From NCBI GenBank assembly GCA_013297775.1, contig JAAFIL010000016.1:1-64000 (forward strand): a stretch of 64,000 nt of DNA, written 5' to 3'. The translations under genes and the position numbers were made by a program. Origin of the DNA: Bacteroidota bacterium (GTDB lineage: Bacteria > Bacteroidota > Bacteroidia > B-17B0 > Aurantibacillaceae). Below, piece by piece: positions 1 to 64,000 of the stretch (positions are counted from its first letter, which is position 1; each line of letters opens with the position of its first letter). Below the pieces are notes generated by a model, which made no database searches, was not told the origin of the DNA, and saw only the letters and a program-made list of their open reading frames with translations.

Positions 1-50
1 ATTTAGGATTAATTTAAAAGTGTAAATTTGTATTAGGATTATTAACCAAA

Positions 51-386
51 ATGTGTCAACTAAATTCAGGACGAGACACAGCTCTATCAAAAAACAATGG
101 ACGAGCTTACAGTTTGCTAATAGTTTTAGTAGTCCCGTTGACTTACTACATTTTCCTCGAACTATTTCTTGGTCGGACACTTGGTAAATTTATTACAGGT
201 TCAATTGTGGTGGACAAAGACGGAAAAAGACCCGGAATTTTCAGAATAATTATTCGGACAGGTTGTAGATTTTTTCCGCATACTTTGTTTTCTGCTTTTT
301 TTCGTGACAGAATTTTCCACGACAAAATTTCGTCGACATTTGTGGTAGATAAAAACCGATGGACAGCGAAATATGAAATAATTTAA
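51..386 (+). pseudogene. RDD-family membrane protein, probably 5'-truncated
   Basis: The 111-residue product contains the second half of an RDD domain. A hydrophobic helix (about residues 22-40) leads into a GRTLGK motif and an IVVDKDGKRPG segment, and the HDKISSTFVVD motif near the C-terminus matches the usual end of the domain. RDD proteins are small polytopic inner-membrane proteins, some of them linked to ion or drug transport. The first transmembrane helix, with its conserved Arg and Asp, is missing: the start codon is followed by a polar stretch rather than a helix. Either the gene is 5'-truncated or the real start lies left of the window. A fuller RDD gene lies at 1153-2028. The family call is fairly sure; function is unknown. 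Confidence 0.55.
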
Positions 387-617
387 CAAGACAAACGCCC
401 TGTGAAGAATAAAGGTCTTGCTCTATTTTTTGCGTGTTAATACTCAAAAGTATAAATGGGAATAGCAAAAAACGACGCAAGGCCATAAACCTTTACCCGT
501 AATACGCAAGGACAGGTCGTCGTAAAAAATCAGCCAACAAATCCGTTACTTTAAGACTTGTTAACGACCCTTCAAGGACTTTGCCTTTTGCAATTTTTTT
601 TCTTAAATTTATTTATC

Positions 618-860
618 ATGAGTACTAGCCTTTACAGCAACAGTAATAAAAAACAAGTTGATAATTATCTTCCACTACTCTCTGCAAAACAGCAGACTTT
701 AGTTCTTGAAATGATTAAGAGTTGGCTAAACGTTGACAAAGACACAAAACGAATCACTCTTGCTCAATACAGTAAAGAGGTTAATGAAGCGGTTGCACGT
801 ATAGAAAAAGGTAATTCCGTTTCTCGTAAAGACACCTTTGAGAAATTATCTAAATGGTAA
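618..860 (+). CDS. Small antitoxin-like protein (orphan)
   Basis: An 80-residue, charged, helical protein begins at the ATG at 618. An in-frame start 60 bases upstream would add a poorly conserved hydrophobic leader, so the shorter form is preferred. The layout, with YLPLLSAKQQTLVLEMI near the N-terminus, then an EAVARIEKG segment and a C-terminal DTFEKLSKW, resembles short Bacteroidota antitoxins usually followed by a RelE/ParE-type toxin gene. No toxin ORF follows within the 292 bases before the next gene, so if the assignment is right this is an orphan. The resemblance is from remembered family patterns; function is inferred. Confidence 0.45.
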   Translation: MSTSLYSNSNKKQVDNYLPLLSAKQQTLVLEMIKSWLNVDKDTKRITLAQYSKEVNEAVARIEKGNSVSRKDTFEKLSKW

Positions 861-940
861 AACCTAATTCCTCCAAAATTGTTTAGGACAGAAACGCCCT
901 CGACCATTTTAAATAAATTATGGCTTTTCTGGCAAAACAA

Positions 941-997
941 AGCGATTAAGTGGCTAAGATTGTCAAAGCTGCTATAATCGCTCGGTTTGACAATTTT
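941..997 (+). other. Interleaved complementary segments (H-type pseudoknot candidate)
   Basis: Two pairs of complementary segments are interleaved in the order A-B-A'-B'. AGCGATTA at 941-948 pairs with TAATCGCT at 975-982. ATTGTCAAA at 959-967 pairs with TTTGACAAT at 986-994, and can extend to 956-967/986-997 with one G-U pair. The linkers are 7-10, 7 and 3 bases, compatible with an H-type pseudoknot in RNA. It lies in the 292-base gap between the antitoxin-like gene and the second RDD gene. No other gene is visible in that gap. Confidence 0.35.
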
Positions 998-1152
998 ACG
1001 TGCTTCGCTCTTTTTTTATTCCGCTACTTACAAACATTCGTATCTTTAAATAACCGTTTAGGCTGTTAGATAGAGGGGGTTTCAAAATGACACCTAAGTT
1101 TGCAGGCAAACCGTTATAGTTCACCAGCAGAAAAACACGAAAAGAAAATAAT

Positions 1153-2028
1153 ATGCAGACAACTACAATGATAAAAGTAATTACAGGTGCTAGAATAGCC
1201 TCTATGTTAATTGACCATGTTATTATGTCAATTATTGCAGCGGTATTTACCTTACCTATAATGTTGGGTAAATTATCAAGCGCTTTTGAGGTTTCACATT
1301 ATTCAAGTGATACACCAACAGACTATGGTTCTGCAATATACTTAATGATATTTGCTATGTCTTTATATATATGTAAGGACAGCATAAATGGACGCAGTAT
1401 TGCTAAACGAATACTTGGACATCAAATAATTGATAAGAAAACTGGATTGGTTGCAAATCCTTTGAAATGCTTTATACGAAATTTATTTATTGTTATTTGG
1501 CCTGTTGAAGTAATAATGGTTCTTATAAATCCAACTAGTAGACTTGGCGACAAAGTTGCAGGAACTGAAGTGGTTTACTTTGACAAAGAAAAAGAAGTAA
1601 TAAAAACTAATATCCCAAAAGTAATTTTGGCTTTTGTTCTTGCTTATGGTTTTCTATTTGTAATTCTATTGCCAATTATCCATTTATCAAAAAGTATAAC
1701 TCCTTCAACAGACAAAATTGAGGAATCGTTTTACAATAAAGAACTAAGCAATACAGCAAACAAAAGGTTTAATGACAGTTTACAACAATATATGTCAGCA
1801 GACATAAGGATTTATAACAAAACCGTAGCAAGTAGCAAAATGTATATTTCCGCAATTTTCAATTTAAAAGAAGATTATGAATTAGATGGCGAAGATTATG
1901 AAAAAATAAAACAGTTTTGTTACCAATTATTTATTGTAACAGTTGACAAGCCATTTACTGGTAGAATGCAATTTGTATATAAACATGGTGTAAAATTAAA
2001 TATCCAAGAAACAAAAATGGAGAATTAA
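1153..2028 (+). CDS. RDD family membrane protein
   Basis: This 291-residue inner-membrane protein has a full RDD domain. The first helix carries the conserved Arg and Asp (ARIASMLIDHVIM, residues about 13-25). A second helix lies near residues 60-78. The NGRSIAKRILGHQIID motif follows at about 84-100, then a third hydrophobic segment and SRLGDKVAGTEVVYF at about 134-150. A further helix (about 160-183) leads into a C-terminal tail of about 105 mostly polar residues, longer than in a minimal RDD protein. The ATG at 1153 is followed closely by the conserved domain. It is co-directional with the truncated RDD gene at 51-386. The transported substrate, if any, cannot be told. Confidence 0.75.
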   Translation: MQTTTMIKVITGARIASMLIDHVIMSIIAAVFTLPIMLGKLSSAFEVSHYSSDTPTDYGSAIYLMIFAMSLYICKDSINGRSIAKRILGHQIIDKKTGLVANPLKCFIRNLFIVIWPVEVIMVLINPTSRLGDKVAGTEVVYFDKEKEVIKTNIPKVILAFVLAYGFLFVILLPIIHLSKSITPSTDKIEESFYNKELSNTANKRFNDSLQQYMSADIRIYNKTVASSKMYISAIFNLKEDYELDGEDYEKIKQFCYQLFIVTVDKPFTGRMQFVYKHGVKLNIQETKMEN

Positions 2029-2339
2029 ACTTTGTATGGCTAGTGAAATATAATACACGCTTTATTCAATTTGGACGGAAGTATAAGGAATTTGCAAAAG
2101 TTATTCCTTCGGGAAAGATAGTTATTTATGCTTTGCAAATGGCTAAAAAATATTTAGCTTTATTAGTAACCTTTCTTTAGATAATGCTTCAAATCCCAAA
2201 TTGAAATAAATTCTGAAACCGTCAGGTTGTGAAAAAACTCAAATGAAATCGCTGAGAATCGCTTAAACGTTTTTTACTCGTGTAGGCACTCTAATAAAAA
2301 AATGAGTAATTTAGTTTCTCATAGGTTACCTCTGCTGCC
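2029..2339. other. Gene-free stretch with a weak inverted repeat
   Basis: There is no convincing ORF here. CAATTTGG at 2067-2074 is complementary to CCAAATTG at 2196-2203, and smaller inverted segments (around TTTGCAAA) lie between, so the stretch could be a decayed palindromic repeat. It matches neither family A nor family B at its ends. Confidence 0.3.
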
Positions 2340-2355
2340 ATGCAAAGAAACAATG

Positions 2356-3032
2356 ATGAAACACTTAATAATCTGTATTTCCGTTCTACTTTTACTTACA
2401 TCTTGCGATACTCCGCAAAAGAAAATCCTGTAATAGAACGATCATCACTTTCCTTCACATCATTATCCAATCTTCCTGAAACGTACAATAAATATTCGGG
2501 TATTGAAATAGTAAATAGTGGACCAAGAGGTGGTGTGTATAATAGCCGTTTCAAATCGTATGACTATAGACTATTTAGAGTACAACTAAGAAATGACACG
2601 GCGTCCCCATTCGAGTTGAACATCAAGTTTCCTAACAAGCCCACAGTTTTATTTCCAGATACAAATCAGTTTGTAAACGTTTTTTTATTTCCAGACGATT
2701 TGACTCCCGATACTGTTCAAGACGTATATAATTTTGGGATTAGGAATTTAGAATCATTTTTAGATTCGAGCTTAAATAAACCCATCGAATTAATGAAATT
2801 AATTAAACCCAACGAAGTGCACATTATTTATATTGGAGTTATTACAGGCGAACTCGCAAGGGCGAAATTATTCATCAAGGGACAAGATGCTGATAGTTCA
2901 TTTCCAGCTATAAAATCTGATATAGTTGCCACCAACGATAAAACTACGCTTAATCTAGTTTTTGGTTTAGCAATTAATCCTCCTCAACATTATTCGTTGA
3001 TTCATTGCGGAAAAATCAATTTCAAAAAATAG
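2356..3032 (+). pseudogene. Lipoprotein gene with a frameshift after the lipobox
   Basis: From the ATG at 2356 one frame encodes a clear lipoprotein signal (MKHLIICISVLLLLTSC, the Cys being the lipidation site) and then stops at 2431-2433. The body of the protein continues in another frame from about position 2421 (ENPVIERSS onward) to the stop ending at 3032. One extra A in the four-A run at 2417-2420 would join the frames as ...DTPQKENPVIE.... The whole product would be about 226 residues. The body is a beta-rich, unrecognised domain with no transmembrane helix. A longer ORF starting at 2340 lacks any export signal and is probably not the native reading. The cause is either a sequencing slip in a homopolymer or a real loss of function. 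Confidence 0.6.
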
Positions 3033-3041
3033 TGAAGATAA

Positions 3042-3150
3042 TTTAGCTGATAAACCCACTCAAGAAGTATTTAATAAAATGCTGTTGAACTATTCTAAAG
3101 ATTACCGAATCGAAAATGATTTTAAAATTATTTGGCGAGCCATAGATTTA
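3042..3150 (+). pseudogene. 109-bp fragment of the 3' end of a GT2 glycosyltransferase gene
   Basis: These 109 bases are identical, base for base, to 46189-46297, the last codons of the glycosyltransferase gene at 44351-46309. The fragment has no start codon and cannot make a protein alone. It ends three bases before a family A repeat (3154-3313). The perfect identity implies a recent duplication or gene-conversion event. Confidence 0.9.
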
Positions 3151-3153
3151 CTA

Positions 3154-3313
3154 TACCAATATCGGTTCTAAAAGATACAAGTTGAACCAGAATTATTTTT
3201 CTTTTAGGCGACGAAAAAATTACAGGCGTAGCGAGGCCTACGGATATAATTTTTGAGGAAGTATAAGAGAAAAAGAAACTGGGTCAACGTATCTTTTAGA
3301 AATGATGTTGGTA
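3154..3313 (+). repeat. Family A palindromic repeat, copy A1 (160 bp)
   Basis: First of four copies of a 160-bp element; the others are at 46487-46646, 54967-55126 and 63885 to the window end. The left end TACCAATATCGGTTCTAAAA and the complement of the right end TACCAACATCATTTCTAAAA match closely, and complementarity continues imperfectly to the centre. The element is therefore a long imperfect palindrome with arms of about 80 bases. It encodes no protein. It lies between the end of the broken lipoprotein locus and the converging T9SS gene. Confidence 0.9.
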
Positions 3314-3353
3314 TTTGGCAGTTAACTATCTCTTAGAGTTAATCACGTTAAGA

Positions 3354-4784
3354 TTATCGAACTACATTTATTTTTTGAATAGACTCATGTCCTAGGTCAT
3401 CCTTAACCTTTAAAAAGTATAACCCAGCCGAAACATGTTCCATTAAAATTGTTGATTCTGTTAAATAAGCAGTAGCAAGTTGATAGAGGCGTTGTCCTGC
3501 TATATTGTATAATTCTACTTGTGTAAATGGTTTATCGGATCGGATGTACAATGTATTAGTAACTGGGTTAGGATAAACAACTAAGTTAAATGTACCCGCT
3601 TGCTCTTGGATGGAATTACAGCCGCTCACAAGTAAATTTACTGTCGAAGAGCTAGTACAGTTATTTATCGTATTAGCTGTTACTGTATAAATTAAAGCGG
3701 CTGTTGCATTAGAAACAGAAGGGTTTGCCAAAAATGCGTTATTTAAAAATGTGGTAGGTTGCCAACTATAAGTTAGTGTGTTTACTGCCGGACTGGCATC
3801 TATACCTAATAAGACATTTGGTCGCCGAAAAGTAAGCATAGAAGGTGCCATGGTGGTGCTACATAAACTGGTTATGTCAGAGTATTGCATGGCTAATTTA
3901 TTTACTGGGGTAACAGAAGACTCCATGAAAGGATTAATAGTATAAGGATTTTGAGTTATCAAACTGTAACAAAAGTCAATTAATAAATCGGAAGTCCCAT
4001 TCCAATAAAAATAAGTTTGTAAATGATGTGTGTTTAATCCAACAACTGGAACATAGGTACCACTAGAAGTATAAACCTGTGTAAAGCCAACATTATCAAA
4101 GCTACTCAGCGATAACGAAAATAAACTAACCGCTTTCATTTTAATAGTAAAATTAGGTAATGCTCCTACGGGTGCTCCAAATCCAAATACTTTAAGCCCC
4201 ACCGATTTAATTAAACCTTGTGTGTAACCTTGTGCGGTTAATTCGCTGGCATTTATTAAAATTTGGTGCCGAGTATTTTTGTACCAATTTCCGTAGAGAC
4301 AAGGCCAACCTGCTAAGGTATTTTTTATGGTGTCATTTCCAATAGCTACAAAGGTTTGCGATGCAGATGCATATTGGTTACAGGTATTACTTGGCAAGCC
4401 ATTGCAAGTAACAGACAGCGCATTAGAACCACCAGAACAGATAACTGAATTTTGTAGGGATGCTTGAATGGGAATAGAAATTGTATTAATATTAAAATTT
4501 CCGGTGTAAATAGATACACCATCGGAAGTACGATACGTGTAGGTGCCCACGCCTAAGCCTATAATAGAGTCTTTTTTACTAATTAAACTCGAATTAGTGT
4601 AAGAAAAGGCTGAGCCTGTTACAGAAAATGAATAAGGGCCATTTTGATTGGTAGTTATTTTAAGAACGACCGATCCGTTGTTTTGTCCAGCACAAGTATT
4701 AATGATGTTGGTTACCTGTGTTGTGTTTTGCGCTTTTAGCATAACCATGCCAGCTACGAGTAGAGTTGTAAAAAGTAATTTCAT
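3354..4784 (-). CDS. Secreted protein with T9SS type A sorting domain
   Basis: The 476-residue protein begins with a signal peptide ending in KAQ (residues 1-19). It continues with beta-rich, Ser/Thr/Asn-rich repeats and ends with a T9SS type A sorting domain over the last 75-80 residues (VVYPNPVTNTLYI, ELYNIAGQRLY, VSAGLYFLKV, ending in KINVVR). Type IX secretion carries such proteins across the outer membrane and usually anchors them at the surface or releases them. Two Cys-containing Ig/PKD-like segments (around VICSGGSNALSV and the NCTSSSTVNLLVSGC stretch) resemble those of Bacteroidota adhesins. There is no catalytic motif. The specific role is unknown; the export route is well supported. 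Confidence 0.8.
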   Translation of the reverse strand: MKLLFTTLLVAGMVMLKAQNTTQVTNIINTCAGQNNGSVVLKITTNQNGPYSFSVTGSAFSYTNSSLISKKDSIIGLGVGTYTYRTSDGVSIYTGNFNINTISIPIQASLQNSVICSGGSNALSVTCNGLPSNTCNQYASASQTFVAIGNDTIKNTLAGWPCLYGNWYKNTRHQILINASELTAQGYTQGLIKSVGLKVFGFGAPVGALPNFTIKMKAVSLFSLSLSSFDNVGFTQVYTSSGTYVPVVGLNTHHLQTYFYWNGTSDLLIDFCYSLITQNPYTINPFMESSVTPVNKLAMQYSDITSLCSTTMAPSMLTFRRPNVLLGIDASPAVNTLTYSWQPTTFLNNAFLANPSVSNATAALIYTVTANTINNCTSSSTVNLLVSGCNSIQEQAGTFNLVVYPNPVTNTLYIRSDKPFTQVELYNIAGQRLYQLATAYLTESTILMEHVSAGLYFLKVKDDLGHESIQKINVVR

Positions 4785-5029
4785 GCCTTTTATTTTTAAA
4801 TTTAATAATGGATTAAGAAATGCTATTTCATAAAGGGGATGAACTAAAAATTACATTTTCTTTTTAATTTTCAAACTAAGATACTAATTTTTTTATGACA
4901 CAATAAAAAATGGCATGGTGCTATTTCTTAACTCAATAAATTATTTTGAAGGCTTAACATTATTCTTCGTTATTACGTTGCGTATATTTACACCCTAAAA
5001 CCTTTTGAATGTAAAGGTGTTTCTTAATT

Positions 5030-6121
5030 ATGACAATTGCTGCCTTAGCCGATTGGTTGCCGCTTAAAGGTCAACCTTTATTAATTAGCGGACCCTGTGG
5101 TGCCGAAACACCTGATCAGGTTCTCGAAACGGCGCGTTTATTGCAAACCCATACCTCCATCAGTTTATTTAGAGCAGGTATTTGGAAACCCCGCACACGC
5201 CCTAATGCCTTCGAGGGTGTTGGCGAAATTGGTTTACACTGGCTAAAAGAGGTGCAGGCTTTGGGTTTAAAAACTACTACCGAAGTAGCCAATGCACAAC
5301 ATACCGAGTTAGCTTTAAAGCATGGGGTAGATGTGTTGTGGATAGGCGCACGCACCACCGTTAACCCATTTAGTGTGCAAGAAATTGCCGATGTGCTAAA
5401 AGGCGTAGATATTCCGGTGATGATTAAAAATCCCATTCATGCTGATTTACAACTTTGGTTAGGTGCTATTGAACGGGTTGCTAATAGTGGCATCACCAAA
5501 CTGGCCGCCATTCACCGCGGGTTTCATGTGTATGGAAAAACCAAATACCGCAACAAGCCATTTTGGCAATTGCCTATTGAATTGAGAACCATTTTACCGC
5601 ATTTGCCCATCATTTGCGACCCGAGCCATATTACAGGTAAACGCGAATTAATTTTACCTGTTGCACAAAAGGCTTTAGACTTGGGCATGGATGGCTTAAT
5701 GATTGAATCGCATTTAGACCCCAGCGTGGCTTTAAGCGATGCGCAACAACAATTAACCCCCTTCGATTTAAGCACTTTACTAAAACAATTAGTTATTCGG
5801 AGTGGGAGTGTGGCTAATCCGTTTTTGATGGATAAGTTGATGACCTTACGAAATAACATTGATGAAATTGATGAAGAAGTTTTGAATTTATTAAAGCGTC
5901 GTGTGCAAGTGATTGAAGAAATGGGTGTTTACAAAAAAGAGCATGGCATTCAAATTTTTCAATTAGAACGTTGGCAAGAAATTTTAAGAACCCGTTCGCA
6001 GTTAGCCGAAAAATTAGGGCTATCGCGTCAACACGTTGAAAAGCTTTGCCAATTGCTACACGAAGAAAGTATCAAAATACAAAATGAAGTGATGAATCGT
6101 AAGTTGGAGGAACGTGCGTAG
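5030..6121 (+). CDS. aroG: Bifunctional DAHP synthase / chorismate mutase
   Basis: This 363-residue cytosolic enzyme joins the first step of the shikimate pathway (phosphoenolpyruvate plus erythrose 4-phosphate to DAHP) to chorismate mutase, the branch point to phenylalanine and tyrosine. Residues 1-260 form a type I-beta DAHP synthase barrel: ISGPCGAET near the start, FRAGIWKPRTRP, TEVAN, LWIGARTT, IKNP, CDPSHITGKR and IESHLDP all fit the family. Residues about 268-360 are an AroQ-type helical chorismate mutase (LRNNIDEIDEEVLNLLKRR...). This fusion is usual in Bacteroidota, where the mutase domain also takes part in feedback regulation. It stands alone here, with no other aro genes adjacent. 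The ATG at 5030 sits directly before the conserved domain. Confidence 0.93.
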   Translation: MTIAALADWLPLKGQPLLISGPCGAETPDQVLETARLLQTHTSISLFRAGIWKPRTRPNAFEGVGEIGLHWLKEVQALGLKTTTEVANAQHTELALKHGVDVLWIGARTTVNPFSVQEIADVLKGVDIPVMIKNPIHADLQLWLGAIERVANSGITKLAAIHRGFHVYGKTKYRNKPFWQLPIELRTILPHLPIICDPSHITGKRELILPVAQKALDLGMDGLMIESHLDPSVALSDAQQQLTPFDLSTLLKQLVIRSGSVANPFLMDKLMTLRNNIDEIDEEVLNLLKRRVQVIEEMGVYKKEHGIQIFQLERWQEILRTRSQLAEKLGLSRQHVEKLCQLLHEESIKIQNEVMNRKLEERA

Positions 6122-6285
6122 AACCCAAAGAGTGGGGGTCTTTTACCGTTTAACGTTTTCAAAAATAAGTTAGCCGAAAAATTAAACTGATTCAGCGTTT
6201 TTTAAAAAAGATATTTTAAAGTTTATGTAATTTTGTACCATTCCAATCATAGGTTTAGTTTTTTGGTTATGTGAAAGGAAACGTT

Positions 6286-6353
6286 TACTATTTGTTTTGG
6301 TTGTTGCAAATAGTAGCACTAATGGAAAAGCCTCTGCATAAGAGGCTTTTTTT
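6286..6353 (+). terminator. Two-hairpin segment ending in an intrinsic terminator
   Basis: A perfect stem, TACTATTTG (6286-6294) with CAAATAGTA (6307-6315), is followed by a second perfect 10-bp stem, AAAAGCCTCT (6326-6335) with AGAGGCTTTT (6341-6350), running into a T tract. The second hairpin is a classic rho-independent terminator. It lies 205 bases after aroG and 64 bases before the next gene, so it may end the aroG transcript, or end a short separate RNA whose body is the first hairpin. Confidence 0.7.
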
Positions 6354-6416
6354 ATTGGATGTATTAGGCTCAATAATTTAACTTGAAATTTTCTGAATAA
6401 GCCTTAATTTTACAAC

Positions 6417-7376
6417 ATGATATTTATCAAAACCTTTTGTTTGAAAACAGTTTTGGCGCACTTTCTTTCCATTTGTTTAGGTTTGGTTTTTTTGTTTTCG
6501 GGTTGGACAAAGCTGAAGCCTATTATTGAAACTTTTGAATTTACGTTTATTGATATTGGTATTGCCAATTGGTATGTGGCACCGCTTTTAGCAAGGCTGA
6601 TGATTGGCTTAGAATTTTTTGTTGGTGTTTTACTTATTGCGGGGTTTAAGCTCCGAAAATTAACGCTTCCTTTATCGGCAGGTATTCTTCTTTTTTTTAC
6701 GATTTATCTTGTTTTACAAATAGCGATAGCGGGTAACACGGGCAATTGTGGCTGTTTTGGCGAAGCGTATAAAATGACACCAGGTATGGCTATTTTGAAA
6801 AATGGAATCATGCTCGTTGTGTGTGGGGTTGTTTACTGGCTTTGTGTGGGTTGGAGTGGTAAGAACGATAAGTTGTGGTTGAGTTTGGTTGGTGTTACGG
6901 CTGCTATTTTACCGTTTATAGTAAATCCCGTAGAATACACTTACAGTTCTAACAACTTAAACGAAACCGTTAATTACGCCTTAGATACTCAACTTTTGTA
7001 TGAACCTAGCCATCCCGAAAAAGTAGAAGTGCCCCAAGTAGATTTTAGAACTGGCAAACATATTGTGGCTTTTTTAAGTTTAACTTGTCCGCATTGCCGC
7101 GTTGCCGCTAAAAAGTTTTACCTCATTAAAAAAAATAATCCGAGTTTACCAATTTACTTTGTTTTAAATGGAGATCGCAGGGCTTATGAAGAGTTTGCCG
7201 AAGATACCAAAGCAAGCAATATTCCGTATTCGTTTTGCCTCGGCGAAAGTTTTATAAATTTAGCTGGCGTCAATTTACCACGTATTTATTATTTAGAAAA
7301 TAGAGTGGTTACTAAAAAGGTAGATTACTTTGAACTCAACCAATATCACATCGAGGAATGGTTAAATAAAAAGTAA
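6417..7376 (+). CDS. DoxX/MauE-like membrane protein with thioredoxin-like C-terminal domain
   Basis: The first 165 residues of this 319-residue protein hold four or five membrane helices of the DoxX/MauE type, with the family motif FLFSGWTKL (about 25-33) and a periplasm-side NCGCFGE motif at 110-116 (Cys111, Cys113). After a linker, residues about 205-319 look like a thioredoxin-fold domain with a CPHC active-site motif at 224-227. MauE-like proteins help form disulphides, and this arrangement recurs in Bacteroidota as a redox-associated membrane protein. A thiol-oxidoreductase role across the inner membrane is inferred. It is a single gene after the terminator at 6326-6353 and converges on the TonB receptor gene with a 20-base gap. 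Confidence 0.75.
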   Translation: MIFIKTFCLKTVLAHFLSICLGLVFLFSGWTKLKPIIETFEFTFIDIGIANWYVAPLLARLMIGLEFFVGVLLIAGFKLRKLTLPLSAGILLFFTIYLVLQIAIAGNTGNCGCFGEAYKMTPGMAILKNGIMLVVCGVVYWLCVGWSGKNDKLWLSLVGVTAAILPFIVNPVEYTYSSNNLNETVNYALDTQLLYEPSHPEKVEVPQVDFRTGKHIVAFLSLTCPHCRVAAKKFYLIKKNNPSLPIYFVLNGDRRAYEEFAEDTKASNIPYSFCLGESFINLAGVNLPRIYYLENRVVTKKVDYFELNQYHIEEWLNKK

Positions 7377-7396
7377 GATGAATAGTGCGTATGCTA

Positions 7397-9847
7397 CTAA
7401 AAATCTACTTTTACATAGAACAAAGGTAAAAAGCCCAATTGATAATTTTGAACCAATGGATCTTTAGTTAAATCGGCTGGGTCGGGCGAATAGCTGAGGG
7501 CGAGTACATTTTTAGTGTTCAATACATTAACTAAGTCTAAAGCAATTTCGGTACCTACTCGTTTGCCATTTATTTTATAAGCAATCCGTAAATCGAATCG
7601 GTTATAAGCTGGAAACTGTAAAGTATTGATACGCGCTTCATCGGGTACCACATCTAAAATAGCATTACTAGCAGCTATGTTAACGGGGCTGTAGCGCCTC
7701 CCGCCGCCATAAGTAAATTTACCCCCCAAGCTAAATGTATTCTGCTTATTTTTTCCAACGGCACGTTCCCAACCCGCTAACACATTCATTACATAATTAC
7801 CATTAAAGTCGGTGTTGCGTAAAATGCCATCGCTGCCTGTATATTTACTGTTAAATAAACTTGCTGAGTACATCACATAATAGTGTTTGCTAAATGTTTT
7901 TTGTATTGTTAACTCTGCCCCATAATTATATCCTGTTCCTTTATTTTGCATGGTATAAACTGGAAAGAAACGGGTAAACGTGGCTCCCCGATTAATGGCT
8001 GAAACACCCGATTTTACTGCATATACAGGTACATTCCATAAATATTGGTAATACACTTCGGTTTTAATAGAAAGTTGTTTAGCTGCTTGCCACTCGTGAC
8101 CTAAAACAAAATGTTGGCTACGTGTAAAATCTAAATTTTTATTACTTAACTCGCGGGTAGTATTGGGCAGTAACACCCCGTTTTTTACAATGCTATCTGG
8201 CACTGCAAAATACAAATACGTTTGTTGCATTTGGCTGTGTAGGCCATACGCCATACTAAATGTATGTTGGTTATGTGGCTGAAAGCGTAAGCTAAATCGA
8301 GGTTCTATGGCATACGAGTTATTTAGGGTTAAAAATTGGGTAAACACCCCGCCATTAATACTCCATTTTTCGTTCCATTTATAAACATAGTTTATGTAAG
8401 GTTGGATGAGGTAAAAATTATTTACGGCATCTAGGCGACGTTTAAATGGTCTGTCTAAAATAGCTTTAGCAACTGTATCAAATGCTGTGGCTAGTTTAAC
8501 ATCGTCGTAAAAGTTAACGTATATGTTATTTAGTAAAACTCCTGCTTTAACAGCATTTCTAGCATTTAATTTATGTTTAATAAACCAACTTAAAGTGGTT
8601 TTACCTTCATAAAAATTATAACTTAAAATTTGTGGTAATGTATCTTTTGGTACAAAATTTTTATTGCGCAATACTAAAAAGTGATTGGTGCTTATGGTTT
8701 GTAAGCCATACGCTAAACTTGTTTTCATTAAGGTGCGTGTGCCAAACGCATAGGTATGATTTAAAATACCAACGCCCATGTTGCTGCTAAAATATTGATC
8801 ACGATTTAAATCGCCATACAATTCGCGTGGACGCTCTTTTGTTTTACTTAAAACAATAGCAATAGCGCTTAACCCACCAATGCCACTAAAACTAAATACT
8901 CCTGCTTTTCGAGTTGGGAAATTAAACCGAAACCCTACATCTTGATAATCGGGAACTGCACTTGTTCCTAAATTAAAATTAACCGACGAAAATAATTTTA
9001 AAGTCGAGTAGCGATAAGTTATTAAATAACTAGCTCCAGATTTTTTGCTTAAAGGGCCTTCTAAAGCCAGTTCTGTACCTAAAACGCCCAATTGAAATGT
9101 ACGTTCGTGTTTTTCGTTATTGCCATTGCGCATACGCAAATCGAAAACGCCACCTAAGGCATTGCCGTAGTTAGCCGGAAACGCACCAGTATAAAATTCG
9201 CTATTGGCTAAGTATTTATTATTGATAATACTTTGTGGGCCACCTGCCGAACCCGCTACAGCAAAGTGATTGGGGTTGGGTATATCTATTTCTTCTAAAC
9301 GCCACAGTAAACCTGCGGGCGAGTTACCGCGCACTACAATATCGTTTCGGCTATCGTTAGTACCTTGCACTCCAGCAAAATTTTGCGCCATGCGTGCGGG
9401 GTCTTGTCGCGAACCTGGGTAACGTTCAGTTTCTTCTAAACTAAAGCGTTTCATGTTTACTGCTTCCATGGTGTTTACCACATCTTTATCGCTATTGGCA
9501 TTCACTTCTACCTCTGTAAGTTCAGTTGTACTTTCTTCTAGATCGGTCTCTAGTACTACTTCTTTGCCCGAGCTTACAATGACATCGCTCAACACTTGTA
9601 ATTTATAGCCCATTAAACTTACTACAAACGTTTGTCGCCCAAGCGGCACTTCTTTGATGCGGTAAAAACCTTGGGCATCGGTTGTGGCAAAACAGGTGTT
9701 GCTGGTGTTGCTTTTTAATTTCACAATAACACCTGGTAAGCCTATGCCTGTGGCTTTATCGCTAATGCGCCCTTTAACGGTTTGTGTGGGTTGCGCAAAA
9801 TTTAAACCGACTAGCCCTATTAAAAAAATAATTAGAAAACGAATCAT
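7397..9847 (-). CDS. TonB-dependent outer-membrane receptor with carboxypeptidase-like N-terminal domain
   Basis: The 816-residue protein has a signal peptide (residues 1-18, ending FAQ), a carboxypeptidase-regulatory-like beta-sandwich (about 22-105: VKGRISDKATGIGLPGVIV...), a plug domain (about 125-235, with RQDPARMAQNFAGVQ and DIVVRGNSP) and a long outer-membrane beta-barrel ending in an aromatic residue (FYVKVDF). Such receptors import large substrates using energy passed by TonB; a TonB and an ExbD are encoded at 19886-21309. The substrate cannot be read from the sequence. No SusD-like lipoprotein follows, so a polysaccharide-utilisation role is not supported. It looks monocistronic. Confidence 0.88.
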   Translation of the reverse strand: MIRFLIIFLIGLVGLNFAQPTQTVKGRISDKATGIGLPGVIVKLKSNTSNTCFATTDAQGFYRIKEVPLGRQTFVVSLMGYKLQVLSDVIVSSGKEVVLETDLEESTTELTEVEVNANSDKDVVNTMEAVNMKRFSLEETERYPGSRQDPARMAQNFAGVQGTNDSRNDIVVRGNSPAGLLWRLEEIDIPNPNHFAVAGSAGGPQSIINNKYLANSEFYTGAFPANYGNALGGVFDLRMRNGNNEKHERTFQLGVLGTELALEGPLSKKSGASYLITYRYSTLKLFSSVNFNLGTSAVPDYQDVGFRFNFPTRKAGVFSFSGIGGLSAIAIVLSKTKERPRELYGDLNRDQYFSSNMGVGILNHTYAFGTRTLMKTSLAYGLQTISTNHFLVLRNKNFVPKDTLPQILSYNFYEGKTTLSWFIKHKLNARNAVKAGVLLNNIYVNFYDDVKLATAFDTVAKAILDRPFKRRLDAVNNFYLIQPYINYVYKWNEKWSINGGVFTQFLTLNNSYAIEPRFSLRFQPHNQHTFSMAYGLHSQMQQTYLYFAVPDSIVKNGVLLPNTTRELSNKNLDFTRSQHFVLGHEWQAAKQLSIKTEVYYQYLWNVPVYAVKSGVSAINRGATFTRFFPVYTMQNKGTGYNYGAELTIQKTFSKHYYVMYSASLFNSKYTGSDGILRNTDFNGNYVMNVLAGWERAVGKNKQNTFSLGGKFTYGGGRRYSPVNIAASNAILDVVPDEARINTLQFPAYNRFDLRIAYKINGKRVGTEIALDLVNVLNTKNVLALSYSPDPADLTKDPLVQNYQLGFLPLFYVKVDF

Positions 9848-9932
9848 ATCAAAAAAACCTTAAACTACTAATGTACAGAAAGAATTGGAAATGTAGTGAT
9901 TAAGTATTTGTATTTATGGTTGAAGTAAATTA

Positions 9933-9960
9933 TACCTCGACTCGTTATATTTTAATCCAA
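9933..9960 (+). repeat. Possible relic of a family B repeat end
   Basis: This 28-base segment matches 19 of 28 positions of the left terminal repeat of family B (21353-21380), including the core TTATATTTTA followed by TCCAA. No matching right end was found before 10130, so it is at best a decayed half element. The rest of the 282-base gap upstream of the receptor gene shows no gene. Confidence 0.3.
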
Positions 9961-10129
9961 TTAGATTTAACTTGCCTGGCATAACCACTACTAAGTCCAA
10001 AAAGGCCGTCAGACTATTTTGTTCTAAGTAGTAGTATTTATACAACTACTTCATTTGCAAATGTTAGTCTATACAATGATGCGTTAACTATTCTAGTATT
10101 CGTCGCACTTCTTCAAAAAGTAAAGTATA

Positions 10130-11110
10130 TTATTGAAACGAAATTTCACTGTCTTTAAATGCAGCCGACCATCTCTTTTTAAGATCATCGGGGATAGATG
10201 TTTCATTTAACTCAATACAATTTACAAATAGATTGGTTTTACCTTGTTTGATAAACCATAAACTTGCTCTAAAATTAGTTTCACTTTTAAATCGAAGCGA
10301 TTCAACGCTGTATAAAACCCAAGGGTATTCTCCGTTCTCTTCTTTTTCAAGGGTATTTAAAAATACAAGTTTTTCGCCCTGTTTAAGGTTTTTATAAAAA
10401 TCGTTCATTACCTCGTTTAGTGGTTTATCGGTTTTATTTTTATAAACACTAGAAGTCCATCTAAGTGTGGATTTTTCTTTGGTTTCTCCAGCTTTAACGA
10501 GTTCTACTATTAATTGTTTTTCATCGTTGTATTTACTGATGCCAACCCATTTGTCTTGTTTAGTCCAAGGTACACCCAGAGACTCCATAGGTTCAGTAGA
10601 GGTCTTGTTACAATAATTGAGTATGTATTCAGATGCTTGAGGGTCTTTATTTTTTTCTGCTAATTTAAAGTCGAGGCATGCTCCTGCTTCATCGTGGTTG
10701 ATTTGTTTTATTAGGCCTCTTATTAAAAGTGCTTTTGGGTAATTGGGTTGTATGTTGATAAGATGCGTTAAATCATTAGTAGCGGCTGTATAGTTTTTTA
10801 ACTGACTAAATGAAACGGCACGTAGATAATAAGCGTGTAAATAAGTGGGGTCTAGTTTGATAACTTTCGTCAAATCGTTAATGGCTTCGTTATAAGCATT
10901 TAAAGTCATTTGACAGGTGGCTCTTTTGTAGTAAGCGTCTTTATTAGCACCGATTTGGGTAATGACTTGACCGTAATAAATAATGGCTTCTTTATAATCG
11001 GCTTCCGTTTCTAGTTTTGGATAGTCCATTACAAAGGTACTTGTTTCTTGCGCTTTAGTGGATAATATCCCAAAGAGGCTTGCTAAAATACATAAAGTTG
11101 TCTTTTTCAT
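10130..11110 (-). CDS. Secreted TPR-repeat protein
   Basis: A signal peptide ending KAQ (residues 1-20) is followed by three to four tetratricopeptide repeats (about 30-165: DAYYKRATCQMTLNAYNEAI, AYYLRAVSFSQLKNY, ALLIRGLIKQ...). The remaining 160 residues form a mixed alpha/beta domain with several Trp residues that I do not recognise. TPR modules mediate protein-protein contacts, so an envelope scaffold role is plausible. The gene stands alone, with 282 bases to the receptor gene downstream and 298 to the next gene upstream. No catalytic motif is seen. Confidence 0.7.
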   Translation of the reverse strand: MKKTTLCILASLFGILSTKAQETSTFVMDYPKLETEADYKEAIIYYGQVITQIGANKDAYYKRATCQMTLNAYNEAINDLTKVIKLDPTYLHAYYLRAVSFSQLKNYTAATNDLTHLINIQPNYPKALLIRGLIKQINHDEAGACLDFKLAEKNKDPQASEYILNYCNKTSTEPMESLGVPWTKQDKWVGISKYNDEKQLIVELVKAGETKEKSTLRWTSSVYKNKTDKPLNEVMNDFYKNLKQGEKLVFLNTLEKEENGEYPWVLYSVESLRFKSETNFRASLWFIKQGKTNLFVNCIELNETSIPDDLKKRWSAAFKDSEISFQ

Positions 11111-11233
11111 CGTTTCGATTTTTAGACAAAACTAGAGGACTTTGTATGCTTTTGTAATACCTGAATTCGGGTAAAAAAGATAGGCTTCGTATTTATAATT
11201 TTTTTAGAAGGGTAGAATAATTGGATTAATGCA

Positions 11234-11275
11234 GCACGCTAAGGCGCAAAGTTCGCAAAGTTTGCAAAGGAAGAA
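11234..11275 (-). repeat. GCAAAG-type dispersed repeat, single copy
   Basis: A 42-base segment of the pattern GCACGCTAAGGCGCAAAG... is the reverse complement of the block repeated at 48864-49013. Such CGCAAAG-rich blocks are common between genes in Bacteroidota. It is the only structure I see in the 298-base gap at 11111-11408. Confidence 0.65.
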
Positions 11276-11408
11276 ATGGATAAATGATTCATTTATTTTT
11301 TCAAGAAAAAGGATGAACCATTTATTACATCATAAACAAATTAAGAGAGTGTAAGGAAGATTGTGTAACGGTTAAGGCTAATGTTTATTTATTTTTGCAA
11401 GCTAGAGT

Positions 11409-12509
11409 TTATGGCCCTTTAACCTTATGTATGCTTTCGTGTAGTGAATGTATTTTATCATTTTGAAGTTCCATGATACGTTGTAAAATATCTACCGAAT
11501 AGCCGCCACTTCCAGTTTGTTTATTAAATTCTTCTTTGTGTGAATAAGACTGATCGGCTAATTTTTTATGCGGCATTCGAAAACTTTTCAAAATATAAGA
11601 AAAGCCAAGTGCTGCTTCGGCTGCCTTCACGGTTTCTTCGGATGGATGGGTTTCTAAATTTTCGATGACGATGCTCCACACCGACTGTTTGGTTTTGTAC
11701 TTCCAATACATATCGCGTATAAATTGAAAGTTAAAGGGTAAATAACCTTCTTTAAATTTTTCATAGTCGGCATCTTTCAAATCGCAATTCCATAAGATGT
11801 GATCAAATAAAAACATAGGCATTTCAACGGCACCAGGGCCAATGTAAGGTTCAGTCTTATCTACTAAAATGGGTTCGTAGTAAAACCGCAGTTCGTTTGC
11901 AAAATAAGCGGGCGATACCAAACGTTTAGCATGTACAATCCCGTTAACCATAGATTCTATGTTATCGCGAATAACTTGGCATATACTCTCGAACTCTTTT
12001 CCTTCAAACGCTTTGTCATAAAGACGGTCGAGCATGATGATGGCCACGAGAAGATCGGAATACGCCATTTTCACACTTTCTACTAATGCCCGTTCGTCGC
12101 TTGTACCTGTATAGGTTCGCATGCGTTCGCCATTCGGATTCCAAAAGGTATAATGCAGTAATGTATCGCGTGGGGGTAAATTAGTTCGGGTACCTAGTTC
12201 GCACAAGAGTGGAATAAGTTCTGGCACCAACTGAACAGGTTCTGAACCTAATTTTTTAAGCGTCCCTAAAAATATACCCACATCACGCATGGCTGCCAAG
12301 CATTCCTCTTGCGAATACAACGCATACGTGGAAGGCAATGGCAGCAAGCGTTTCAACAAATCAGCTATTTCGTGAACACGTTTTTCGGTAGTTAACGTGT
12401 GTAATTGTTTTAAGGAGTTATCAAGACCAATAGGATCTAATCTTTGCACAGCAATAGGATTGGCAATGCCATAAACCGATAACACAAAGTGATCCGTAAA
12501 GTCTATCAT
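11409..12509 (-). CDS. PrnB-like haem protein (monodechloroaminopyrrolnitrin synthase family)
   Basis: The 366-residue product closely resembles PrnB, the haem enzyme that rearranges 7-chlorotryptophan in pyrrolnitrin biosynthesis and is structurally related to indoleamine/tryptophan 2,3-dioxygenases. The matching blocks, from memory of PrnB, are AAMRDVGIFLGTLKK (residues 72-86), TNLPPRDTLLHYTFWNP (109-125), RTYTG (131-135), FYYEPI (209-214), YIGPGAVEMPMF (222-233), RMPHKKLAD (311-319) and GSGGYS (333-338). His314 corresponds to the proximal haem ligand, His313 of PrnB, and the length (366 against about 361) agrees. No halogenase (prnA/prnC) or prnD gene is in the window, so the true substrate is probably another indole or tryptophan derivative. 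It forms an operon with the upstream SpoIIAA-like gene (7-base gap). Confidence 0.8.
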   Translation of the reverse strand: MIDFTDHFVLSVYGIANPIAVQRLDPIGLDNSLKQLHTLTTEKRVHEIADLLKRLLPLPSTYALYSQEECLAAMRDVGIFLGTLKKLGSEPVQLVPELIPLLCELGTRTNLPPRDTLLHYTFWNPNGERMRTYTGTSDERALVESVKMAYSDLLVAIIMLDRLYDKAFEGKEFESICQVIRDNIESMVNGIVHAKRLVSPAYFANELRFYYEPILVDKTEPYIGPGAVEMPMFLFDHILWNCDLKDADYEKFKEGYLPFNFQFIRDMYWKYKTKQSVWSIVIENLETHPSEETVKAAEAALGFSYILKSFRMPHKKLADQSYSHKEEFNKQTGSGGYSVDILQRIMELQNDKIHSLHESIHKVKGP

Positions 12510-12516
12510 AGGACTG

Positions 12517-12939
12517 CTACTCTTGAAGCCAAGCTAGGCAAGCCTCTTCCGATTGAAACATATCAATGGTTAAGTTACCTACTTTTGCTTCTTTGTTTAC
12601 TTTACTAACAGTGGCTACTGCAAAAATATCTTCTGCAACCACTACGCCTATTTTCCGTAAGCCCACGCGTTCTACTTCGCTAAACCATTGCATGGTTAAA
12701 TACCCTTGTACTTCTTTCGATAATACTTTTAGTTGGCGGTGGTCGCTAAGGTGTATTTTAATGTTGTGTTTTCTAATTAAAGAGGTAACAAACGTGCAGC
12801 CTTTTGTAACATCTTCGATGGTTAAAAAACCAATCCATTTGGCAATTACCAAATTGAGCGATGGAACGTAGCTAACTTCCACGTAAGATTCTTTCATTAA
12901 AACGTTTGAAACGGTGTTGTCTAAAATTTGTGTTTTCAT
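12517..12939 (-). CDS. SpoIIAA/STAS-like small protein
   Basis: A 140-residue cytosolic protein with alternating strands and helices (VSYVPSLNLVIAKWIGFLTIEDV, then KIHLSDHRQLKVLS, KIGVVVAEDIFA, TIDMFQSEEACLAWLQE). The pattern fits the SpoIIAA-like/STAS fold seen in many short Bacteroidota proteins of unknown role. The phosphorylatable Ser of true anti-sigma antagonists is not evident. It is the first gene of a two-gene operon, ending 7 bases before the PrnB-like gene, which suggests a shared job. The fold assignment is moderate and function is unknown. Confidence 0.6.
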   Translation of the reverse strand: MKTQILDNTVSNVLMKESYVEVSYVPSLNLVIAKWIGFLTIEDVTKGCTFVTSLIRKHNIKIHLSDHRQLKVLSKEVQGYLTMQWFSEVERVGLRKIGVVVAEDIFAVATVSKVNKEAKVGNLTIDMFQSEEACLAWLQE

Positions 12940-13410
12940 AAGGGGTTAAGTGTTATTAAATTAGTTACCGAGCTTCTAAAAGCACAACCTTCATTGGCAC
13001 AATTAGTACGAGTTTGGTTACACTTTCGTTGCTTGTTGAGCGAAATGTACAACATAAACAAGGCGTTTCAAAACAAATTACACTAAACCTATTTTTTTGT
13101 CGCTTAAAAAAGTTTTATAACCTATGAAAAATTAAAAGGCTTAATTTTTTAGGGTGTGATTTTTAGTTTAATCCTTACTTTTTTTAGCATTCTGTTAGAT
13201 GATTTATTTTGTATTAAAGTGAAACTATTCCATGTAACGCGTTATGAATTTTCTTAGAATCAAATAGTAGAAAATAAGTTATAGTTTTCTTTTAAAGAAA
13301 TACTTTCTTAAAATTAACGATTAGTCCTTTGTAAACTTTGTGCCTTTGCTTTTCATTTTATAGTATTTGAGTTATCACACCAAAGCAATGTATTCTTAAA
13401 AACGTAGCGT
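12940..13410. other. Gene-free 471-base region
   Basis: I see no ORF with a coding signature. The left part must carry the promoter of the SpoIIAA-prnB-like operon. At 13258-13316 it contains a segment about 75% identical to 24843-24902 (shared elements AGAAAATAA and ACTTTCTTAAAA). Both copies lie downstream of minus-strand genes. Confidence 0.5.
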
Positions 13411-14634
13411 TTAATTTGGCATTAAGTTATCGTATATAGAAACATACGTTTTAACAGCCACTTCGGTATCAAAAAAATGCTGGGCTAACTGCCTATAATT
13501 AATGGGGGTTTGTAATAAGGCTAAATACTGTTCTAAGGCTAATTGGTAGTGGGTGTCGGTAAACGCTTCCACCAATACACCGCCTTTATGGGTATTAAAA
13601 AACAAATCATTATCGCCAATGCCGCTATTGGTAATAATTGGCAAATTCATGGCCCAGCACTCTGCCATTTTAGTTGGTGAAGAAGCAATTTTTGAATACG
13701 CGGGTTTAATAAAAAAGAAAGCGGCTTTTGCTAAACTTAAATACAAGGGCATTTGTTGATAGGCACAAGTGGTTTGTATCATCCACGTTTTTACTTCTGG
13801 TGGATACGTTTCAACGATGTGTTGCCAAGCCGATGTATCTTTAGTAAGTACCAATAATTTAAGTGTTGGCAAGTGTTGTTTCCAAATTTGTAAGCAGGCT
13901 ATCATTTCGTGTGTGTAATACCAAGTGCCAATAGAGCCAGCATATACAATAACATGGTCGTTGTTGTTGAGCGTTGGCAGCTTTATTTTTTTTTCGATTG
14001 TAGATGGTTTAAACACATTCAAATCGGTGCAACAGGGTATAATGCGTGTACGTTGTTCGAGTTTTAATTGTGGGAAACGTTGCTGCATATCTTTTAATCC
14101 GGCGTGGGTTAACGATACTAGCGCATCGGCGTGCTTGTAAAATGCGGCTTCTTTACGTTTAAAATAGGCATAGAGCCACCGGTGAAGCGGACGTTTGCGA
14201 CTCCATATTCCGCCGTCTATCCGTTCATCAACCCAAAAGCCACGCATATCAAATAAAAACGGAATGCCTTTTTTTTTCTTTAAGTTTAATCCAATTAAAG
14301 CGGCTAAATAACTGCGGCAGTGAACTAGCCCAATGTTTTCTTTTTGTACGTGGGCTTTAGCTAATTGATGAAGTTGCATCACGTAACCAAAGCGCGAGAG
14401 TGTGCCACCTGCTTCGTTGTACAAGACATAACTCCAAGTGATGGATTCGTTGGCTATTAAAACTAAAACATTGGCGTGTTCGAGTTTTAAACGTTCGGGT
14501 TTTTCGCAAGTTAAAACGGTAATGTGATATCCTTTTTTTGAAATGCCAATTAGATATGGTAAAATTTGCGAGCGTCCTAAAGGGTCGGTGAGGCCATCGA
14601 ACGCCAAGAAAAGTGTATGTTTGAGGGCAGGCAT
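13411..14634 (-). CDS. Glycosyltransferase, GT4-like (GT-B fold)
   Basis: The 407-residue protein has the two-domain layout of GT4 retaining glycosyltransferases. The N-terminal domain starts with LFLAFDGLTDPLGRSQILPY and has LVHCRSYLAAL and FDMRGFWVDER (about 105-150). The C-terminal nucleotide-sugar domain has IVYAGSIGTWY (about 230-240) and the E-x7-E-like region SSPTKMAECWAMNLPIITN (about 315-335). It probably acts on cell-surface polysaccharide or glycolipid. It is divergent from a polytopic membrane protein gene 32 bases away, and the two may share a promoter region and a surface-polysaccharide role. Donor and acceptor are unknown. Confidence 0.8.
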   Translation of the reverse strand: MPALKHTLFLAFDGLTDPLGRSQILPYLIGISKKGYHITVLTCEKPERLKLEHANVLVLIANESITWSYVLYNEAGGTLSRFGYVMQLHQLAKAHVQKENIGLVHCRSYLAALIGLNLKKKKGIPFLFDMRGFWVDERIDGGIWSRKRPLHRWLYAYFKRKEAAFYKHADALVSLTHAGLKDMQQRFPQLKLEQRTRIIPCCTDLNVFKPSTIEKKIKLPTLNNNDHVIVYAGSIGTWYYTHEMIACLQIWKQHLPTLKLLVLTKDTSAWQHIVETYPPEVKTWMIQTTCAYQQMPLYLSLAKAAFFFIKPAYSKIASSPTKMAECWAMNLPIITNSGIGDNDLFFNTHKGGVLVEAFTDTHYQLALEQYLALLQTPINYRQLAQHFFDTEVAVKTYVSIYDNLMPN

Positions 14635-14666
14635 CTAATCCATCAAAATTAGTACATTTATAGCGG

Positions 14667-16010
14667 ATGGACAACAGTTTAAGTATATTCGACATTCTTA
14701 TTGCCCCATTATATGCCATTCTTATTTTTAGTTTGGCGGGTTACATTAAACGAAAGTACATTAAGCAAAACCCCGAATACGCTTATTTTATTGGGGGTTT
14801 AGCGGCGCGGTGTTTTGGATCTGTTATTTTGGGAAGTGTTTATTTTTTTTATTACGGCGGCGGCGATACTGTTAACTATTTTGATACGGCCAATGTGTAT
14901 TTGAACATGGCATCAAAAAGTCCGAACGATTTTTTTTCGATTTGGTTGGGCGGAACCAATAAAGTGGATTTTGGATTGTTTGATGAAGACACAGGTTATC
15001 CGGTTTATTACCCGCGCGATATACATGCTTTTTTTGTAGTGCGACTTTTAATTCCCATTGTTTTTATAAGTTGTAAAACATATTTCAGCACGGCACTTGT
15101 AGTTGCTGCCTTAACTTATGGCGGTTTATGGAAACTGTATCAAACCTTTCTACACGCTTTTCCGAAAATAAAAAAAGAAATGGCCATTGCTTGTTTGTTT
15201 GTACCCTCTTGTTTGTTTTGGGGTTCGGGCATTATGAAAGACTCGTTTACTTTATCGGCAGTAGGGTATTTCACTTATGGCTTTTACTTTTTCTTTATTG
15301 TTAAGCAAAGGCAATTTAAGTATGGTTTTGCTATTTTATTTTCGATGTTCATTTTATTGTCTATTAAACCTTATATCTTTTTTGCCTTGTTGCCAGGTTC
15401 TATTTTATACCTAAGTAATAATTCGGTTTCTAAAATTAAGAATGCGTTTTTACGATTTATGTTTGCGCCGTTTGTTTTATCTATTGGCTTAGTAACGGGT
15501 TATTTTGTGTTGCTTCAAATGGGCGATAGTTTGGGGCAATACCAAGTAGATAAAGTGTTAGAGAAAGCCGTTATTACCCAACAAGATTTAAAAGCCGATT
15601 ATTACAAAGGTAACTCGTTCGACATTGGCGATTTTGATGCCGACATTGGTAGTGTTTTAGCTAAGGCTCCCGTGGCTATTTTTGCTGGTATTTTTAGACC
15701 TGGCCTTTGGGATGTTAAAAATATTGTGATGCTTTTTTCGGCACTCGAAAACGCTTATCTATTAATCTTAACAGTGTTCCTTTTAATACGTTTGCAGTTT
15801 TTTGGATTTTTCGGATTAATTCGCGAACATCCGATGGTTTTATTTTGCATGTTGTTCTCTATTTTCTTTGCATTTTCGGTTGGGTTAACGGTGGCCAATT
15901 TCGGAACCTTAGTGCGTTTACGAATACCAGAATTACCATTTTTTGTAGGAGGTATTTTTATATTGCGTCATTTGTACGAGGAGCGAACTGGGAAGAAGTT
16001 AAAGTTGTAA
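14667..16010 (+). CDS. Polytopic membrane protein, possible surface-polysaccharide enzyme
   Basis: This 447-residue protein has about ten to eleven predicted membrane helices. There is a polar periplasmic-type loop after the second helix (YYGGGDTVNYFDTANVY, about 63-80, and GFLGLFDED-like residues near 110) and another near residues 290-330. Acidic loop residues and the overall topology resemble membrane glycosyltransferases or polymerases of exopolysaccharide clusters, but I recognise no diagnostic motif. The divergent GT4 gene 32 bases away supports a glycan-related role (inference). It converges on the SBBP gene with a 43-base gap. Confidence 0.55.
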   Translation: MDNSLSIFDILIAPLYAILIFSLAGYIKRKYIKQNPEYAYFIGGLAARCFGSVILGSVYFFYYGGGDTVNYFDTANVYLNMASKSPNDFFSIWLGGTNKVDFGLFDEDTGYPVYYPRDIHAFFVVRLLIPIVFISCKTYFSTALVVAALTYGGLWKLYQTFLHAFPKIKKEMAIACLFVPSCLFWGSGIMKDSFTLSAVGYFTYGFYFFFIVKQRQFKYGFAILFSMFILLSIKPYIFFALLPGSILYLSNNSVSKIKNAFLRFMFAPFVLSIGLVTGYFVLLQMGDSLGQYQVDKVLEKAVITQQDLKADYYKGNSFDIGDFDADIGSVLAKAPVAIFAGIFRPGLWDVKNIVMLFSALENAYLLILTVFLLIRLQFFGFFGLIREHPMVLFCMLFSIFFAFSVGLTVANFGTLVRLRIPELPFFVGGIFILRHLYEERTGKKLKL

Positions 16011-16053
16011 AGGTATATACACATATTGTTTGCTGTAAATTAAAATGGTGTTA

Positions 16054-17454
16054 CTACTTTTTTTGCGCGATAAATTTTATAATAAAAATATCAGAGTCGC
16101 CCTCATTTATTAATGTATGGTTGTCTAGTTTGAGGTTCTTTTCATCAAAAGAACCTGTCAGAAAAACATTACCTTTTTTATCAGTTGTTATTCCTCTCCC
16201 GGCGTTTCTGCCTGTTCCGCCATAATCTACGCCCCAAAGTTCGTTGCCATCTTTATCGTATTTTAAAAGGAAAACATCTTCTGAACCTGCTACAGGTTTA
16301 ATAGATTTTCCAGCAAACGTAAATTCACTCCAATTTGAACCTGTACAAAATGGATTACCGTTATCATCTACATAAAATTCACGAGTTGCTATTGCTGGTT
16401 TTTCTCCGTTGTTTCCGCCTGCCGATTTAGTCCACATTAATTTTCCGCTGTTATCATATTTGGTAATAAAAGCGTTAGTGAGTCCATTGTTTGTTAGCGT
16501 GGTATTTTCTGTAACAATGGTTTTACTGAAATAGATACCTCCAAGATAGACGTTTCCAAATAAGTCTGTTTCGCAAGAGGCAATTTCTCCACCGTCTCCA
16601 CCAAAATTTCTTGCCCATATTGCCGTTCCTGTTGGCGAATACTTTGCAACAAACGCATCACCGCTTTTTTCAGTATGCGATTGAAGTGAAATATCATCAA
16701 AAGAAATAGTAGTTATAAAAAAGCCACCTATAAAAATATTACCATCTAAATCGGTTGCAACACCTTGCGCTTCGCCTTTTCCAACTGGTGATTTTGCCCA
16801 CAACAACTGCCCATTATTTGTATATTTTGCCACATAAATTCCACTTTTTTCATGGCTTAATTTTGCCCCATTACCAAAGTCCATCGTTGTACCAGCAATT
16901 CCTGCTACAACTATATTGTTTTGTTTATCAAGTGCTATCGTGCTGTATTCTCCATTCGCACCTTCGCCACCAGCATTATTAGCCCACAAACATGTTCCAT
17001 TTGCTGAAAATTTAGCAACATATAAGTCAGAACCTTTTTCGGATTTTTTGGTAAGTGTGGTATTTCCGAATTTTAGAAATTTGCTTTCAAAATAACCAAC
17101 TACATAACTATTTCCTTTTTTATCGGTAACGCAACTTAAAGCGTGGTCGTCTCCTTTATCGCCTGCGGTAACTGCCCAAAGTGTTTTCCCGTTTTTATCT
17201 AGTTTGATAATAAAAATATCGGCATCCTCATCAGAATCGGTCAAGGTTTTAGTTAGCGTTATCTTATCTGATTTAATTACTGGGCTTCGAAAACGACCAA
17301 CAACAATAATGTTTCCTTTTGTATCAGTTGCAATGCTGTTTGCACGGTCGTTTCCCGTTCCGCCAATGGCCGTTGCCCATTCTACCTTTGGCGTTTGTGC
17401 CTGCGTGCCAACCGAAATAAAAAATAGGGTTAAGGCAAATAGTATCTTCTTCAT
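16054..17454 (-). CDS. Secreted SBBP (beta-propeller) repeat protein
   Basis: A signal peptide ending TQAQ (residues 1-20) is followed by about nine repeats of some 48 residues, each with the pattern W-A-x-x-x-G-G-x-G-x-D-x-x...D-x-x-G-N-x-x-x-x-G-x-F. These are SBBP repeats, which fold as a beta-propeller. The last repeat reaches the C-terminus (DIFIIKFIAQKK) with no T9SS sorting domain, so the protein is probably periplasmic or exported by another signal. It looks monocistronic, 43 bases from the converging membrane protein gene. Ligand and function are unknown. Confidence 0.78.
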   Translation of the reverse strand: MKKILFALTLFFISVGTQAQTPKVEWATAIGGTGNDRANSIATDTKGNIIVVGRFRSPVIKSDKITLTKTLTDSDEDADIFIIKLDKNGKTLWAVTAGDKGDDHALSCVTDKKGNSYVVGYFESKFLKFGNTTLTKKSEKGSDLYVAKFSANGTCLWANNAGGEGANGEYSTIALDKQNNIVVAGIAGTTMDFGNGAKLSHEKSGIYVAKYTNNGQLLWAKSPVGKGEAQGVATDLDGNIFIGGFFITTISFDDISLQSHTEKSGDAFVAKYSPTGTAIWARNFGGDGGEIASCETDLFGNVYLGGIYFSKTIVTENTTLTNNGLTNAFITKYDNSGKLMWTKSAGGNNGEKPAIATREFYVDDNGNPFCTGSNWSEFTFAGKSIKPVAGSEDVFLLKYDKDGNELWGVDYGGTGRNAGRGITTDKKGNVFLTGSFDEKNLKLDNHTLINEGDSDIFIIKFIAQKK

Positions 17455-17616
17455 TTAATTTTTTTGTTAGGGTTTATTTTTTGAACTAAGATGATCGTAA
17501 CATTGTTTATAGCAATAGTTACATCAACTGTTTTAACGAAATAGAATTCAAAATTTTATTGGAAATTAAACTAAGTGATAAATCCAATTGGTGTTATAAT
17601 GAAGTTAAAAATTAAC

Positions 17617-18786
17617 TTACCTACACGCTAAACTTTGCTTTTGATGTTGCAGTAAAAATAATTGTAAATGCGTAATTTGATTAAATACGACAAAAGTTGT
17701 TAAGTAAGTATCGCCAATCAGTTTACGATCAAAAACGGTTTGTTGTGTAGGGATTGGTTTTGTTTTAACCTTTGCATTGTAGGTGTCAATTAACGTACTT
17801 ATTTCGGCTAATAGTTTACCTCCTGTTGTTCCAAAATCTATCATCGCATTTACGTCGTGTTCTTCAATAGTAATGGCTTTGGTTTTGAAATCGCTATTAA
17901 CTTCGGTAAAACCCGTTTCTGCTTTTAATAAACCTGCTTTTAGGTCTTTACACTTTTCGTAAATACTATTGCTTAATTGCGCCTCGGTGTATTTAATGCT
18001 ATCACTTGTTTTTTGCTCGGCTTTTAACCACCGAACTTCGTTGTTAAGCAGTTCTTCGGTATTAATAAATTGTTGCGTTAAAGCTTGGTATCTGTTTTGC
18101 GTACCACGCGGACTTCGCATGAGCATAAACACAAGCGAACATCCTAAAAAGAGAAGTACCGATGAGGTAAATGTATTCACTTTTGTTTCGGGGTTACGAA
18201 TGCCATTTACAAAATAGACGGGTAGAAAGACAAACAGAAGCGTTAATAAAGCAATTAAGCCCATTACGTTGGCATAAGGCCAGTGTAAAATTTTAAAGAG
18301 AATAGAAATGCAAAACAACGACGTGGAGATGGAAGCAATGGTTAGTATTATTTTTTCTTGCGTGCGTTGTTTTTCTTTAGCTTTTAGTGTAAAGAGCAAG
18401 GGAATAAACAGTAAGCTGGCCGAGGCAATGCCTAAGATTATTAAAATAGAAGCACCGGGCCAATACATAAATTTAAAAGTAAGACCTAATCCTAACAAAG
18501 CGGTGGCAGCTATTCCACTGCCCATCATCATTTTTTTCATAGTGTAGTAGTGTTTAAAGGTTAATAAACGGATGGTTTCTTCTTCTATTTCCCATAGGGC
18601 TTCTTTGTAAAAAGTGGCAATGGTAGTTTTATAGAAGTTCTCAAAGTCTCCGTTGGCTTCGAGGTTTTGTTCAACAAGGCAACAAACATGATCCAGTAAA
18701 TCGTGTTGAAGCGATTCCATCTCAACGCCACGCGCGCGAATGTCGTTTAAGATAAAATCTATTTGCTTATCGTTGATGGAATACAT
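17617..18786 (-). CDS. Membrane protein with GldL-like motifs, partner of PadR regulator
   Basis: This 389-residue protein has a soluble N-terminal part with LQHDLLDHVCCLVEQ (about 25-39), a motif I associate with PadR-linked membrane proteins. Six hydrophobic helices follow (about 88-225), two of them carrying the FKFMYWPGA and FKILHWPYANV patterns typical of GldL-like helices in Bacteroidota. The C-terminal 160 residues are helical and probably periplasmic. The stop of the upstream padR gene lies 3 bases before this start, so the two are one transcript. As with other PadR-membrane pairs, the regulator likely controls this protein's level; its activity is unknown. Confidence 0.6.
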   Translation of the reverse strand: MYSINDKQIDFILNDIRARGVEMESLQHDLLDHVCCLVEQNLEANGDFENFYKTTIATFYKEALWEIEEETIRLLTFKHYYTMKKMMMGSGIAATALLGLGLTFKFMYWPGASILIILGIASASLLFIPLLFTLKAKEKQRTQEKIILTIASISTSLFCISILFKILHWPYANVMGLIALLTLLFVFLPVYFVNGIRNPETKVNTFTSSVLLFLGCSLVFMLMRSPRGTQNRYQALTQQFINTEELLNNEVRWLKAEQKTSDSIKYTEAQLSNSIYEKCKDLKAGLLKAETGFTEVNSDFKTKAITIEEHDVNAMIDFGTTGGKLLAEISTLIDTYNAKVKTKPIPTQQTVFDRKLIGDTYLTTFVVFNQITHLQLFLLQHQKQSLACR

Positions 18787-18789
18787 GAC

Positions 18790-19131
18790 TTAGGTGGTTT
18801 TTGGTTTTATATCCAACAAAAATTTCATAGTGTTCATAAAGTCGGCTAGTTCGTTTACCTTTTCTTGGCTGCGTTTGGCACCATCTGGACTTAGTTTATA
18901 ATATTTGCGAACGCGTTTACCAATGTATTCTATTTCGGTGGTAACCAAGCCTTCGCTTTCTAGTGCGTGAAGTGTTGGGTAAAGTGCGCCCTCGGTAATT
19001 TCAATTTTATTTGCGGTGGCTGTTTTAACCCGTTGTGTCATTTCGTAACCATACATGCGGTTATTATCAGCTAACAATTTTAAAATAATCGTTTTAAGTG
19101 TGCCTTTTATTAATTCGGATGAGTAAAGCAT
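18790..19131 (-). CDS. PadR family transcriptional regulator
   Basis: With the ATG at 19131 the protein has 113 residues and begins MLYSSELIKGTLKTIIL, the standard PadR start. An upstream in-frame ATG would add nine residues overlapping the operator and is less likely. The winged helix includes YGYEMTQRVK, ITEGALYPTLHALESEGLV (recognition helix) and the wing with RKYYKLSPDGAK. PadR proteins bind ATGT/ACAT dyads and usually repress their own operon, and such a dyad lies directly upstream (19134-19158). It is cotranscribed with the membrane protein gene downstream. Confidence 0.88.
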   Translation of the reverse strand: MLYSSELIKGTLKTIILKLLADNNRMYGYEMTQRVKTATANKIEITEGALYPTLHALESEGLVTTEIEYIGKRVRKYYKLSPDGAKRSQEKVNELADFMNTMKFLLDIKPKTT

Positions 19132-19133
19132 AA

Positions 19134-19158
19134 ATGTATATATAAGACAAATATACAT
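19134..19158 (-). promoter_or_regulatory. Candidate PadR operator
   Basis: A perfect inverted repeat, ATGTATAT (19134-19141) and ATATACAT (19151-19158) with a 9-base spacer, starts two bases upstream of the padR start codon. Half-site-like ATGTAT elements recur at 19169 and 19184. PadR regulators recognise ATGT...ACAT dyads, so autoregulation is likely (inference). Confidence 0.55.
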
Positions 19159-19499
19159 AATATTTTGATGTATAAGTAAGTTATGTATTATTTTTTCTCA
19201 ACGTATTGATAATTAATATATTAAATTTTAAGGTCTTTTAAATTTTAAAACGTTAAGCGGTTGAATATGTTTCTTTTGTTGAGGAATTTCAAATTTGAAA
19301 AGAGCCTTACTTAACAATTGAAGCCATAATTTTATTCGAGGCTTTGTCTGAAAAATATAGATATTATAAAAGATACCAAGTTCAAAAAAAACATACATAA
19401 ATCATTGATACCCACTTTTAAAAAAATTGAGAATCAAGCTATAAGTTTCATTAATTACTTTTTATATAAGTTAATTTTTATACAATAGATAACCCGCTT

Positions 19500-19714
19500 G
19501 CGTTAGGGGTGATAGCGGCAGCCCAATGCAGGCTTTTGCCAGCAGCGCACGCACGAGGAGGCGATCAGAGTAAGCCACCGCAGGCGATGCGATGCGGCAA
19601 AAGACAAATTGGCTAAAGCGAACAGCCCGACCCCAAAAAATAAATACTTTACACCAACTGAATCAAAATGATTGGTATCGAAACCCGCATGGTATAAGCC
19701 AACTGGGGTAACGC
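19500..19714 (+). ncRNA. Structured intergenic RNA candidate
   Basis: An unusually GC-rich island stands in a very AT-rich 750-base gap. The ends pair: GCGTTA (19500-19505) with TAACGC (19709-19714). Inside, GGGGT (19506-19510) can pair with ACCCC (around 19630), and GGCTTTTGCC (19531-19540) with GGCAAAAG (around 19596-19603). The blocks GCGTTAGGGGTGATAGCGGC, AGCCCGACCCC and GGGGTAACGCCC resemble a conserved intergenic motif I recall from many Bacteroidota genomes, possibly the Flavo-1 class; the class name is uncertain. Strand is inferred from the recalled motif. The flanks (19159-19499 and 19715-19885) show no gene. Confidence 0.5.
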
Positions 19715-19885
19715 CCAAATTATTTTTTTATTTTTTATGGAATTTGATTTTTGTTTTCATCTCTATTGAGAAAATACCTCTCTCCAACTTTTTTCGACTA
19801 GACGATTGTTTTAATTTTTACGCGCGTCTATTTTTGAAATGGGTTGTATGTTTTATTGAAAAACTCATCTTTTAATTTTTAATGT

Positions 19886-20479
19886 ATGGCAGAGTTACAG
19901 AATACTTCAAGTCGAGGTTCGACCCAATCAAAAAGGCACACCTTGCGTTTAGACATGACCCCCATGGTTGATTTGGCATTTTTACTACTTACGTTTTTTG
20001 TGTTGAGTGCTACGTTTAACCAACCTAAAAGTATAGTACTTAATTACCCCGAAGGCAAACCCGATACTAACCACCGTATTAAAAATGGAATTACGTTTTT
20101 ATTAAGTAGCACTAATCAACTCTATTGCTACGAAGGGGAATTTAATTTTGTAACGGGTCAACCGAAGCAAGCTCTAAAAAAATTAAGTGTGGACTTGACC
20201 TTAGCTACTTACATTCAACAAAAAAATGCTAAGGTGATAAAGGAACTATTTGCTTTGCAACAGCAGCAATTAAAAAATCCAGTACACGATACATTGTTTC
20301 AGCAACACGTAAAGGCTTTGCATACCTCAACCGATGTGCCTACTTTTTTAATTAAGCCCGATTATGCGGCTGATTATAAAGTATTGATTGATGTATTGGA
20401 TGAACTCAATGCTCAACAGGCAGGCAAGTATATGGTGTGCGACCTAACGCAACAAGAAACAAAATTAATTAACCATTAA
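19886..20479 (+). CDS. exbD: ExbD/TolR family biopolymer transport protein
   Basis: This 197-residue protein has a short cytoplasmic N-terminus, one membrane helix with the family motif LDMTPMVDLAFLLLTFFVL (about 22-40, Asp29 being the probable proton-carrying residue), then a periplasmic domain ending in the usual YKVLIDVLDEL segment. ExbD works with ExbB to energise TonB-dependent import. The tonB gene follows 20 bases later. No exbB is adjacent, so the pair must borrow ExbB from elsewhere. The periplasmic domain has an extra helical Gln/Lys-rich stretch (about 100-140) compared with short ExbD proteins. Confidence 0.85.
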   Translation: MAELQNTSSRGSTQSKRHTLRLDMTPMVDLAFLLLTFFVLSATFNQPKSIVLNYPEGKPDTNHRIKNGITFLLSSTNQLYCYEGEFNFVTGQPKQALKKLSVDLTLATYIQQKNAKVIKELFALQQQQLKNPVHDTLFQQHVKALHTSTDVPTFLIKPDYAADYKVLIDVLDELNAQQAGKYMVCDLTQQETKLINH

Positions 20480-20485
20480 TCAATA

Positions 20486-20499
20486 AAAAGGAGGTAAAA
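20486..20499 (+). promoter_or_regulatory. Strong Shine-Dalgarno sequence before tonB
   Basis: AAAAAGGAGGTAAAA directly precedes the tonB ATG. An almost perfect anti-16S match is unusual in Bacteroidota, where most genes in this window have no such site. Confidence 0.7.
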
Positions 20500-21309
20500 A
20501 TGACAACTTGGAATAATGAAACCAACAACGAACGCAATGCTTTAGTGTTTGAAGGACGCAACCGTGCGTATGGTGCTTACGAATTACGCAGCAATTATAA
20601 CCGAAACCTAACTTACATTATGGGCGGCATGGTGGGCTTTGTGTTTTTAATATGGAGTGCAAAAGCTGCTTTTGGTAAAGCTCCCGATGCGGTTTTGCCC
20701 AAAGATGATTTGGTGGTAACCTATACCTTAGATCCACCTAAGCCTTTAGAAGAACCTATCGAATTAAAAGTAGAAACCCCCGAAGTGCCCGAACAACGCT
20801 TGGTTGAAACCTTACGTTTTACACCGCCCATTATAAAAGATAATGTGGAGGAGTTGACTCAAAACACGCAAGACGATGTAAGAGATACGCAAGTTGGCAA
20901 CACCGATGAAAAAGGCACAGACGATGACGTGTTGCCACCTGCCGATGGTGAGCCTGATGGCAAAGGTGTAACTGAAACAAAAGGACCCGATGTATTTACC
21001 GTTGTAGAAGAGATGCCTGAGTTTCCGGGAGGCACTACCGAAATGATTAAATACATTCAAAAAAATTTGCAATACCCTACTGTTGCCCGCGATTTGGGTT
21101 TAGGTGGAAAATGCTTTTTGAAATTTGTAGTTAGCGAAACAGGTGCCATTACAAAGATTGAAATTTTAAAAGGGGTATTGGGTTGCCGCGAGTGCGACGA
21201 GGAAGCTAAACGCGTTATTCAAAACATGCCAAATTGGAAAGCGGGTAAACAAAATGGGCGAGCAGTGAGTGTGTATTTTAACTTGCCAATTAATTTCCAA
21301 ATAAAGTAA
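20500..21309 (+). CDS. tonB: TonB family energy-transducing protein
   Basis: The 269-residue protein has an N-terminal NERNALVFEGRNRAYGAYEL segment typical of Bacteroidota TonB, one membrane helix (about 41-58), a Pro/Glu-rich periplasmic spacer (about 70-165) and a C-terminal TonB domain (about 175-269: EEMPEFPGGTTEMIKYIQKN, YPTVARDLGLGGKCFLKFVV, KGVLGCRECDEEAKRVI, FNLPINFQIK). It passes inner-membrane proton-motive energy to outer-membrane receptors such as those at 7397 and 26434. It is co-transcribed with exbD and begins after a strong ribosome-binding site. The two Cys in LGCREC are common in this subgroup. Confidence 0.9.
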   Translation: MTTWNNETNNERNALVFEGRNRAYGAYELRSNYNRNLTYIMGGMVGFVFLIWSAKAAFGKAPDAVLPKDDLVVTYTLDPPKPLEEPIELKVETPEVPEQRLVETLRFTPPIIKDNVEELTQNTQDDVRDTQVGNTDEKGTDDDVLPPADGEPDGKGVTETKGPDVFTVVEEMPEFPGGTTEMIKYIQKNLQYPTVARDLGLGGKCFLKFVVSETGAITKIEILKGVLGCRECDEEAKRVIQNMPNWKAGKQNGRAVSVYFNLPINFQIK

Positions 21310-21352
21310 ACGCCATGTGTAGTACAAATGGTAGTATTTAAAATTGGGCTTA

Positions 21353-21514
21353 TACCAAAAGAACTTATATTTTAGTCCAATCTTTTGATAAAAATTGGTG
21401 TTATTTTCGTTGCTAATTTTCGACGTAGCTGCATGCTAAGCCTGTAATTACCGCCTCAATCCCACCAATTTTTATTGGCAAAATCTTTGGACTAAAATAT
21501 ATTTGCATTTGGTA
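21353..21514 (+). repeat. Family B palindromic repeat, copy B1 (162 bp)
   Basis: Terminal inverted repeats of 28 bases, 21353-21380 (TACCAAAAGAACTTATATTT onward) and 21487-21514, share TATATTTTAGTCCAA. An inner pair (around AAAAATTGGTG and CACCAATTTTTA) makes the element almost fully palindromic. No coding capacity. It lies between tonB and the terminator at 21563-21593. Confidence 0.85.
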
Positions 21515-21562
21515 TTAGTTGTAAAGTTCATTTATAACCTAGACAGCCTCTTAGCACTCATA

Positions 21563-21593
21563 AAAAAACCGCTCTTTATTTGAGCGGTTTTTT
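21563..21593 (+). terminator. Intrinsic terminator downstream of exbD-tonB
   Basis: AAAAAACCGCTC (21563-21574) pairs perfectly with GAGCGGTTTTTT (21582-21593) around a 7-base loop, with a T tract. The A tract on the other side means it could work in both directions. It is the first terminator after tonB; repeat B1 sits in between. The remainder of 21594-21819 shows no gene. Confidence 0.85.
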
Positions 21594-21819
21594 GCAGCTA
21601 GAAAGTGGGGAGCGATGTACAGTACCAATTAAAAATAGTATATAGTTCAATCTATTTGTTCTTTTTCGTTTATACGTCTTCAAAAAAATCTTCCGTAGTT
21701 ACTTATGTGATTTTTTTTCATCGTCTAAATAAAATTTATTTTGAGTGCAGCCGAAGTGAATAGCTTCGGCTATTTGGACAACGTAATAATTACAATTGGT
21801 TTAATGAATGCACTACTAT

Positions 21820-22149
21820 TTAGTAATTGATAAAGTTGATGGCTAAAGTATAAGTTACACCTTGTGCTAAAGTTGTAAATTGTAATTTTGAAAATTGTGC
21901 TTCTAAAGCCTCGCGTTCCGTTTTATTTTTAAGGTCGGCCGATACAGCATTAACCTTACCTAATTCGTTAACAGTAAAAGTAAAATTTACTTTTTTTACA
22001 TCGCCACTTTTTTCGCTTTTTAAAATGCTGGCTTTTTGAATACCGTTAACAAACGAGCGGATGTCGGTTGAACCACCATTTCCGGCTACGGCGTTTACAG
22101 ATAGAAGGCTTAATACGATGGCGGCTAAGATTGAGGTTAAAGTTTTCAT
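21820..22149 (-). CDS. Small secreted protein of unknown function
   Basis: Taking the ATG at 22149 gives a 109-residue protein starting MKTLTSILAAIVLSLLSVNAVAG, a good signal peptide; upstream ATGs would put a charged leader before it. The mature part of about 85 residues has a small alpha/beta pattern (KKVNFTFTVNELGKVNAV..., EALEAQFSKLQF, VTYTLAINFINY) that recalls the C-terminal fold of TonB-like envelope proteins. It is probably periplasmic. It is a single gene, and a pair of palindromes (22276-22311) lies 127 bases upstream of its start, where regulation could act. Function is unknown. Confidence 0.65.
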   Translation of the reverse strand: MKTLTSILAAIVLSLLSVNAVAGNGGSTDIRSFVNGIQKASILKSEKSGDVKKVNFTFTVNELGKVNAVSADLKNKTEREALEAQFSKLQFTTLAQGVTYTLAINFINY

Positions 22150-22275
22150 GTTTTTATAGTTTAAGTTTTTAATTTTATTTATCTGCTTATACACTTACTA
22201 AAGCTGTGCCAAGTTCCGATTAAATGGCAATAGTTTGATTATCAGTAGTTTAATTTTTGGTTACGAAAATCAAAG

Positions 22276-22311
22276 TGTTCATTACTGAACAGTTATGTTC
22301 AGGGTTGAACA
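22276..22311. promoter_or_regulatory. Tandem palindromic operator candidate
   Basis: Two copies of the 16-base palindrome TGTTCA-N4-TGAACA lie at 22276-22291 and 22296-22311. Their centres are 20 bases apart, about two helical turns. They can also fold as one nested hairpin (CTGAACA 22285-22291 with TGTTCAG 22296-22302 inside GTGTTCA/TGAACAC). They lie upstream of the small secreted protein gene. A dimeric regulator site is the likeliest reading; the regulator is unknown. Confidence 0.55.
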
Positions 22312-22602
22312 CTATTTGCTAATTGTTAAGCGTCAACGAATAAATTATAAACCTTGCATAGCCCATCTCATTGTTTTACATGCACAAATAGTATTAATGC
22401 CGTGTCCCCCAATGGCGTATCTGAAAATAAAAGAGTTTAACCGTAAATAGTCAGTAGAAATCTATTACCAAACAAAATCTGCAGCAGCTATTCAATAAAA
22501 AAATGTTGAGCATTCCATCATTAATTCAGAACGTTACATTTTTTTCTAAAAAGTAGTTTTATTAAGCCACAGTATAATTAATCGTTCTTTTCACGGAAAG
22601 GG

Positions 22603-22659
22603 TTCAACACGTTTCTAAAGTTCTATTACACGATTAAGAACTTTAGAAAACGTGTTGAA
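22603..22659. other. Long hairpin downstream of sbtA
   Basis: TTCAACACGTTT-CTAAAGTTCT (22603-22624) pairs with its complement at 22637-22659, giving 22 paired bases with one bulged A and a 12-base loop. It lies 41 bases after the sbtA stop on the minus strand but has no T tract, so it is not a standard terminator. A similar arm (TCAACACCGTTTCTGAAGTT) occurs at 50867. I see nothing else between 22313 and 22602. Confidence 0.7.
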
Positions 22660-22699
22660 CACATAATCAATAATTTCAAAGATGGATTTATGAACTCTT

Positions 22700-23665
22700 C
22701 TAAAAGTGTTGCACCATTAAAAGGTATAAAGGCATACCAATCGTAATGTTGATCGGAAATGTTACTGCAAGCGCCATCGGTAAATATAATCCAGGATTTG
22801 CTTTTGGTACGGTTATTTTCATAGCAGCTGGCACAGCAATGTAAGAAGCACTAGCGGCTAAAACAGCAAAAATAAATCTATTGGTAACATCGTCGGTAAC
22901 AAATGAACTGAGTATAGCAACAACACATCCATTTAGCAGCGGAACAATAACCGCAAAAATGAATGGGAAAATGCCAAACGAAAAGAAGGCTTTTAATTTT
23001 CTACCACTTGTGATGCCCATATCTAAAAGAAAAATAGCGAGAAACCCTTTGAATAAATCATTGGTGAATGGTTTAATCCCTTCTGCTTGTTTTGTATTGG
23101 CTATAAACCCAATTAATAAACTCCCAAGAATTAATAGAACACTTCCATTAGTTAGTGAATGTTTTATAACTGATGGAATTTTTATTTTAGTTGCGTTTTC
23201 TTCTTTATTAAAAACTGAAATTAATATAAGACCAATAATGATTGCAGGTGACTCCATTAAAGCCATAATAGCTACCATGTGGCCATGTAAACTTAATTGT
23301 TGCGATTCTAAGTACGAAACCGCAGTTACAAAAGTAACGGCACTAACCGAACCATAAGCCGCGGCTATGGCACCTGCATCAAAAATACTCAACTTTCTTT
23401 TCAATATAAAAAAGGTGTAAAGTGGTATTAATGCCGAAATACAAATACCAAAGAGCATAGATAAACCTATCTCGGTTGTAAAGGTTTCGTGAGATAACTC
23501 TTGACCACCTTTAAAACCTATTGCAAATAATAAGTAGAGCGAAATAAATTTTGAAGAGTTGGGAGGTATTTCTAAATCGCTTTTCAAATACACCGCAAAA
23601 ACACCAAGCACAAAAAACAAAAGTGCTGGATTGGTTAGATTGTCTAACAAAAGATTAAAGTTCAT
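22700..23665 (-). CDS. sbtA: SbtA-type sodium-dependent bicarbonate permease
   Basis: This 321-residue inner-membrane protein has ten hydrophobic helices in two inverted halves. Related motifs sit in each half: LYLLFAIGFKGGQEL (about 44-58) and FLAIFLLDMGITSGRKL (about 208-224). AIAAAYGSVSAVTFVTA and AVLAASASYIAVPAAMK are the family's substrate-site helices. SbtA is the high-affinity Na+/HCO3- symporter first known from cyanobacteria, with homologues in many heterotrophs. The gene follows a lipoprotein carbonic anhydrase gene by 29 bases on the same strand. No PII-like sbtB regulator gene is adjacent. The family is clear; the bicarbonate substrate is inferred from family and neighbour. Confidence 0.85.
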   Translation of the reverse strand: MNFNLLLDNLTNPALLFFVLGVFAVYLKSDLEIPPNSSKFISLYLLFAIGFKGGQELSHETFTTEIGLSMLFGICISALIPLYTFFILKRKLSIFDAGAIAAAYGSVSAVTFVTAVSYLESQQLSLHGHMVAIMALMESPAIIIGLILISVFNKEENATKIKIPSVIKHSLTNGSVLLILGSLLIGFIANTKQAEGIKPFTNDLFKGFLAIFLLDMGITSGRKLKAFFSFGIFPFIFAVIVPLLNGCVVAILSSFVTDDVTNRFIFAVLAASASYIAVPAAMKITVPKANPGLYLPMALAVTFPINITIGMPLYLLMVQHF

Positions 23666-23694
23666 TTTAAAGTAACTTAAGTTTAAAAAATAGA

Positions 23695-24450
23695 TTAATC
23701 AATTAACTCTAATTTACCAGTAAGCAACGAGTAATAAGCACCTACAATTTTTAACTCTCCTTTATTTTCCATCTCTCTAAGTATTTCGCTTTTCGATCGA
23801 ATTTGAGCAAGCGTATTTCGAACGTTATTTTTATTAACCGCTTTTACAAAAACATCATTCTTCGACGATTTTTCCCCTTCAAAATCTTGACTCATGGCAA
23901 CGGCTGGTTTAATGTTAGAGAGCATAGCTGTTATATTACCAAGATGCACATCATCAATAGCACTTTTAATGGCCCCGCAATGTTGATGTCCCATCACAAT
24001 AATTAATTTGGCACCAGCCACTTTACAAGCAAATTCCATACTCCCTAATAAATCTGTATTTACAAAGTTGCCAGCAACTCTACCAACAAACACATCTCCT
24101 AAACCTTGGTCAAATACATCTTCTACTGGCACTCTACTATCCAAACAACTTAAAACCATTGCCTTCGGATATTGGCCACCCGTTACCGCTTTTCTAATGG
24201 CATCCGAGTGTTCTCGCTGGGTTAAATTCCCACTTGTGAAACGCTTATTGCCTTCAATAAATTCTTGCAATACAGCTTCGGGGGTCAACGAGTCTTGAGC
24301 CGCCTTTGTCATCACATGTTTAGTTTCATAGGCTACCAATGTGTCTTTTACTGGTGCGCTAGTAGTTTCATGTTTAGTGCTTGAATTGCAAGCAATCATC
24401 AATTGCATTGCTGCAATTAAAAGAGTGGAGTGGATTAATTTATTTACCAT
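23695..24450 (-). CDS. Beta-class carbonic anhydrase, lipoprotein form
   Basis: With the ATG at 24450 the product has 251 residues and starts with a lipoprotein signal (MVNKLIHSTLLIAAMQLMIAC, lipidated Cys21). The enzyme domain (about 55-251) carries the beta-class zinc and catalytic set: SCLDSR (Cys102 with the Asp104-Arg106 dyad) and GHQHCG (His155, Cys158), plus the VGRVAGNFV and GSMEFA blocks. It interconverts CO2 and bicarbonate, here outside the cytoplasm on a membrane anchor. It shares an operon with sbtA, so it probably feeds bicarbonate to that transporter. The alternative start 24 bases upstream would only lengthen the signal peptide. Confidence 0.92.
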   Translation of the reverse strand: MVNKLIHSTLLIAAMQLMIACNSSTKHETTSAPVKDTLVAYETKHVMTKAAQDSLTPEAVLQEFIEGNKRFTSGNLTQREHSDAIRKAVTGGQYPKAMVLSCLDSRVPVEDVFDQGLGDVFVGRVAGNFVNTDLLGSMEFACKVAGAKLIIVMGHQHCGAIKSAIDDVHLGNITAMLSNIKPAVAMSQDFEGEKSSKNDVFVKAVNKNNVRNTLAQIRSKSEILREMENKGELKIVGAYYSLLTGKLELID

Positions 24451-24589
24451 TTTATTATTTTTTAATGTGAGCAAAATTAGAGCTATTAATTCATATATTA
24501 TTATTTATGTTTATTATCATAAGCATATATATATTTTATGGATAGATTTTATCGTTCTTCAAGAAAATTACAGGTGTTAGCAATTATAA

Positions 24590-24807
24590 TACCAAATGAA
24601 CTTATGTTTTAGTCCAAAGATGCGAAGTTATTTGCTTCGGCTACGCTCAGTATAAATTTTATCAGTACGATGAAAAAATTTGTTGCATAGCCCCAGCACA
24701 CAAACTGGCTCAAACATATACTATATGTTTGCCCTGAAACAAATTTTTAAAGAAGTAATGATGAAAAAAAACGAGTAGATTGGACTAAAATATAAGTTCA
24801 CTTGGTA
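24590..24807 (+). repeat. Family B palindromic repeat, copy B2 (218 bp)
   Basis: The terminal inverted repeats, 24590-24617 (TACCAAATGAACTTATGTTT onward) and 24780-24807, match those of B1 at 21353-21514, while the interior differs and is longer, with its own inverted pair (AAATTTGTT and AACAAATTT). The flanks carry TA at both ends. It fills most of the 467-base gap between the carbonic anhydrase and RCC1 genes. At 24843-24902 there is a separate segment about 75% identical to 13258-13316. Confidence 0.85.
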
Positions 24808-24917
24808 TAAGGGTTGTATTCCATATAACTGTTATCAGTTTCATGCAATCAAACATTAGAAAATAATTTATAATCTCTTTCTAGAGAAACACTTTCTTAA
24901 AACTTCTTATACGACTA

Positions 24918-26369
24918 TTATTGTTTTACTATTTTATGGTAAAGCGTGTGGTTACTTGCTTTCATGCGTAAGTAGTAAATACCATTGGGTATTGCAGACA
25001 AGTTTAGTCGCAGCTTATCGTTGGCCATTGGTTCCAACGATTCAATAGCTACATTTTGTCCAATAGCATTGTAAACCTCTATTTTATAATCACTCATGGA
25101 TGCGTTTACCAGTTCCAAATTAAATACGCCTCCTGTTGAAGGGTTGGGAAAGATGGCAACTTTGACGTTGCTTAAACCATTTTCTTTTAGTCCAATTACG
25201 GACTGTTGTTGCAATACCGAACACATCACGTTGGATTGAAATGCTTCATTCCGTTGAGTAGTGGTTGCATCGCCCAATTGCCCGCTTGCATTTCTTCCGA
25301 TGCCCCACATGCTCCCATCCGATTTATAAAACAACGAAAAATTAGTACCCGCTGCTATACCAATGGGCGAGGCAAAATTTGTCATCTGCACAGGCACACT
25401 CGAATTAGCAATGGTATTATTGCCCAGGTTGCCGTAAGTGTTGCGCCCCCACGACCAAACCGTACCATCATTTTTTAAAGCGTGTGCATGAAACGCACCA
25501 CTGGCTGCCACCGCCGAGGTAATGCCTGTTAACCCATTTACTTGTACAGGTACATTGCTATCAGTTGTGTTTCCGTTTCCAAGTTGGCCATAAAGATTTT
25601 GCCCCCAAGTCCAAACAGTACCGTCATTTTTAACAGCCATCGAAAAGAAGCGACCCGCAGTAATGGCAACCACATTGCTGAGTCCATTAACTTGAACGGG
25701 CGTATTTCTATCGAGACCTGTTGTACCATTTCCAATTTGTCCGCTCACATTATCGCCCCAAGCCCAAACCGTGCCATCGTTTTTTAATGCCAATGTGTGG
25801 TAAGTTCCTGCTGCAATTTTGGTAACGTTTGTCAACGAAGGCACTTGTGTTGGAATAGATTTATCAACCGTTGTTCCATCGCCCAATTGGCCGTCGCTAT
25901 TCCATCCCCAAGCCCAAACGGTGCCATCATTTTTTAATGCAACCGAATGCCAGCCGCCAGCCGAAATGGCTTTTGCACCCGTTAAAATAAGTGCTTGAAC
26001 GGGAGCCGTTACAAATGTTCCGGTGGCCGATGCGTTACCTAAGCCACCATAAAGATTACTGCCCCAGCACCAAACGGTTCCATTCGCTTTAAGTGCCATC
26101 GAATGGGCTTCCAATTGATCACCACCTCCCGAAACAGCAATGATACCCGATAAACCAGCAACCGTAACGGGTGTAGTTTGATCTACCGTATTCCCGTTTC
26201 CAATTTGTCCGGTTGCATTTTCGCCAAATGCTTTTACTGTACTATCGTTGCAAATGCCAAGCGAATGCCATCCGCCGCCGCCTAAACTTTGCGCCGAAGT
26301 GTTAGCTACGAATCCGAAAAGACCAATAGCTGTGGCGAGTTTTAAAATTTTGTAGTTTATTTTTTTCAT
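24918..26369 (-). CDS. RCC1-repeat secreted protein with T9SS sorting domain
   Basis: A signal peptide (residues 1-26, ending SAQ) is followed by seven RCC1-type repeats of about 50 residues, most with the pattern ALKNDGTVWAWG..GQLG(D/N)GT, which fold as a seven-bladed propeller (about 30-390). The last 80 residues are a type A sorting domain (VAIFPNPSTGGVFNLEL, IEVYNAIGQNV, IPNGIYYLRM, ending HKIVKQ). The protein is therefore exported by type IX secretion to the cell surface or medium. RCC1 propellers bind proteins or ligands, and the specific role is unknown. There is a 64-base gap to the receptor gene upstream. Confidence 0.88.
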   Translation of the reverse strand: MKKINYKILKLATAIGLFGFVANTSAQSLGGGGWHSLGICNDSTVKAFGENATGQIGNGNTVDQTTPVTVAGLSGIIAVSGGGDQLEAHSMALKANGTVWCWGSNLYGGLGNASATGTFVTAPVQALILTGAKAISAGGWHSVALKNDGTVWAWGWNSDGQLGDGTTVDKSIPTQVPSLTNVTKIAAGTYHTLALKNDGTVWAWGDNVSGQIGNGTTGLDRNTPVQVNGLSNVVAITAGRFFSMAVKNDGTVWTWGQNLYGQLGNGNTTDSNVPVQVNGLTGITSAVAASGAFHAHALKNDGTVWSWGRNTYGNLGNNTIANSSVPVQMTNFASPIGIAAGTNFSLFYKSDGSMWGIGRNASGQLGDATTTQRNEAFQSNVMCSVLQQQSVIGLKENGLSNVKVAIFPNPSTGGVFNLELVNASMSDYKIEVYNAIGQNVAIESLEPMANDKLRLNLSAIPNGIYYLRMKASNHTLYHKIVKQ

Positions 26370-26433
26370 AGGTATAATTTTTTTGGGTAATAAATTTGAG
26401 ACCAGCTCCTTTGAAATTTATTTTAGTTAATCA

Positions 26434-28866
26434 TTAAAATCTTGCTTTTAAAGCGGCAATAATATTTCTTCCTGAGGCACTAATGCCCGATCCATAAGGT
26501 CGGTAAAGTATATCACTTATATTCTCAACGCCTGCCATTACCACCACGTATTGATTTAAAAAGAAGGCGGCTTTAAAATTGAGAGTGTACCAACTATCGG
26601 TATAGGCTTGTCCTTTTGGGTCTTTAGTAAAATCGCGGGCGTACGATGTATTCACACGTTCTGTTAATGCTAACTCCTCATAATCCATTCGGCTATTATA
26701 TATTGTATAAAAATCGAATTTCATTTTTTTATGCTGATAAGTAAAGTGAGCACTTCCAAACGCAGGTGCAGCATGGCGTAAGGGGTAATAAATTAAACTA
26801 TCCGGACTTTGCTCTTTGCCTTGTTGCCACGAGTAAGCACCACGTATGCCAAACCCTTTCCAATTGAACTCAAGCCCCGCTTGCAAGCCATACACATAAG
26901 CTTGTGCAACATTTTGAACAGCTTGTATATTACTTTTATTACCTTGATATCTTATAGTAGATTGTCCATTGAACGTAAAATCTTTACGCTCCATGGCATT
27001 TTTCAGTAACGTGTAATAGCCCGCCACATCAGCCTTTAAAAAATTACCAAACGTTTTCACCGTTCCAATTTCGGCATTGTAAGCATGTTCGGGTTTAAGG
27101 TTAGGATTGGGAACCAGCAAGTAGCCCGGCGTGGACTCAAATACTTTGCCCATGTCGTCAATGTTGGGTGCTCTAAAGCCAGTAGCCACATTTAAGTACA
27201 TTTGCCACGTACGATGCGGGGTATAAACTAAACCTAAACTCCCGTTAAGCGTTTGGTTGCGCATGGTAGCACGTGTAAATGGAAACGGAAAAATAAGTGT
27301 ATCAAAAGCTGCTTCAATCCGATACGCACTCCACCGTATGCCACTACTCACAATTAAGTTTTTATGCAGCTTGTATTTTAAACTCGCATAAGCCCCATAC
27401 GATTGCCAAATAGAACCATTGGGATAACGTGTTACCGTCGAGTCCACTTCTTTAGTAATAACGTGTGTTAACGATGCCGTAGAGCCAACTTTATTTTGAA
27501 CCAACTCTAAGCCGTAACAAACCGTTAGTTTTTCGCTTATTTGTTTATCAAGATCGACGTTTAATGAAAGGGCTTTTACCGTTTCTTTTTGCATGCGTAA
27601 TTCCCTCACCATAAACTCGCGGTCGTATCTACTCTCTTCAAAATCTTGCATGGCCATTGTTACTCTTAAATGATCGTAAGCACTATTTTTTTTAGAATGG
27701 ATAACTCCTAAACGGTGCATTTTCCATACTTGCGGCCCATAATACCACTCTGCCCAACGTAACTTATTTTTATAAGGGCCTTGCGTTTGCATCACGTACA
27801 ATCTATCGTAACGGTTATAAGGCGAGGTTTCCGAAAAATGAAAACCATAATCTATCTCCCAATTTTTATTGGGTTTAAAACGTACTTTTTGCATGAAATT
27901 ATTTTGGCTATATTTTGAACCTACTTGTAGCGTGGAATCGTTATTAGGCACCATGTAATCTTTATTGGCAATGGTTTGCACGTAATTAGGACGATAAAAA
28001 TGCGCATCGCCCCCAACAGACCCTGCGCGTAAATCGCCGTACTCGCCTCTTGTGTAACTGGTAACAAACGCCCATTTTTTAAGTCCGATATTAAAATTGA
28101 GGTGGCGTGTATTTTCTGAATTGGCAGTCGAAGTGCGCATAAGGGCATTCCCCTGAACTGTAATTTTAGTGGTGGTATCACAAAATTTTGGTTCAAGTGT
28201 ATTAAAACTCATCACGCCCCCAATGGCATCGCTGCCATACATTACCGACCCTGGCCCAAATAATATTTCGGTACCCTCTAGCGCATTGGCATCTAAAGAA
28301 ATAACGGTTTGCAAATTGCCCGCCCTAAAAATGGCATTGTTCATGCGCACACCATCCACAACCAACAATACACGGTTAGTGGCCATGCCGCGTAGCATGG
28401 GCGAGCCACCGCCTAACTGACTTTTCTGTATAAAAGCGTAACCGCCCGTTCCCAAAAGGTCGGCGGTTGTTTGCGGATTTTGAAACGCCACCTCTTTCAT
28501 ATTTATTTTTTGAATACGGTTAGGCGTTTCAAGTTTATCTTCCTTAATACGGTTAGCCGAGATAACAACTTCGGATAGTGAAATATTTAGTTCTTCTAGT
28601 TCAACAATAAACTTCATTTTTTGCAATTGCGTGTAAGAAACCATTTGCAGTTTATAATTCGAGAACGTAATAAAAATACTATCCTTATCTTTTAGTGTTG
28701 TTATGTCGGCTTTACCTTTACTGTTGGTAAATAAAGGTGTTTTAGGATACGCTACAACACCAGCACCCACAAGCGGTTCGCGCGTTAGTCTATCTACCAC
28801 GGTTACCGTTTGAGCGTTGATATACATACCACATAATGCCAAAAGCATTACTAAAAAATGTTTCAT
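26434..28866 (-). CDS. TonB-dependent receptor, haemoglobin/transferrin-type
   Basis: This 810-residue outer-membrane receptor has a signal peptide ending NAQ (1-19), a short carboxypeptidase-regulatory-like domain (about 20-95), a plug (about 110-230) with PMLRGMATNRVLLVVDGVRM and GPGSVMYGSDAIGGVMSF, and a 22-strand barrel ending in ALKARF. The plug motifs are those of the haemoglobin/transferrin/lactoferrin receptor group, so an iron or haem source is the first guess, though other metal complexes are possible. It is preceded by a small membrane-anchored protein gene (29100-29576). A 24-base dyad at 28891-28914 lies just upstream of its start. Confidence 0.86.
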   Translation of the reverse strand: MKHFLVMLLALCGMYINAQTVTVVDRLTREPLVGAGVVAYPKTPLFTNSKGKADITTLKDKDSIFITFSNYKLQMVSYTQLQKMKFIVELEELNISLSEVVISANRIKEDKLETPNRIQKINMKEVAFQNPQTTADLLGTGGYAFIQKSQLGGGSPMLRGMATNRVLLVVDGVRMNNAIFRAGNLQTVISLDANALEGTEILFGPGSVMYGSDAIGGVMSFNTLEPKFCDTTTKITVQGNALMRTSTANSENTRHLNFNIGLKKWAFVTSYTRGEYGDLRAGSVGGDAHFYRPNYVQTIANKDYMVPNNDSTLQVGSKYSQNNFMQKVRFKPNKNWEIDYGFHFSETSPYNRYDRLYVMQTQGPYKNKLRWAEWYYGPQVWKMHRLGVIHSKKNSAYDHLRVTMAMQDFEESRYDREFMVRELRMQKETVKALSLNVDLDKQISEKLTVCYGLELVQNKVGSTASLTHVITKEVDSTVTRYPNGSIWQSYGAYASLKYKLHKNLIVSSGIRWSAYRIEAAFDTLIFPFPFTRATMRNQTLNGSLGLVYTPHRTWQMYLNVATGFRAPNIDDMGKVFESTPGYLLVPNPNLKPEHAYNAEIGTVKTFGNFLKADVAGYYTLLKNAMERKDFTFNGQSTIRYQGNKSNIQAVQNVAQAYVYGLQAGLEFNWKGFGIRGAYSWQQGKEQSPDSLIYYPLRHAAPAFGSAHFTYQHKKMKFDFYTIYNSRMDYEELALTERVNTSYARDFTKDPKGQAYTDSWYTLNFKAAFFLNQYVVVMAGVENISDILYRPYGSGISASGRNIIAALKARF

Positions 28867-28890
28867 TTTGAAAGATGCGTTTAAAGGGTT

Positions 28891-28914
28891 TTGACCTTAA
28901 AAACAGAAGGTCAA
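28891..28914 (-). promoter_or_regulatory. Dyad upstream of receptor gene
   Basis: TTGACCTT (28891-28898) and AAGGTCAA (28907-28914) form a perfect dyad with an 8-base centre, 25 to 48 bases upstream of the receptor start codon. It could be an operator or a 5' untranslated hairpin. The remaining sequence up to 29099 shows no convincing gene. Confidence 0.45.
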
Positions 28915-29099
28915 TTGTTTTATTGAAAAACATTAAAAACAGATTATGCAACAGGAATCGTAGTGAGAGGTGAAAGCCCAATAAAACGAGTATTTTTCGA
29001 CCACTACATAGCAGCACTATGGTGAAGAAGAAAAAGTAATGAAGAACCTTGTTTTGAAGGGATTTCGGCTCGTAATAGATTGCTATTACATAATTTGGG

Positions 29100-29576
29100 T
29101 TAAACGCGTGGGGGCTTTTCGGTGCGGGCATTTACAACTACACCGCTTTTTAAAGTGAAATGGGTATGGTGCTTAACGCATACCGAGTCCGATTGTTTCA
29201 ACACCACGTATTCGACTGGAACAAAGTGCATACCTAATAAAAATAAAATGCAATCGGCTAACTGTCCTTTGCGATCGGTTTGTTTAAAGAAGTTTTTAAA
29301 TAATTCATTTTCTTTAGTGTCCTCAATAATGTTGACTAGAAAAATATTTTCCTTTTTTTCGATTGAAATTACTTCGTAGTAGTTTCCATTCATTACAACT
29401 TCTTTATTGTTTTCTTTCCACTCAATGCCTTTACAGTTTTTATATAACTCATCGGCATTAAAACAAATTTGTTTTAGTTCATCTTTTTGATGCGCTAATA
29501 CTGTTTGCCTAAATTGTTTTTTTTGAATTTTAATGGCCGTACTAAAAACAGCAAAACGAGCCGTAATGAATAACAT
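29100..29576 (-). CDS. Small membrane-anchored protein of unknown function
   Basis: The 158-residue product has an N-terminal hydrophobic segment (MLFITARFAVF) and a soluble remainder with two Cys near CFNADELYKNC and a His-rich stretch (VKHHTHFTL). The open frame runs further upstream, through ASLFILAV, to a stop near 29657, with no ATG, so the real membrane anchor may be longer and start at an alternative codon. It lies 233 bases upstream of the TonB-dependent receptor gene on the same strand. The two Cys and the His cluster suggest metal or redox contact, but this is only a guess. Confidence 0.5.
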   Translation of the reverse strand: MLFITARFAVFSTAIKIQKKQFRQTVLAHQKDELKQICFNADELYKNCKGIEWKENNKEVVMNGNYYEVISIEKKENIFLVNIIEDTKENELFKNFFKQTDRKGQLADCILFLLGMHFVPVEYVVLKQSDSVCVKHHTHFTLKSGVVVNARTEKPPRV

Positions 29577-29750
29577 TACGGCTAGTATAAATAACGAAGC
29601 TATTTGTCTTGATTTTTTCAGATAATCAAATATACAATTTTGTGCGCATCTTTTTCAAAGTTTTTAACACCTCTGGTGGAATTGAAAAACGAATTTTTTT
29701 CTGTTCCTACTGCACGAATTGCCTATTGGATGGAATACCAAGGTCATTTA

Positions 29751-30482
29751 TTAGAGTTTTAAGCCAATGCCAAACCGACCACTAAAAAATTTTGGGAATC
29801 CTTCAAAGCTAAAGTTGGCATTGGTTCTATTTTGAACGGAAATAGCAGGATCGTTTTCTTTGTAAGAGGAATAATACGTGTCGAAAAAGCAAAGCGGAAC
29901 ATTCACATCAACAAAAAATTTTGAAGTTACGAAATAGGTAATGCGTGGAATAATAAAGGATTTCAGGCCAATATTCATATTGGATGTTGGTAACGCATTT
30001 GACGTTTTTGGAGAATAACTACTTTGGTGATAGTAGGGATTAACAGCAAAACCTATGCTAGGAACCCATTTACGTTCTTTCGATTTGTTAAAGGTTAAAA
30101 TGTATTCATATCTTACTGCAATGGCCGTTGTGTTTAGGTTACCACTACTTATAGTTTGTGTGTTGTTCAACGAATCATTTACAATTTCTGTTTTTGTACT
30201 CGTTTTTCCCAACATGAAACGTACCAATTCTATTTCGTGAAAATTATTTTTTGTGGATTGCCATTGAAAAGCAATAGTTGGATAAAGAATTTGAAACGTA
30301 CTACTTGTATTTTGATAACGTAACGATGAGGTATTGTTGAGTCTTGTGGACCATACTTGTTCATCTACGGTGGTCAAATTATAAAGTTTGATAGCACTTT
30401 TATAATTAATGTTGGTGTTTTGAGACCACCCTATTTTACTTGCAATAACAAATACCCAAAATGCTAAGCGTTTAGTGTTCAT
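29751..30482 (-). CDS. Putative outer-membrane beta-barrel protein
   Basis: The 243-residue protein has a signal peptide (residues 1-20, ending GWSQ). The rest is all amphipathic strands with alternating aromatic residues, including EIELVRFMLG, AVRYEYILTF, WVPSIGFAVNPYY and a final FSGRFGIGLKL. This is the pattern of a small outer-membrane barrel of eight to ten strands. I do not recognise a family. The neighbours on the same strand are the 1772-residue adhesin gene upstream and a small membrane-anchored protein gene downstream. Localisation is fairly likely; function is unknown. Confidence 0.6.
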   Translation of the reverse strand: MNTKRLAFWVFVIASKIGWSQNTNINYKSAIKLYNLTTVDEQVWSTRLNNTSSLRYQNTSSTFQILYPTIAFQWQSTKNNFHEIELVRFMLGKTSTKTEIVNDSLNNTQTISSGNLNTTAIAVRYEYILTFNKSKERKWVPSIGFAVNPYYHQSSYSPKTSNALPTSNMNIGLKSFIIPRITYFVTSKFFVDVNVPLCFFDTYYSSYKENDPAISVQNRTNANFSFEGFPKFFSGRFGIGLKL

Positions 30483-30787
30483 CGTTCTATTTTTTAAACT
30501 AACGGAATTACTTTGGTTTTATTGGGTATTCTATAAAATGAGATTGTTGCAAGCTATAACCCTTTATAAACAAAGGTTTCATAAAGTTTTTTGTTAAATC
30601 GCCACAAGCCAGTAAAATCGTTTTTCATCTCTTAAAAAACGTTTAAAACCCAGTAAATATACCTTGCAGCGGTCTCAAAATATTAAAACCAGTAGTGGTA
30701 GGTTATAAAACGAAAAACTCTAAACACTAGGCTAACGGGGGCTTGCCGAGTGTTTAGAGCTTTATCTTTAGCGTATGGCTAATAGTT
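30483..30787. other. Gene-free stretch with terminator
   Basis: There is no coding signal. Apart from the terminator at 30713-30759 the stretch is AT-rich and unremarkable; its left part should carry the promoter of the barrel protein gene. Confidence 0.5.
30713..30759 (-). terminator. Intrinsic terminator of the adhesin gene
   Basis: On the minus strand CTCTAAACACT (30759-30749) pairs with AGTGTTTAGAG (30728-30718), followed by TTTTT (30717-30713). It starts 29 bases after the stop of the 1772-residue gene. The 20-base loop is long but the stem is perfect. Confidence 0.8.
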
Positions 30788-33700
30788 CTATTGTTTTACA
30801 ACACGAATGGTTTGGCTTTGATTATTTTGTTTAATCGTTACAAAGTATAAACCATTGCTATATTTACTTAAATCTATCGGTGTGATAGAACTCTCGGTAT
30901 TAAATTGCCACATCAACTCGCCTAATACATTACTAACACTTACTTGCGATGGTGCATTGAGTTCTAAATTTACAAGACCTGTAGATGGATTTGGGTAAAG
31001 CGAAACCGTTAAGGCGTTAGCTTGCGGTGTTGATAATCCAACACATAAACTAACACTTTGTGTAATACTTACTGGTAAACTTACGCAACCTAAAGCGTTT
31101 GTTCCGTTTACGGTATAGATGGTGGTGGTTGAAGGCGACACTGTAATTGCAGCCGTATTACCTCCAGCACTCCAAGAATACGTGTTTGCGCCAGATGCCG
31201 TTAAACTGGCAGTTTGCCCAGTACAAATTAAGGTTGCCGAAGTAGAAACGGTTAATGTTGGTAAAGCATTCACCGTTACTGTGGCAATGGCAGAACCGTT
31301 ACATCCTAAAGTACTTGTTCCGCTTACGGTATAATTGGTAGTTGCAATTGGGCTTACAATAGCACTTCCACCACTAAATGTATAAGTGGATGCGCCGCTT
31401 GGCACAATAGTAAAACTATTTCCAGCACAAATACTTCCGCTGTTGGCGGTTAGTGTAGGCAATGGATTTGTATTAACCGTTACACTTGCGCAAGTAGGTG
31501 TAGTAATACAACCTCCCATACCGCTCACAAAATAACTGGTAGTGTTTGTAGGAGCCACGTTTACAGAAGTACCCGTTCCAGCACTACTACCGCCGCAACT
31601 GCCACTATACCAATTCCAAGCAGTGGCATCATTTAACGTACCAGTAACAACTGATAAAGCCACAGTTGAGCCAGCACAAACTAAGCTGTTGCTTACTGCG
31701 GCTGTTGCCAACGATGGATTCGTACATACTTCATCAAATCCCATGTCAGGGGCTGTGGTATTTCTTACATCGCAATCCACATCGGTTGGCACGGCAGCAA
31801 TTGGCGTACCTGCATTTTCAATACCTGTGTTGCTATTGGCCACTAAATGTAAATCATTGGCTGAAACAAAGGTTGGAGAAATGTTAACCGAGTTTAAATC
31901 TTTTCCGGTTTCGGTTTGCCAATTGGCTAAGGTTACTTGTTGCGTGCCCGCTGCAAGTGAGCCAACGCGACCAATAGAAGAACTTGCACCAGAAACAAAA
32001 ATAGCATTATTAGAACTGATTAAATTAGCGTAGTTACCCAAAGTACTGGTATAAGCTAATCCAATACCTGTATTTCCATTAAATCCGTTAGACCCTGTAC
32101 AGATTAAAATATTGTTGCGAATGTTAACAGGAGGCGTAACGCCGTTTATACCCAAAGCAATATTAGGTTGACTGGCGCCTGTTAAAGTTCCTGTCAGTTG
32201 CACCGAATTATGAAACACGTTTAACACACCTGTGCCACCGCCATAGTAAATGCCTACACCAAAATCGCCACCAGTTCCATTTGCATATAAATTATTTACA
32301 GAGTTATTGGCAATTAAACTAGTACCCGTTGTAGTAGCCGCTAACACAATACCTCCCGATGAATAGGTTCCACTTTGTGAGATGTTATTGATTACATTTC
32401 CAGTAACCGTAGCATTGGTTACCTCAGCACCCGTTGTTAATGAATTAGCAAGCGCATTACTACCTAATGTAATACCCATCACATCAACTGAACCAGCCGA
32501 AATAATATTGGCAATGGTATTGGCTCTAACTAGCGTTGCATTATCAAACAAAATCATAATACCTACTCTTCCAATGGCATTAGCGCCTACACCATTCAAT
32601 TCATTCAAATCAACTGTTGTATTATTATTTTTAATGGTGATAGATTGACCCGCAGAAAAGACCCCTATTTGCGCACTTTGAATTAAATTGTTAATGATGC
32701 TGTTATTATCGTTATTAACCGCACCTGCACCACTACCAATAGTTGGTCCACTGATGTTGATGGCAACACCAGTAGTTAAACCACCATTACCTGTAACAAT
32801 TGAATTTAGAATAGCATTATTAGTGGCAGCATTTCCGGCGGTGTTGGTTTGTATAGAAAGAACAGCCGAAGCCGTTGAAGCGTTCGTGTTGATGATACTT
32901 AAATCTCTACTCGCTTTTACTAGTGGACAAATTGAATTGGCCGTTGTGCCATTGCTGCCGTTAATGGTAATAAAATCGCCACCATTAATCACAATAATTG
33001 CTGTTGTTGACGAACCTGTGATGGTTGGGCTTACTCCCGCAGCAGGTTTAATTACTAAGCTATTTGTACTACTCGCATTTACATTACTAATAAAAGTGAT
33101 TGGAAATGTTTCGGAAGGGTAAGTAGCATCAATTAGACTGAATACCACAGGGCCTGTTAAACAACTGTTATTGTAAGCATTAGCTGCGGCTGTTAAAGTC
33201 GAATAAGTTCCAGCGGCACCCACAGTATAAAGCCCTGAAAGATTACCACTAATTAAATAGGTATTAGGAGTAGTAGGAGGCGTAGTAACCGCGTTTACAT
33301 TTGTTGCAACCAATCCAGCAGAAGGATTACTGCCAATGTTGCCGAGTATATCTTGTGCAATTACATAATACCCTACCACATCTGATACTGCTAATCCACC
33401 CATTGCGGCCGAACTAATTGTAAAACTCCAAACGCCATTGGTTGCAGAACCCGATACTAATGCTCCTTGAGTAGAAAACCATGGACCCGCATTTTTTCTG
33501 AAATAAACACGTGGTTGTAAAGTGCCAGTTGTTGGAACACCCGATAAATCTAGTAAAGTAGTGGTAAATGTTCGGTCGGCGGTGCTACACGTAAACGTTA
33601 AAAGAGGTAATGAAATATTTGGCGCATTAATGTCTAAAGGAACTGCGTCAATTTCATCGGCACCAATATCGGGTAAAAATGCCCCACCATTAACAGAACC

Positions 33701-36106
33701 CACAGGACCTGGACGCACTTGGTTGTCAATATCTGTAGAGATGCCCGCAATAGTTTGCCCATTTGATTCAATTAAAGTTGGGGTTAAGCCCATGTTTAAA
33801 TGCAAGTCGTTAGCTGGGTTTACATAAGTAACGGCAATACCTGAATAACTGTTTGCATCAGCGACAGAAGTGGTTTGCCAACTGGCAAAAGTTTGTGCGG
33901 TATTCCACCAACCTACATTAGCTGGATTAGCCGCATTTAAAACGTTGTTATTGGAAGCGTTAGCGCCCCAGCCAGCATTACTTGCGGTGGTTGCACCAAA
34001 ATTATTAGAAATAGCGCAATGTACGCCTGTTCCGCCACTACGTGTATTGGTAATTAAATTATTACGGATATCTACTGGAAAAGTAACAGCTGTAGCTAAA
34101 AAATTACCTCTATAGATACCAAAACTAGGTTGTGCACCACTTGCGGCAACTCCTGTAATATTGATTGTATTGTAATAAATACCTGTTAATACAGGGGTAA
34201 CCCCTCCACTAAATACACCTACACCCACAAAAGACGTGTTAGCCGTTTGCCCAGTTCCTAATGAAATCATATTATTAGAAATAATTACACTTCCTGTGTT
34301 TGCTCCACGTATATAAACACCTATTACCAACCCAGGCGCAGTTACAATCGTACCTGTAGCAGCATTTGATAAATCAAAAATAAGATTAGACTGAATGAGT
34401 GGGTTACTAGCTGCTGCGGTAGATATACCTGCCATACAAACACTTGCAGCAACCGTTCCAGTCATAGCAATACCACTAATAGTGTTGCTGGCAATTGTAT
34501 TGCTTGTTCCATAGGTAATACCAATACCTAATGTACCTAACTGACCATTACCTTGTGTTACATTTGCGTTATCAGTTACTAAATTGGTAATTTTATTATT
34601 TACTACAGAAAAAGTAGTAGCACCACCAGTACCTGTTGTAAATATGCCTCTTAGTGTTCCGCCAAAACCTGTACCGAAGCTTGCAAAATTCTGAATGGTA
34701 TTACCCGATGTAATAACCGTTCCCACAGGTGCGGATGCAAAGTTTATACCTACGCAAAGTGAGTTGCCAGTGGTTAAACCCGAAGTACCGCTTCTCATGT
34801 TGTTAGTCGTTGAGTTTCCAATTATGTTTGTATTAATAGATAAAGACCCTGTTGCTCCCGATATATTAATACCAAATATGGCACCTGCTACTGCTGCTGT
34901 AACTCCGCTTGATGACAAACCACCAATGGTGTTACTATTTATACTAATAGTTCCTGTGGTACTAGCATTAATACCGACTAACGCTCCTTGAGAGGTAGTA
35001 GGAAAACCTTGTAATAAATTAACACCTGTGTTACCACCAATTATGTTGTTGTTAATGCTTCCATTTCCACTTATAAAATTAATGCCACATAAAATGCCAT
35101 TCGATGTAGCAGCGCCACTAGAGGTGCTGAGTGTTATAGCAGAAACAGTATTGTTGAATACACTTGTTGCTGATCCAGTATTCGGAGTATTAACAGAAAT
35201 ACCGATAAAGCGTGTTGCAATAGTACCTCCTAAAACCATAGTGCCAGTAGCATTGGCAGCCGAAGCACCTATGTAGTTATTACTAACAGTATAACCACTA
35301 CCTGCAACAATATTAATGCCGTTGTGTGTGTTAGAAGTTGTAAAGGTTCGGGTGGCTGTTTGAAAAATTCGGTTATTAGAGAGCGTCCAACCCGAACTGT
35401 TAGACTGAATTTGGATGCCATTACAAACGGCACCAGCGTTAAAAAAATCAGAAATAATACAATTTATAATTTGATTGTTGTTGTTCTCGAACCCAAGTGT
35501 ACCAGCCGAATAAATCATGTTAGTAGCTAAGTTAAGACTACTTACAGCGGTAATAGTTGTGTTAGAAATACTATTATTACTATTGCCAGCTGTTGTACCT
35601 ATCGAAAAAAGAATAGTACCTAATGTATTACTGGTCGAAGCTCCTAGCACAGTACAGTTAGTTATGGTATTACTAGATGCGCCGTTAATAAAACGAACAG
35701 TTGATGTGGTTAAATTACCAATATCGGTATTACTAAAGGTTAGGGCATTACCGCCTGTATTTAAACCATTAATAGAAACATTAGTTGCCCCATTTAAATC
35801 AATTAGTGAAGCCGCTAAAACACCGCTTACCGTGCGCAAAGCACCCCCCGAAGGTGCAATGTTTAAGCTAGTCCAGGTTCCAGAGTTTAAAACCGCCGAA
35901 CTGGTTTCGGTTGTGTTACCTACAACATCAACAATAATATTAGCACCTGTTTGGCTACCCCCGTTGATGGCGGTAAATGCAGCACCGAGTGTTGGATAAG
36001 TGCCGTTTCCTACTAATGCGCCACTAACATTAATATTTTGCGCGTTTAATCCCATAAAAACGTGCATGAGAGTTATCAAACCTAATAGCTTGGTATATTT
36101 TTTCAT
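30788..36106 (-). CDS. Giant T9SS surface protein with beta-helix repeats
   Basis: The 1772-residue protein begins with a signal peptide (1-22, ending NAQ). Two long blocks rich in Asn, Thr, Gly and Ser follow (about 25-790 and 950-1450). Each opens with a related segment ([16 protein letters not shown] and [15 protein letters not shown]) and carries many NNxI/SNNxI rungs typical of right-handed parallel beta-helices. Each block ends in a similar ...DIGADE/DMGFDE motif. Three PKD/Ig-like domains (about 1455-1690, each with paired Cys) lead to a T9SS type A sorting domain ([16 protein letters not shown] ... IRVVKQ). It is probably a surface adhesin or matrix protein. It is monocistronic, with its own terminator. 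Long plus-strand ORFs opposite it are shadows of the repeats. Confidence 0.85.
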
Positions 36107-36310
36107 GTTTTAAAATTTTGAATTGTAAAAATAGTAATTTTTAATGAGAGAATGACTTAAATTCGTTTAGGTTCTAATCCCATAAAAAAGTTAAATGTTT
36201 AGCCCAAATTTGAAGAAAGTGATGCTTTAAGATAGGAGTTAAAATAAATCAAAAAACGTATATAAATAGGCTCTTGGTGAAATAAGTTTGTTAAGTTCTC
36301 AAAGAAAAAA

Positions 36311-37084
36311 TTAAAAACCAATATCTTTCGAAATGGTGATGTATAATCCACTATTTGAAGCCGACCAATTGAAGTAGTAAGTTTTATCTACATTGTTTAG
36401 TTCTGTTTGAGTTACTTTTAAATTACTATTTATGCCTCTAAAATTTCGTTGTGTGAATCTGTAGTTAACACCAAGATTGATAATGTTATTATTTTTACGA
36501 TTAATAATTTTATAGGTTAAACCAATAGATATAAAAAATTGCTTGGCTATGACATTTCCGTAAATGTTTTCAAAATTAAAGGTGTAGTTATTGGATTGAA
36601 CTTTTTTTTGGTCAATCTCTAATCTATTGAAGATTGGAATTGATAAATCTCCTCCAATTGTAAATAACAATTGTGAATATAATTTTTTATTAGCATTTAC
36701 GGTGTCTCTCCCTAAAATAAAGAAGTCGTAATGATTAGTAATTCTGATATAGCGGTAGGTTTTATCAAAATGATAAGCGGCAATTAAAGCGTTGTTATCA
36801 AAAATTTGTAATTGATTTTTTAAACGGTTATTATCTACAATAAATCCTAAGTAAGAACCTAGGTATTTTGACTTACGCCCCACTTTAAGGCCAAAATTAA
36901 CCACATTCGATTCTGTAAAGTTTTTTGGTAAAACACGCCACGTTAAATTATTTGCGAAAAACGAATAGGACTCCACTTGGTTGGTGTGAAATTTGTATTC
37001 TAAAACAGGTTGTAAAACTATTTTGTTTTGTGCTTTAGACAAAACCGCAACCTGTAACAGGATGAGTATCGTAAAAAACCTCAT
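36311..37084 (-). CDS. Putative outer-membrane barrel protein
   Basis: This 257-residue protein has a signal peptide ending SKAQ (1-19) and a strand-rich mature part with patterns such as NFGLKVGRKSKYLGSYLGFIV and ISIGLTYKIINRKNNNIINLGVNYRF, ending SGLYITISKDIGF. This is consistent with a small outer-membrane barrel. Its start overlaps the stop of the upstream gene by 4 bases (37081-37084), and both proteins end with an ISKDI-type strand, so they are likely paralogous partners. Function is unknown. Confidence 0.6.
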   Translation of the reverse strand: MRFFTILILLQVAVLSKAQNKIVLQPVLEYKFHTNQVESYSFFANNLTWRVLPKNFTESNVVNFGLKVGRKSKYLGSYLGFIVDNNRLKNQLQIFDNNALIAAYHFDKTYRYIRITNHYDFFILGRDTVNANKKLYSQLLFTIGGDLSIPIFNRLEIDQKKVQSNNYTFNFENIYGNVIAKQFFISIGLTYKIINRKNNNIINLGVNYRFTQRNFRGINSNLKVTQTELNNVDKTYYFNWSASNSGLYITISKDIGF

Positions 37085-37935
37085 CTGTTTTTTGGTTTAG
37101 ATTTCTTTTTGAAAGTAATATCTTTCGAAATATTAAAATACCAAGCCGAAGCAGTAAGTTTATATTTTCTTTCAGCTACAAATAAATTATTTTCATAAAC
37201 ACTCACAAAGCCCTCGGCAAGGTTGTGCAAAGCATTGAAGCCCCAATACGTTTGTAAATTAAATAATGATTTATTTTTTTTAATTATTTTCATACTTAGT
37301 CCAAAGCAAGGTCTAAAACTTATTCTATTACTGTTTTTAATGGTATAAGTAACATCAATTTTATTTAAACCATTGGCAGAAGAATAGCTTATGCTTTCGA
37401 TTCCATATATAGATCCTGATTTGTTGAGGAGTGCGTTAAATGAAGGGGTGAAAATGTCAATGGCGGAAAGCAAAAATACTTTTGTTTTAATTCCTTGATA
37501 GGTAGAAGCACTTTTAGTTGAGTTCAATAAGAAATTATATCTGAACGAAAAATTATAAATACTGTAGCTAAACTTTATTGAGTTACCAGTAACATTTATA
37601 AAATTTACTGTACTCGGTTGAGCCGTAGCGTAAGTAGAATATAAATTCATGTTGGCACCGTCATTCAAAAGCTTTAGTTCGATAATACTTCGTTCATTTA
37701 GTATTTTGTTTATGGAGATACCCAAATTCAAATTTGTAAAGGAAAAAAAATCAAATCTACTGCCATTAGTTGCAATTTTTAAATTACTATTATCGCTAAG
37801 TAAAAAGTTCTGTTCTTGTTTATTGGTGTTATCTACATGAAGTGAATTACCGAGAGAAATATTTAAAAAGTAAGATTGGGATAGTCCTATTCGAACTATC
37901 CCAACTATTAAAAATACTATTAATTTAAGATTCAA
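37081..37935 (-). CDS. Putative outer-membrane barrel protein (paralogue of next gene)
   Basis: A signal peptide (1-19, ending GLSQ) precedes about 265 residues of alternating strands (YFLNISLGNSLHV, FKFSYSIYNFSFRYNFLL-like segments, WYFNISKDITF), then a short basic tail, KKKSKPKNR. The C-terminal WYFNISKDITF resembles the GLYITISKDIGF end of the overlapping downstream gene. It sits in a three-gene run (38316 to 36311) headed by a small protein. The outer-membrane barrel reading is moderate; the role is unknown. Confidence 0.6.
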   Translation of the reverse strand: MNLKLIVFLIVGIVRIGLSQSYFLNISLGNSLHVDNTNKQEQNFLLSDNSNLKIATNGSRFDFFSFTNLNLGISINKILNERSIIELKLLNDGANMNLYSTYATAQPSTVNFINVTGNSIKFSYSIYNFSFRYNFLLNSTKSASTYQGIKTKVFLLSAIDIFTPSFNALLNKSGSIYGIESISYSSANGLNKIDVTYTIKNSNRISFRPCFGLSMKIIKKNKSLFNLQTYWGFNALHNLAEGFVSVYENNLFVAERKYKLTASAWYFNISKDITFKKKSKPKNR

Positions 37936-37947
37936 TTCAATTACTAA

Positions 37948-38316
37948 TTAAGGTACTATTTGAATAAATTGACTAATAGGTTGAGGCCCTCCAGCCCCCG
38001 TAACTCTTCGCATTCTCACTTTAACCAAACCTACATTCGTTAATCGCGTTCCATTATGGCAAGTATATTGTATGCCTCCACCAACAGCACTGCCGCTTAC
38101 AATGTGTGTCATATTAGTTATACTACTGCAACATCTTTTATAATGTTCAGGTTGAAAATCAAATTGCCAAGAAGTAAAATTTGTTACTCCAGAGTTGTTG
38201 AATGATTGAACCCTCAACGTCCCAGAAATGCCCCAATTCTTCTTCCATAACCAGTAATCAAAGCAGGTGATACAATCAAAATTAAACATTTTTTCTAATT
38301 TTAAATTATTAAACAT
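37948..38316 (-). CDS. Small Cys-containing protein of unknown function
   Basis: The 122-residue ORF (an internal start at residue 10, MFNFDCITC, is equally possible) lacks a clear signal peptide. It has six Cys and many aromatic residues and reads as beta-rich (GTLRVQSFNNSGVTNF, SWQFDFQPEH, LVKVRMRRVTGAGG). It faintly resembles a carbohydrate-binding or CARDB-like module, which cannot be settled by eye. It ends 12 bases before the barrel protein gene and probably heads that operon. It could be the remnant of a larger secreted protein. Confidence 0.45.
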   Translation of the reverse strand: MFNNLKLEKMFNFDCITCFDYWLWKKNWGISGTLRVQSFNNSGVTNFTSWQFDFQPEHYKRCCSSITNMTHIVSGSAVGGGIQYTCHNGTRLTNVGLVKVRMRRVTGAGGPQPISQFIQIVP

Positions 38317-38410
38317 TCACACTAAGTACTATTAATATTTAGTTCGGTAAAAATATGTTTGCTTTTGGTATTACAATTCAACTGAGGCAATATCCATCTC
38401 AACAAGAGTT

Positions 38411-39079
38411 TTACAACACCTCTATAAGTTTGTATTTTAAAACAAAGAGTACTAAACCTGTTTTGGATTTTATACCAAACTTACTAAATATATTTTCGCG
38501 GTAACCATCTACGGTGCGGTGTTGAACCTCCATTTTATCAGCAATTTGTTCGTAAGTGTATTCTTTTTCGTGACAAACTAATTTTAAAAATAAACGTTCG
38601 CGTTCGGTGAGTTGTTCTAGTATTTTTTCTGACTCTGTTTTTTTTGTAAGTACTTGGTTGTGGCGCAACGAAAGGGTTAAAAACTCGTTGTGGTAGTATC
38701 CACTTTTAAAGATAGATGCGAGAGCGGCTTTTAAATCGTCGGCCGAACAATTTTTTTGTAAGTACCCTCTAGCACCTAACCGGAAAAGTTGAATAATGGT
38801 GTTCTCATCTTCGTTGAGGGTTAAAAATAAAACTGGCACTTGCCAATGTTGTTGCATGAGTTGTTGTAAAACTTCGCCACCATTTAAACGGGGCATGTTA
38901 TAATCTAAAATAATCAAATCAACCGAGTTAGAGTCGGGTAAGGCTTCTAAAAAATCTTCGCCCGAAGCAAATTGTTGGCTAATGGTGTAAGGGCCTAATT
39001 TCAGAATGAGTTCTTGTAAGCCATTGCGAACAATGGTGTGGTCATCTATTAGAACGATTTTTTTGTTTTGTGTTGCCAT
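38411..39079 (-). CDS. NarL/LuxR-type response regulator
   Basis: This 222-residue regulator has a receiver domain (about 7-125: VLIDDHTIVRNG, phosphoacceptor Asp59 in LIILDYNMP, the LFLT Thr and the YLQK Lys) and a C-terminal GerE-type helix-turn-helix (about 150-215: LTERERLFLKLVCHEKEYTYEQIADKM..HRTVDGYRENIFSKFGIKS). It follows the histidine kinase gene by 76 bases on the same strand. Nearby targets may include the paralogous gene pair at 40570-42492. No operator could be identified. Confidence 0.9.
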   Translation of the reverse strand: MATQNKKIVLIDDHTIVRNGLQELILKLGPYTISQQFASGEDFLEALPDSNSVDLIILDYNMPRLNGGEVLQQLMQQHWQVPVLFLTLNEDENTIIQLFRLGARGYLQKNCSADDLKAALASIFKSGYYHNEFLTLSLRHNQVLTKKTESEKILEQLTERERLFLKLVCHEKEYTYEQIADKMEVQHRTVDGYRENIFSKFGIKSKTGLVLFVLKYKLIEVL

Positions 39080-39155
39080 GATGGAATGGCACTAAAGTAG
39101 TAAAATTTCATTAAGTCCTCGTCTAGTTTTTATCTAAATTAAAATTTAAACGACA

Positions 39156-39920
39156 TTAAGTGTTTGGTTTGTAAATGCGATAGGTAGTGCCTTTCCCGAT
39201 TTCACTTTTTAAATCTATTTGTAGGTTAGCTAGTTTGATGCGTTTTAAAATATTTTTTAAGCCCGAGGCATTCTTACTTTTTAAAATAGTATCTACTTCA
39301 AAGCCTTTGCCATTGTCGGTTATCATTAAATCGAATGTGTGCATTGTTTTGTTTACTTCTATTTGAAGGTGTGTTGCTGCCGAGTGCCGAAGTACATTTT
39401 GTGCTATTTCTTGTAATACTCTAAACACCATTAACTCTTGGTTTTTATCGAGTGCCGTGCTTTGGTTGGGCAATTGGCAAGTGATGGCGATGCGTTTAAG
39501 AGCATTGAGTCGCTCGGCTAAAGTTTGTATGGCGGCATATAAACCGATGTGTCCTAAGTAATCGTAATTGAGTGTGCGGCTTAACAAGCGCAATTGTCTA
39601 TCTATGTATGCGAGGTGTATTTCGATGGGTTTAAAGCTATTGCTCAATTGAGGGTAATCGAGTTTTTGATTTTGTACTTGAAAGTTAAGAGCAGTTAACT
39701 CTTGACCAATATTGTCGTGAAGCTCCTGCGCCATTTGCCCCAATACATGTTCGCTAACTTCATTTTCGACCTGACGTAGCTCGCGCTCAAAATCGAGTTT
39801 GGCTTGCGCTTGTTTTTTAGTAGTAATAAACAAGGTTAGAATAATAGCAATCACTAAAACCAGCATAACAAACGTGGTAAGGACAATGGCAACAAATAAC
39901 TCGTTGGTATTAGGCTCCAT
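39156..39920 (-). CDS. Sensor histidine kinase (HisKA_3 / NarX-type)
   Basis: The 254-residue kinase has a single N-terminal membrane helix (about 8-33), a dimerisation/phosphoacceptor domain with ELHDNIGQELTAL (phosphorylated His68) and an HATPase domain (about 160-254) with the N-box around EIAQNVLRHS, DNGKGF and GLKNI. It has no periplasmic sensing domain of its own. The upstream gene, overlapping by 11 bases, encodes a membrane protein that may provide the sensing part. The cognate regulator is at 38411-39079. Confidence 0.9.
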   Translation of the reverse strand: MEPNTNELFVAIVLTTFVMLVLVIAIILTLFITTKKQAQAKLDFERELRQVENEVSEHVLGQMAQELHDNIGQELTALNFQVQNQKLDYPQLSNSFKPIEIHLAYIDRQLRLLSRTLNYDYLGHIGLYAAIQTLAERLNALKRIAITCQLPNQSTALDKNQELMVFRVLQEIAQNVLRHSAATHLQIEVNKTMHTFDLMITDNGKGFEVDTILKSKNASGLKNILKRIKLANLQIDLKSEIGKGTTYRIYKPNT

Positions 39921-40566
39921 GGCGAATAGAATGTTTAGAAGATTTATAAACTAGCCAAAATCCTAAAGCCAAAAGACTGTACCGAAAATTGGCTAATACA
40001 TCTACAATGATAAAAAAAAGAAATTCACTAAGTTTTAAGTGTGCCCTATTCAAATAATGAAGCATTGCAAAATAAGGGGCGGCTACTAAAAAGTAAAGAA
40101 TTAAACCCGAACAAATCCACACTAAGGCATACTGCTTTTTTAAGAAGGCTTGATGAAGAATAATTAGAAGAAAGAGTGATACACACACACCGCCAATGGC
40201 ATAAGTATAGTTGGTTAATTGCGTATAGCCTTTAACGTAAATTTCGATGAGGGTAAACAAGGGAATAAGTATAATGGCGAGTGTGCTTAACCACCGTAGG
40301 TTAAGATGTGCAGCAAAGTAAAGCCGAATGCCTAATAAGATAAACGTGAACTCGAATAAGATGGCACTGTTAAATAAGAAATGGTTATTATTATTTAGGA
40401 ATGGAATTATGTGGGATGCTATATAAAAAAAAATCCAAATGCTTAGTTGCCAAAACATGTTTTTGTGAAACCCTGTAAAAGAGGGATAGGCTATGACACC
40501 GATGAAAAGTGCCAAAGCCAAAGGGTAGCTTTCTTTTTTAGAGAGTAATTGCCAAACACTATCCAC
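39910..40566 (-). CDS. Polytopic membrane protein, likely sensor partner of kinase
   Basis: The 218-residue protein has six or seven predicted membrane helices with very short loops, a layout like 7TM sensor modules found fused to or next to histidine kinases in Bacteroidota. It overlaps the kinase gene by 11 bases, which implies translational coupling. No ligand-binding motif can be named. It starts 3 bases after the stop of the upstream lipoprotein gene, so the operon may extend to 41493. Confidence 0.6.
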   Translation of the reverse strand: MDSVWQLLSKKESYPLALALFIGVIAYPSFTGFHKNMFWQLSIWIFFYIASHIIPFLNNNNHFLFNSAILFEFTFILLGIRLYFAAHLNLRWLSTLAIILIPLFTLIEIYVKGYTQLTNYTYAIGGVCVSLFLLIILHQAFLKKQYALVWICSGLILYFLVAAPYFAMLHYLNRAHLKLSEFLFFIIVDVLANFRYSLLALGFWLVYKSSKHSIRHGA

Positions 40567-40569
40567 GAA

Positions 40570-41493
40570 TTATTTTCTTTTAAAAGTAAGTTGGTTGCAA
40601 CTAGGCGGGCACAGGTGCGAGAGGTTGGCGTATTTACCTTTAAAGTCGCCAGTTAGTTTATTGATATTGCCATCAACGGTTAAGATAATGGAGTGGTAAA
40701 TTAATGAGTCGGTACTATTTGAAATGGCTTTAAGAAATGCGGCATTATAAATAGATACGGTGTCTTTCGAGTTATCATTTAACAAGTCGCCTATTTCGGC
40801 AAGTGAAAAAATAGTAGATCCTACATCCACATTTTGTCGATAGGCTTGCCAACTAACAGTAGGGGAAGTATTTTTATTGATAACAATTTGGGTGTAATTG
40901 CTAATGGCTAAGGTTTCGTTTGGAGTGGCAGGTATAAACCCCTTAGCGGGTTCGTATTTGAAGATAGTATCGGTTTTATCTATTTTTTTAATAACGGCGA
41001 AGCGGACAGAGTCGTTTGTGGTTGCAGTTAGGGTTAAACAAACGGGTTGATAAAACAATTTTATTTTGTAATTCGTCGTATCTATGCCATATACAAAGCG
41101 AAGTCCGTTGATAGTATCTCTACAATTGGTAGTACACGTTCGACATGTTTGTTTGAATTTGCAAAAGTGATCTTTATAAATTTGTTCGATGATGTCATCT
41201 GTGAAATAAACGTAATCACCATTTGGCTTTTTATATCTGAAATTTTGAATAAAAAGTTTTCGTTCTCTATTAGCTTTTCCAACGTTTAAAACATGTGAAT
41301 CAAGCGAAATAAGGTTTTCGGCACCCACAGGAGGGTATAAACAATTCTCAACATTTACTTTTTCTACGGGTGTGTTTGAATACTCATCTTGAGTTGGCGT
41401 TGACGTTTGGCACTGAAAAAAGATAAGGGTAAGTAGTATTAAAATAATGGTGTGTGGTTTATAGACCGAAGGATGCTTGAACAAATTTTTCAT
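40570..41493 (-). CDS. Putative lipoprotein, LSHLCPPSC paralogue 1
   Basis: The 307-residue protein has a hydrophobic export segment (about 15-26, IILILLTLIFF) with a Cys at the expected lipidation point (FFQC, Gln at -1 being atypical). The body includes GLRFVYGIDTTNYKIKLFYQPV and ends with the motif ANLSHLCPPSC plus a short tail. The upstream gene at 41602-42492 encodes a paralogue with the same end motif and matching blocks. A CRTCTTNC cluster (about 116-123) may bind metal or form disulphides. It is directly followed by the membrane protein, kinase and regulator genes. I do not recognise the family; a secreted or sensed surface protein linked to the two-component system is inferred. Confidence 0.6.
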   Translation of the reverse strand: MKNLFKHPSVYKPHTIILILLTLIFFQCQTSTPTQDEYSNTPVEKVNVENCLYPPVGAENLISLDSHVLNVGKANRERKLFIQNFRYKKPNGDYVYFTDDIIEQIYKDHFCKFKQTCRTCTTNCRDTINGLRFVYGIDTTNYKIKLFYQPVCLTLTATTNDSVRFAVIKKIDKTDTIFKYEPAKGFIPATPNETLAISNYTQIVINKNTSPTVSWQAYRQNVDVGSTIFSLAEIGDLLNDNSKDTVSIYNAAFLKAISNSTDSLIYHSIILTVDGNINKLTGDFKGKYANLSHLCPPSCNQLTFKRK

Positions 41494-41540
41494 AGGTGTT
41501 TAGTTTATGTTATTAAATGTAAGAAAAGAAATTTTAAAAA

Positions 41541-41576
41541 CTAAACATTCAATAAGCTATTGTATTGAATATTTAG
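41541..41576 (-). terminator. Terminator between the two paralogues
   Basis: CTAAACATTCAATA (41541-41554) is complementary to TATTGAATATTTAG (41563-41576) with one G-T mismatch-type pair. On the minus strand the hairpin runs into TTTTT at 41540-41536. It lies 25 bases after the stop of the 41602-42492 gene, so the two paralogues are probably separate transcripts. Confidence 0.75.
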
Positions 41577-41601
41577 CTTTAGCTATTAAGGTTGATTAAT
41601 T

Positions 41602-42492
41602 TTATTGGTATAACCTAAATAGGAACTCGCCGCCACTGCAACTGGGTGGGCAAAGGTGCGAGAGGTCTAGGAAATTACTTTTTATGGGATTCAAACTAAT
41701 TCCTGATGAACTGGTATTGTAAATAACGTCATCGGACGATAGCATTAAATCGTGTTTTACAATCGGGTTGGTACTCGAATTAATTTGTTTAACATAGTTC
41801 CATATTTTTACATCATTGATGCCTGGGTTTCCTGAATCTTGAAGTGTAAGAAACTCTTGGAAAGTAAATATAACCGACTTTACATCATTGGCAGTATGAG
41901 TTGTTCTCGTTGCCTCACCGTTTCTGCGTTTAATGTAAATACCCGATTGTGCGTCGGTATAACGTTGTATATTGGTATTAACTTTATTGGCTACACCAGC
42001 ATCATTCATGTCTAGCGTTTGAAAACCAGCATTAATATCGTAAGCGTAATATACTGTTTCGTCTTCATTAAGCATGTACAAAGCGTATAATTCATTCCCC
42101 TGCCCAAATAAATCGTTTACCCATTTAAAGTACAAGGGTCTGAAATAAATTTTAAATACACTTTCTTCTACTGCATAGATTAATCTTAAACCACCTATCC
42201 ATTTAACAGCACTTTCGCTTGGTTTAGATAAAGGATGATTGCGAAGTTGGGTTAAGTGTTCAAGTTTAAGAGTTAGTACGAAAGGATCAATAGCATTGGT
42301 GTTGCCAACGCTAAAAAACGCTGAGGACGAGTCTATCCAAGTTTTTGCATCACTAGCACTAACCTCTGTTTTATCAATGGCAATCGGCGTTTCTCCAGGT
42401 AAAACGGGTGGAGTTAGTAGTCTTTTTGCATCTGAGATGACCTCATTTAGAAATCCCTGAATTTCTTGAAGTTTTGAGTTTAAAATAGTCAT
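41602..42492 (-). CDS. LSHLCPPSC paralogue 2, no signal peptide
   Basis: This 296-residue protein is paralogous to the lipoprotein at 40570-41493. Shared blocks are GLRLIYAVEESVFKIYFRPLYF against GLRFVYGIDTTNYKIKLFYQPV, a similar VKSVIFTFQEFLTL region, and the C-terminal LDLSHLCPPSC. It starts MTILNSKLQEIQGFLNEV, with no signal peptide or membrane helix, so it seems cytosolic unless exported another way, unlike its paralogue. It is monocistronic with its own terminator and is divergent from the gene at 42701. Function is unknown. Confidence 0.6.
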   Translation of the reverse strand: MTILNSKLQEIQGFLNEVISDAKRLLTPPVLPGETPIAIDKTEVSASDAKTWIDSSSAFFSVGNTNAIDPFVLTLKLEHLTQLRNHPLSKPSESAVKWIGGLRLIYAVEESVFKIYFRPLYFKWVNDLFGQGNELYALYMLNEDETVYYAYDINAGFQTLDMNDAGVANKVNTNIQRYTDAQSGIYIKRRNGEATRTTHTANDVKSVIFTFQEFLTLQDSGNPGINDVKIWNYVKQINSSTNPIVKHDLMLSSDDVIYNTSSSGISLNPIKSNFLDLSHLCPPSCSGGEFLFRLYQ

Positions 42493-42700
42493 AATTTTAT
42501 GTTTTAAGGTTTCTACAAAACTCTGATACGAAAGGTACTTTTTCCAAATTTTTTGGCGTGTACTATTCCCCTTAAACCCCTGTGATTAATCCCCCCTCTT
42601 GTGCTGCATAAACTCCCCTAGTTGCGCCAGCCGCTATATGCCACCTTTGCATAAAACGGAGTTTACCGAAAATCCGATGAAGAGTAGGTGTTTAATTTTT

Positions 42701-43546
42701 ATGATGATGAAAAAAATTACAATTTATTTATTTATCCTAACAATGGTATTTGTGAGGCTAAACGCTCAAAGTGTAGATCGGTTTTTTATATTAAATGGGC
42801 CTGCTGTATTAGAGGAATGCAACATGGCAGGACAAGGCAGTGGTACATTAAAGTTAGTACCGAGTAATTTAAAGTTTACGATTATAACTAGTGTGGGCAA
42901 TTATTACGTCTTGTTATTTTGGAATCTTAAGAGCGAAGTAGTGAACAGTTCAAATTATAGTAGCTTATTTGGAGGGGCTAATCCACCTGCTCTTTTAACA
43001 CGTCAACAACGAAAAGTGAAACGACTTTATCAGTTATCAGAAGATGTACTCGTAAATCACGCAGATGGTAACAGACGTTTCTTCTTAATGCGAAAAACGA
43101 TGTTAGATTCAGTAGCTTCTAAAATAATAAGAAGATTTCTGCCGGTTTATGGCTCTACTGTTTTACCATTCAAATTCCGACCACAAACTGGAGATTTCAA
43201 AAAGGACTTAGCCCTTTCGGCTTTAGGAGGTGTAAAACTTTCAAGTACTCGTGGCTACCTTTCTCTTGCTTTAGTTACAGGTATAGGTGTTAGTTCGGTT
43301 AGCTTAGATAGTTTGAATACATTTGGTGTAGTGAAAAAAACTGAAGAGCGCGCGGCTATAACTGTTCCGCTTGGTTTAGTTATTGAATGGCGAAGGTTAC
43401 AAATAGGGGTGTTTGCAGGATGGGACTGGTTAGCAAAAAGTAGTGAAGATAATTGGCGGTATCAAGGCAAGCACTGGTTAGCTTTGGGGATAGGTTTTAC
43501 TATTTTCTCAGAAGAAAAACCAGCCAAGGAAGCAGGAACTAATTAA
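42701..43546 (+). CDS. Secreted protein of unknown function
   Basis: The start chosen is the first of three consecutive ATGs (42701-42709); it gives MMMKKITIYLFILTMVFVRLNAQ, a proper signal peptide. The frame is open 100 bases further up, but that part is Cys/Pro-rich and unlike a leader. The mature part of about 258 residues ends in amphipathic strands (GYLSLALVTGIGVSSVSL, ITVPLGLVIEWRRLQIGVFAGWDWL, WLALGIGFTIF), suggesting a partial outer-membrane barrel. It is divergent from LSHLCPPSC paralogue 2 and converges on the SRPBCC gene with 4 bases between. The family is not recognised. Confidence 0.6.
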   Translation: MMMKKITIYLFILTMVFVRLNAQSVDRFFILNGPAVLEECNMAGQGSGTLKLVPSNLKFTIITSVGNYYVLLFWNLKSEVVNSSNYSSLFGGANPPALLTRQQRKVKRLYQLSEDVLVNHADGNRRFFLMRKTMLDSVASKIIRRFLPVYGSTVLPFKFRPQTGDFKKDLALSALGGVKLSSTRGYLSLALVTGIGVSSVSLDSLNTFGVVKKTEERAAITVPLGLVIEWRRLQIGVFAGWDWLAKSSEDNWRYQGKHWLALGIGFTIFSEEKPAKEAGTN

Positions 43547-43550
43547 TAAG

Positions 43551-43979
43551 TTAAGTAGTTTCCACTAACTTCTTCATCCCGTCTATTACTGCCGCCCAGT
43601 TGCCCTCGCTGGGAGCCGCTTTATCGGCATCGTAATTGCTTTGCGTAATTTGCAGCAGGGTACCCTCGGGTGTAGCACTTACTTTGTAAACAATATGCAA
43701 ATAATTTTCGGGACTATCGGGCAAGCCGCTCCAATTACTTAAATACGAAAAACTCAAGGTATCGTTATGACTATAACTTAAAACGGTGCCTTTGTCTTCA
43801 TAAGGTTTACCCTCCCACTCGCCTCTAAAATAAATGGGCGTTCCTACTTCCCACGAACAAATTAAATTTGAACCAAAAAAATATTGGGCTACTAGTTCGG
43901 GATTCGTTAAAGCCCGCCACACCTTTTCAACAGGTGCTTTTATAAGCGTTTCGTGGTGAGATAAAAAATCTGTTTTCAT
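43551..43979 (-). CDS. SRPBCC (AHSA1/START-like) domain protein
   Basis: Starting at the ATG at 43979 gives 142 residues. The pattern is that of the AHSA1/SRPBCC fold: HHETLIKAPVEKVWRALTNPELVAQYFFG at the start, a beta-grip middle (GEWEGKPYEDKGTVLSYSHNDTLSFSYLS) and a C-terminal helix (NWAAVIDGMKKLVE). Such proteins bind small hydrophobic ligands in a central cavity or act with regulators; the ligand here is unknown. It is a single cytosolic gene. A start four codons upstream (43991) is possible but less like the family. Confidence 0.85.
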   Translation of the reverse strand: MKTDFLSHHETLIKAPVEKVWRALTNPELVAQYFFGSNLICSWEVGTPIYFRGEWEGKPYEDKGTVLSYSHNDTLSFSYLSNWSGLPDSPENYLHIVYKVSATPEGTLLQITQSNYDADKAAPSEGNWAAVIDGMKKLVETT

Positions 43980-44148
43980 ATTCGTTAGCAAGATACTTTA
44001 ATTTTTAATACACACGGATTTAGAATGACCTACTAACTGTAAAAAATAGCACATTACTTGCAAGCCCTCTAAAGTAGTTTTATGCATCTGCAAATTCGGT
44101 AGCGAGCCAACTGTTAATGCTTAGGTTACACGACGAAACTATAAACTA

Positions 44149-44179
44149 AAACCCCTTAACGCCATCCGTTAAGGGGTTT
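44149..44179 (-). terminator. Terminator of tRNA-Arg
   Basis: AAACCCCTTAACG (44149-44161) pairs perfectly with CGTTAAGGGGTTT (44167-44179) around a 5-base loop, and on the minus strand is followed by a T-rich tail. It lies 7 bases after the 3' end of the tRNA. Confidence 0.85.
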
Positions 44180-44186
44180 AATTGAG

Positions 44187-44260
44187 TAGTCCCAGCTGGA
44201 CTCGAACCAGCGACCTACGGTTTAGAAAACCGTTGCTCTATCCAGTTGAGCTATGGGACC
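44187..44260 (-). tRNA. tRNA-Arg (anticodon TCT)
   Basis: A 74-base minus-strand tRNA. The acceptor arm GGTCCCA pairs with TGGGACT (first pair G-U), the D-arm contains AGCTCAACTGGATAGAGC, the anticodon loop TTTCTAA gives TCT (reads AGA), the T-arm is GCTGG-TTCGAGT-CCAGC and the discriminator base is A. CCA is not encoded. It is followed by its own terminator. Confidence 0.95.
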
Positions 44261-44350
44261 AAAAATGACGGAGAACCTCCATTTAAAGGCGGTCAAAGAT
44301 AAAAAAAACTTATTATTAAACAATTATAATTATTTTAGTGTTTCGATTTT

Positions 44351-46309
44351 TTGGGTCTGAAGCTATCTATCATCATAGTTAATTACAATGTTAAGTATTT
44401 TTTGGAGCAATGCCTCTATTCGGTGCGTAATGCAACGCAACACCTAAATGCCGAAGTATTTGTGGTGGACAATAACTCGGTAGATGGTTCTATTGCTTTA
44501 GTGAAAGAAAAATTCCCAGAAGTTACATTACTCGCTAACACCCACAATACAGGCTTTGCGGTGGCCAATAACCAAGCCATTCGTTTAGCTAAAGGCGAGT
44601 ATGTTTTACTTTTAAATCCAGATACGGTGGTGCAAGAGGATACCTTTCAAAAAAGTTTGGCATTTATGGAGGCGCATCCCTTGGCTGGTGGTTTAGGTAT
44701 TAAAATGCTCGATGGGAAAGGTAATTTTTTACCCGAAAGTAAACGGGGTTTACCAACACCTGCTGTTGCCTTTTATAAAATATTTGGATTGGCAAGTTTG
44801 TTTCCACGCTCTAAAAAATTTGGTTATTACCATTTAACTTACCTCGATAAAACTAAAAATCACGAAGTAGATGTGTTAAGTGGTGCTTACATGTTAATGC
44901 GAAAAAGTGTACTCGATAAAGTTGGGTTGTTAGATGAAACTTTTTTTATGTACGGCGAAGACATTGATCTCAGTTACCGCATTACCAAAGGAGGGTTTAA
45001 AAATTATTACTTTGCCGAAAGCAGCATTATTCACTACAAAGGAGAGAGTACCAAAAAAAGCAGTGTTAATTATGTGATTGTTTTTTACAAAGCCATGGCC
45101 ATTTTTGCTCGCAAACATTTTAGTACGCAAAATGCACGAGTGTTCGATGCACTAATTCATATTGCTATTTACTTACGAGCCGCCGCTGCAATTGTGGCGC
45201 GCTTTTTAACACAGTTATTTTTTCCAGTAATAGATTTTTTAGTGATTTGTGCAGGCTTATTTTTGATTAAAGATTTTTATGAAACTAATTTTAAACTAGC
45301 GCAAGGTTTTTATTCAGAACGTTTAATTAACTATGCCTTTCCGGCTTACACTTTGGTTTGGATGTGTTTTGCGTTTTTAAGTGGAGGCTACGACGCACCG
45401 CTCAAACTATCGCGTATTATACGTGGGGTTTTAGCGGGTACAGCTTTTATTTTAATTGGATATGCTTTATTACCCGAGGCGTATCGGTTTTCGAGAGCTT
45501 TGATTTTATTGGGTACTTCGTGGGCTTTAATAGTATATTTTTTAACACGCGCGTTGTATCACCGCTTAAACCTTAAACGTTTTCGCTGGTATGGTAAAAC
45601 AATCGAAAAACGTATTGCCATTGTGGGCGACGAAGCCGAGTTTAACCGCGTGAGCCAATTGATTAAACAAACGAAACTACAACCCGATTATTTGGCTTTT
45701 GTAAGCAATGAGGCCAATGGGGTTAAACATCCGCTATATATTGGGCATTTTAGTCAGATGAGTGAAATCATTGCTATTCATCAAATCAACGAAATTATTT
45801 TTTGTGCTAAAAATATTTCTTCAGGTAATATTATTCAACAAATGTTGAGTTTAGTAACCAAAGGTTTAGAGTTTAAAATTGCGCCTCCCGAAAGTTTAAG
45901 TATCATTGGGAGTAGCCATATAGATACCGCTGGCGAATTGTACATGATTGATGTTAATAATGTGGGTCGCCCCGAAAACAGACGTAAAAAACGCTTGATT
46001 GATTTTAGCGTATCGGTACTTTTTATTTTAGTATCACCCCTTTTAATTTGGAAGCAAATACACAAATTAAATTTCATAAAAAATTGTCTAAACGTTTTAA
46101 TTGGCTTATACTCGTGGGTGGGGTATGGCAAAGCCCCTCGAAAAGATTTACCCGCCTTAAAACCGTCGGTGCTCAGTCCGGCAAGTGGTTTAGCTGATAA
46201 ACCCACTCAAGAAGTATTTAATAAAATGCTGTTGAACTATTCTAAAGATTACCGAATCGAAAATGATTTTAAAATTATTTGGCGAGCCATAGATTTATTA
46301 GGCAGTTAA
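44351..46309 (+). CDS. GT2 glycosyltransferase fused to membrane and Rossmann-like domains
   Basis: Residues 1-240 of this 652-residue protein are a GT2 glycosyltransferase of the rhamnosyltransferase type: LSIIIVNYNV, VVDNNSVDGS, LLNPDTVV and FFMYGEDIDLSYR. Membrane helices follow (about 285-400), then a nucleotide-binding-like segment (about 412-530, RIAIVGDEAEF...) and a further helix (about 555-572). The second half resembles the N-terminal and CoA-binding part of WcaJ-type sugar-phosphate transferases but lacks their catalytic domain. It probably builds surface glycans. The start is TTG: an in-frame stop lies 13 bases upstream and no ATG lies between. The last 109 bases before the final codons are duplicated exactly at 3042-3150. 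Confidence 0.82.
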   Translation: MGLKLSIIIVNYNVKYFLEQCLYSVRNATQHLNAEVFVVDNNSVDGSIALVKEKFPEVTLLANTHNTGFAVANNQAIRLAKGEYVLLLNPDTVVQEDTFQKSLAFMEAHPLAGGLGIKMLDGKGNFLPESKRGLPTPAVAFYKIFGLASLFPRSKKFGYYHLTYLDKTKNHEVDVLSGAYMLMRKSVLDKVGLLDETFFMYGEDIDLSYRITKGGFKNYYFAESSIIHYKGESTKKSSVNYVIVFYKAMAIFARKHFSTQNARVFDALIHIAIYLRAAAAIVARFLTQLFFPVIDFLVICAGLFLIKDFYETNFKLAQGFYSERLINYAFPAYTLVWMCFAFLSGGYDAPLKLSRIIRGVLAGTAFILIGYALLPEAYRFSRALILLGTSWALIVYFLTRALYHRLNLKRFRWYGKTIEKRIAIVGDEAEFNRVSQLIKQTKLQPDYLAFVSNEANGVKHPLYIGHFSQMSEIIAIHQINEIIFCAKNISSGNIIQQMLSLVTKGLEFKIAPPESLSIIGSSHIDTAGELYMIDVNNVGRPENRRKKRLIDFSVSVLFILVSPLLIWKQIHKLNFIKNCLNVLIGLYSWVGYGKAPRKDLPALKPSVLSPASGLADKPTQEVFNKMLLNYSKDYRIENDFKIIWRAIDLLGS

Positions 46310-46768
46310 ATTTTAAGTAGATAGGTAAAATCTATTCCAAAGCAAAACCTACCACAGCCATGAGAAATGCTCGGTTCTACAATCTTCAAAATAGCGTTTA
46401 CTATTCTTATAGTCCTCGAATCTATGCTACTCAATGTCCTTGCAACTTTTGTCTTCCACCACGATTTTAAGTGTTTTACAGAGTAATACCAAAAGCATTT
46501 CTAAAAGATACGTTGACCCAGTTTCTTTTTCTCTTATACTTCCTCAAAAATTATACCCGTAGGCCTTGCTACGCCTATAATTTTTTCGTCGCCTAAAAGA
46601 AAAATAATTCTGGTTCAACTTGTATCTTTTAGAACCAATATTGGTATAAGCTATTTTATTCTAAAGTCCCTCTTTCTTGAAATCTCAATTAAAAATAAAA
46701 TACAGCAATATTTATAAATAAATCTTATTTTTAAATAAAAAAGTTATTCTACAGCCAAATAGAAATAC
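46310..46768. other. Gene-free region with repeat A2
   Basis: There is no ORF of coding character. The 160-bp repeat A2 fills 46487-46646. The last 120 bases, very AT-rich, should carry the promoter of the TPR-phosphatase gene. Confidence 0.6.
46487..46646 (-). repeat. Family A palindromic repeat, copy A2 (160 bp)
   Basis: A full-length copy in inverse orientation to A1 (3154-3313), exactly 160 bp from TACCAAAAGCATTTCTAAAA to ...ATATTGGTA. It differs from A1 at a handful of positions. It starts 178 bases after the GT2 gene whose 3' end is duplicated beside A1. Confidence 0.9.
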
Positions 46769-48826
46769 ATGTTTAAAAAAATAATTTATAGCCTTTTCAT
46801 AATGTGTACGTCGTTCTACTTGTTTCCGCAGGTAAAGCTCGACTCGCTGGCATTAAGCATAAAACTTAATAAAATAGATGCGCTTCTCGACCACCAAACC
46901 GACTCGGCCTACCTACTTATTAAAGCCAATACCAATCTTATATACCGAGCCAAAAATGCTTATGCCTACTCACGTCTAAACTTGCAGTTGGCGCGCTATT
47001 TTTTCTTAAAGGGATTTAATGACTCGGCCTTAAAATATTCTCCGCTTGCTATTAAATTTGCTCGCGCCAGTAAAGATACCACTCAAATTATAAAATCGTA
47101 TCTAATGCACGCACGTACCCTTTCGGTATTGAATAATCATAACGAAGCCATTAATTTTTGCTTGCAAGCACAACGCTTTGCCGAAGAAAGTAAAACCCCA
47201 AGCATTCAAATTAAAGTATGGCACGATTTAGGGTTTGTATATGCCAACATTGGCGCACACGAAAAGGCAATTTACTACTATAAAAAAGGACTGCAATTAG
47301 CCCTTCAGGTAAAAGATACGTTTAACTACGCCAACATATCGGCCCGAATTGGAGGCGAGTACAGTTACCTCAAAAAATACGATTCGTCTTTATACTACAA
47401 TTTACAAGGGATGCAGAACTTTCAAAGCATTCGTCACAAACGCGGCGTTGGCGTAACCTTAACCAATTTAAGTACCACATATACCGATTTAAAACGCTAC
47501 GAAAAAGCCATCGAAACTGCCAAGCAAGCACTAACCATACGAGAAGAATTGGGAGATATGTACGCTATTCCCATCTTAAAATCAAGTTTAGCACAAACGT
47601 ATTTAAAGTTGAATAATGTAACGACGGCTTTAAAATATGCGCTAGAAGCTCAAGCCATACTCGATAAGCAAGTAGAAGATATTAATATTTCAATAGGTAA
47701 TTTAGAAGTTCTTCGATCTATATATACACAGTTGCATCAATACGAAAATGCTTTGACCTACTCTGAGCGTTACATTAACGAAAAAGAAAAGCAATTTAAA
47801 AACACGAACCTGACCGCTCTTAACGAATTACAAACCCGTTATGAATTAGATAAGCAAGAACGCGAAATTACTTTGCTGCAATTAAACACCAAACGCGATC
47901 GCGAAAAAACAGAAGCCGCCAATCACCGCCGAAATATTATTTTAGGAGCTACTTTACTAGGTTTACTGCTCATTTCAACATTTACTTTTTTATTGTATAA
48001 ACGGGTTAAGCTATCGCAACAGCAAAAAACCATTATCGAGAAACAAAAAATGTTGGTAGATGAAAAACAAAAAGAAATCATTGACTCCATTAATTATGCA
48101 CAAACCATACAGCAAGCCATTATTCCTTCTGAGCAAGATATAAGTAAAGAATTAAGCGATGCCTTTGTTATTTTTAAACCTAAAGACATTGTAAGTGGCG
48201 ATTTTTATTGGTTTACCAAACACGATAACGAAGTTTATATTGTGGTGGCCGATTGTACGGGGCATGGCGTACCCGGTGCGTTTATGAGCCTAATGGGCGT
48301 TTCGTATTTGAATGAAATTATAAACGAAAGTAAAGTAAGTGATACTGCCACCATTTTAAATTTGCTGCGCGATAAACTCATTGCCACCCTCAATAAAACC
48401 AAGCGCGAACGCCACAACCGCGAAGGAATGGACGTTGCCATTGTTCACATTCAACAACAAACCTTACGTTTACAATTTAGTGCTGCCAATAATAATACTT
48501 ATATTTTGTCGAAGGGCGAATTAAAAGAATTAAAGGGCGATAAAATGCCTGTTGGGTTTTATACCGAACACATGAAATCGTTTACCTCGCAACAGTATCA
48601 ACTACAAAAAGGCGATCGCGTATTTATGATTACCGATGGGCTTCCTGACCAATTTGGTGGCGAGAAAGGTAAAAAGTTTATGTACAAGCGGTTCGAAAAA
48701 TTAATTACCGAGAATGCCAATCAACCCATTGAGCAAGTTAAAAAATTACTTCAAAAAACCATTAACGATTGGCAAGGGCAAGTTGAACAAGTGGATGATA
48801 TAACTTGCTTAGCATTTGAAATATAA
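46769..48826 (+). CDS. TPR sensor with SpoIIE-type PP2C phosphatase domain
   Basis: This 685-residue protein has a signal/anchor segment (1-21), a periplasmic array of about seven tetratricopeptide repeats (about 30-350), a membrane helix (about 391-410), a coiled-coil linker (about 412-450) and a cytoplasmic SpoIIE/RsbU-like PP2C domain (about 455-685). The PP2C metal and catalytic motifs are present: DIVSGDFYWF, ADCTGHGVPGAFMS, GMDVA, MITDGLPDQFGG and DDITCLAFEI. Such proteins dephosphorylate anti-sigma antagonists (STAS proteins) in response to envelope signals. The SpoIIAA-like protein at 12517 is a conceivable but unsupported target. Monocistronic. Confidence 0.88.
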   Translation: MFKKIIYSLFIMCTSFYLFPQVKLDSLALSIKLNKIDALLDHQTDSAYLLIKANTNLIYRAKNAYAYSRLNLQLARYFFLKGFNDSALKYSPLAIKFARASKDTTQIIKSYLMHARTLSVLNNHNEAINFCLQAQRFAEESKTPSIQIKVWHDLGFVYANIGAHEKAIYYYKKGLQLALQVKDTFNYANISARIGGEYSYLKKYDSSLYYNLQGMQNFQSIRHKRGVGVTLTNLSTTYTDLKRYEKAIETAKQALTIREELGDMYAIPILKSSLAQTYLKLNNVTTALKYALEAQAILDKQVEDINISIGNLEVLRSIYTQLHQYENALTYSERYINEKEKQFKNTNLTALNELQTRYELDKQEREITLLQLNTKRDREKTEAANHRRNIILGATLLGLLLISTFTFLLYKRVKLSQQQKTIIEKQKMLVDEKQKEIIDSINYAQTIQQAIIPSEQDISKELSDAFVIFKPKDIVSGDFYWFTKHDNEVYIVVADCTGHGVPGAFMSLMGVSYLNEIINESKVSDTATILNLLRDKLIATLNKTKRERHNREGMDVAIVHIQQQTLRLQFSAANNNTYILSKGELKELKGDKMPVGFYTEHMKSFTSQQYQLQKGDRVFMITDGLPDQFGGEKGKKFMYKRFEKLITENANQPIEQVKKLLQKTINDWQGQVEQVDDITCLAFEI

Positions 48827-48863
48827 TTCCATAACCTTTACCATAAAAAACTTAGCACCAACG

Positions 48864-49013
48864 TTTCCTTCTCTTCTTCCTTTGCGTTCTTTGCGCCTTT
48901 GCGTGCTATTAAAAATTTCGTACTAATATTTCCTTCTCTCCTTCCTTTGCGTTCTTTGTGCCTTGGCGTGCTATTTGAAAATGTTTCCTTCACGTCTTCC
49001 TTTGCGTCCTTTG
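48864..49013 (+). repeat. Three tandem-spaced CTTTGCG-type repeats
   Basis: Three related blocks, at 48864-48910, 48929-48974 and 48984-49013 (the last truncated), share the pattern TTTCCTTC..CTTCCTTTGCGT(T/C)CTTTG. They are spaced about 60 bases apart in the 356-base gap after the phosphatase gene. A reverse-complement copy is at 11234-11275. They are not CRISPR: the spacers are short and partly repeated. Confidence 0.75.
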
Positions 49014-49182
49014 TTAGTAAAACCTACTGGTTATAAAGGTCTTCTCTCCCCTTATTATACCAAGTAATGTCAATTATAAATCAAATTGGCATTAGAAAAT
49101 AGTAAGAAAAAAATAAGTAATTTAGTTTTTAAGTTTAATCGTAAGGCATACTATAAAACGATACCTCAAAAAAGGCAAATCA

Positions 49183-49992
49183 ATGAAAACAAAAATAGTT
49201 GAACCTAGCAGCGACTTGAAAGCGTTTGTACAATGCTATTGGACATTGGAAAGCATCAAAGAAGAAACTCCTAAAAAAAACACCATCGTTCCCGATGGAA
49301 CAATGAAATTAATTTTCCATTATGGTGATACTTACAAGCACCATCCTAAAAATGGAAAAAGTATAATTTTACCAAACTGCTTCTTAATTGGTCAGTTAAC
49401 AAAACCTTATGTTGTAGAACCTATCGGCGTAACTGGAACTTTTGTTGTGCGTTTTCAACCTAACGGATTTTTACCTTTTACAACCATCCCCATTAAAGAA
49501 ATGGAAAATAAAGCTATTCCTTTGAGTCAATTGTTTGGAGAAGCAGGCAATAATCTTAGTGAAAATATTTTAAATGCCAACTCGACTTCTGAACGTATAG
49601 AACGCATCGAAAGTTTTTTAGTGGAGCGTTTAAGCCATCAACAAACCATTGATAACATTGTAAAATCAACTGTTGATACTATTTTAAACGCAAACGGTCA
49701 ATTTTCAGTAAACGCATTTTCAAAACAAAATAGCATTAACCGCAGGCAGTTAACTCGAAAATTTTCATCAACAATTGGATTAAGTCCCAAACAACTTTCA
49801 AAAACAATTCGAATTCAAGCCTCGCTAAAAGCCTTATTAAAAAAAGAAGTTACAAGCCTTACCGATTTAGCATACCAAAACGATTACTTTGACCAAGCCC
49901 ATTTCATAAAAGACTTTAAAGAATTTACAGGCTTAACGCCAAAAGAATTTTATGGCGACGATTTAAAAATGTCGTTGATTTTTGATCACTAA
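49183..49992 (+). CDS. AraC family transcriptional regulator
   Basis: The 269-residue protein has an N-terminal beta-sandwich sensor domain common in Bacteroidota AraC proteins (about 1-130: CYWTLES, IVPDGTMKLIFHYGD, FLIGQLTKP, VRFQPNGFLPF) and a C-terminal double helix-turn-helix (about 165-260: FSVNAFSKQNSINRRQLTRKF, GLSPKQLSKTIRIQASL, LTDLAYQNDYFDQAHFIKDFKEFTGLTPKEF). It probably senses a small molecule. The VOC and TfoX-like genes immediately downstream on the same strand are likely targets. Confidence 0.9.
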   Translation: MKTKIVEPSSDLKAFVQCYWTLESIKEETPKKNTIVPDGTMKLIFHYGDTYKHHPKNGKSIILPNCFLIGQLTKPYVVEPIGVTGTFVVRFQPNGFLPFTTIPIKEMENKAIPLSQLFGEAGNNLSENILNANSTSERIERIESFLVERLSHQQTIDNIVKSTVDTILNANGQFSVNAFSKQNSINRRQLTRKFSSTIGLSPKQLSKTIRIQASLKALLKKEVTSLTDLAYQNDYFDQAHFIKDFKEFTGLTPKEFYGDDLKMSLIFDH

Positions 49993-50082
49993 ATAAAACC
50001 CTGTCCCATTTTTACAATTTTGTCTTTATGAAGCCCAATAATTTTGTGAGGCGTTATTGCAAATAACTTAATCACTAATAAA

Positions 50083-50457
50083 ATGAAAAATTCAAATTCC
50101 GTAGGTTGGTTCGATATTCATGTATCCAATTTAGACCGCGCAAAAAAATTTTATGAAACCGTATTCAGCATTCAATTGTTTGACTTGCCCATTGAATGGG
50201 GTCGGCAATCGCTTTTTCCGTTTAACCCCGAAAATCCAAACATTTCGGGAGCCTTGGTAGAAAAAAAAGATATGCTACCAAGCGAAACCAATACCATTGT
50301 GTATTTTGAGTCGGAAGATTGCGTTACCGAAGAAAAAAGAATTGAAGAAGCAGGCGGAAAAATTATACGTCCAAAAATAAGTATTGGTGAGTTTGGTAGC
50401 ATATCTTTATTTCTTGATAGCGAAGGCAACACCATTGGTCTTCACTCGCGACATTAA
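50083..50457 (+). CDS. VOC (glyoxalase/bleomycin-resistance) family protein
   Basis: This 124-residue protein has the paired beta-alpha-beta-beta-beta modules of the vicinal-oxygen-chelate superfamily: VGWFDIHVSNLDRAKKFYETVF at the start and FGSISLFLDSEGNTIGLHSRH at the end. The metal-binding set is incomplete by eye (His13 and a terminal Glu/His are candidates), so it may be an enzyme or a binding protein. It follows the AraC gene by 90 bases and precedes the TfoX-like gene by 3, suggesting an operon. Substrate unknown. Confidence 0.85.
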   Translation: MKNSNSVGWFDIHVSNLDRAKKFYETVFSIQLFDLPIEWGRQSLFPFNPENPNISGALVEKKDMLPSETNTIVYFESEDCVTEEKRIEEAGGKIIRPKISIGEFGSISLFLDSEGNTIGLHSRH

Positions 50458-50460
50458 ACG

Positions 50461-50817
50461 ATGGCTTACAATATAAATTGCGTTAACCAAGTAAGAGAGT
50501 ACCTAGCCGAAGTACCTAACATTCACGTTGAAGAAAAAGAAATGTTCAATGTTTTAAACTTCATGGTAAACGGAAAAACGTGTATTTGTGTGAGCGGCGA
50601 AAACCTCATGTTACGTTTTGACCCCAACCTGCAAGAAGAGTTGTCGGAGAAAACAGGCTACGAACCCATGTTAATGAAGGGGAAACCTTACAAAGGGTAT
50701 TGCTACATAAACCCAAGTGGCTTTAAAAACAAAAAAGATTTTGAATACTTTATAAATCTATGCCTAGCTTATAGTAAAATTTCAAAATCATCGAAGCAAC
50801 GAAAAAGAAAACCGTAA
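50461..50817 (+). CDS. TfoX/Sxy N-terminal domain-like protein
   Basis: A 118-residue protein with the pattern of the TfoX N-terminal family: EVPNIHVEEKEMFNVLNFMVNGKTCICVSGENLMLRFD, then ELSEKTGYEPMLMKGKPYKGYCYINPSGFKNKKDFEYFINLCLAY and a basic tail KSSKQRKRKP. Stand-alone proteins of this family are common in Bacteroidota and are not tied to competence. It is likely cotranscribed with the VOC gene (3-base gap). Function unknown. Confidence 0.8.
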   Translation: MAYNINCVNQVREYLAEVPNIHVEEKEMFNVLNFMVNGKTCICVSGENLMLRFDPNLQEELSEKTGYEPMLMKGKPYKGYCYINPSGFKNKKDFEYFINLCLAYSKISKSSKQRKRKP

Positions 50818-51375
50818 GGTAATCGCCTAAGTTTTCAGCGCGGGCGCTTAGTTTAAATATAATGGATCAACACCGTTTCTGAAGTTAACAAATTAAAAAA
50901 AACATTATAAAAGGTGTTGATTTTTTCCATAAGGGGAAGCAGCTTTCAATGCCAAATTTTGCGAGGGCTTGAGCCAATGCTTAACAAGATACCTCCTCAA
51001 TAAACTAGAATAATAATAAAGCATTTTGAGAATATACTGTTTTGCGAAAGTGGAGGTTTTGTTAACTAGCCCAATCCATCATTTAGTGGTAAACAAATAC
51101 CCACCTATAAATCTATTCTAGTGCTTAATTTTACATAACTTAATTTACTTATGAGTCGCTAAAAAATAGTTATTCTCTATTTAGTATAAGTAATTAGCGT
51201 TCAACTTCTTTCACAATCCAAGCATCCAGCCTCACCACACTTTATGCCAATATCTTTAATCCATCTATAAAACTATTCTACCCCCTCCTCTTTCTTAAAA
51301 TTCAAATTAAAATAATAATTTCTACCCAAGCAATTTATTCGCTTCTTTTCTTAGCTTAGCTAAATATTTATTACT
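50818..51375. other. 558-base gene-free region with terminator-like hairpin
   Basis: Apart from the hairpin at 50867-50926 and a short GC hairpin (AGCGCGGGCGCT near 50837) the region is AT-rich with no coding signal. The right end should hold the promoter of the zinc-ribbon gene. Confidence 0.5.
50867..50926 (+). terminator. Terminator-like hairpin after the AraC-VOC-TfoX run
   Basis: TCAACACC (50867-50874) pairs with GGTGTTGA (50913-50920), followed directly by TTTTTT (50921-50926). The inner arms continue with partial pairing. The left arm resembles that of the hairpin at 22603. It lies 49 bases after the TfoX-like stop. Confidence 0.6.
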
Positions 51376-52485
51376 ATGGCAAATGCGTATAACGAACCCA
51401 ATGCAGAAATGGTGAATACCATAAAGTGTAAAGATTGTGGTGCCAACTTAAAATTTAAGCCAGGCACACACGCACTCAATTGCGAATACTGCGGAACTAA
51501 TAATGTAATCGAAACCGAGAAAACCGAAATTATTGAAAACGATTATAACACTTACATTGATAACTCAGTTGCAAACGACGAAACGCAAGCCATTAGTACT
51601 GTTAAATGCGCGCAATGCGGTGCTGCAACAACTCTACCACCAAATGTAACCTCTTGCACTTGCCCTTATTGCGATACACCCTTGGTTATTAAAGATGCCA
51701 GCAACACTACCATTATTAAACCTAAATATATTTTACCATTTAAAGTTGAACGCAATAAAGCAAAAGACGAATTTGTGAAATGGGTTGGCAGCCTTTGGTT
51801 TGCGCCCAACAAATTGAAAGAATACGCTGCCAATAGCGCCGAAAAATTAAATGGTGTGTACATGCCCTACTGGACTTACGACTCGCAAACGCATAGCCAA
51901 TACCAAGGCGCACGCGGCGAGTATTATTATGTTACCCAAACTTATACCGATAGCAATGGCAACACCCAAACCCGCCAAGTGCGCCACACCAATTGGTACA
52001 CTGCAAGTGGACAAGTAGATGAAAATTTTGACGATCTCTTAATTTGTGCCTCTCACTCTTTGCCCGAAAAATTAGTGAAAAATTTAGACCCTTGGGATTT
52101 GCCCGAACTGGTGGCATTTGACCCTCGTTTTTTAAGTGGCTTTGTTACCGAAAGCTACCAAGTGCAATTAAAAGAAGGCTTCGAGCAAGCGAAACACATT
52201 ATGAACAACCGCATCGAAAGTTTGGTAAGGCAAGATATAGGCGGCGATGAACAACGTGTGCATGCCGTTAATACCGATTACAACGCCATTACGTTTAAAC
52301 ATATTTTATTACCCTTGTGGATTAGTGCCTACAAATATGACAATAAGGTGTATCGGTTCACCATTAACGCCCGAACCGGCGAAGTGCAGGGCGAACGGCC
52401 ATATAGTGCCATAAAAATTATATTATTTGTATTAATGGTAATAGCTATTGTTGGCGGAATGGTATTTTTGTTGCAAAAAAAATAG
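51376..52485 (+). CDS. Zinc-ribbon protein with C-terminal membrane anchor
   Basis: This 369-residue protein opens with two zinc ribbons: Cys18-x2-Cys21...Cys36-x2-Cys39 and Cys78-x2-Cys81...Cys96-x2-Cys99. A large conserved domain follows (about 110-330), with YMPYWTYDSQTHSQYQGARGEYYY and LPLWISAYKYDNKVYRFTINARTGEVQGERPYS. A single membrane helix near the end (about 345-365) anchors it with the ribbons in the cytoplasm. Homologues are often mislabelled as helicase-related; no helicase motif is present. The downstream secreted-protein gene begins 2 bases after its stop. Function is unknown. Confidence 0.7.
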   Translation: MANAYNEPNAEMVNTIKCKDCGANLKFKPGTHALNCEYCGTNNVIETEKTEIIENDYNTYIDNSVANDETQAISTVKCAQCGAATTLPPNVTSCTCPYCDTPLVIKDASNTTIIKPKYILPFKVERNKAKDEFVKWVGSLWFAPNKLKEYAANSAEKLNGVYMPYWTYDSQTHSQYQGARGEYYYVTQTYTDSNGNTQTRQVRHTNWYTASGQVDENFDDLLICASHSLPEKLVKNLDPWDLPELVAFDPRFLSGFVTESYQVQLKEGFEQAKHIMNNRIESLVRQDIGGDEQRVHAVNTDYNAITFKHILLPLWISAYKYDNKVYRFTINARTGEVQGERPYSAIKIILFVLMVIAIVGGMVFLLQKK

Positions 52486-52487
52486 AG

Positions 52488-53021
52488 ATGAAGAAAATCT
52501 TTTTATTACTTAGCTGTTGTTTAGGATTAAGTTCACTAAACGCTCAATTACGTTTTTCGCTGCTTACCCAACGCGATGCCAACAAAAAAGCCAAAGCCAA
52601 TGTGGTTACTTTAGTAGATGGAAAAGATAAAATAGACTATACGTGGAACGACACCACTATGCGCGACCCCGAAACCACCAAAATTTTATTTGAGGCTCAA
52701 AAAGGAGATACACTGTATGCGTTTTTATACGTGGCCACATTTTCGAAAGTAACCACCACCAGTATTAACGGAAAATGCGTGGCAGGAAAAGAAAAACGCC
52801 TATTTTTTGTAAAGTGGGACAGAACCAACAACCAAGCCAAATGGAAAAACAAAAGCATTGAATCGTGTTTGCTCAATGTAACTTTAATGAGCAAAGAAGA
52901 AGAACTAAACGATTGGGATAAACAATCGCCCTTGGTTATAAAAACGCACAAAGCTAATGCCTTTGTTGACCTCACCTTTGACCCTGCCAAATTTTGGGAA
53001 GGCATCAAATCAGAACAATAG
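52488..53021 (+). CDS. Small secreted protein, partner of the zinc-ribbon protein
   Basis: The 177-residue protein has a signal peptide (1-19, ending LNAQ). The mature part is strand-rich, with two Cys (GKCVAGKEKR and SIESCLLNVTL), and shows no family I recognise. The start codon follows the stop of the zinc-ribbon membrane protein gene by 2 bases, so the two are cotranscribed. It is probably periplasmic. Confidence 0.6.
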   Translation: MKKIFLLLSCCLGLSSLNAQLRFSLLTQRDANKKAKANVVTLVDGKDKIDYTWNDTTMRDPETTKILFEAQKGDTLYAFLYVATFSKVTTTSINGKCVAGKEKRLFFVKWDRTNNQAKWKNKSIESCLLNVTLMSKEEELNDWDKQSPLVIKTHKANAFVDLTFDPAKFWEGIKSEQ

Positions 53022-53161
53022 CTGTCAAAGTCGTTTAACCCATTTTTTTGACCACAGTTGCTAATTAAACACATAAAAAATATTTATGATTTATATTTAA
53101 AATATAAATAAAATAAATGCTTTGAATTACCGATATTTGCATTCTAACAAATTAAAAATTT

Positions 53162-54598
53162 ATGGTAAGAATAACAGTAGCAAAAGGAGATGGAATAGGT
53201 CCAGAAATTATGGATGCCACTTTAAGTATTATTAAAGCCGCAGGCGCACAACTCGAAGTAGATGAAATTGAGGTGGGAGAAAAAGTATATCTAGCTGGAA
53301 ACACCGCAGGTATTGCTAAGGAGTCGTGGGATATAATTCGTCGTAATAAAATATTTTTAAAAGCACCGATTACTACGCCACAAGGCGGCGGTTACAAAAG
53401 TTTAAATGTTACCACTCGTAAATTTTTAGGGTTATACTCTAACGTGCGCCCATGTATGAGCCTACACCCGTTTGTGAAAACCAAACATCCTAATATGGAT
53501 TTGGTAATTGTTCGCGAAAACGAAGAAGATTTATACGCAGGTATTGAACACCAACAAACCGATGAGGTCATACAATGCTTAAAATTAATCAGTCGTCCGG
53601 GTTGCGAAAAAATTGTTCGCTACGCATTTGAATACGCCAAACAATATAACCGAAAAAAAGTAACCTGTTTTACAAAAGATAATATTATGAAACAAACAGA
53701 TGGTTTGTTTCACCAAGTGTTTGATGAGATTGCAAAAGAATACCCCGAAATAGAAAACGAACATTGGATTATTGACATTGGTGCTGCTAAAATGGCCGAT
53801 ACCCCCGAGGCGTTTGATGTTATTGTAATGCCAAATTTATATGGCGATGTATTGTCAGATGTGGCAGCACAAATTGCTGGTTCAGTAGGTTTAGCGGGCT
53901 CTGCCAATATTGGCGAAGAGTGCGCTATGTTCGAAGCCATTCACGGTTCGGCACCACGCCGTGCTGGGCAAAATATGGCTAATCCTTCAGGTTTATTGCA
54001 AGGAGCTATTATGATGTTGAATCACTTAGGGCAAACCGATGTGGCTGAAAACGTTCAAAACGCTTGGTTAAAAACCATTGAAGACGGTATTCACACTTAC
54101 GATATTTTTAAAGAAGGCGTAAGTAAACAAAAAGTAGGTACTAAAGAATTTGCAGAAGCTGTTATTGCTAATTTAGGACACAAACCTTCTACTCTAAAAC
54201 CTGTTACTTATGCCAAAGGAGCCAAATTAAATTTACCAAAATACAAGCGCAAACCTGCTGCCAAAAAAGAGTTAGTGGGCGTGGATGTGTTTGTGCATTG
54301 GGCAGGCACTAACCCCAATGAACTAGCCAACGTAATTAGTGATTTAGACGATAACGATGTTAAACTCTCGATGATTACCAACCGCGGTATTAAAGTATGG
54401 CCCGATGGTTTTGAAGAAACATTTTGTACCGACCATTGGCGTTGTCGTTTTAAACCCGTTGAAGGTGCTACCATTTCGAAAGCACACATTGTGGGTTTAT
54501 TAACGAAAGCCTTAGATAAAAACATTGATACTATTAAAACCGAAAACCTATATGCGTTCGACGGTAAAGCCGCTTACTCTTTAGGACAAGGACAATAA
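53162..54598 (+). CDS. icd: NADP-dependent isocitrate dehydrogenase
   Basis: This 478-residue TCA-cycle enzyme converts isocitrate to 2-oxoglutarate and CO2. It shows the isopropylmalate/isocitrate dehydrogenase fold: VAKGDGIGPEIM at the start, LNVTTRKFLGLYSNVRP (substrate-binding), NEEDLYAGIE, the active-site Tyr/Lys region around NRKKVTCFTKDNIMK, VIVMPNLYGDVLSDVAAQIAGSVGLAGS (metal-binding Asp) and the coenzyme loop FEAIHGSAPRRAG. The 130-residue C-terminal extension (after about residue 345) occurs in the longer, Thermus-like subgroup. A small conserved protein gene follows 11 bases later. The CO2 it releases is metabolically related to the inorganic-carbon genes downstream, though the operons are separate. 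Confidence 0.93.
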   Translation: MVRITVAKGDGIGPEIMDATLSIIKAAGAQLEVDEIEVGEKVYLAGNTAGIAKESWDIIRRNKIFLKAPITTPQGGGYKSLNVTTRKFLGLYSNVRPCMSLHPFVKTKHPNMDLVIVRENEEDLYAGIEHQQTDEVIQCLKLISRPGCEKIVRYAFEYAKQYNRKKVTCFTKDNIMKQTDGLFHQVFDEIAKEYPEIENEHWIIDIGAAKMADTPEAFDVIVMPNLYGDVLSDVAAQIAGSVGLAGSANIGEECAMFEAIHGSAPRRAGQNMANPSGLLQGAIMMLNHLGQTDVAENVQNAWLKTIEDGIHTYDIFKEGVSKQKVGTKEFAEAVIANLGHKPSTLKPVTYAKGAKLNLPKYKRKPAAKKELVGVDVFVHWAGTNPNELANVISDLDDNDVKLSMITNRGIKVWPDGFEETFCTDHWRCRFKPVEGATISKAHIVGLLTKALDKNIDTIKTENLYAFDGKAAYSLGQGQ

Positions 54599-54609
54599 AA
54601 TCATATCAC

Positions 54610-54864
54610 ATGAAAATTCAATTAATTGATGGTCATTTTTCGGCAGCCGATGCGCTCGAATTAACCACGCGAATGGTTCAAGTTAAAGTTCGTTTTTTAG
54701 AAGATAAAATTAAGGGCTTGGAACACGAAGAAGACATTAAAATGCGTGAAGGACGAATCAAAAATTTACAAAACGAATTGGCAGCAGTTCGTAAATTGTG
54801 GAGTGAAAATGGTTCTTCACAATTGTATTTGCACGCTGTGATTTCTACTAACGAAGAAAAGTAA
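54610..54864 (+). CDS. Small conserved helical protein
   Basis: The 84-residue protein is charged and mostly helical (MKIQLIDGHFSAADALELTTRMVQVKVRFLEDKI, then a coiled-coil-like segment with Glu/Lys/Arg). It lies 11 bases after icd and before a strong terminator, so it is cotranscribed with icd. No family is recognised with certainty; a role linked to icd is not established. Confidence 0.65.
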   Translation: MKIQLIDGHFSAADALELTTRMVQVKVRFLEDKIKGLEHEEDIKMREGRIKNLQNELAAVRKLWSENGSSQLYLHAVISTNEEK

Positions 54865-54910
54865 TATTACTTGCACTTTGCATATATAAATGCAATACGT
54901 TAAAAAGTCA

Positions 54911-54954
54911 AACGCCTAACTTCAACTCACCACTTGAAGTTAGGCGTTTTTTTA
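54911..54954 (+). terminator. Intrinsic terminator of the icd operon
   Basis: AAACGCCTAACTTCAA (54911-54926) pairs perfectly over 16 bases with 54935-54950 around an 8-base loop, and a T tract runs to 54954. It lies 46 bases after the small helical protein gene. Confidence 0.93.
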
Positions 54955-54966
54955 TAGCTTGACTAA

Positions 54967-55126
54967 TGCCAACATCATTTCTAAAAGATACGTTGACCCA
55001 GTTTCTTTTTCTCTTATACTTCCTCAAAAATTATACCCGTAGGGCTTGCTACGCCTATAATTTTTTAGTCGCCTAAAAGAAAAATAATTCTGGTTCAACT
55101 TGTATCTTTTAGAACCGATATTGGTA
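54967..55126 (-). repeat. Family A palindromic repeat, copy A3 (160 bp)
   Basis: A full 160-bp copy in the same orientation as A2. The first bases are TGCCAA instead of TACCAA; the other end is ...ATATTGGTA. It lies between the icd terminator and the inorganic-carbon operon, opposite in orientation to A4 (63885 onward) at the far end of that operon. Confidence 0.9.
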
Positions 55127-55277
55127 TAATACGTTTCTAAACAGTAAAGACAACCTAGTTTAATCTAAGCGAATGAATACCAAAACCAAACTACGCAAAG
55201 GGCGAATGTTAATTTTTTTCAAAATCTTAAACTTTTTTGAAGTTGCTTCACAAAAAGAATTACATTTGAATCAGTTA

Positions 55278-55613
55278 ATGAATTCAAAAATAAAATATAT
55301 TGCTTGTTCATTGTTGTTAGCATTTCTAACTTCGGTAACGTTAAATGCTTTAATAGCGCACAACGGTTACCAACTGCATAAAGGCATGGTTGAACTGGTG
55401 CACAACACGCACGACGAAGCTGGAAGCAATGCACTTGTTTTTGAAGAAACCGAAAACGACGTTGAAGATTTATCAGAGTTTGCTTGTTTAGTATCGGCTT
55501 TTTTACTGTTCGATTTCCAATTTGTAAAACCAACTCCACAAACACAATGGGTAACGTATGTTGAACGTACACATCAACCCATTTTCTTAAGTATCCGCGT
55601 TCTGAGGATATAA
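55278..55613 (+). CDS. Small exported or membrane-anchored protein heading the inorganic-carbon operon
   Basis: Starting at the ATG at 55278 gives 111 residues beginning MNSKIKYIACSLLLAFLTSV, a signal peptide or anchor; the upstream in-frame ATGs would add a basic leader of 35 residues that is less convincing. The mature part is acidic (FEETENDVEDLSEFACLV) and ends LSIRVLRI. I do not recognise it. It lies 115 bases before the SulP gene and points the same way, as the first member of the SulP-porin-DabAB run, so an accessory role is possible but unproven. Confidence 0.5.
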   Translation: MNSKIKYIACSLLLAFLTSVTLNALIAHNGYQLHKGMVELVHNTHDEAGSNALVFEETENDVEDLSEFACLVSAFLLFDFQFVKPTPQTQWVTYVERTHQPIFLSIRVLRI

Positions 55614-55641
55614 TTTTTCATTTTTAAGCGAAATAAGTTTA

Positions 55642-55680
55642 GCCTAAACTAGGCACTTATGAATGAACCCTAACTGGGTT
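55642..55680 (+). promoter_or_regulatory. Two small hairpins upstream of the SulP gene
   Basis: GCCTA/TAGGC (55642-55646, 55650-55654) and AACCC/GGGTT (55666-55670, 55676-55680) are short perfect stems in the 115-base spacer before the SulP start. They could affect processing or translation. Without a T tract they are not a terminator. Confidence 0.3.
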
Positions 55681-55728
55681 TAAAGACATTTCTCTGTCTA
55701 TTTTTTCAATCACTTAAAACTATTTATT

Positions 55729-57333
55729 ATGAATACCTCCAAAACAAAATTACCATTAGACGGCTGGGCTGGTCTCAAGCAACATTATAAAACCGATGCC
55801 ATGAGTGGCTTCTTAGTATTCTTATTAGCAATGCCGCTTAGTTTAGGTATTGCTAAAGCATCCGATTTTCCGCCCATGATGGGTTTAATAACCGCTATGA
55901 TAGGTGGATTAGTTGTTAGTTTTTTTGCAGGCTCTTTATTAACCATTAAAGGCCCTGCGGCGGGTTTAATTGTTATTGTAGCTGGCTCCGTTGCCGATTT
56001 AGGTGGCGGCAACCCAACACTTGGTTGGCATTTAGCCCTTGGTGCTATTGCCGTTGCGGGTGTCTTACAAATTATATTTGGTTTATTAAAATTTGGTAAA
56101 CTCAACGACTTTTTTCCCTTTTCGGCGGTAGAAGGCATGTTAGCCGCCATTGGCATTATCATCATCAGTAAACAATTACATGTGCTGCTGGGTGTTAATC
56201 CAACCAACGCATTGGGCAAACCATTGGTAGAACCTTTTGAATTGTTAGAAGCATTGCCGCATACATTTGCTAATGTTAATGTTGCATCCGCTATTATTGG
56301 TATTGTAAGTTTAATCATTGTATTGGCTTACCCGCTTATTAAACTACCCATTGCCAAAAAAATTCCGGCAGCACTTGTTGTATTAGCTGTAGCTATTCCA
56401 TTGGGCATACTCCTTAATTTAAAAAGTACCAACCCAAAAGGTTTAGTGCATTTCGATAAAGGATTATTTGACAGTTTAACCATTAACATCAGCTTTGCGG
56501 GTCTTTCCAATATGGGGGTGTTTATTAAATACGTTATTATGTTTGCCTTAGTGGGCAGTTTAGAAGCCTTACTAACAGATAAAGCCATTGATAACTTAGA
56601 TCCATACAATCGTAAAGCAAACGCCGATAAAGATTTAATAGCATTAGGTGTTGGCAATATTATCACTTCCATTTTAGGGGGCTTACCTATGATTAGTGAA
56701 GTAGCCCGCAGCAGCAACAATGTAAGCAATGGTGCAAAAACACGTTGGGCCAATTTCTTTCATGGTGTATTTATTTTTCTATTTTTAGTGTTAGCTACTG
56801 TGTTTAGCGATTTAATTCCGAGTGCAGCCCTCTCGGCACTTTTGATTGGCGTTGGTATTAAATTAGCACACCCCAAATTATTTAAGCATGTGTTTCATGT
56901 AGGTAAAGAACAGTTAGCCATTTTCTTAGTAACCATTGTAACCACCTTGGCCACCGATTTATTAATTGGAATCCTAGCTGGTATCTTAGTAAAATTTGCA
57001 TTCGAACTAACAGGCGGCATAAAGTTAAAATCTATGTTCCGAAATAATTTTAAACTCACCAATAAAAATGGCGTACAGGTTTTAGTGATTGAAGATGCGG
57101 CTGTTTTTACCAACGTGATTGCCCTTAAACAAATACTCGAAAAAATTCCACCTTCCAAAGAAGTGATTATAGATTTATCAGAAGCAAAAATGATTGATCA
57201 TACCAGTTTGTGTATCATTGATCAATTTCAAAAAGCCTACGAATTAAATAATGGTCATGTGAGCATTCTTAACTCGAAGAAGCATACACGTCTAGGCTCT
57301 GACGCAACTAGTACCATGATTCTAATTGATTAA
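55729..57333 (+). CDS. SulP family anion transporter with STAS domain (bicarbonate candidate)
   Basis: This 534-residue inner-membrane transporter has the SulP core: AMSGFLVFLLAMPLSLGIAKASDFPPMMGLITAMIGGLVV (helices 1-2), GSLLTIKGPAAGLIVIVAG (helix 3), then about ten more helices and a C-terminal STAS domain (about 435-534, VLVIEDAAVFTNVIALK...VIIDLSEAKMIDHTSL). SulP proteins move sulphate, bicarbonate or dicarboxylates, and the BicA-type members are Na+/HCO3- symporters. The operon with DabAB makes bicarbonate the likeliest substrate here (inference). The porin gene follows 74 bases later. Confidence 0.85.
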   Translation: MNTSKTKLPLDGWAGLKQHYKTDAMSGFLVFLLAMPLSLGIAKASDFPPMMGLITAMIGGLVVSFFAGSLLTIKGPAAGLIVIVAGSVADLGGGNPTLGWHLALGAIAVAGVLQIIFGLLKFGKLNDFFPFSAVEGMLAAIGIIIISKQLHVLLGVNPTNALGKPLVEPFELLEALPHTFANVNVASAIIGIVSLIIVLAYPLIKLPIAKKIPAALVVLAVAIPLGILLNLKSTNPKGLVHFDKGLFDSLTINISFAGLSNMGVFIKYVIMFALVGSLEALLTDKAIDNLDPYNRKANADKDLIALGVGNIITSILGGLPMISEVARSSNNVSNGAKTRWANFFHGVFIFLFLVLATVFSDLIPSAALSALLIGVGIKLAHPKLFKHVFHVGKEQLAIFLVTIVTTLATDLLIGILAGILVKFAFELTGGIKLKSMFRNNFKLTNKNGVQVLVIEDAAVFTNVIALKQILEKIPPSKEVIIDLSEAKMIDHTSLCIIDQFQKAYELNNGHVSILNSKKHTRLGSDATSTMILID

Positions 57334-57407
57334 CGCTACTTACCAAAGACCTTAGTATATTTTATCTTTTTTATTCCCAAGGTCCGAGGTAAGCCAATTA
57401 TGATATT

Positions 57408-58763
57408 ATGAAAGCAAATAGTTATTTATGGAGTTTGTTTATGTTAGTACTAAACTTCTCTGCTCAATCGCAAATACCCAATACCCGTTTTAAAGATGGG
57501 ATTAAACTCTACCTCAGTAAAGATAGCGTCAGTTGGCTCAAAACAACGGTAGCCTTGCAAACGTGGGTGCGCTATACCGAAAATAATCCGGGTACAACCC
57601 TTAATGGTTACTCGCAAAAAGAAACCTTTGATATTGGTATTCGACGGATGCGTATGCAATTGTTTGGTAATATTACCAATCGCGTATTTTTTTACTCACA
57701 GTTTGGTTTAAATAATTTTTCCAATACTTCAACACGTAAACAAGGTGCTTTTTTTCACGATTTAACAACGGAGTATGCTTTACTACCAAAGCATTTGAGT
57801 ATAGGCTCGGGGTTAAGCGGCTGGAGCGGTTTATCGCGCTACGCCTCACCCGCCATTGCCTCTACTTTAATGTATGATGCGCCTTTGTTTGAACAAACCA
57901 CAAACGATGTAACGGACCAATTTTTGCGCAAATTAAGTATTTATGCAAAAGGTAAATTAGCCAAACTCGATTACCGTGTGGCCGTTAGTAAACCCATGAG
58001 TATTCAGGCGGCTCAACAAGGTTTCGATACAACGCTATCGGCCAATGCCACCTTTGCACCCGAGCCTCCCAAATTGCAATACCAAGGTTATTTTAATTGG
58101 CAATTTTTAGATCAAGAAAATAATCAAATTGCGTATATGCAAGGAACGTACTTGGGTAAAAAACGTGTGTTTAATATAGGTGGTGGATTTATTTATCAAC
58201 CCGATGCCATGCGTTATTTAGACACCAAGCCAACGGTGCCGCAAAAACGTTTTACGGCCATGAACTTATGGGCCATAGATATTTATTTAGATTATGCCTT
58301 AAACAAAGACAAACAAAATGCCATTAGTTTATATGGTGGTTATTTTAATTTCGATTTTGGGCCTAACTACTTGCGTAACCTCGGTGTGATGAATGATGCC
58401 AATGGCAGCTCGATTAGTGCTGTTAAAAAGTTTTCAGGTTTTGGAAATGCGTTTCCTATGTTTGGAACAGGCCAAGTCATGTACGCACAAATGGGTTATT
58501 TATTTAAGCACGATTTATTAAAGCAACAGGGCACTATTATGCCAACGGCCGATGTAATGGTAGCTAACTATACCGCGTTAAAAACACCAATGCTGGTGTG
58601 GGATGCAGGACTTAACTACTTTATGAATGGGCACAATAGTAAACTGAGTTTAAACTATCAAAACCGCCCCGTGTTTAGCGAAGATGTTAATACCTCAAAA
58701 GGTATAGAATTGAAAGGTCAACGTAAAGGCATGGTAGTTTTACAATATCAAATTTTCTTTTAA
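57408..58763 (+). CDS. Outer-membrane porin in the inorganic-carbon operon
   Basis: A signal peptide (1-22, ending AQSQ) precedes about 430 residues of alternating strands, with porin-type features: FDIGIRRMRMQLFGNITNRVFFYSQFGLNNF, long Gly/Asn-rich loops and a terminal VLQYQIFF, where the final Phe is the usual barrel-assembly signal. It resembles the phosphate-selective OprO/OprP-like porin group of Bacteroidota. The dabA start lies 2 bases after its stop, so it is translated with the pump. It would provide bicarbonate or small-anion entry through the outer membrane (inference). Confidence 0.8.
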   Translation: MKANSYLWSLFMLVLNFSAQSQIPNTRFKDGIKLYLSKDSVSWLKTTVALQTWVRYTENNPGTTLNGYSQKETFDIGIRRMRMQLFGNITNRVFFYSQFGLNNFSNTSTRKQGAFFHDLTTEYALLPKHLSIGSGLSGWSGLSRYASPAIASTLMYDAPLFEQTTNDVTDQFLRKLSIYAKGKLAKLDYRVAVSKPMSIQAAQQGFDTTLSANATFAPEPPKLQYQGYFNWQFLDQENNQIAYMQGTYLGKKRVFNIGGGFIYQPDAMRYLDTKPTVPQKRFTAMNLWAIDIYLDYALNKDKQNAISLYGGYFNFDFGPNYLRNLGVMNDANGSSISAVKKFSGFGNAFPMFGTGQVMYAQMGYLFKHDLLKQQGTIMPTADVMVANYTALKTPMLVWDAGLNYFMNGHNSKLSLNYQNRPVFSEDVNTSKGIELKGQRKGMVVLQYQIFF

Positions 58764-58765
58764 GT

Positions 58766-61276
58766 ATGGAGACAACTGTTTTAAAATACTCGACAACGCA
58801 AACATTTAATGTAGTACATGTATTAAATGAATTGCATCATTACTTGCCTGCGCAAGCACCACTAAAGGATTTCATTCACCATAATACTTTACATGCGTTT
58901 CAGCATTATCCATTTTTTGAAGGAATTAAACGTGCTTCCAGAATTTTTGGCTATCAAGTTACTTTGCCTTTAAGCGAATATCGAAATTTATACACGCAAG
59001 GTCGAATTAATACGCATGTTTTAGAGCGTTGCATTCAACTAGAAGGGGAGCGTGATGTTGAAAAATGGAAGAAGAAATTATGCAACACCTCTTACGATAC
59101 TTCTGTTCAAGCGCGTGTGGGGCAATTGCGTGCTAACTGGAAAACACAATATCAATTAGACATGGATGCGTTAACCCATCCGTTATTGTTTCGTACACTT
59201 TGTAGTTATTTAGATCAAGGCATTGCGATATGGCCGTTTCCACGTTTACAAGAAGGGTTTTTAGCAAGCCTCAAAGCCCTCGAAAAACAAGCCTACACGA
59301 GTTTTTTTAAAAGTAAACAAGCCCGTGAATTATTGTTGAGCGATGATTTATCCATTCCTTATTTACTTAACCTTTTAGTTGGCGAAGAAGCGTTATTTGA
59401 AACCTATTTGTTCGATCAGCAATTTTCGCATCAAGGTTGGAGTGGCATGGTTTGTTCGGTAGAAACGCAACCACAAACCCTACTCGATACTAGAAAAATA
59501 AGTTTATATGATGTTATCCTTTTTGAATTGTTATTAGAAATAGATGCGCTAAGTACTAAACGTAAGCACTGGATTCCTTTAGGACAAACCCTTGCCAACA
59601 AAACATCTTCATTCTTTTCGGAAGTAGAAACCACTGAACTTGATAAAGTAATTCGTATTTGGCAAAAGGCTTTTGAATGGAGTTATTACGATCAAGTATT
59701 AGCAGGTATTCGATTAGGAACAAGTACTAAAAAATCTATTGAGCAAAAATCGTTTCAAGCACTTTTATGTATTGACGATCGCGAATGCTCGTTTCGCCGT
59801 TACCTCGAAACGATAGATAGTAATTGCGAAACCTTTGGCACACCTGGCTTTTTTGCTGTTGAGTTTTACTTTCAACCAGAGGGCGGCAAATTTTTAACGA
59901 AACTTTGTCCGGCACCTGTTACACCCAAATACTTAATTAAAGAAACGGCCGCAACAAGTAAACAAAAAAAGGATATACATTTTTCACGTCAATCGAATGC
60001 TCTGGTAAGAGGTGCTTTAATGACCAATGTACTTGGGTTTTGGAGTGGATTAAAATTGGCAACGAGTGTGTTTCGTCCTACTAGCGGAGCAACCGATGCT
60101 TCATCGTTTAAACACATGGTAGCGCATTCTGAACTGAGTATTGAGAATAAAGATTTAACCCATCGTGAACACGATTTACAAATTGGGTTTACCATCGAAG
60201 AAATGGCAAATAGAACCGAAACCTTGTTAAAGAGTATTGGTTTAGTTAGCCATTTTGCGCCACTCGTTTACATCATAGGGCATGGTAGCAGTAGCGTTAA
60301 TAATCCGCACTACTCGGCTTACGATTGCGGGGCGTGTAGCGGGCGCGCGGGATCGGTTAATGCGCGGGTGATGGCGTTTATGCTTAATCACCCAAGTGTT
60401 AGAGCTATCTTAGAAATTCGTGGGATTAAAATTCCGGCTAACACCCAATTTATGGGAGCCTTACACGATACCACGCGCGACGAGATGGCATTTTACGATC
60501 TAGATTCTTTAACCTCGGTAAATGGCGAATCGCACATTACACATCGTCGTGTGTTTGATAAAGCTTTAGATAAAAATGCAAAAGAACGTTCGCGACGTTT
60601 AGTTTCTATTAATACCGCCTTAAATGCCGAAACCATACACGAAAAAATACGCCGTCGCTCGGTATCGCTATTTGAACCTCGCCCCGAATTGAACCATGCC
60701 ACCAATGCCCTGTGTATAGTGGGACGCAGAGAGTTAACTAAGCATTTGTTTTTAGATCGCCGTTCGTTTATGAACTCGTTCGATTACAAAGTAGATCCAG
60801 AAGGCAAGTATTTGCTAAGTATTTTAAATGCAGCGGCTCCGGTTTGTGGTGGCATTAATTTAGAATATTATTTTTCGAGGGTTGACAATCAAAAACTAGG
60901 TGCTGGCACCAAATTGCCGCATAATGTAATGGGGCTGTTTGCGGTTGCCAATGGCATTGATGGCGATTTAAGACCTGGGCTACCCAGTCAAATGATCGAA
61001 GTACACGACCCCGTTCGTTTACTTATTATTGTCGAACATTTTAAAGAGGTGGTTTTAAAAACGATTCAAACCAACCCCGCTACCTACGAGTGGTTTAAAA
61101 ATGAGTGGGTTAATTTGGTGAGTGTTGACCCCGAAACAAAGGCTCTATACGTGTTTGAAAAGGAAGAGTTTGTGCCTTACTTGCCTCTTACTAAAAACTT
61201 GCAAACACTTTCTGATTTGGATGCGTTATTGGCAACCCACGAAAATAATTTACCAGTTTATCTTTTAAAGAAATAG
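58766..61276 (+). CDS. dabA: DabA, catalytic subunit of an inorganic-carbon pump
   Basis: This 836-residue protein belongs to the DabA family (formerly DUF2309). The carbonic-anhydrase-like zinc site is complete: Cys335 and Asp337 in LLCIDDRECSFRRYLE, His506 in IIGHGSSSVNNPHYSAY and Cys521 in DCGACSGR, matching the Cys-Asp...His...Cys set of the characterised protein. The N-terminal HHNTLHAFQHYPFFEG (38-53) is also typical. DabA is a peripheral cytoplasmic protein that hydrates CO2 one-way, driven by proton or sodium flow through the membrane subunit DabB, whose gene follows 4 bases later. Length fits the family. Confidence in family is high; the driving ion is unknown. Confidence 0.94.
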   Translation: METTVLKYSTTQTFNVVHVLNELHHYLPAQAPLKDFIHHNTLHAFQHYPFFEGIKRASRIFGYQVTLPLSEYRNLYTQGRINTHVLERCIQLEGERDVEKWKKKLCNTSYDTSVQARVGQLRANWKTQYQLDMDALTHPLLFRTLCSYLDQGIAIWPFPRLQEGFLASLKALEKQAYTSFFKSKQARELLLSDDLSIPYLLNLLVGEEALFETYLFDQQFSHQGWSGMVCSVETQPQTLLDTRKISLYDVILFELLLEIDALSTKRKHWIPLGQTLANKTSSFFSEVETTELDKVIRIWQKAFEWSYYDQVLAGIRLGTSTKKSIEQKSFQALLCIDDRECSFRRYLETIDSNCETFGTPGFFAVEFYFQPEGGKFLTKLCPAPVTPKYLIKETAATSKQKKDIHFSRQSNALVRGALMTNVLGFWSGLKLATSVFRPTSGATDASSFKHMVAHSELSIENKDLTHREHDLQIGFTIEEMANRTETLLKSIGLVSHFAPLVYIIGHGSSSVNNPHYSAYDCGACSGRAGSVNARVMAFMLNHPSVRAILEIRGIKIPANTQFMGALHDTTRDEMAFYDLDSLTSVNGESHITHRRVFDKALDKNAKERSRRLVSINTALNAETIHEKIRRRSVSLFEPRPELNHATNALCIVGRRELTKHLFLDRRSFMNSFDYKVDPEGKYLLSILNAAAPVCGGINLEYYFSRVDNQKLGAGTKLPHNVMGLFAVANGIDGDLRPGLPSQMIEVHDPVRLLIIVEHFKEVVLKTIQTNPATYEWFKNEWVNLVSVDPETKALYVFEKEEFVPYLPLTKNLQTLSDLDALLATHENNLPVYLLKK

Positions 61277-61280
61277 TTGT

Positions 61281-63152
61281 ATGATAACGACCTCCATTAA
61301 TTTATTTATTCTAATTCCGCTAGTGGGTTACCTCATTAGTTTACTCTTACCCAAGCGCAACGAAAACGCATTATCTATTACCGCATTTGCTATATGCGGC
61401 TTACATCTCATTTTTTCAATTGTTTTTTTGATAGTGTGGTTGGTGAGTGGGCATTCTACTTTAAACGTATTCGATTGGATTATTTTTAAAACCAACGACT
61501 ACGAATTTTTTATTGATTTCTGTTACGACAAAGTTTCGGCTGTATATGGCCTAACTGGTTCGGCTTTGGTGTTTTTAGTAATTTGGTATAGTCGTTACTA
61601 CATGCACCGAGAGGGTGGATACAAACGGTTTTTTAATACTGTTTTGTTTTTCTTTTTGGGTTATAACGTAACGGTGTATTCGGGTAATTTTGAAACCTTG
61701 TTTATAGGTTGGGAAATTTTAGGCATCTCTTCATTTTTATTGATTGCTTTTTACCGCGATCGGTTTTTACCAGTTAAGAACGCCGTTAAAGTATTTTCGA
61801 TTTACCGTTTGGGCGATGTGGGCTTGCTGTTGGCCATGTGGATGAGTCATCATTTATGGCATCAAAACATTACCTTTTTACAGTTGAGTAATAAAGAGTT
61901 GGTGCATGCCCATTTGCTCGAACATAGCATGATAGGTGTTGCTATTGCAGTTATGATTTTAATTACGGCGGCGGCTAAATCGGCGCAGTTGCCCTTTACC
62001 AGTTGGCTCCCCCGCGCTATGGAAGGCCCTACGCCATCGAGTGCTATTTTTTATGGATCTTTGTCGGTGCATTTAGGTGCTTTTTTATTGTTACGCACGT
62101 TTCCATTTTGGCAAGAGCAAACTTCGGTGCGCGTGTTAATTGTGTTGTTGGGATTATTTACAAGTATCATTGCTACTGGTATTGCCAGAGTGCAGTCGTC
62201 TATTAAAAGTCAAATTGCATACGCATCGGCTGCGCAAATCGGAATTATTTTCATAGAAATTGCTTTGGGTTTAGAGTACTTAGCCTTGTTTCATTTTGCA
62301 AGTAATGCGTTTTTAAGAACGTATCAATTGCTGGTTTCGCCTTCGGTAGTGAGTTATTTAATTAAAGATCAGTTTTATAATTTTACACCGAATACGAGTA
62401 AACTCTACACATTTATTCCGGAGCGTTGGCGAATTACTTTTTATTTATTGTGCATGAAAGAATGGCACTTAGGCGATTTTATTAGAAGTATTTATTGGCA
62501 TCCCATAAAATATGTAGGTCGCTACCTTCATTTTTTAACGCTAAGAACTATCCTTTTATTTTTTGCTCCTATTTTTGCGATTGGCGTGGTGTGTAAATAC
62601 GATAACTATTATTTACCGAGCAGCATTCATAGTGTATTACCCTTGTTGTTTGCGCTGTTTGGTTTGATGATGATTTTACGTTCGTTTACTGAACGACGTA
62701 ATCCGTATTTAAGTTTTATATTGGTGGCATTAAACCATTTTTGGATTGCCTTAGCCATTTCGTTCAACGAAAGTTTTAGTTCTACCGAAACGGTTCTGTA
62801 TCTTGGTGGTGTCAGTGTTTCGGCTGTTGTTGGCCTATTGGCTTTAAAACGTTTGCAAGAGTGCGAGGGGCAAATTAGTTTAAGCCGCTTTAATGGACAT
62901 GTGTTTGAACATCCGAAAATTGCCTTTTTATTTTTATTGGCTTGTTTAGGTATGGCTGGGTTTCCAATTACATCGGCATTTATTGGCGAAGATTTAATTT
63001 TTAGTCACATTCACGAACATCAATTGGGCTTGGCATTTTTGGTGTCGCTAAGTTTTGTGATAGACGGTTTAGCTTTAATTCGACTTTACGCCCGTTTGTT
63101 TATGGGGGTTCACATTAAAACGTATCATGAAAATCCGTTTCGGTCGTCGTAA
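61281..63152 (+). CDS. dabB: DabB, membrane subunit of the inorganic-carbon pump (NuoL-like)
   Basis: This 623-residue polytopic protein with about 15 helices is related to NuoL/ND5-type subunits: GNFETLFIGWEILGISSFLLIAF (about 135-157), the Lys-bearing AAAKSAQLPFTSWLPRAMEGPTPSSA (about 235-260), and KSQIAYASAAQIGIIFIE. These are the proton-channel helices. There are no other complex I genes nearby, and the 4-base gap after dabA identifies it as the DabB partner. It couples ion flow to CO2 hydration. Its end overlaps the start of the following outer-membrane protein gene by 26 bases. Confidence 0.92.
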   Translation: MITTSINLFILIPLVGYLISLLLPKRNENALSITAFAICGLHLIFSIVFLIVWLVSGHSTLNVFDWIIFKTNDYEFFIDFCYDKVSAVYGLTGSALVFLVIWYSRYYMHREGGYKRFFNTVLFFFLGYNVTVYSGNFETLFIGWEILGISSFLLIAFYRDRFLPVKNAVKVFSIYRLGDVGLLLAMWMSHHLWHQNITFLQLSNKELVHAHLLEHSMIGVAIAVMILITAAAKSAQLPFTSWLPRAMEGPTPSSAIFYGSLSVHLGAFLLLRTFPFWQEQTSVRVLIVLLGLFTSIIATGIARVQSSIKSQIAYASAAQIGIIFIEIALGLEYLALFHFASNAFLRTYQLLVSPSVVSYLIKDQFYNFTPNTSKLYTFIPERWRITFYLLCMKEWHLGDFIRSIYWHPIKYVGRYLHFLTLRTILLFFAPIFAIGVVCKYDNYYLPSSIHSVLPLLFALFGLMMILRSFTERRNPYLSFILVALNHFWIALAISFNESFSSTETVLYLGGVSVSAVVGLLALKRLQECEGQISLSRFNGHVFEHPKIAFLFLLACLGMAGFPITSAFIGEDLIFSHIHEHQLGLAFLVSLSFVIDGLALIRLYARLFMGVHIKTYHENPFRSS

Positions 63153-63921
63153 CCCTAATAGTGAAAAGTGTTGTGTAGTTACCATTACTTTTTTTGTTTT
63201 AATCTCAACTTTAGGTATTCGGGCTCAACAAAATTTCATTAATGTGCCTTCGGGCGAAGTAACTTTGGCGCACCGATGGTTTTTTCAACAGCAAATTAAT
63301 GTGAATCAACTGTTTCAATCGAATACAACGATTGACTATGGTTTGGGTAGAGATTGGGAAATAGGAATGAATGTATTGGGTTTAAACATCAGAAGTAATA
63401 ATTTTAATCTGATTGAAAACGATTCGAGTGACATTGACCCTTATAATCCTTTGCTCCTTTTAAATACGCTTAAACGCATCCCTTTGAACGAACACTTGGC
63501 ACTTGCTGCTGGCATTCAATATGGCGGCGATTTTACAGTAAGACAAAAAATTAAGCCCTGTGGTTTTACTTATCTTAACTTTAGTGCCAAAGATATTTTT
63601 TTTAAAGAGAATGTACTTGTAGCTGGGGTTTACTATAACTCTTTACATTATGGTGGCGAAGGCAATAGATGGAGTGGCATGTTGGGTTTTGAGCAAACGC
63701 TTTCCTCGCGCTGGCATGCAATGGCCGAAACTATTTTAGGAACAAATGCCTTGGCTTATACCTCGTTAGGTTTAATTTATTATCCAAAATCGTTTATAGC
63801 GATTACCACAGGCGTACAAATTCCTAACACGGCTAAAAATAGTTTTGGTTTTGTGGTAGAGTTTACCATTTTACCGAAGCGTTATACCAATATCGGTTCT
63901 AAAAGATACAAGTTGAACTAG
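63127..63921 (+). CDS. Outer-membrane-type protein closing the Dab operon
   Basis: The 264-residue protein starts inside dabB (26-base overlap, shifted frame). Residues 1-34 form a signal peptide (basic MKIRFGRRNPNSEK, hydrophobic VVTITFFVLISTLGI, ending RAQ). The mature part is made of barrel-like strands (TTIDYGLGRDWEIGMNVLGLNI, HLALAAGIQYGGDFTV, VLVAGVYYNSLHYGGEG, KSFIAITTGVQIP). Repeat A4 begins at 63885, so the last 12 residues and the stop codon are encoded by the repeat. The TAG stop depends on a C-to-T change seen only in this copy. The link to the pump is by position; function is unknown. Confidence 0.65.
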   Translation: MKIRFGRRNPNSEKCCVVTITFFVLISTLGIRAQQNFINVPSGEVTLAHRWFFQQQINVNQLFQSNTTIDYGLGRDWEIGMNVLGLNIRSNNFNLIENDSSDIDPYNPLLLLNTLKRIPLNEHLALAAGIQYGGDFTVRQKIKPCGFTYLNFSAKDIFFKENVLVAGVYYNSLHYGGEGNRWSGMLGFEQTLSSRWHAMAETILGTNALAYTSLGLIYYPKSFIAITTGVQIPNTAKNSFGFVVEFTILPKRYTNIGSKRYKLN

Positions 63922-64000
63922 AATTATTTTTCTTTTAGGCGACGAAAAAATTATAGGCGTAGCAAGGCCTACGGGTATAATTTTTGAGGAAGTATAAGAG
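63885..64000 (+). repeat. Family A palindromic repeat, copy A4 (cut by window end)
   Basis: The first 116 bases of the 160-bp element, in A1 orientation, starting TACCAATATCGGTTCTAAAA. Its left end overlaps the coding region of the gene ending at 63921. The right part lies outside the window. Confidence 0.9.

Follow-up and report, generated by a model that had tools for sequence, protein, structure and literature searches.

The question raised by this locus is which reaction a PrnB-type haem enzyme serves in a Bacteroidota genome, and together with which other protein. The gene lies in a stretch of 64,000 nucleotides (the window) from a Bacteroidota bacterium. PrnB catalyzes an unusual ring rearrangement, and its activity is so far unreconstituted with the purified enzyme. 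The features of the locus are collected in Table 1.

Table 1. Coordinates of the PrnB-family gene and its upstream neighbor in the window.
Feature	Position	Strand	Basis or remark
PrnB-family haem protein, 366 aa	11409..12509	(-)	ATG to stop; Pfam, phmmer, residue alignment
Partner gene, 140 aa, STAS/SpoIIAA-like fold	12517..12939	(-)	7 nt separate its end from the PrnB start codon
Gap between partner stop codon and PrnB start codon, 7 nt	12510..12516	(-)	sequence

The Pfam profile PF08933 matched the ORF with 139.4 bits (cut-off 27, E 1.8e-40), and the alignment covered ORF residues 41-354 and profile positions 31-367 of 387. A phmmer search against the PDB sequences returned P. fluorescens PrnB (PfPrnB, 2v7i) with E 3.6e-66 over ORF residues 16-348 and the PrnB of a Flavobacteriales species (FbPrnB, 9dfg) with E 3.2e-42. 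The sequence-only reading had taken the protein for a full-length PrnB homologue, which these scores bear out. The motifs named there (NLPPRDTLLH, YIGPGAVEMP, RMPHKKLA and GSGGYS) are all found in the ORF, and His314, named there as the haem ligand, aligns with the haem ligand His313 of PfPrnB. This histidine is invariant in 19 sequences and is the predicted axial haem ligand. Ser334 of the GSGGY motif is likewise invariant; it corresponds to Ser332 of PfPrnB and to Ser319 of FbPrnB, a closing-loop serine touching the substrate carboxylate (PMC11791213), and is predicted to make the same contact, as is the GPGAVEMP loop. Tyr322 aligns with Tyr321 of PfPrnB, whereas Tyr120 stands at the position of PfPrnB Val117 and FbPrnB Tyr104, where a tyrosine makes the FbPrnB pocket narrower (PMC11791213). 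The predicted structure was a poor model (mean pLDDT 59, rmsd about 9 Å); its top Foldseek matches were all PrnB (2x67, E 2e-14), followed by IDO-type enzymes. At the level of sequence, the similarity to the solved PrnBs settles the fold.

The window protein thus resembles PfPrnB (2v7i, 2x67) in its full-length homology, the haem histidine, the equivalents of Tyr321 and Ser332 and the GPGAVEMP loop. It differs in being only 35-38% identical to the aligned proteobacterial PrnBs, in Tyr120 replacing Val117, and in its genome, which lacks prn halogenases and contains a gene for a STAS-fold partner. With FbPrnB (9dfg, 9dfi; PMC11791213) it shares phylum, protein family, the tyrosine at the Val117 position and the closing-loop serine. 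However, FbPrnB is about 30% identical to it, falls outside the operon clade on a long branch, has GAGGGQIP in place of GPGAVEMP and carries leucine at the Tyr321 position.

The enzyme had been described as known mainly from pyrrolnitrin producers, a view which falls short of the present record: PrnB outside pyrrolnitrin clusters is already known. FbPrnB, crystallized in 2024, comes from outside a prn cluster (PMC11791213), and PdnC is a PrnB homologue encoded in the paenidepsin lipopeptide cluster of Paenibacillus (PMC13036774). PdnC, likened here by its description, is similar to the window protein in standing outside pyrrolnitrin synthesis and differs in lying beside an NRPS, with a predicted but unproven tryptophan hydroxylation. 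PrnB genes outside prnABCD are also present on Streptomyces plasmids. On one of these, a PrnB-like gene is grouped with a flavin-dependent oxidoreductase gene and a ketosynthase-like gene, without the prnABCD order (L010:7929-12321); on another, the gene that comes after it overlaps it and encodes a GNAT acetyltransferase (L011:7968-9961).

The gene had further been called an orphan, which does not hold. Each of the 15 intact Bacteroidota PrnB loci found, namely 13 from Cytophagales, the window and a second genome of its genus (G027), has the partner gene upstream of PrnB in the same orientation, and in 12 of them it stands immediately next to PrnB. A gene for a SAM-dependent O-methyltransferase (PF00891/PF08100) stands between the two in three loci (L041, L042, L044), and a related methyltransferase gene is divergent, about 0.6 kb upstream, in two further ones (L045, L046). 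All of the first three loci compared (the window, L004 and L005) contained the partner, though L004 belongs to a different lineage and has other flanking genes. Partner and PrnB, 7 nt apart in the window, likely form a two-gene operon and would be co-translated. Two Cytophagales genomes carry broken PrnB genes, split in two frames in one case (L047:8381-9558) and cut to 224 aa in the other (L048:8980-9654). No partner was present near either; this is no more than suggestive, since the sample is small (n = 2) and L047 may contain an assembly error. None of the PrnB loci examined in Burkholderia, Azotobacter and Streptomyces contained the partner, and a scan for σ70-type promoters gave no more matches than expected by chance. 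A link to the gene for DAHP synthase/chorismate mutase (5030-6121) was rejected, as this gene is not kept in the relatives, where the flanking genes differ.

The specificity of the link was determined in 390 Cytophagales genomes. The PrnB profile detected the gene in 15 of these, with 13 intact copies, and the scores of the partner profile fell into two well-separated classes, one formed by the partner subfamily (≥ 145 bits) and the other by a general STAS/SEC14-type family (≤ 85 bits), the latter occurring in about half of the genomes and often in many copies. The subfamily is present in 14 genomes, comprising every one of the 13 in which PrnB is intact and a single one (G570) of the 377 others. 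The Fisher p-value for this co-occurrence, 2e-23, is uncorrected for relatedness and overstated, because some genomes are close relatives. Within the window's genus, PrnB and the partner occur in the same two of 40 genomes, and the sole family member in a third genome is distant (19% identity). Second copies of the subfamily lie away from PrnB in six genomes; given these and G570, the link of the subfamily to PrnB is strong but not exclusive. In four related genomes (L083:8284-9984; L082, L084, L085) the second copy is located after genes for a cNMP-binding protein and a Flavodoxin_2/FMN reductase.

For the partner, AlphaFold2 gave a model of an α/β SpoIIAA-like fold with a mean pLDDT of 78. 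It was matched by RsbS with Z 9.8 (98 residues, rmsd 2.8) and by SpoIIAA with Z 9.0 (104 residues, rmsd 3.2), whereas the best Foldseek E-value was only 1e-3. The window protein had no Pfam match above cut-off, and one relative reached 18.2 bits with PF11964 (SpoIIAA-like), below the cut-off of 25; distant family members are annotated as STAS/SEC14 domain proteins. The signature of the subfamily consists of an invariant Cys48 and His63-x-Ser65-(Asp/Glu)66. Every operonic copy (15 of 15) and every second copy has His63, whereas at this position the aligned members of the general family have W, K or another residue; Cys48 is also present in part of the general family. A Shewanella SpoIIAA-like protein (2q3l; PMC2954212) shares the fold (VIA Z 8.7, rmsd 3.3, 108 residues). 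It is 15% identical to the partner, and the HxS(D/E) signature is the partner subfamily's own. The SpoIIAA-like proteins of Shewanella were proposed to be carriers of non-polar molecules, and the fold is also used in protein-protein switches (PMC2954212).

Membership of the PrnB family, the retained haem and carboxylate residues, the conserved gene pair and the lack of a tryptophan halogenase are established as far as sequence can do so. The reading that we slightly favor from these data is a minimal, halogenase-free, tryptophan-modifying operon of Bacteroidota, in which a His-ligated PrnB-type haem enzyme would act on L-tryptophan together with a STAS-fold accessory or carrier protein. PrnB takes tryptophan as an alternative substrate, and its product from tryptophan is an aminophenylpyrrole. 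The window enzyme would accept free L-tryptophan without a chlorine, or a closely related derivative, and might bind it amine-to-iron as in the solved PrnBs, which bind tryptophan and 7-chlorotryptophan with the amine on the iron, and in which O2 can displace the amine in the ferrous state (PMC11791213). The haem would then be reduced, O2 would bind and tryptophan would be oxidized. The single most likely product would be the dechloro analogue of the normal PrnB product, 3-(2-aminophenyl)pyrrole, with indole hydroxylation or an oxindole as the main alternative. The partner may act on or with PrnB, either by binding and thereby activating or stabilizing it or by carrying a non-polar product. 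In the lineages with the third gene, the methyltransferase would act later, and the product would probably be methylated.

How far other explanations account for the locus depends in part on genes elsewhere in the genome. PrnB is the second enzyme of pyrrolnitrin synthesis, and a complete pathway with its halogenases outside the window could be imagined. In the prn clusters of Burkholderia and Azotobacter the gene order is halogenase, PrnB, second halogenase, Rieske gene. The tryptophan halogenase profile PF04820, which recovered both PrnA and PrnC on the Azotobacter plasmid used as positive control, had no match in the whole genomes of the window organism, of G027 from the same genus (PrnB 60-61% identical to that of the window) and of G501 from the Fulvivirgaceae (about 50%). 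The earlier statement that no pyrrolnitrin halogenase accompanies the gene is thus correct beyond the window, for the whole genome as judged by PF04820. A halogenase of another family would escape this search; nevertheless, we consider a pyrrolnitrin pathway extremely improbable, and since the genome has no tryptophan halogenase, a non-pyrrolnitrin role is likely. An ordinary tryptophan 2,3-dioxygenase-like enzyme supplying the kynurenine pathway would fit the haem fold, which is that of IDO/TDO. However, the family score is that of PrnB, and a separate tryptophan 2,3-dioxygenase family gene (PF03301) is already present in 16 of the 17 PrnB-carrying Bacteroidota genomes, so that PrnB is very unlikely to be the kynurenine enzyme and its replacing the dioxygenase was ruled out. 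The partner, in turn, might be a STAS-type regulator, i.e., an anti-sigma antagonist or stress switch of unrelated function which merely shares a promoter with PrnB. RsbS and SpoIIAA are its closest folds, and the second copies adjoin the cNMP-binding and Flavodoxin_2 genes. The residue assigned by eye to the SpoIIAA phospho-serine (Ser74, at the start of the second helix), however, is alanine in two operons, and the linkage to PrnB persists across loci with different surroundings; we consider a regulator improbable.

A different chemistry of the enzyme itself is harder to dismiss, albeit still unlikely in our judgment: a PrnB-fold oxygenase could add one oxygen to tryptophan without rearrangement, giving 5-hydroxytryptophan as Luz15 does or a 2-oxindole as MarE does, and the methyltransferase, where present, would methylate the new hydroxyl. 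Monooxygenation is known in the same superfamily, and the Paenibacillus PdnC is a predicted tryptophan hydroxylase, though this activity is itself unproven. An O-methyltransferase at three to five of the 15 loci needs an acceptor, and the known product of PrnB has no hydroxyl. As the methyltransferase suggests a hydroxyl or an amine on the product in some lineages, hydroxylation stays the main rival. Rearrangement is favored by the nearest characterized relatives, which are true PrnBs, and by the GPGAVEMP loop and the Tyr321 equivalent, which the window protein retains and which both differ in FbPrnB.

PrnBs bind tryptophan tightly, yet the purified enzyme is inactive; a partner protein is one of the components suggested as possibly missing (PMC11791213). 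The STAS-fold protein is therefore a concrete candidate for an assay. As prnA-prnD are enough for pyrrolnitrin production in E. coli, some PrnBs can do without it. The further-reaching proposal is tentative, and we regard it as doubtful: the STAS-fold protein would be a dedicated activating or product-carrying partner of PrnB, and the operon would make an undescribed metabolite, an aryl-pyrrole or indole that derives from tryptophan, is not halogenated and is methylated in some lineages. If true, a functional partner would explain the inactivity of purified PrnB. The operon suggests that Bacteroidota have a small route from tryptophan that does without a halogenase. No paper on a PrnB-STAS operon was found in a literature search outside of which most subscription papers fell; the locus combines a known enzyme family with a conserved gene context that seems to be undescribed.

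In the PrnB tree, the operon clade and the proteobacterial PrnBs are sister groups. FbPrnB and two PrnBs from Streptomyces lie outside on long branches, which makes their position uncertain. A 404-aa protein of genome G220 (L051:8704-9918), which scored 28 bits and thus just above the PrnB cut-off, was excluded as a divergent IDO/TDO-like Bacteroidota protein rather than a close PrnB. In another large order of the class, none of 396 genomes had PrnB, a result which is uninformative, as no positive is known there. A viral origin was rejected, since no relative was found in viral contigs by protein or by alignment, and so was recent foreign DNA: the GC content of the PrnB gene (0.399) is unremarkable against that of the window (0.368, sd 0.03). 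The window's genus nests beside a Fulvivirgaceae sequence, which, together with the presence in two of 40 species, fits either transfer or multiple loss. The tree of the partner is congruent with that of PrnB for the supported groups, small supported pairs included; the window and L005 group with supports of 100/98 and 100/99, respectively, and with L004 added the values are 96/94 and 98/98. For close Cytophagales pairs, dN/dS is 0.02-0.08 for PrnB and partner alike, indicating strong purifying selection on both genes.
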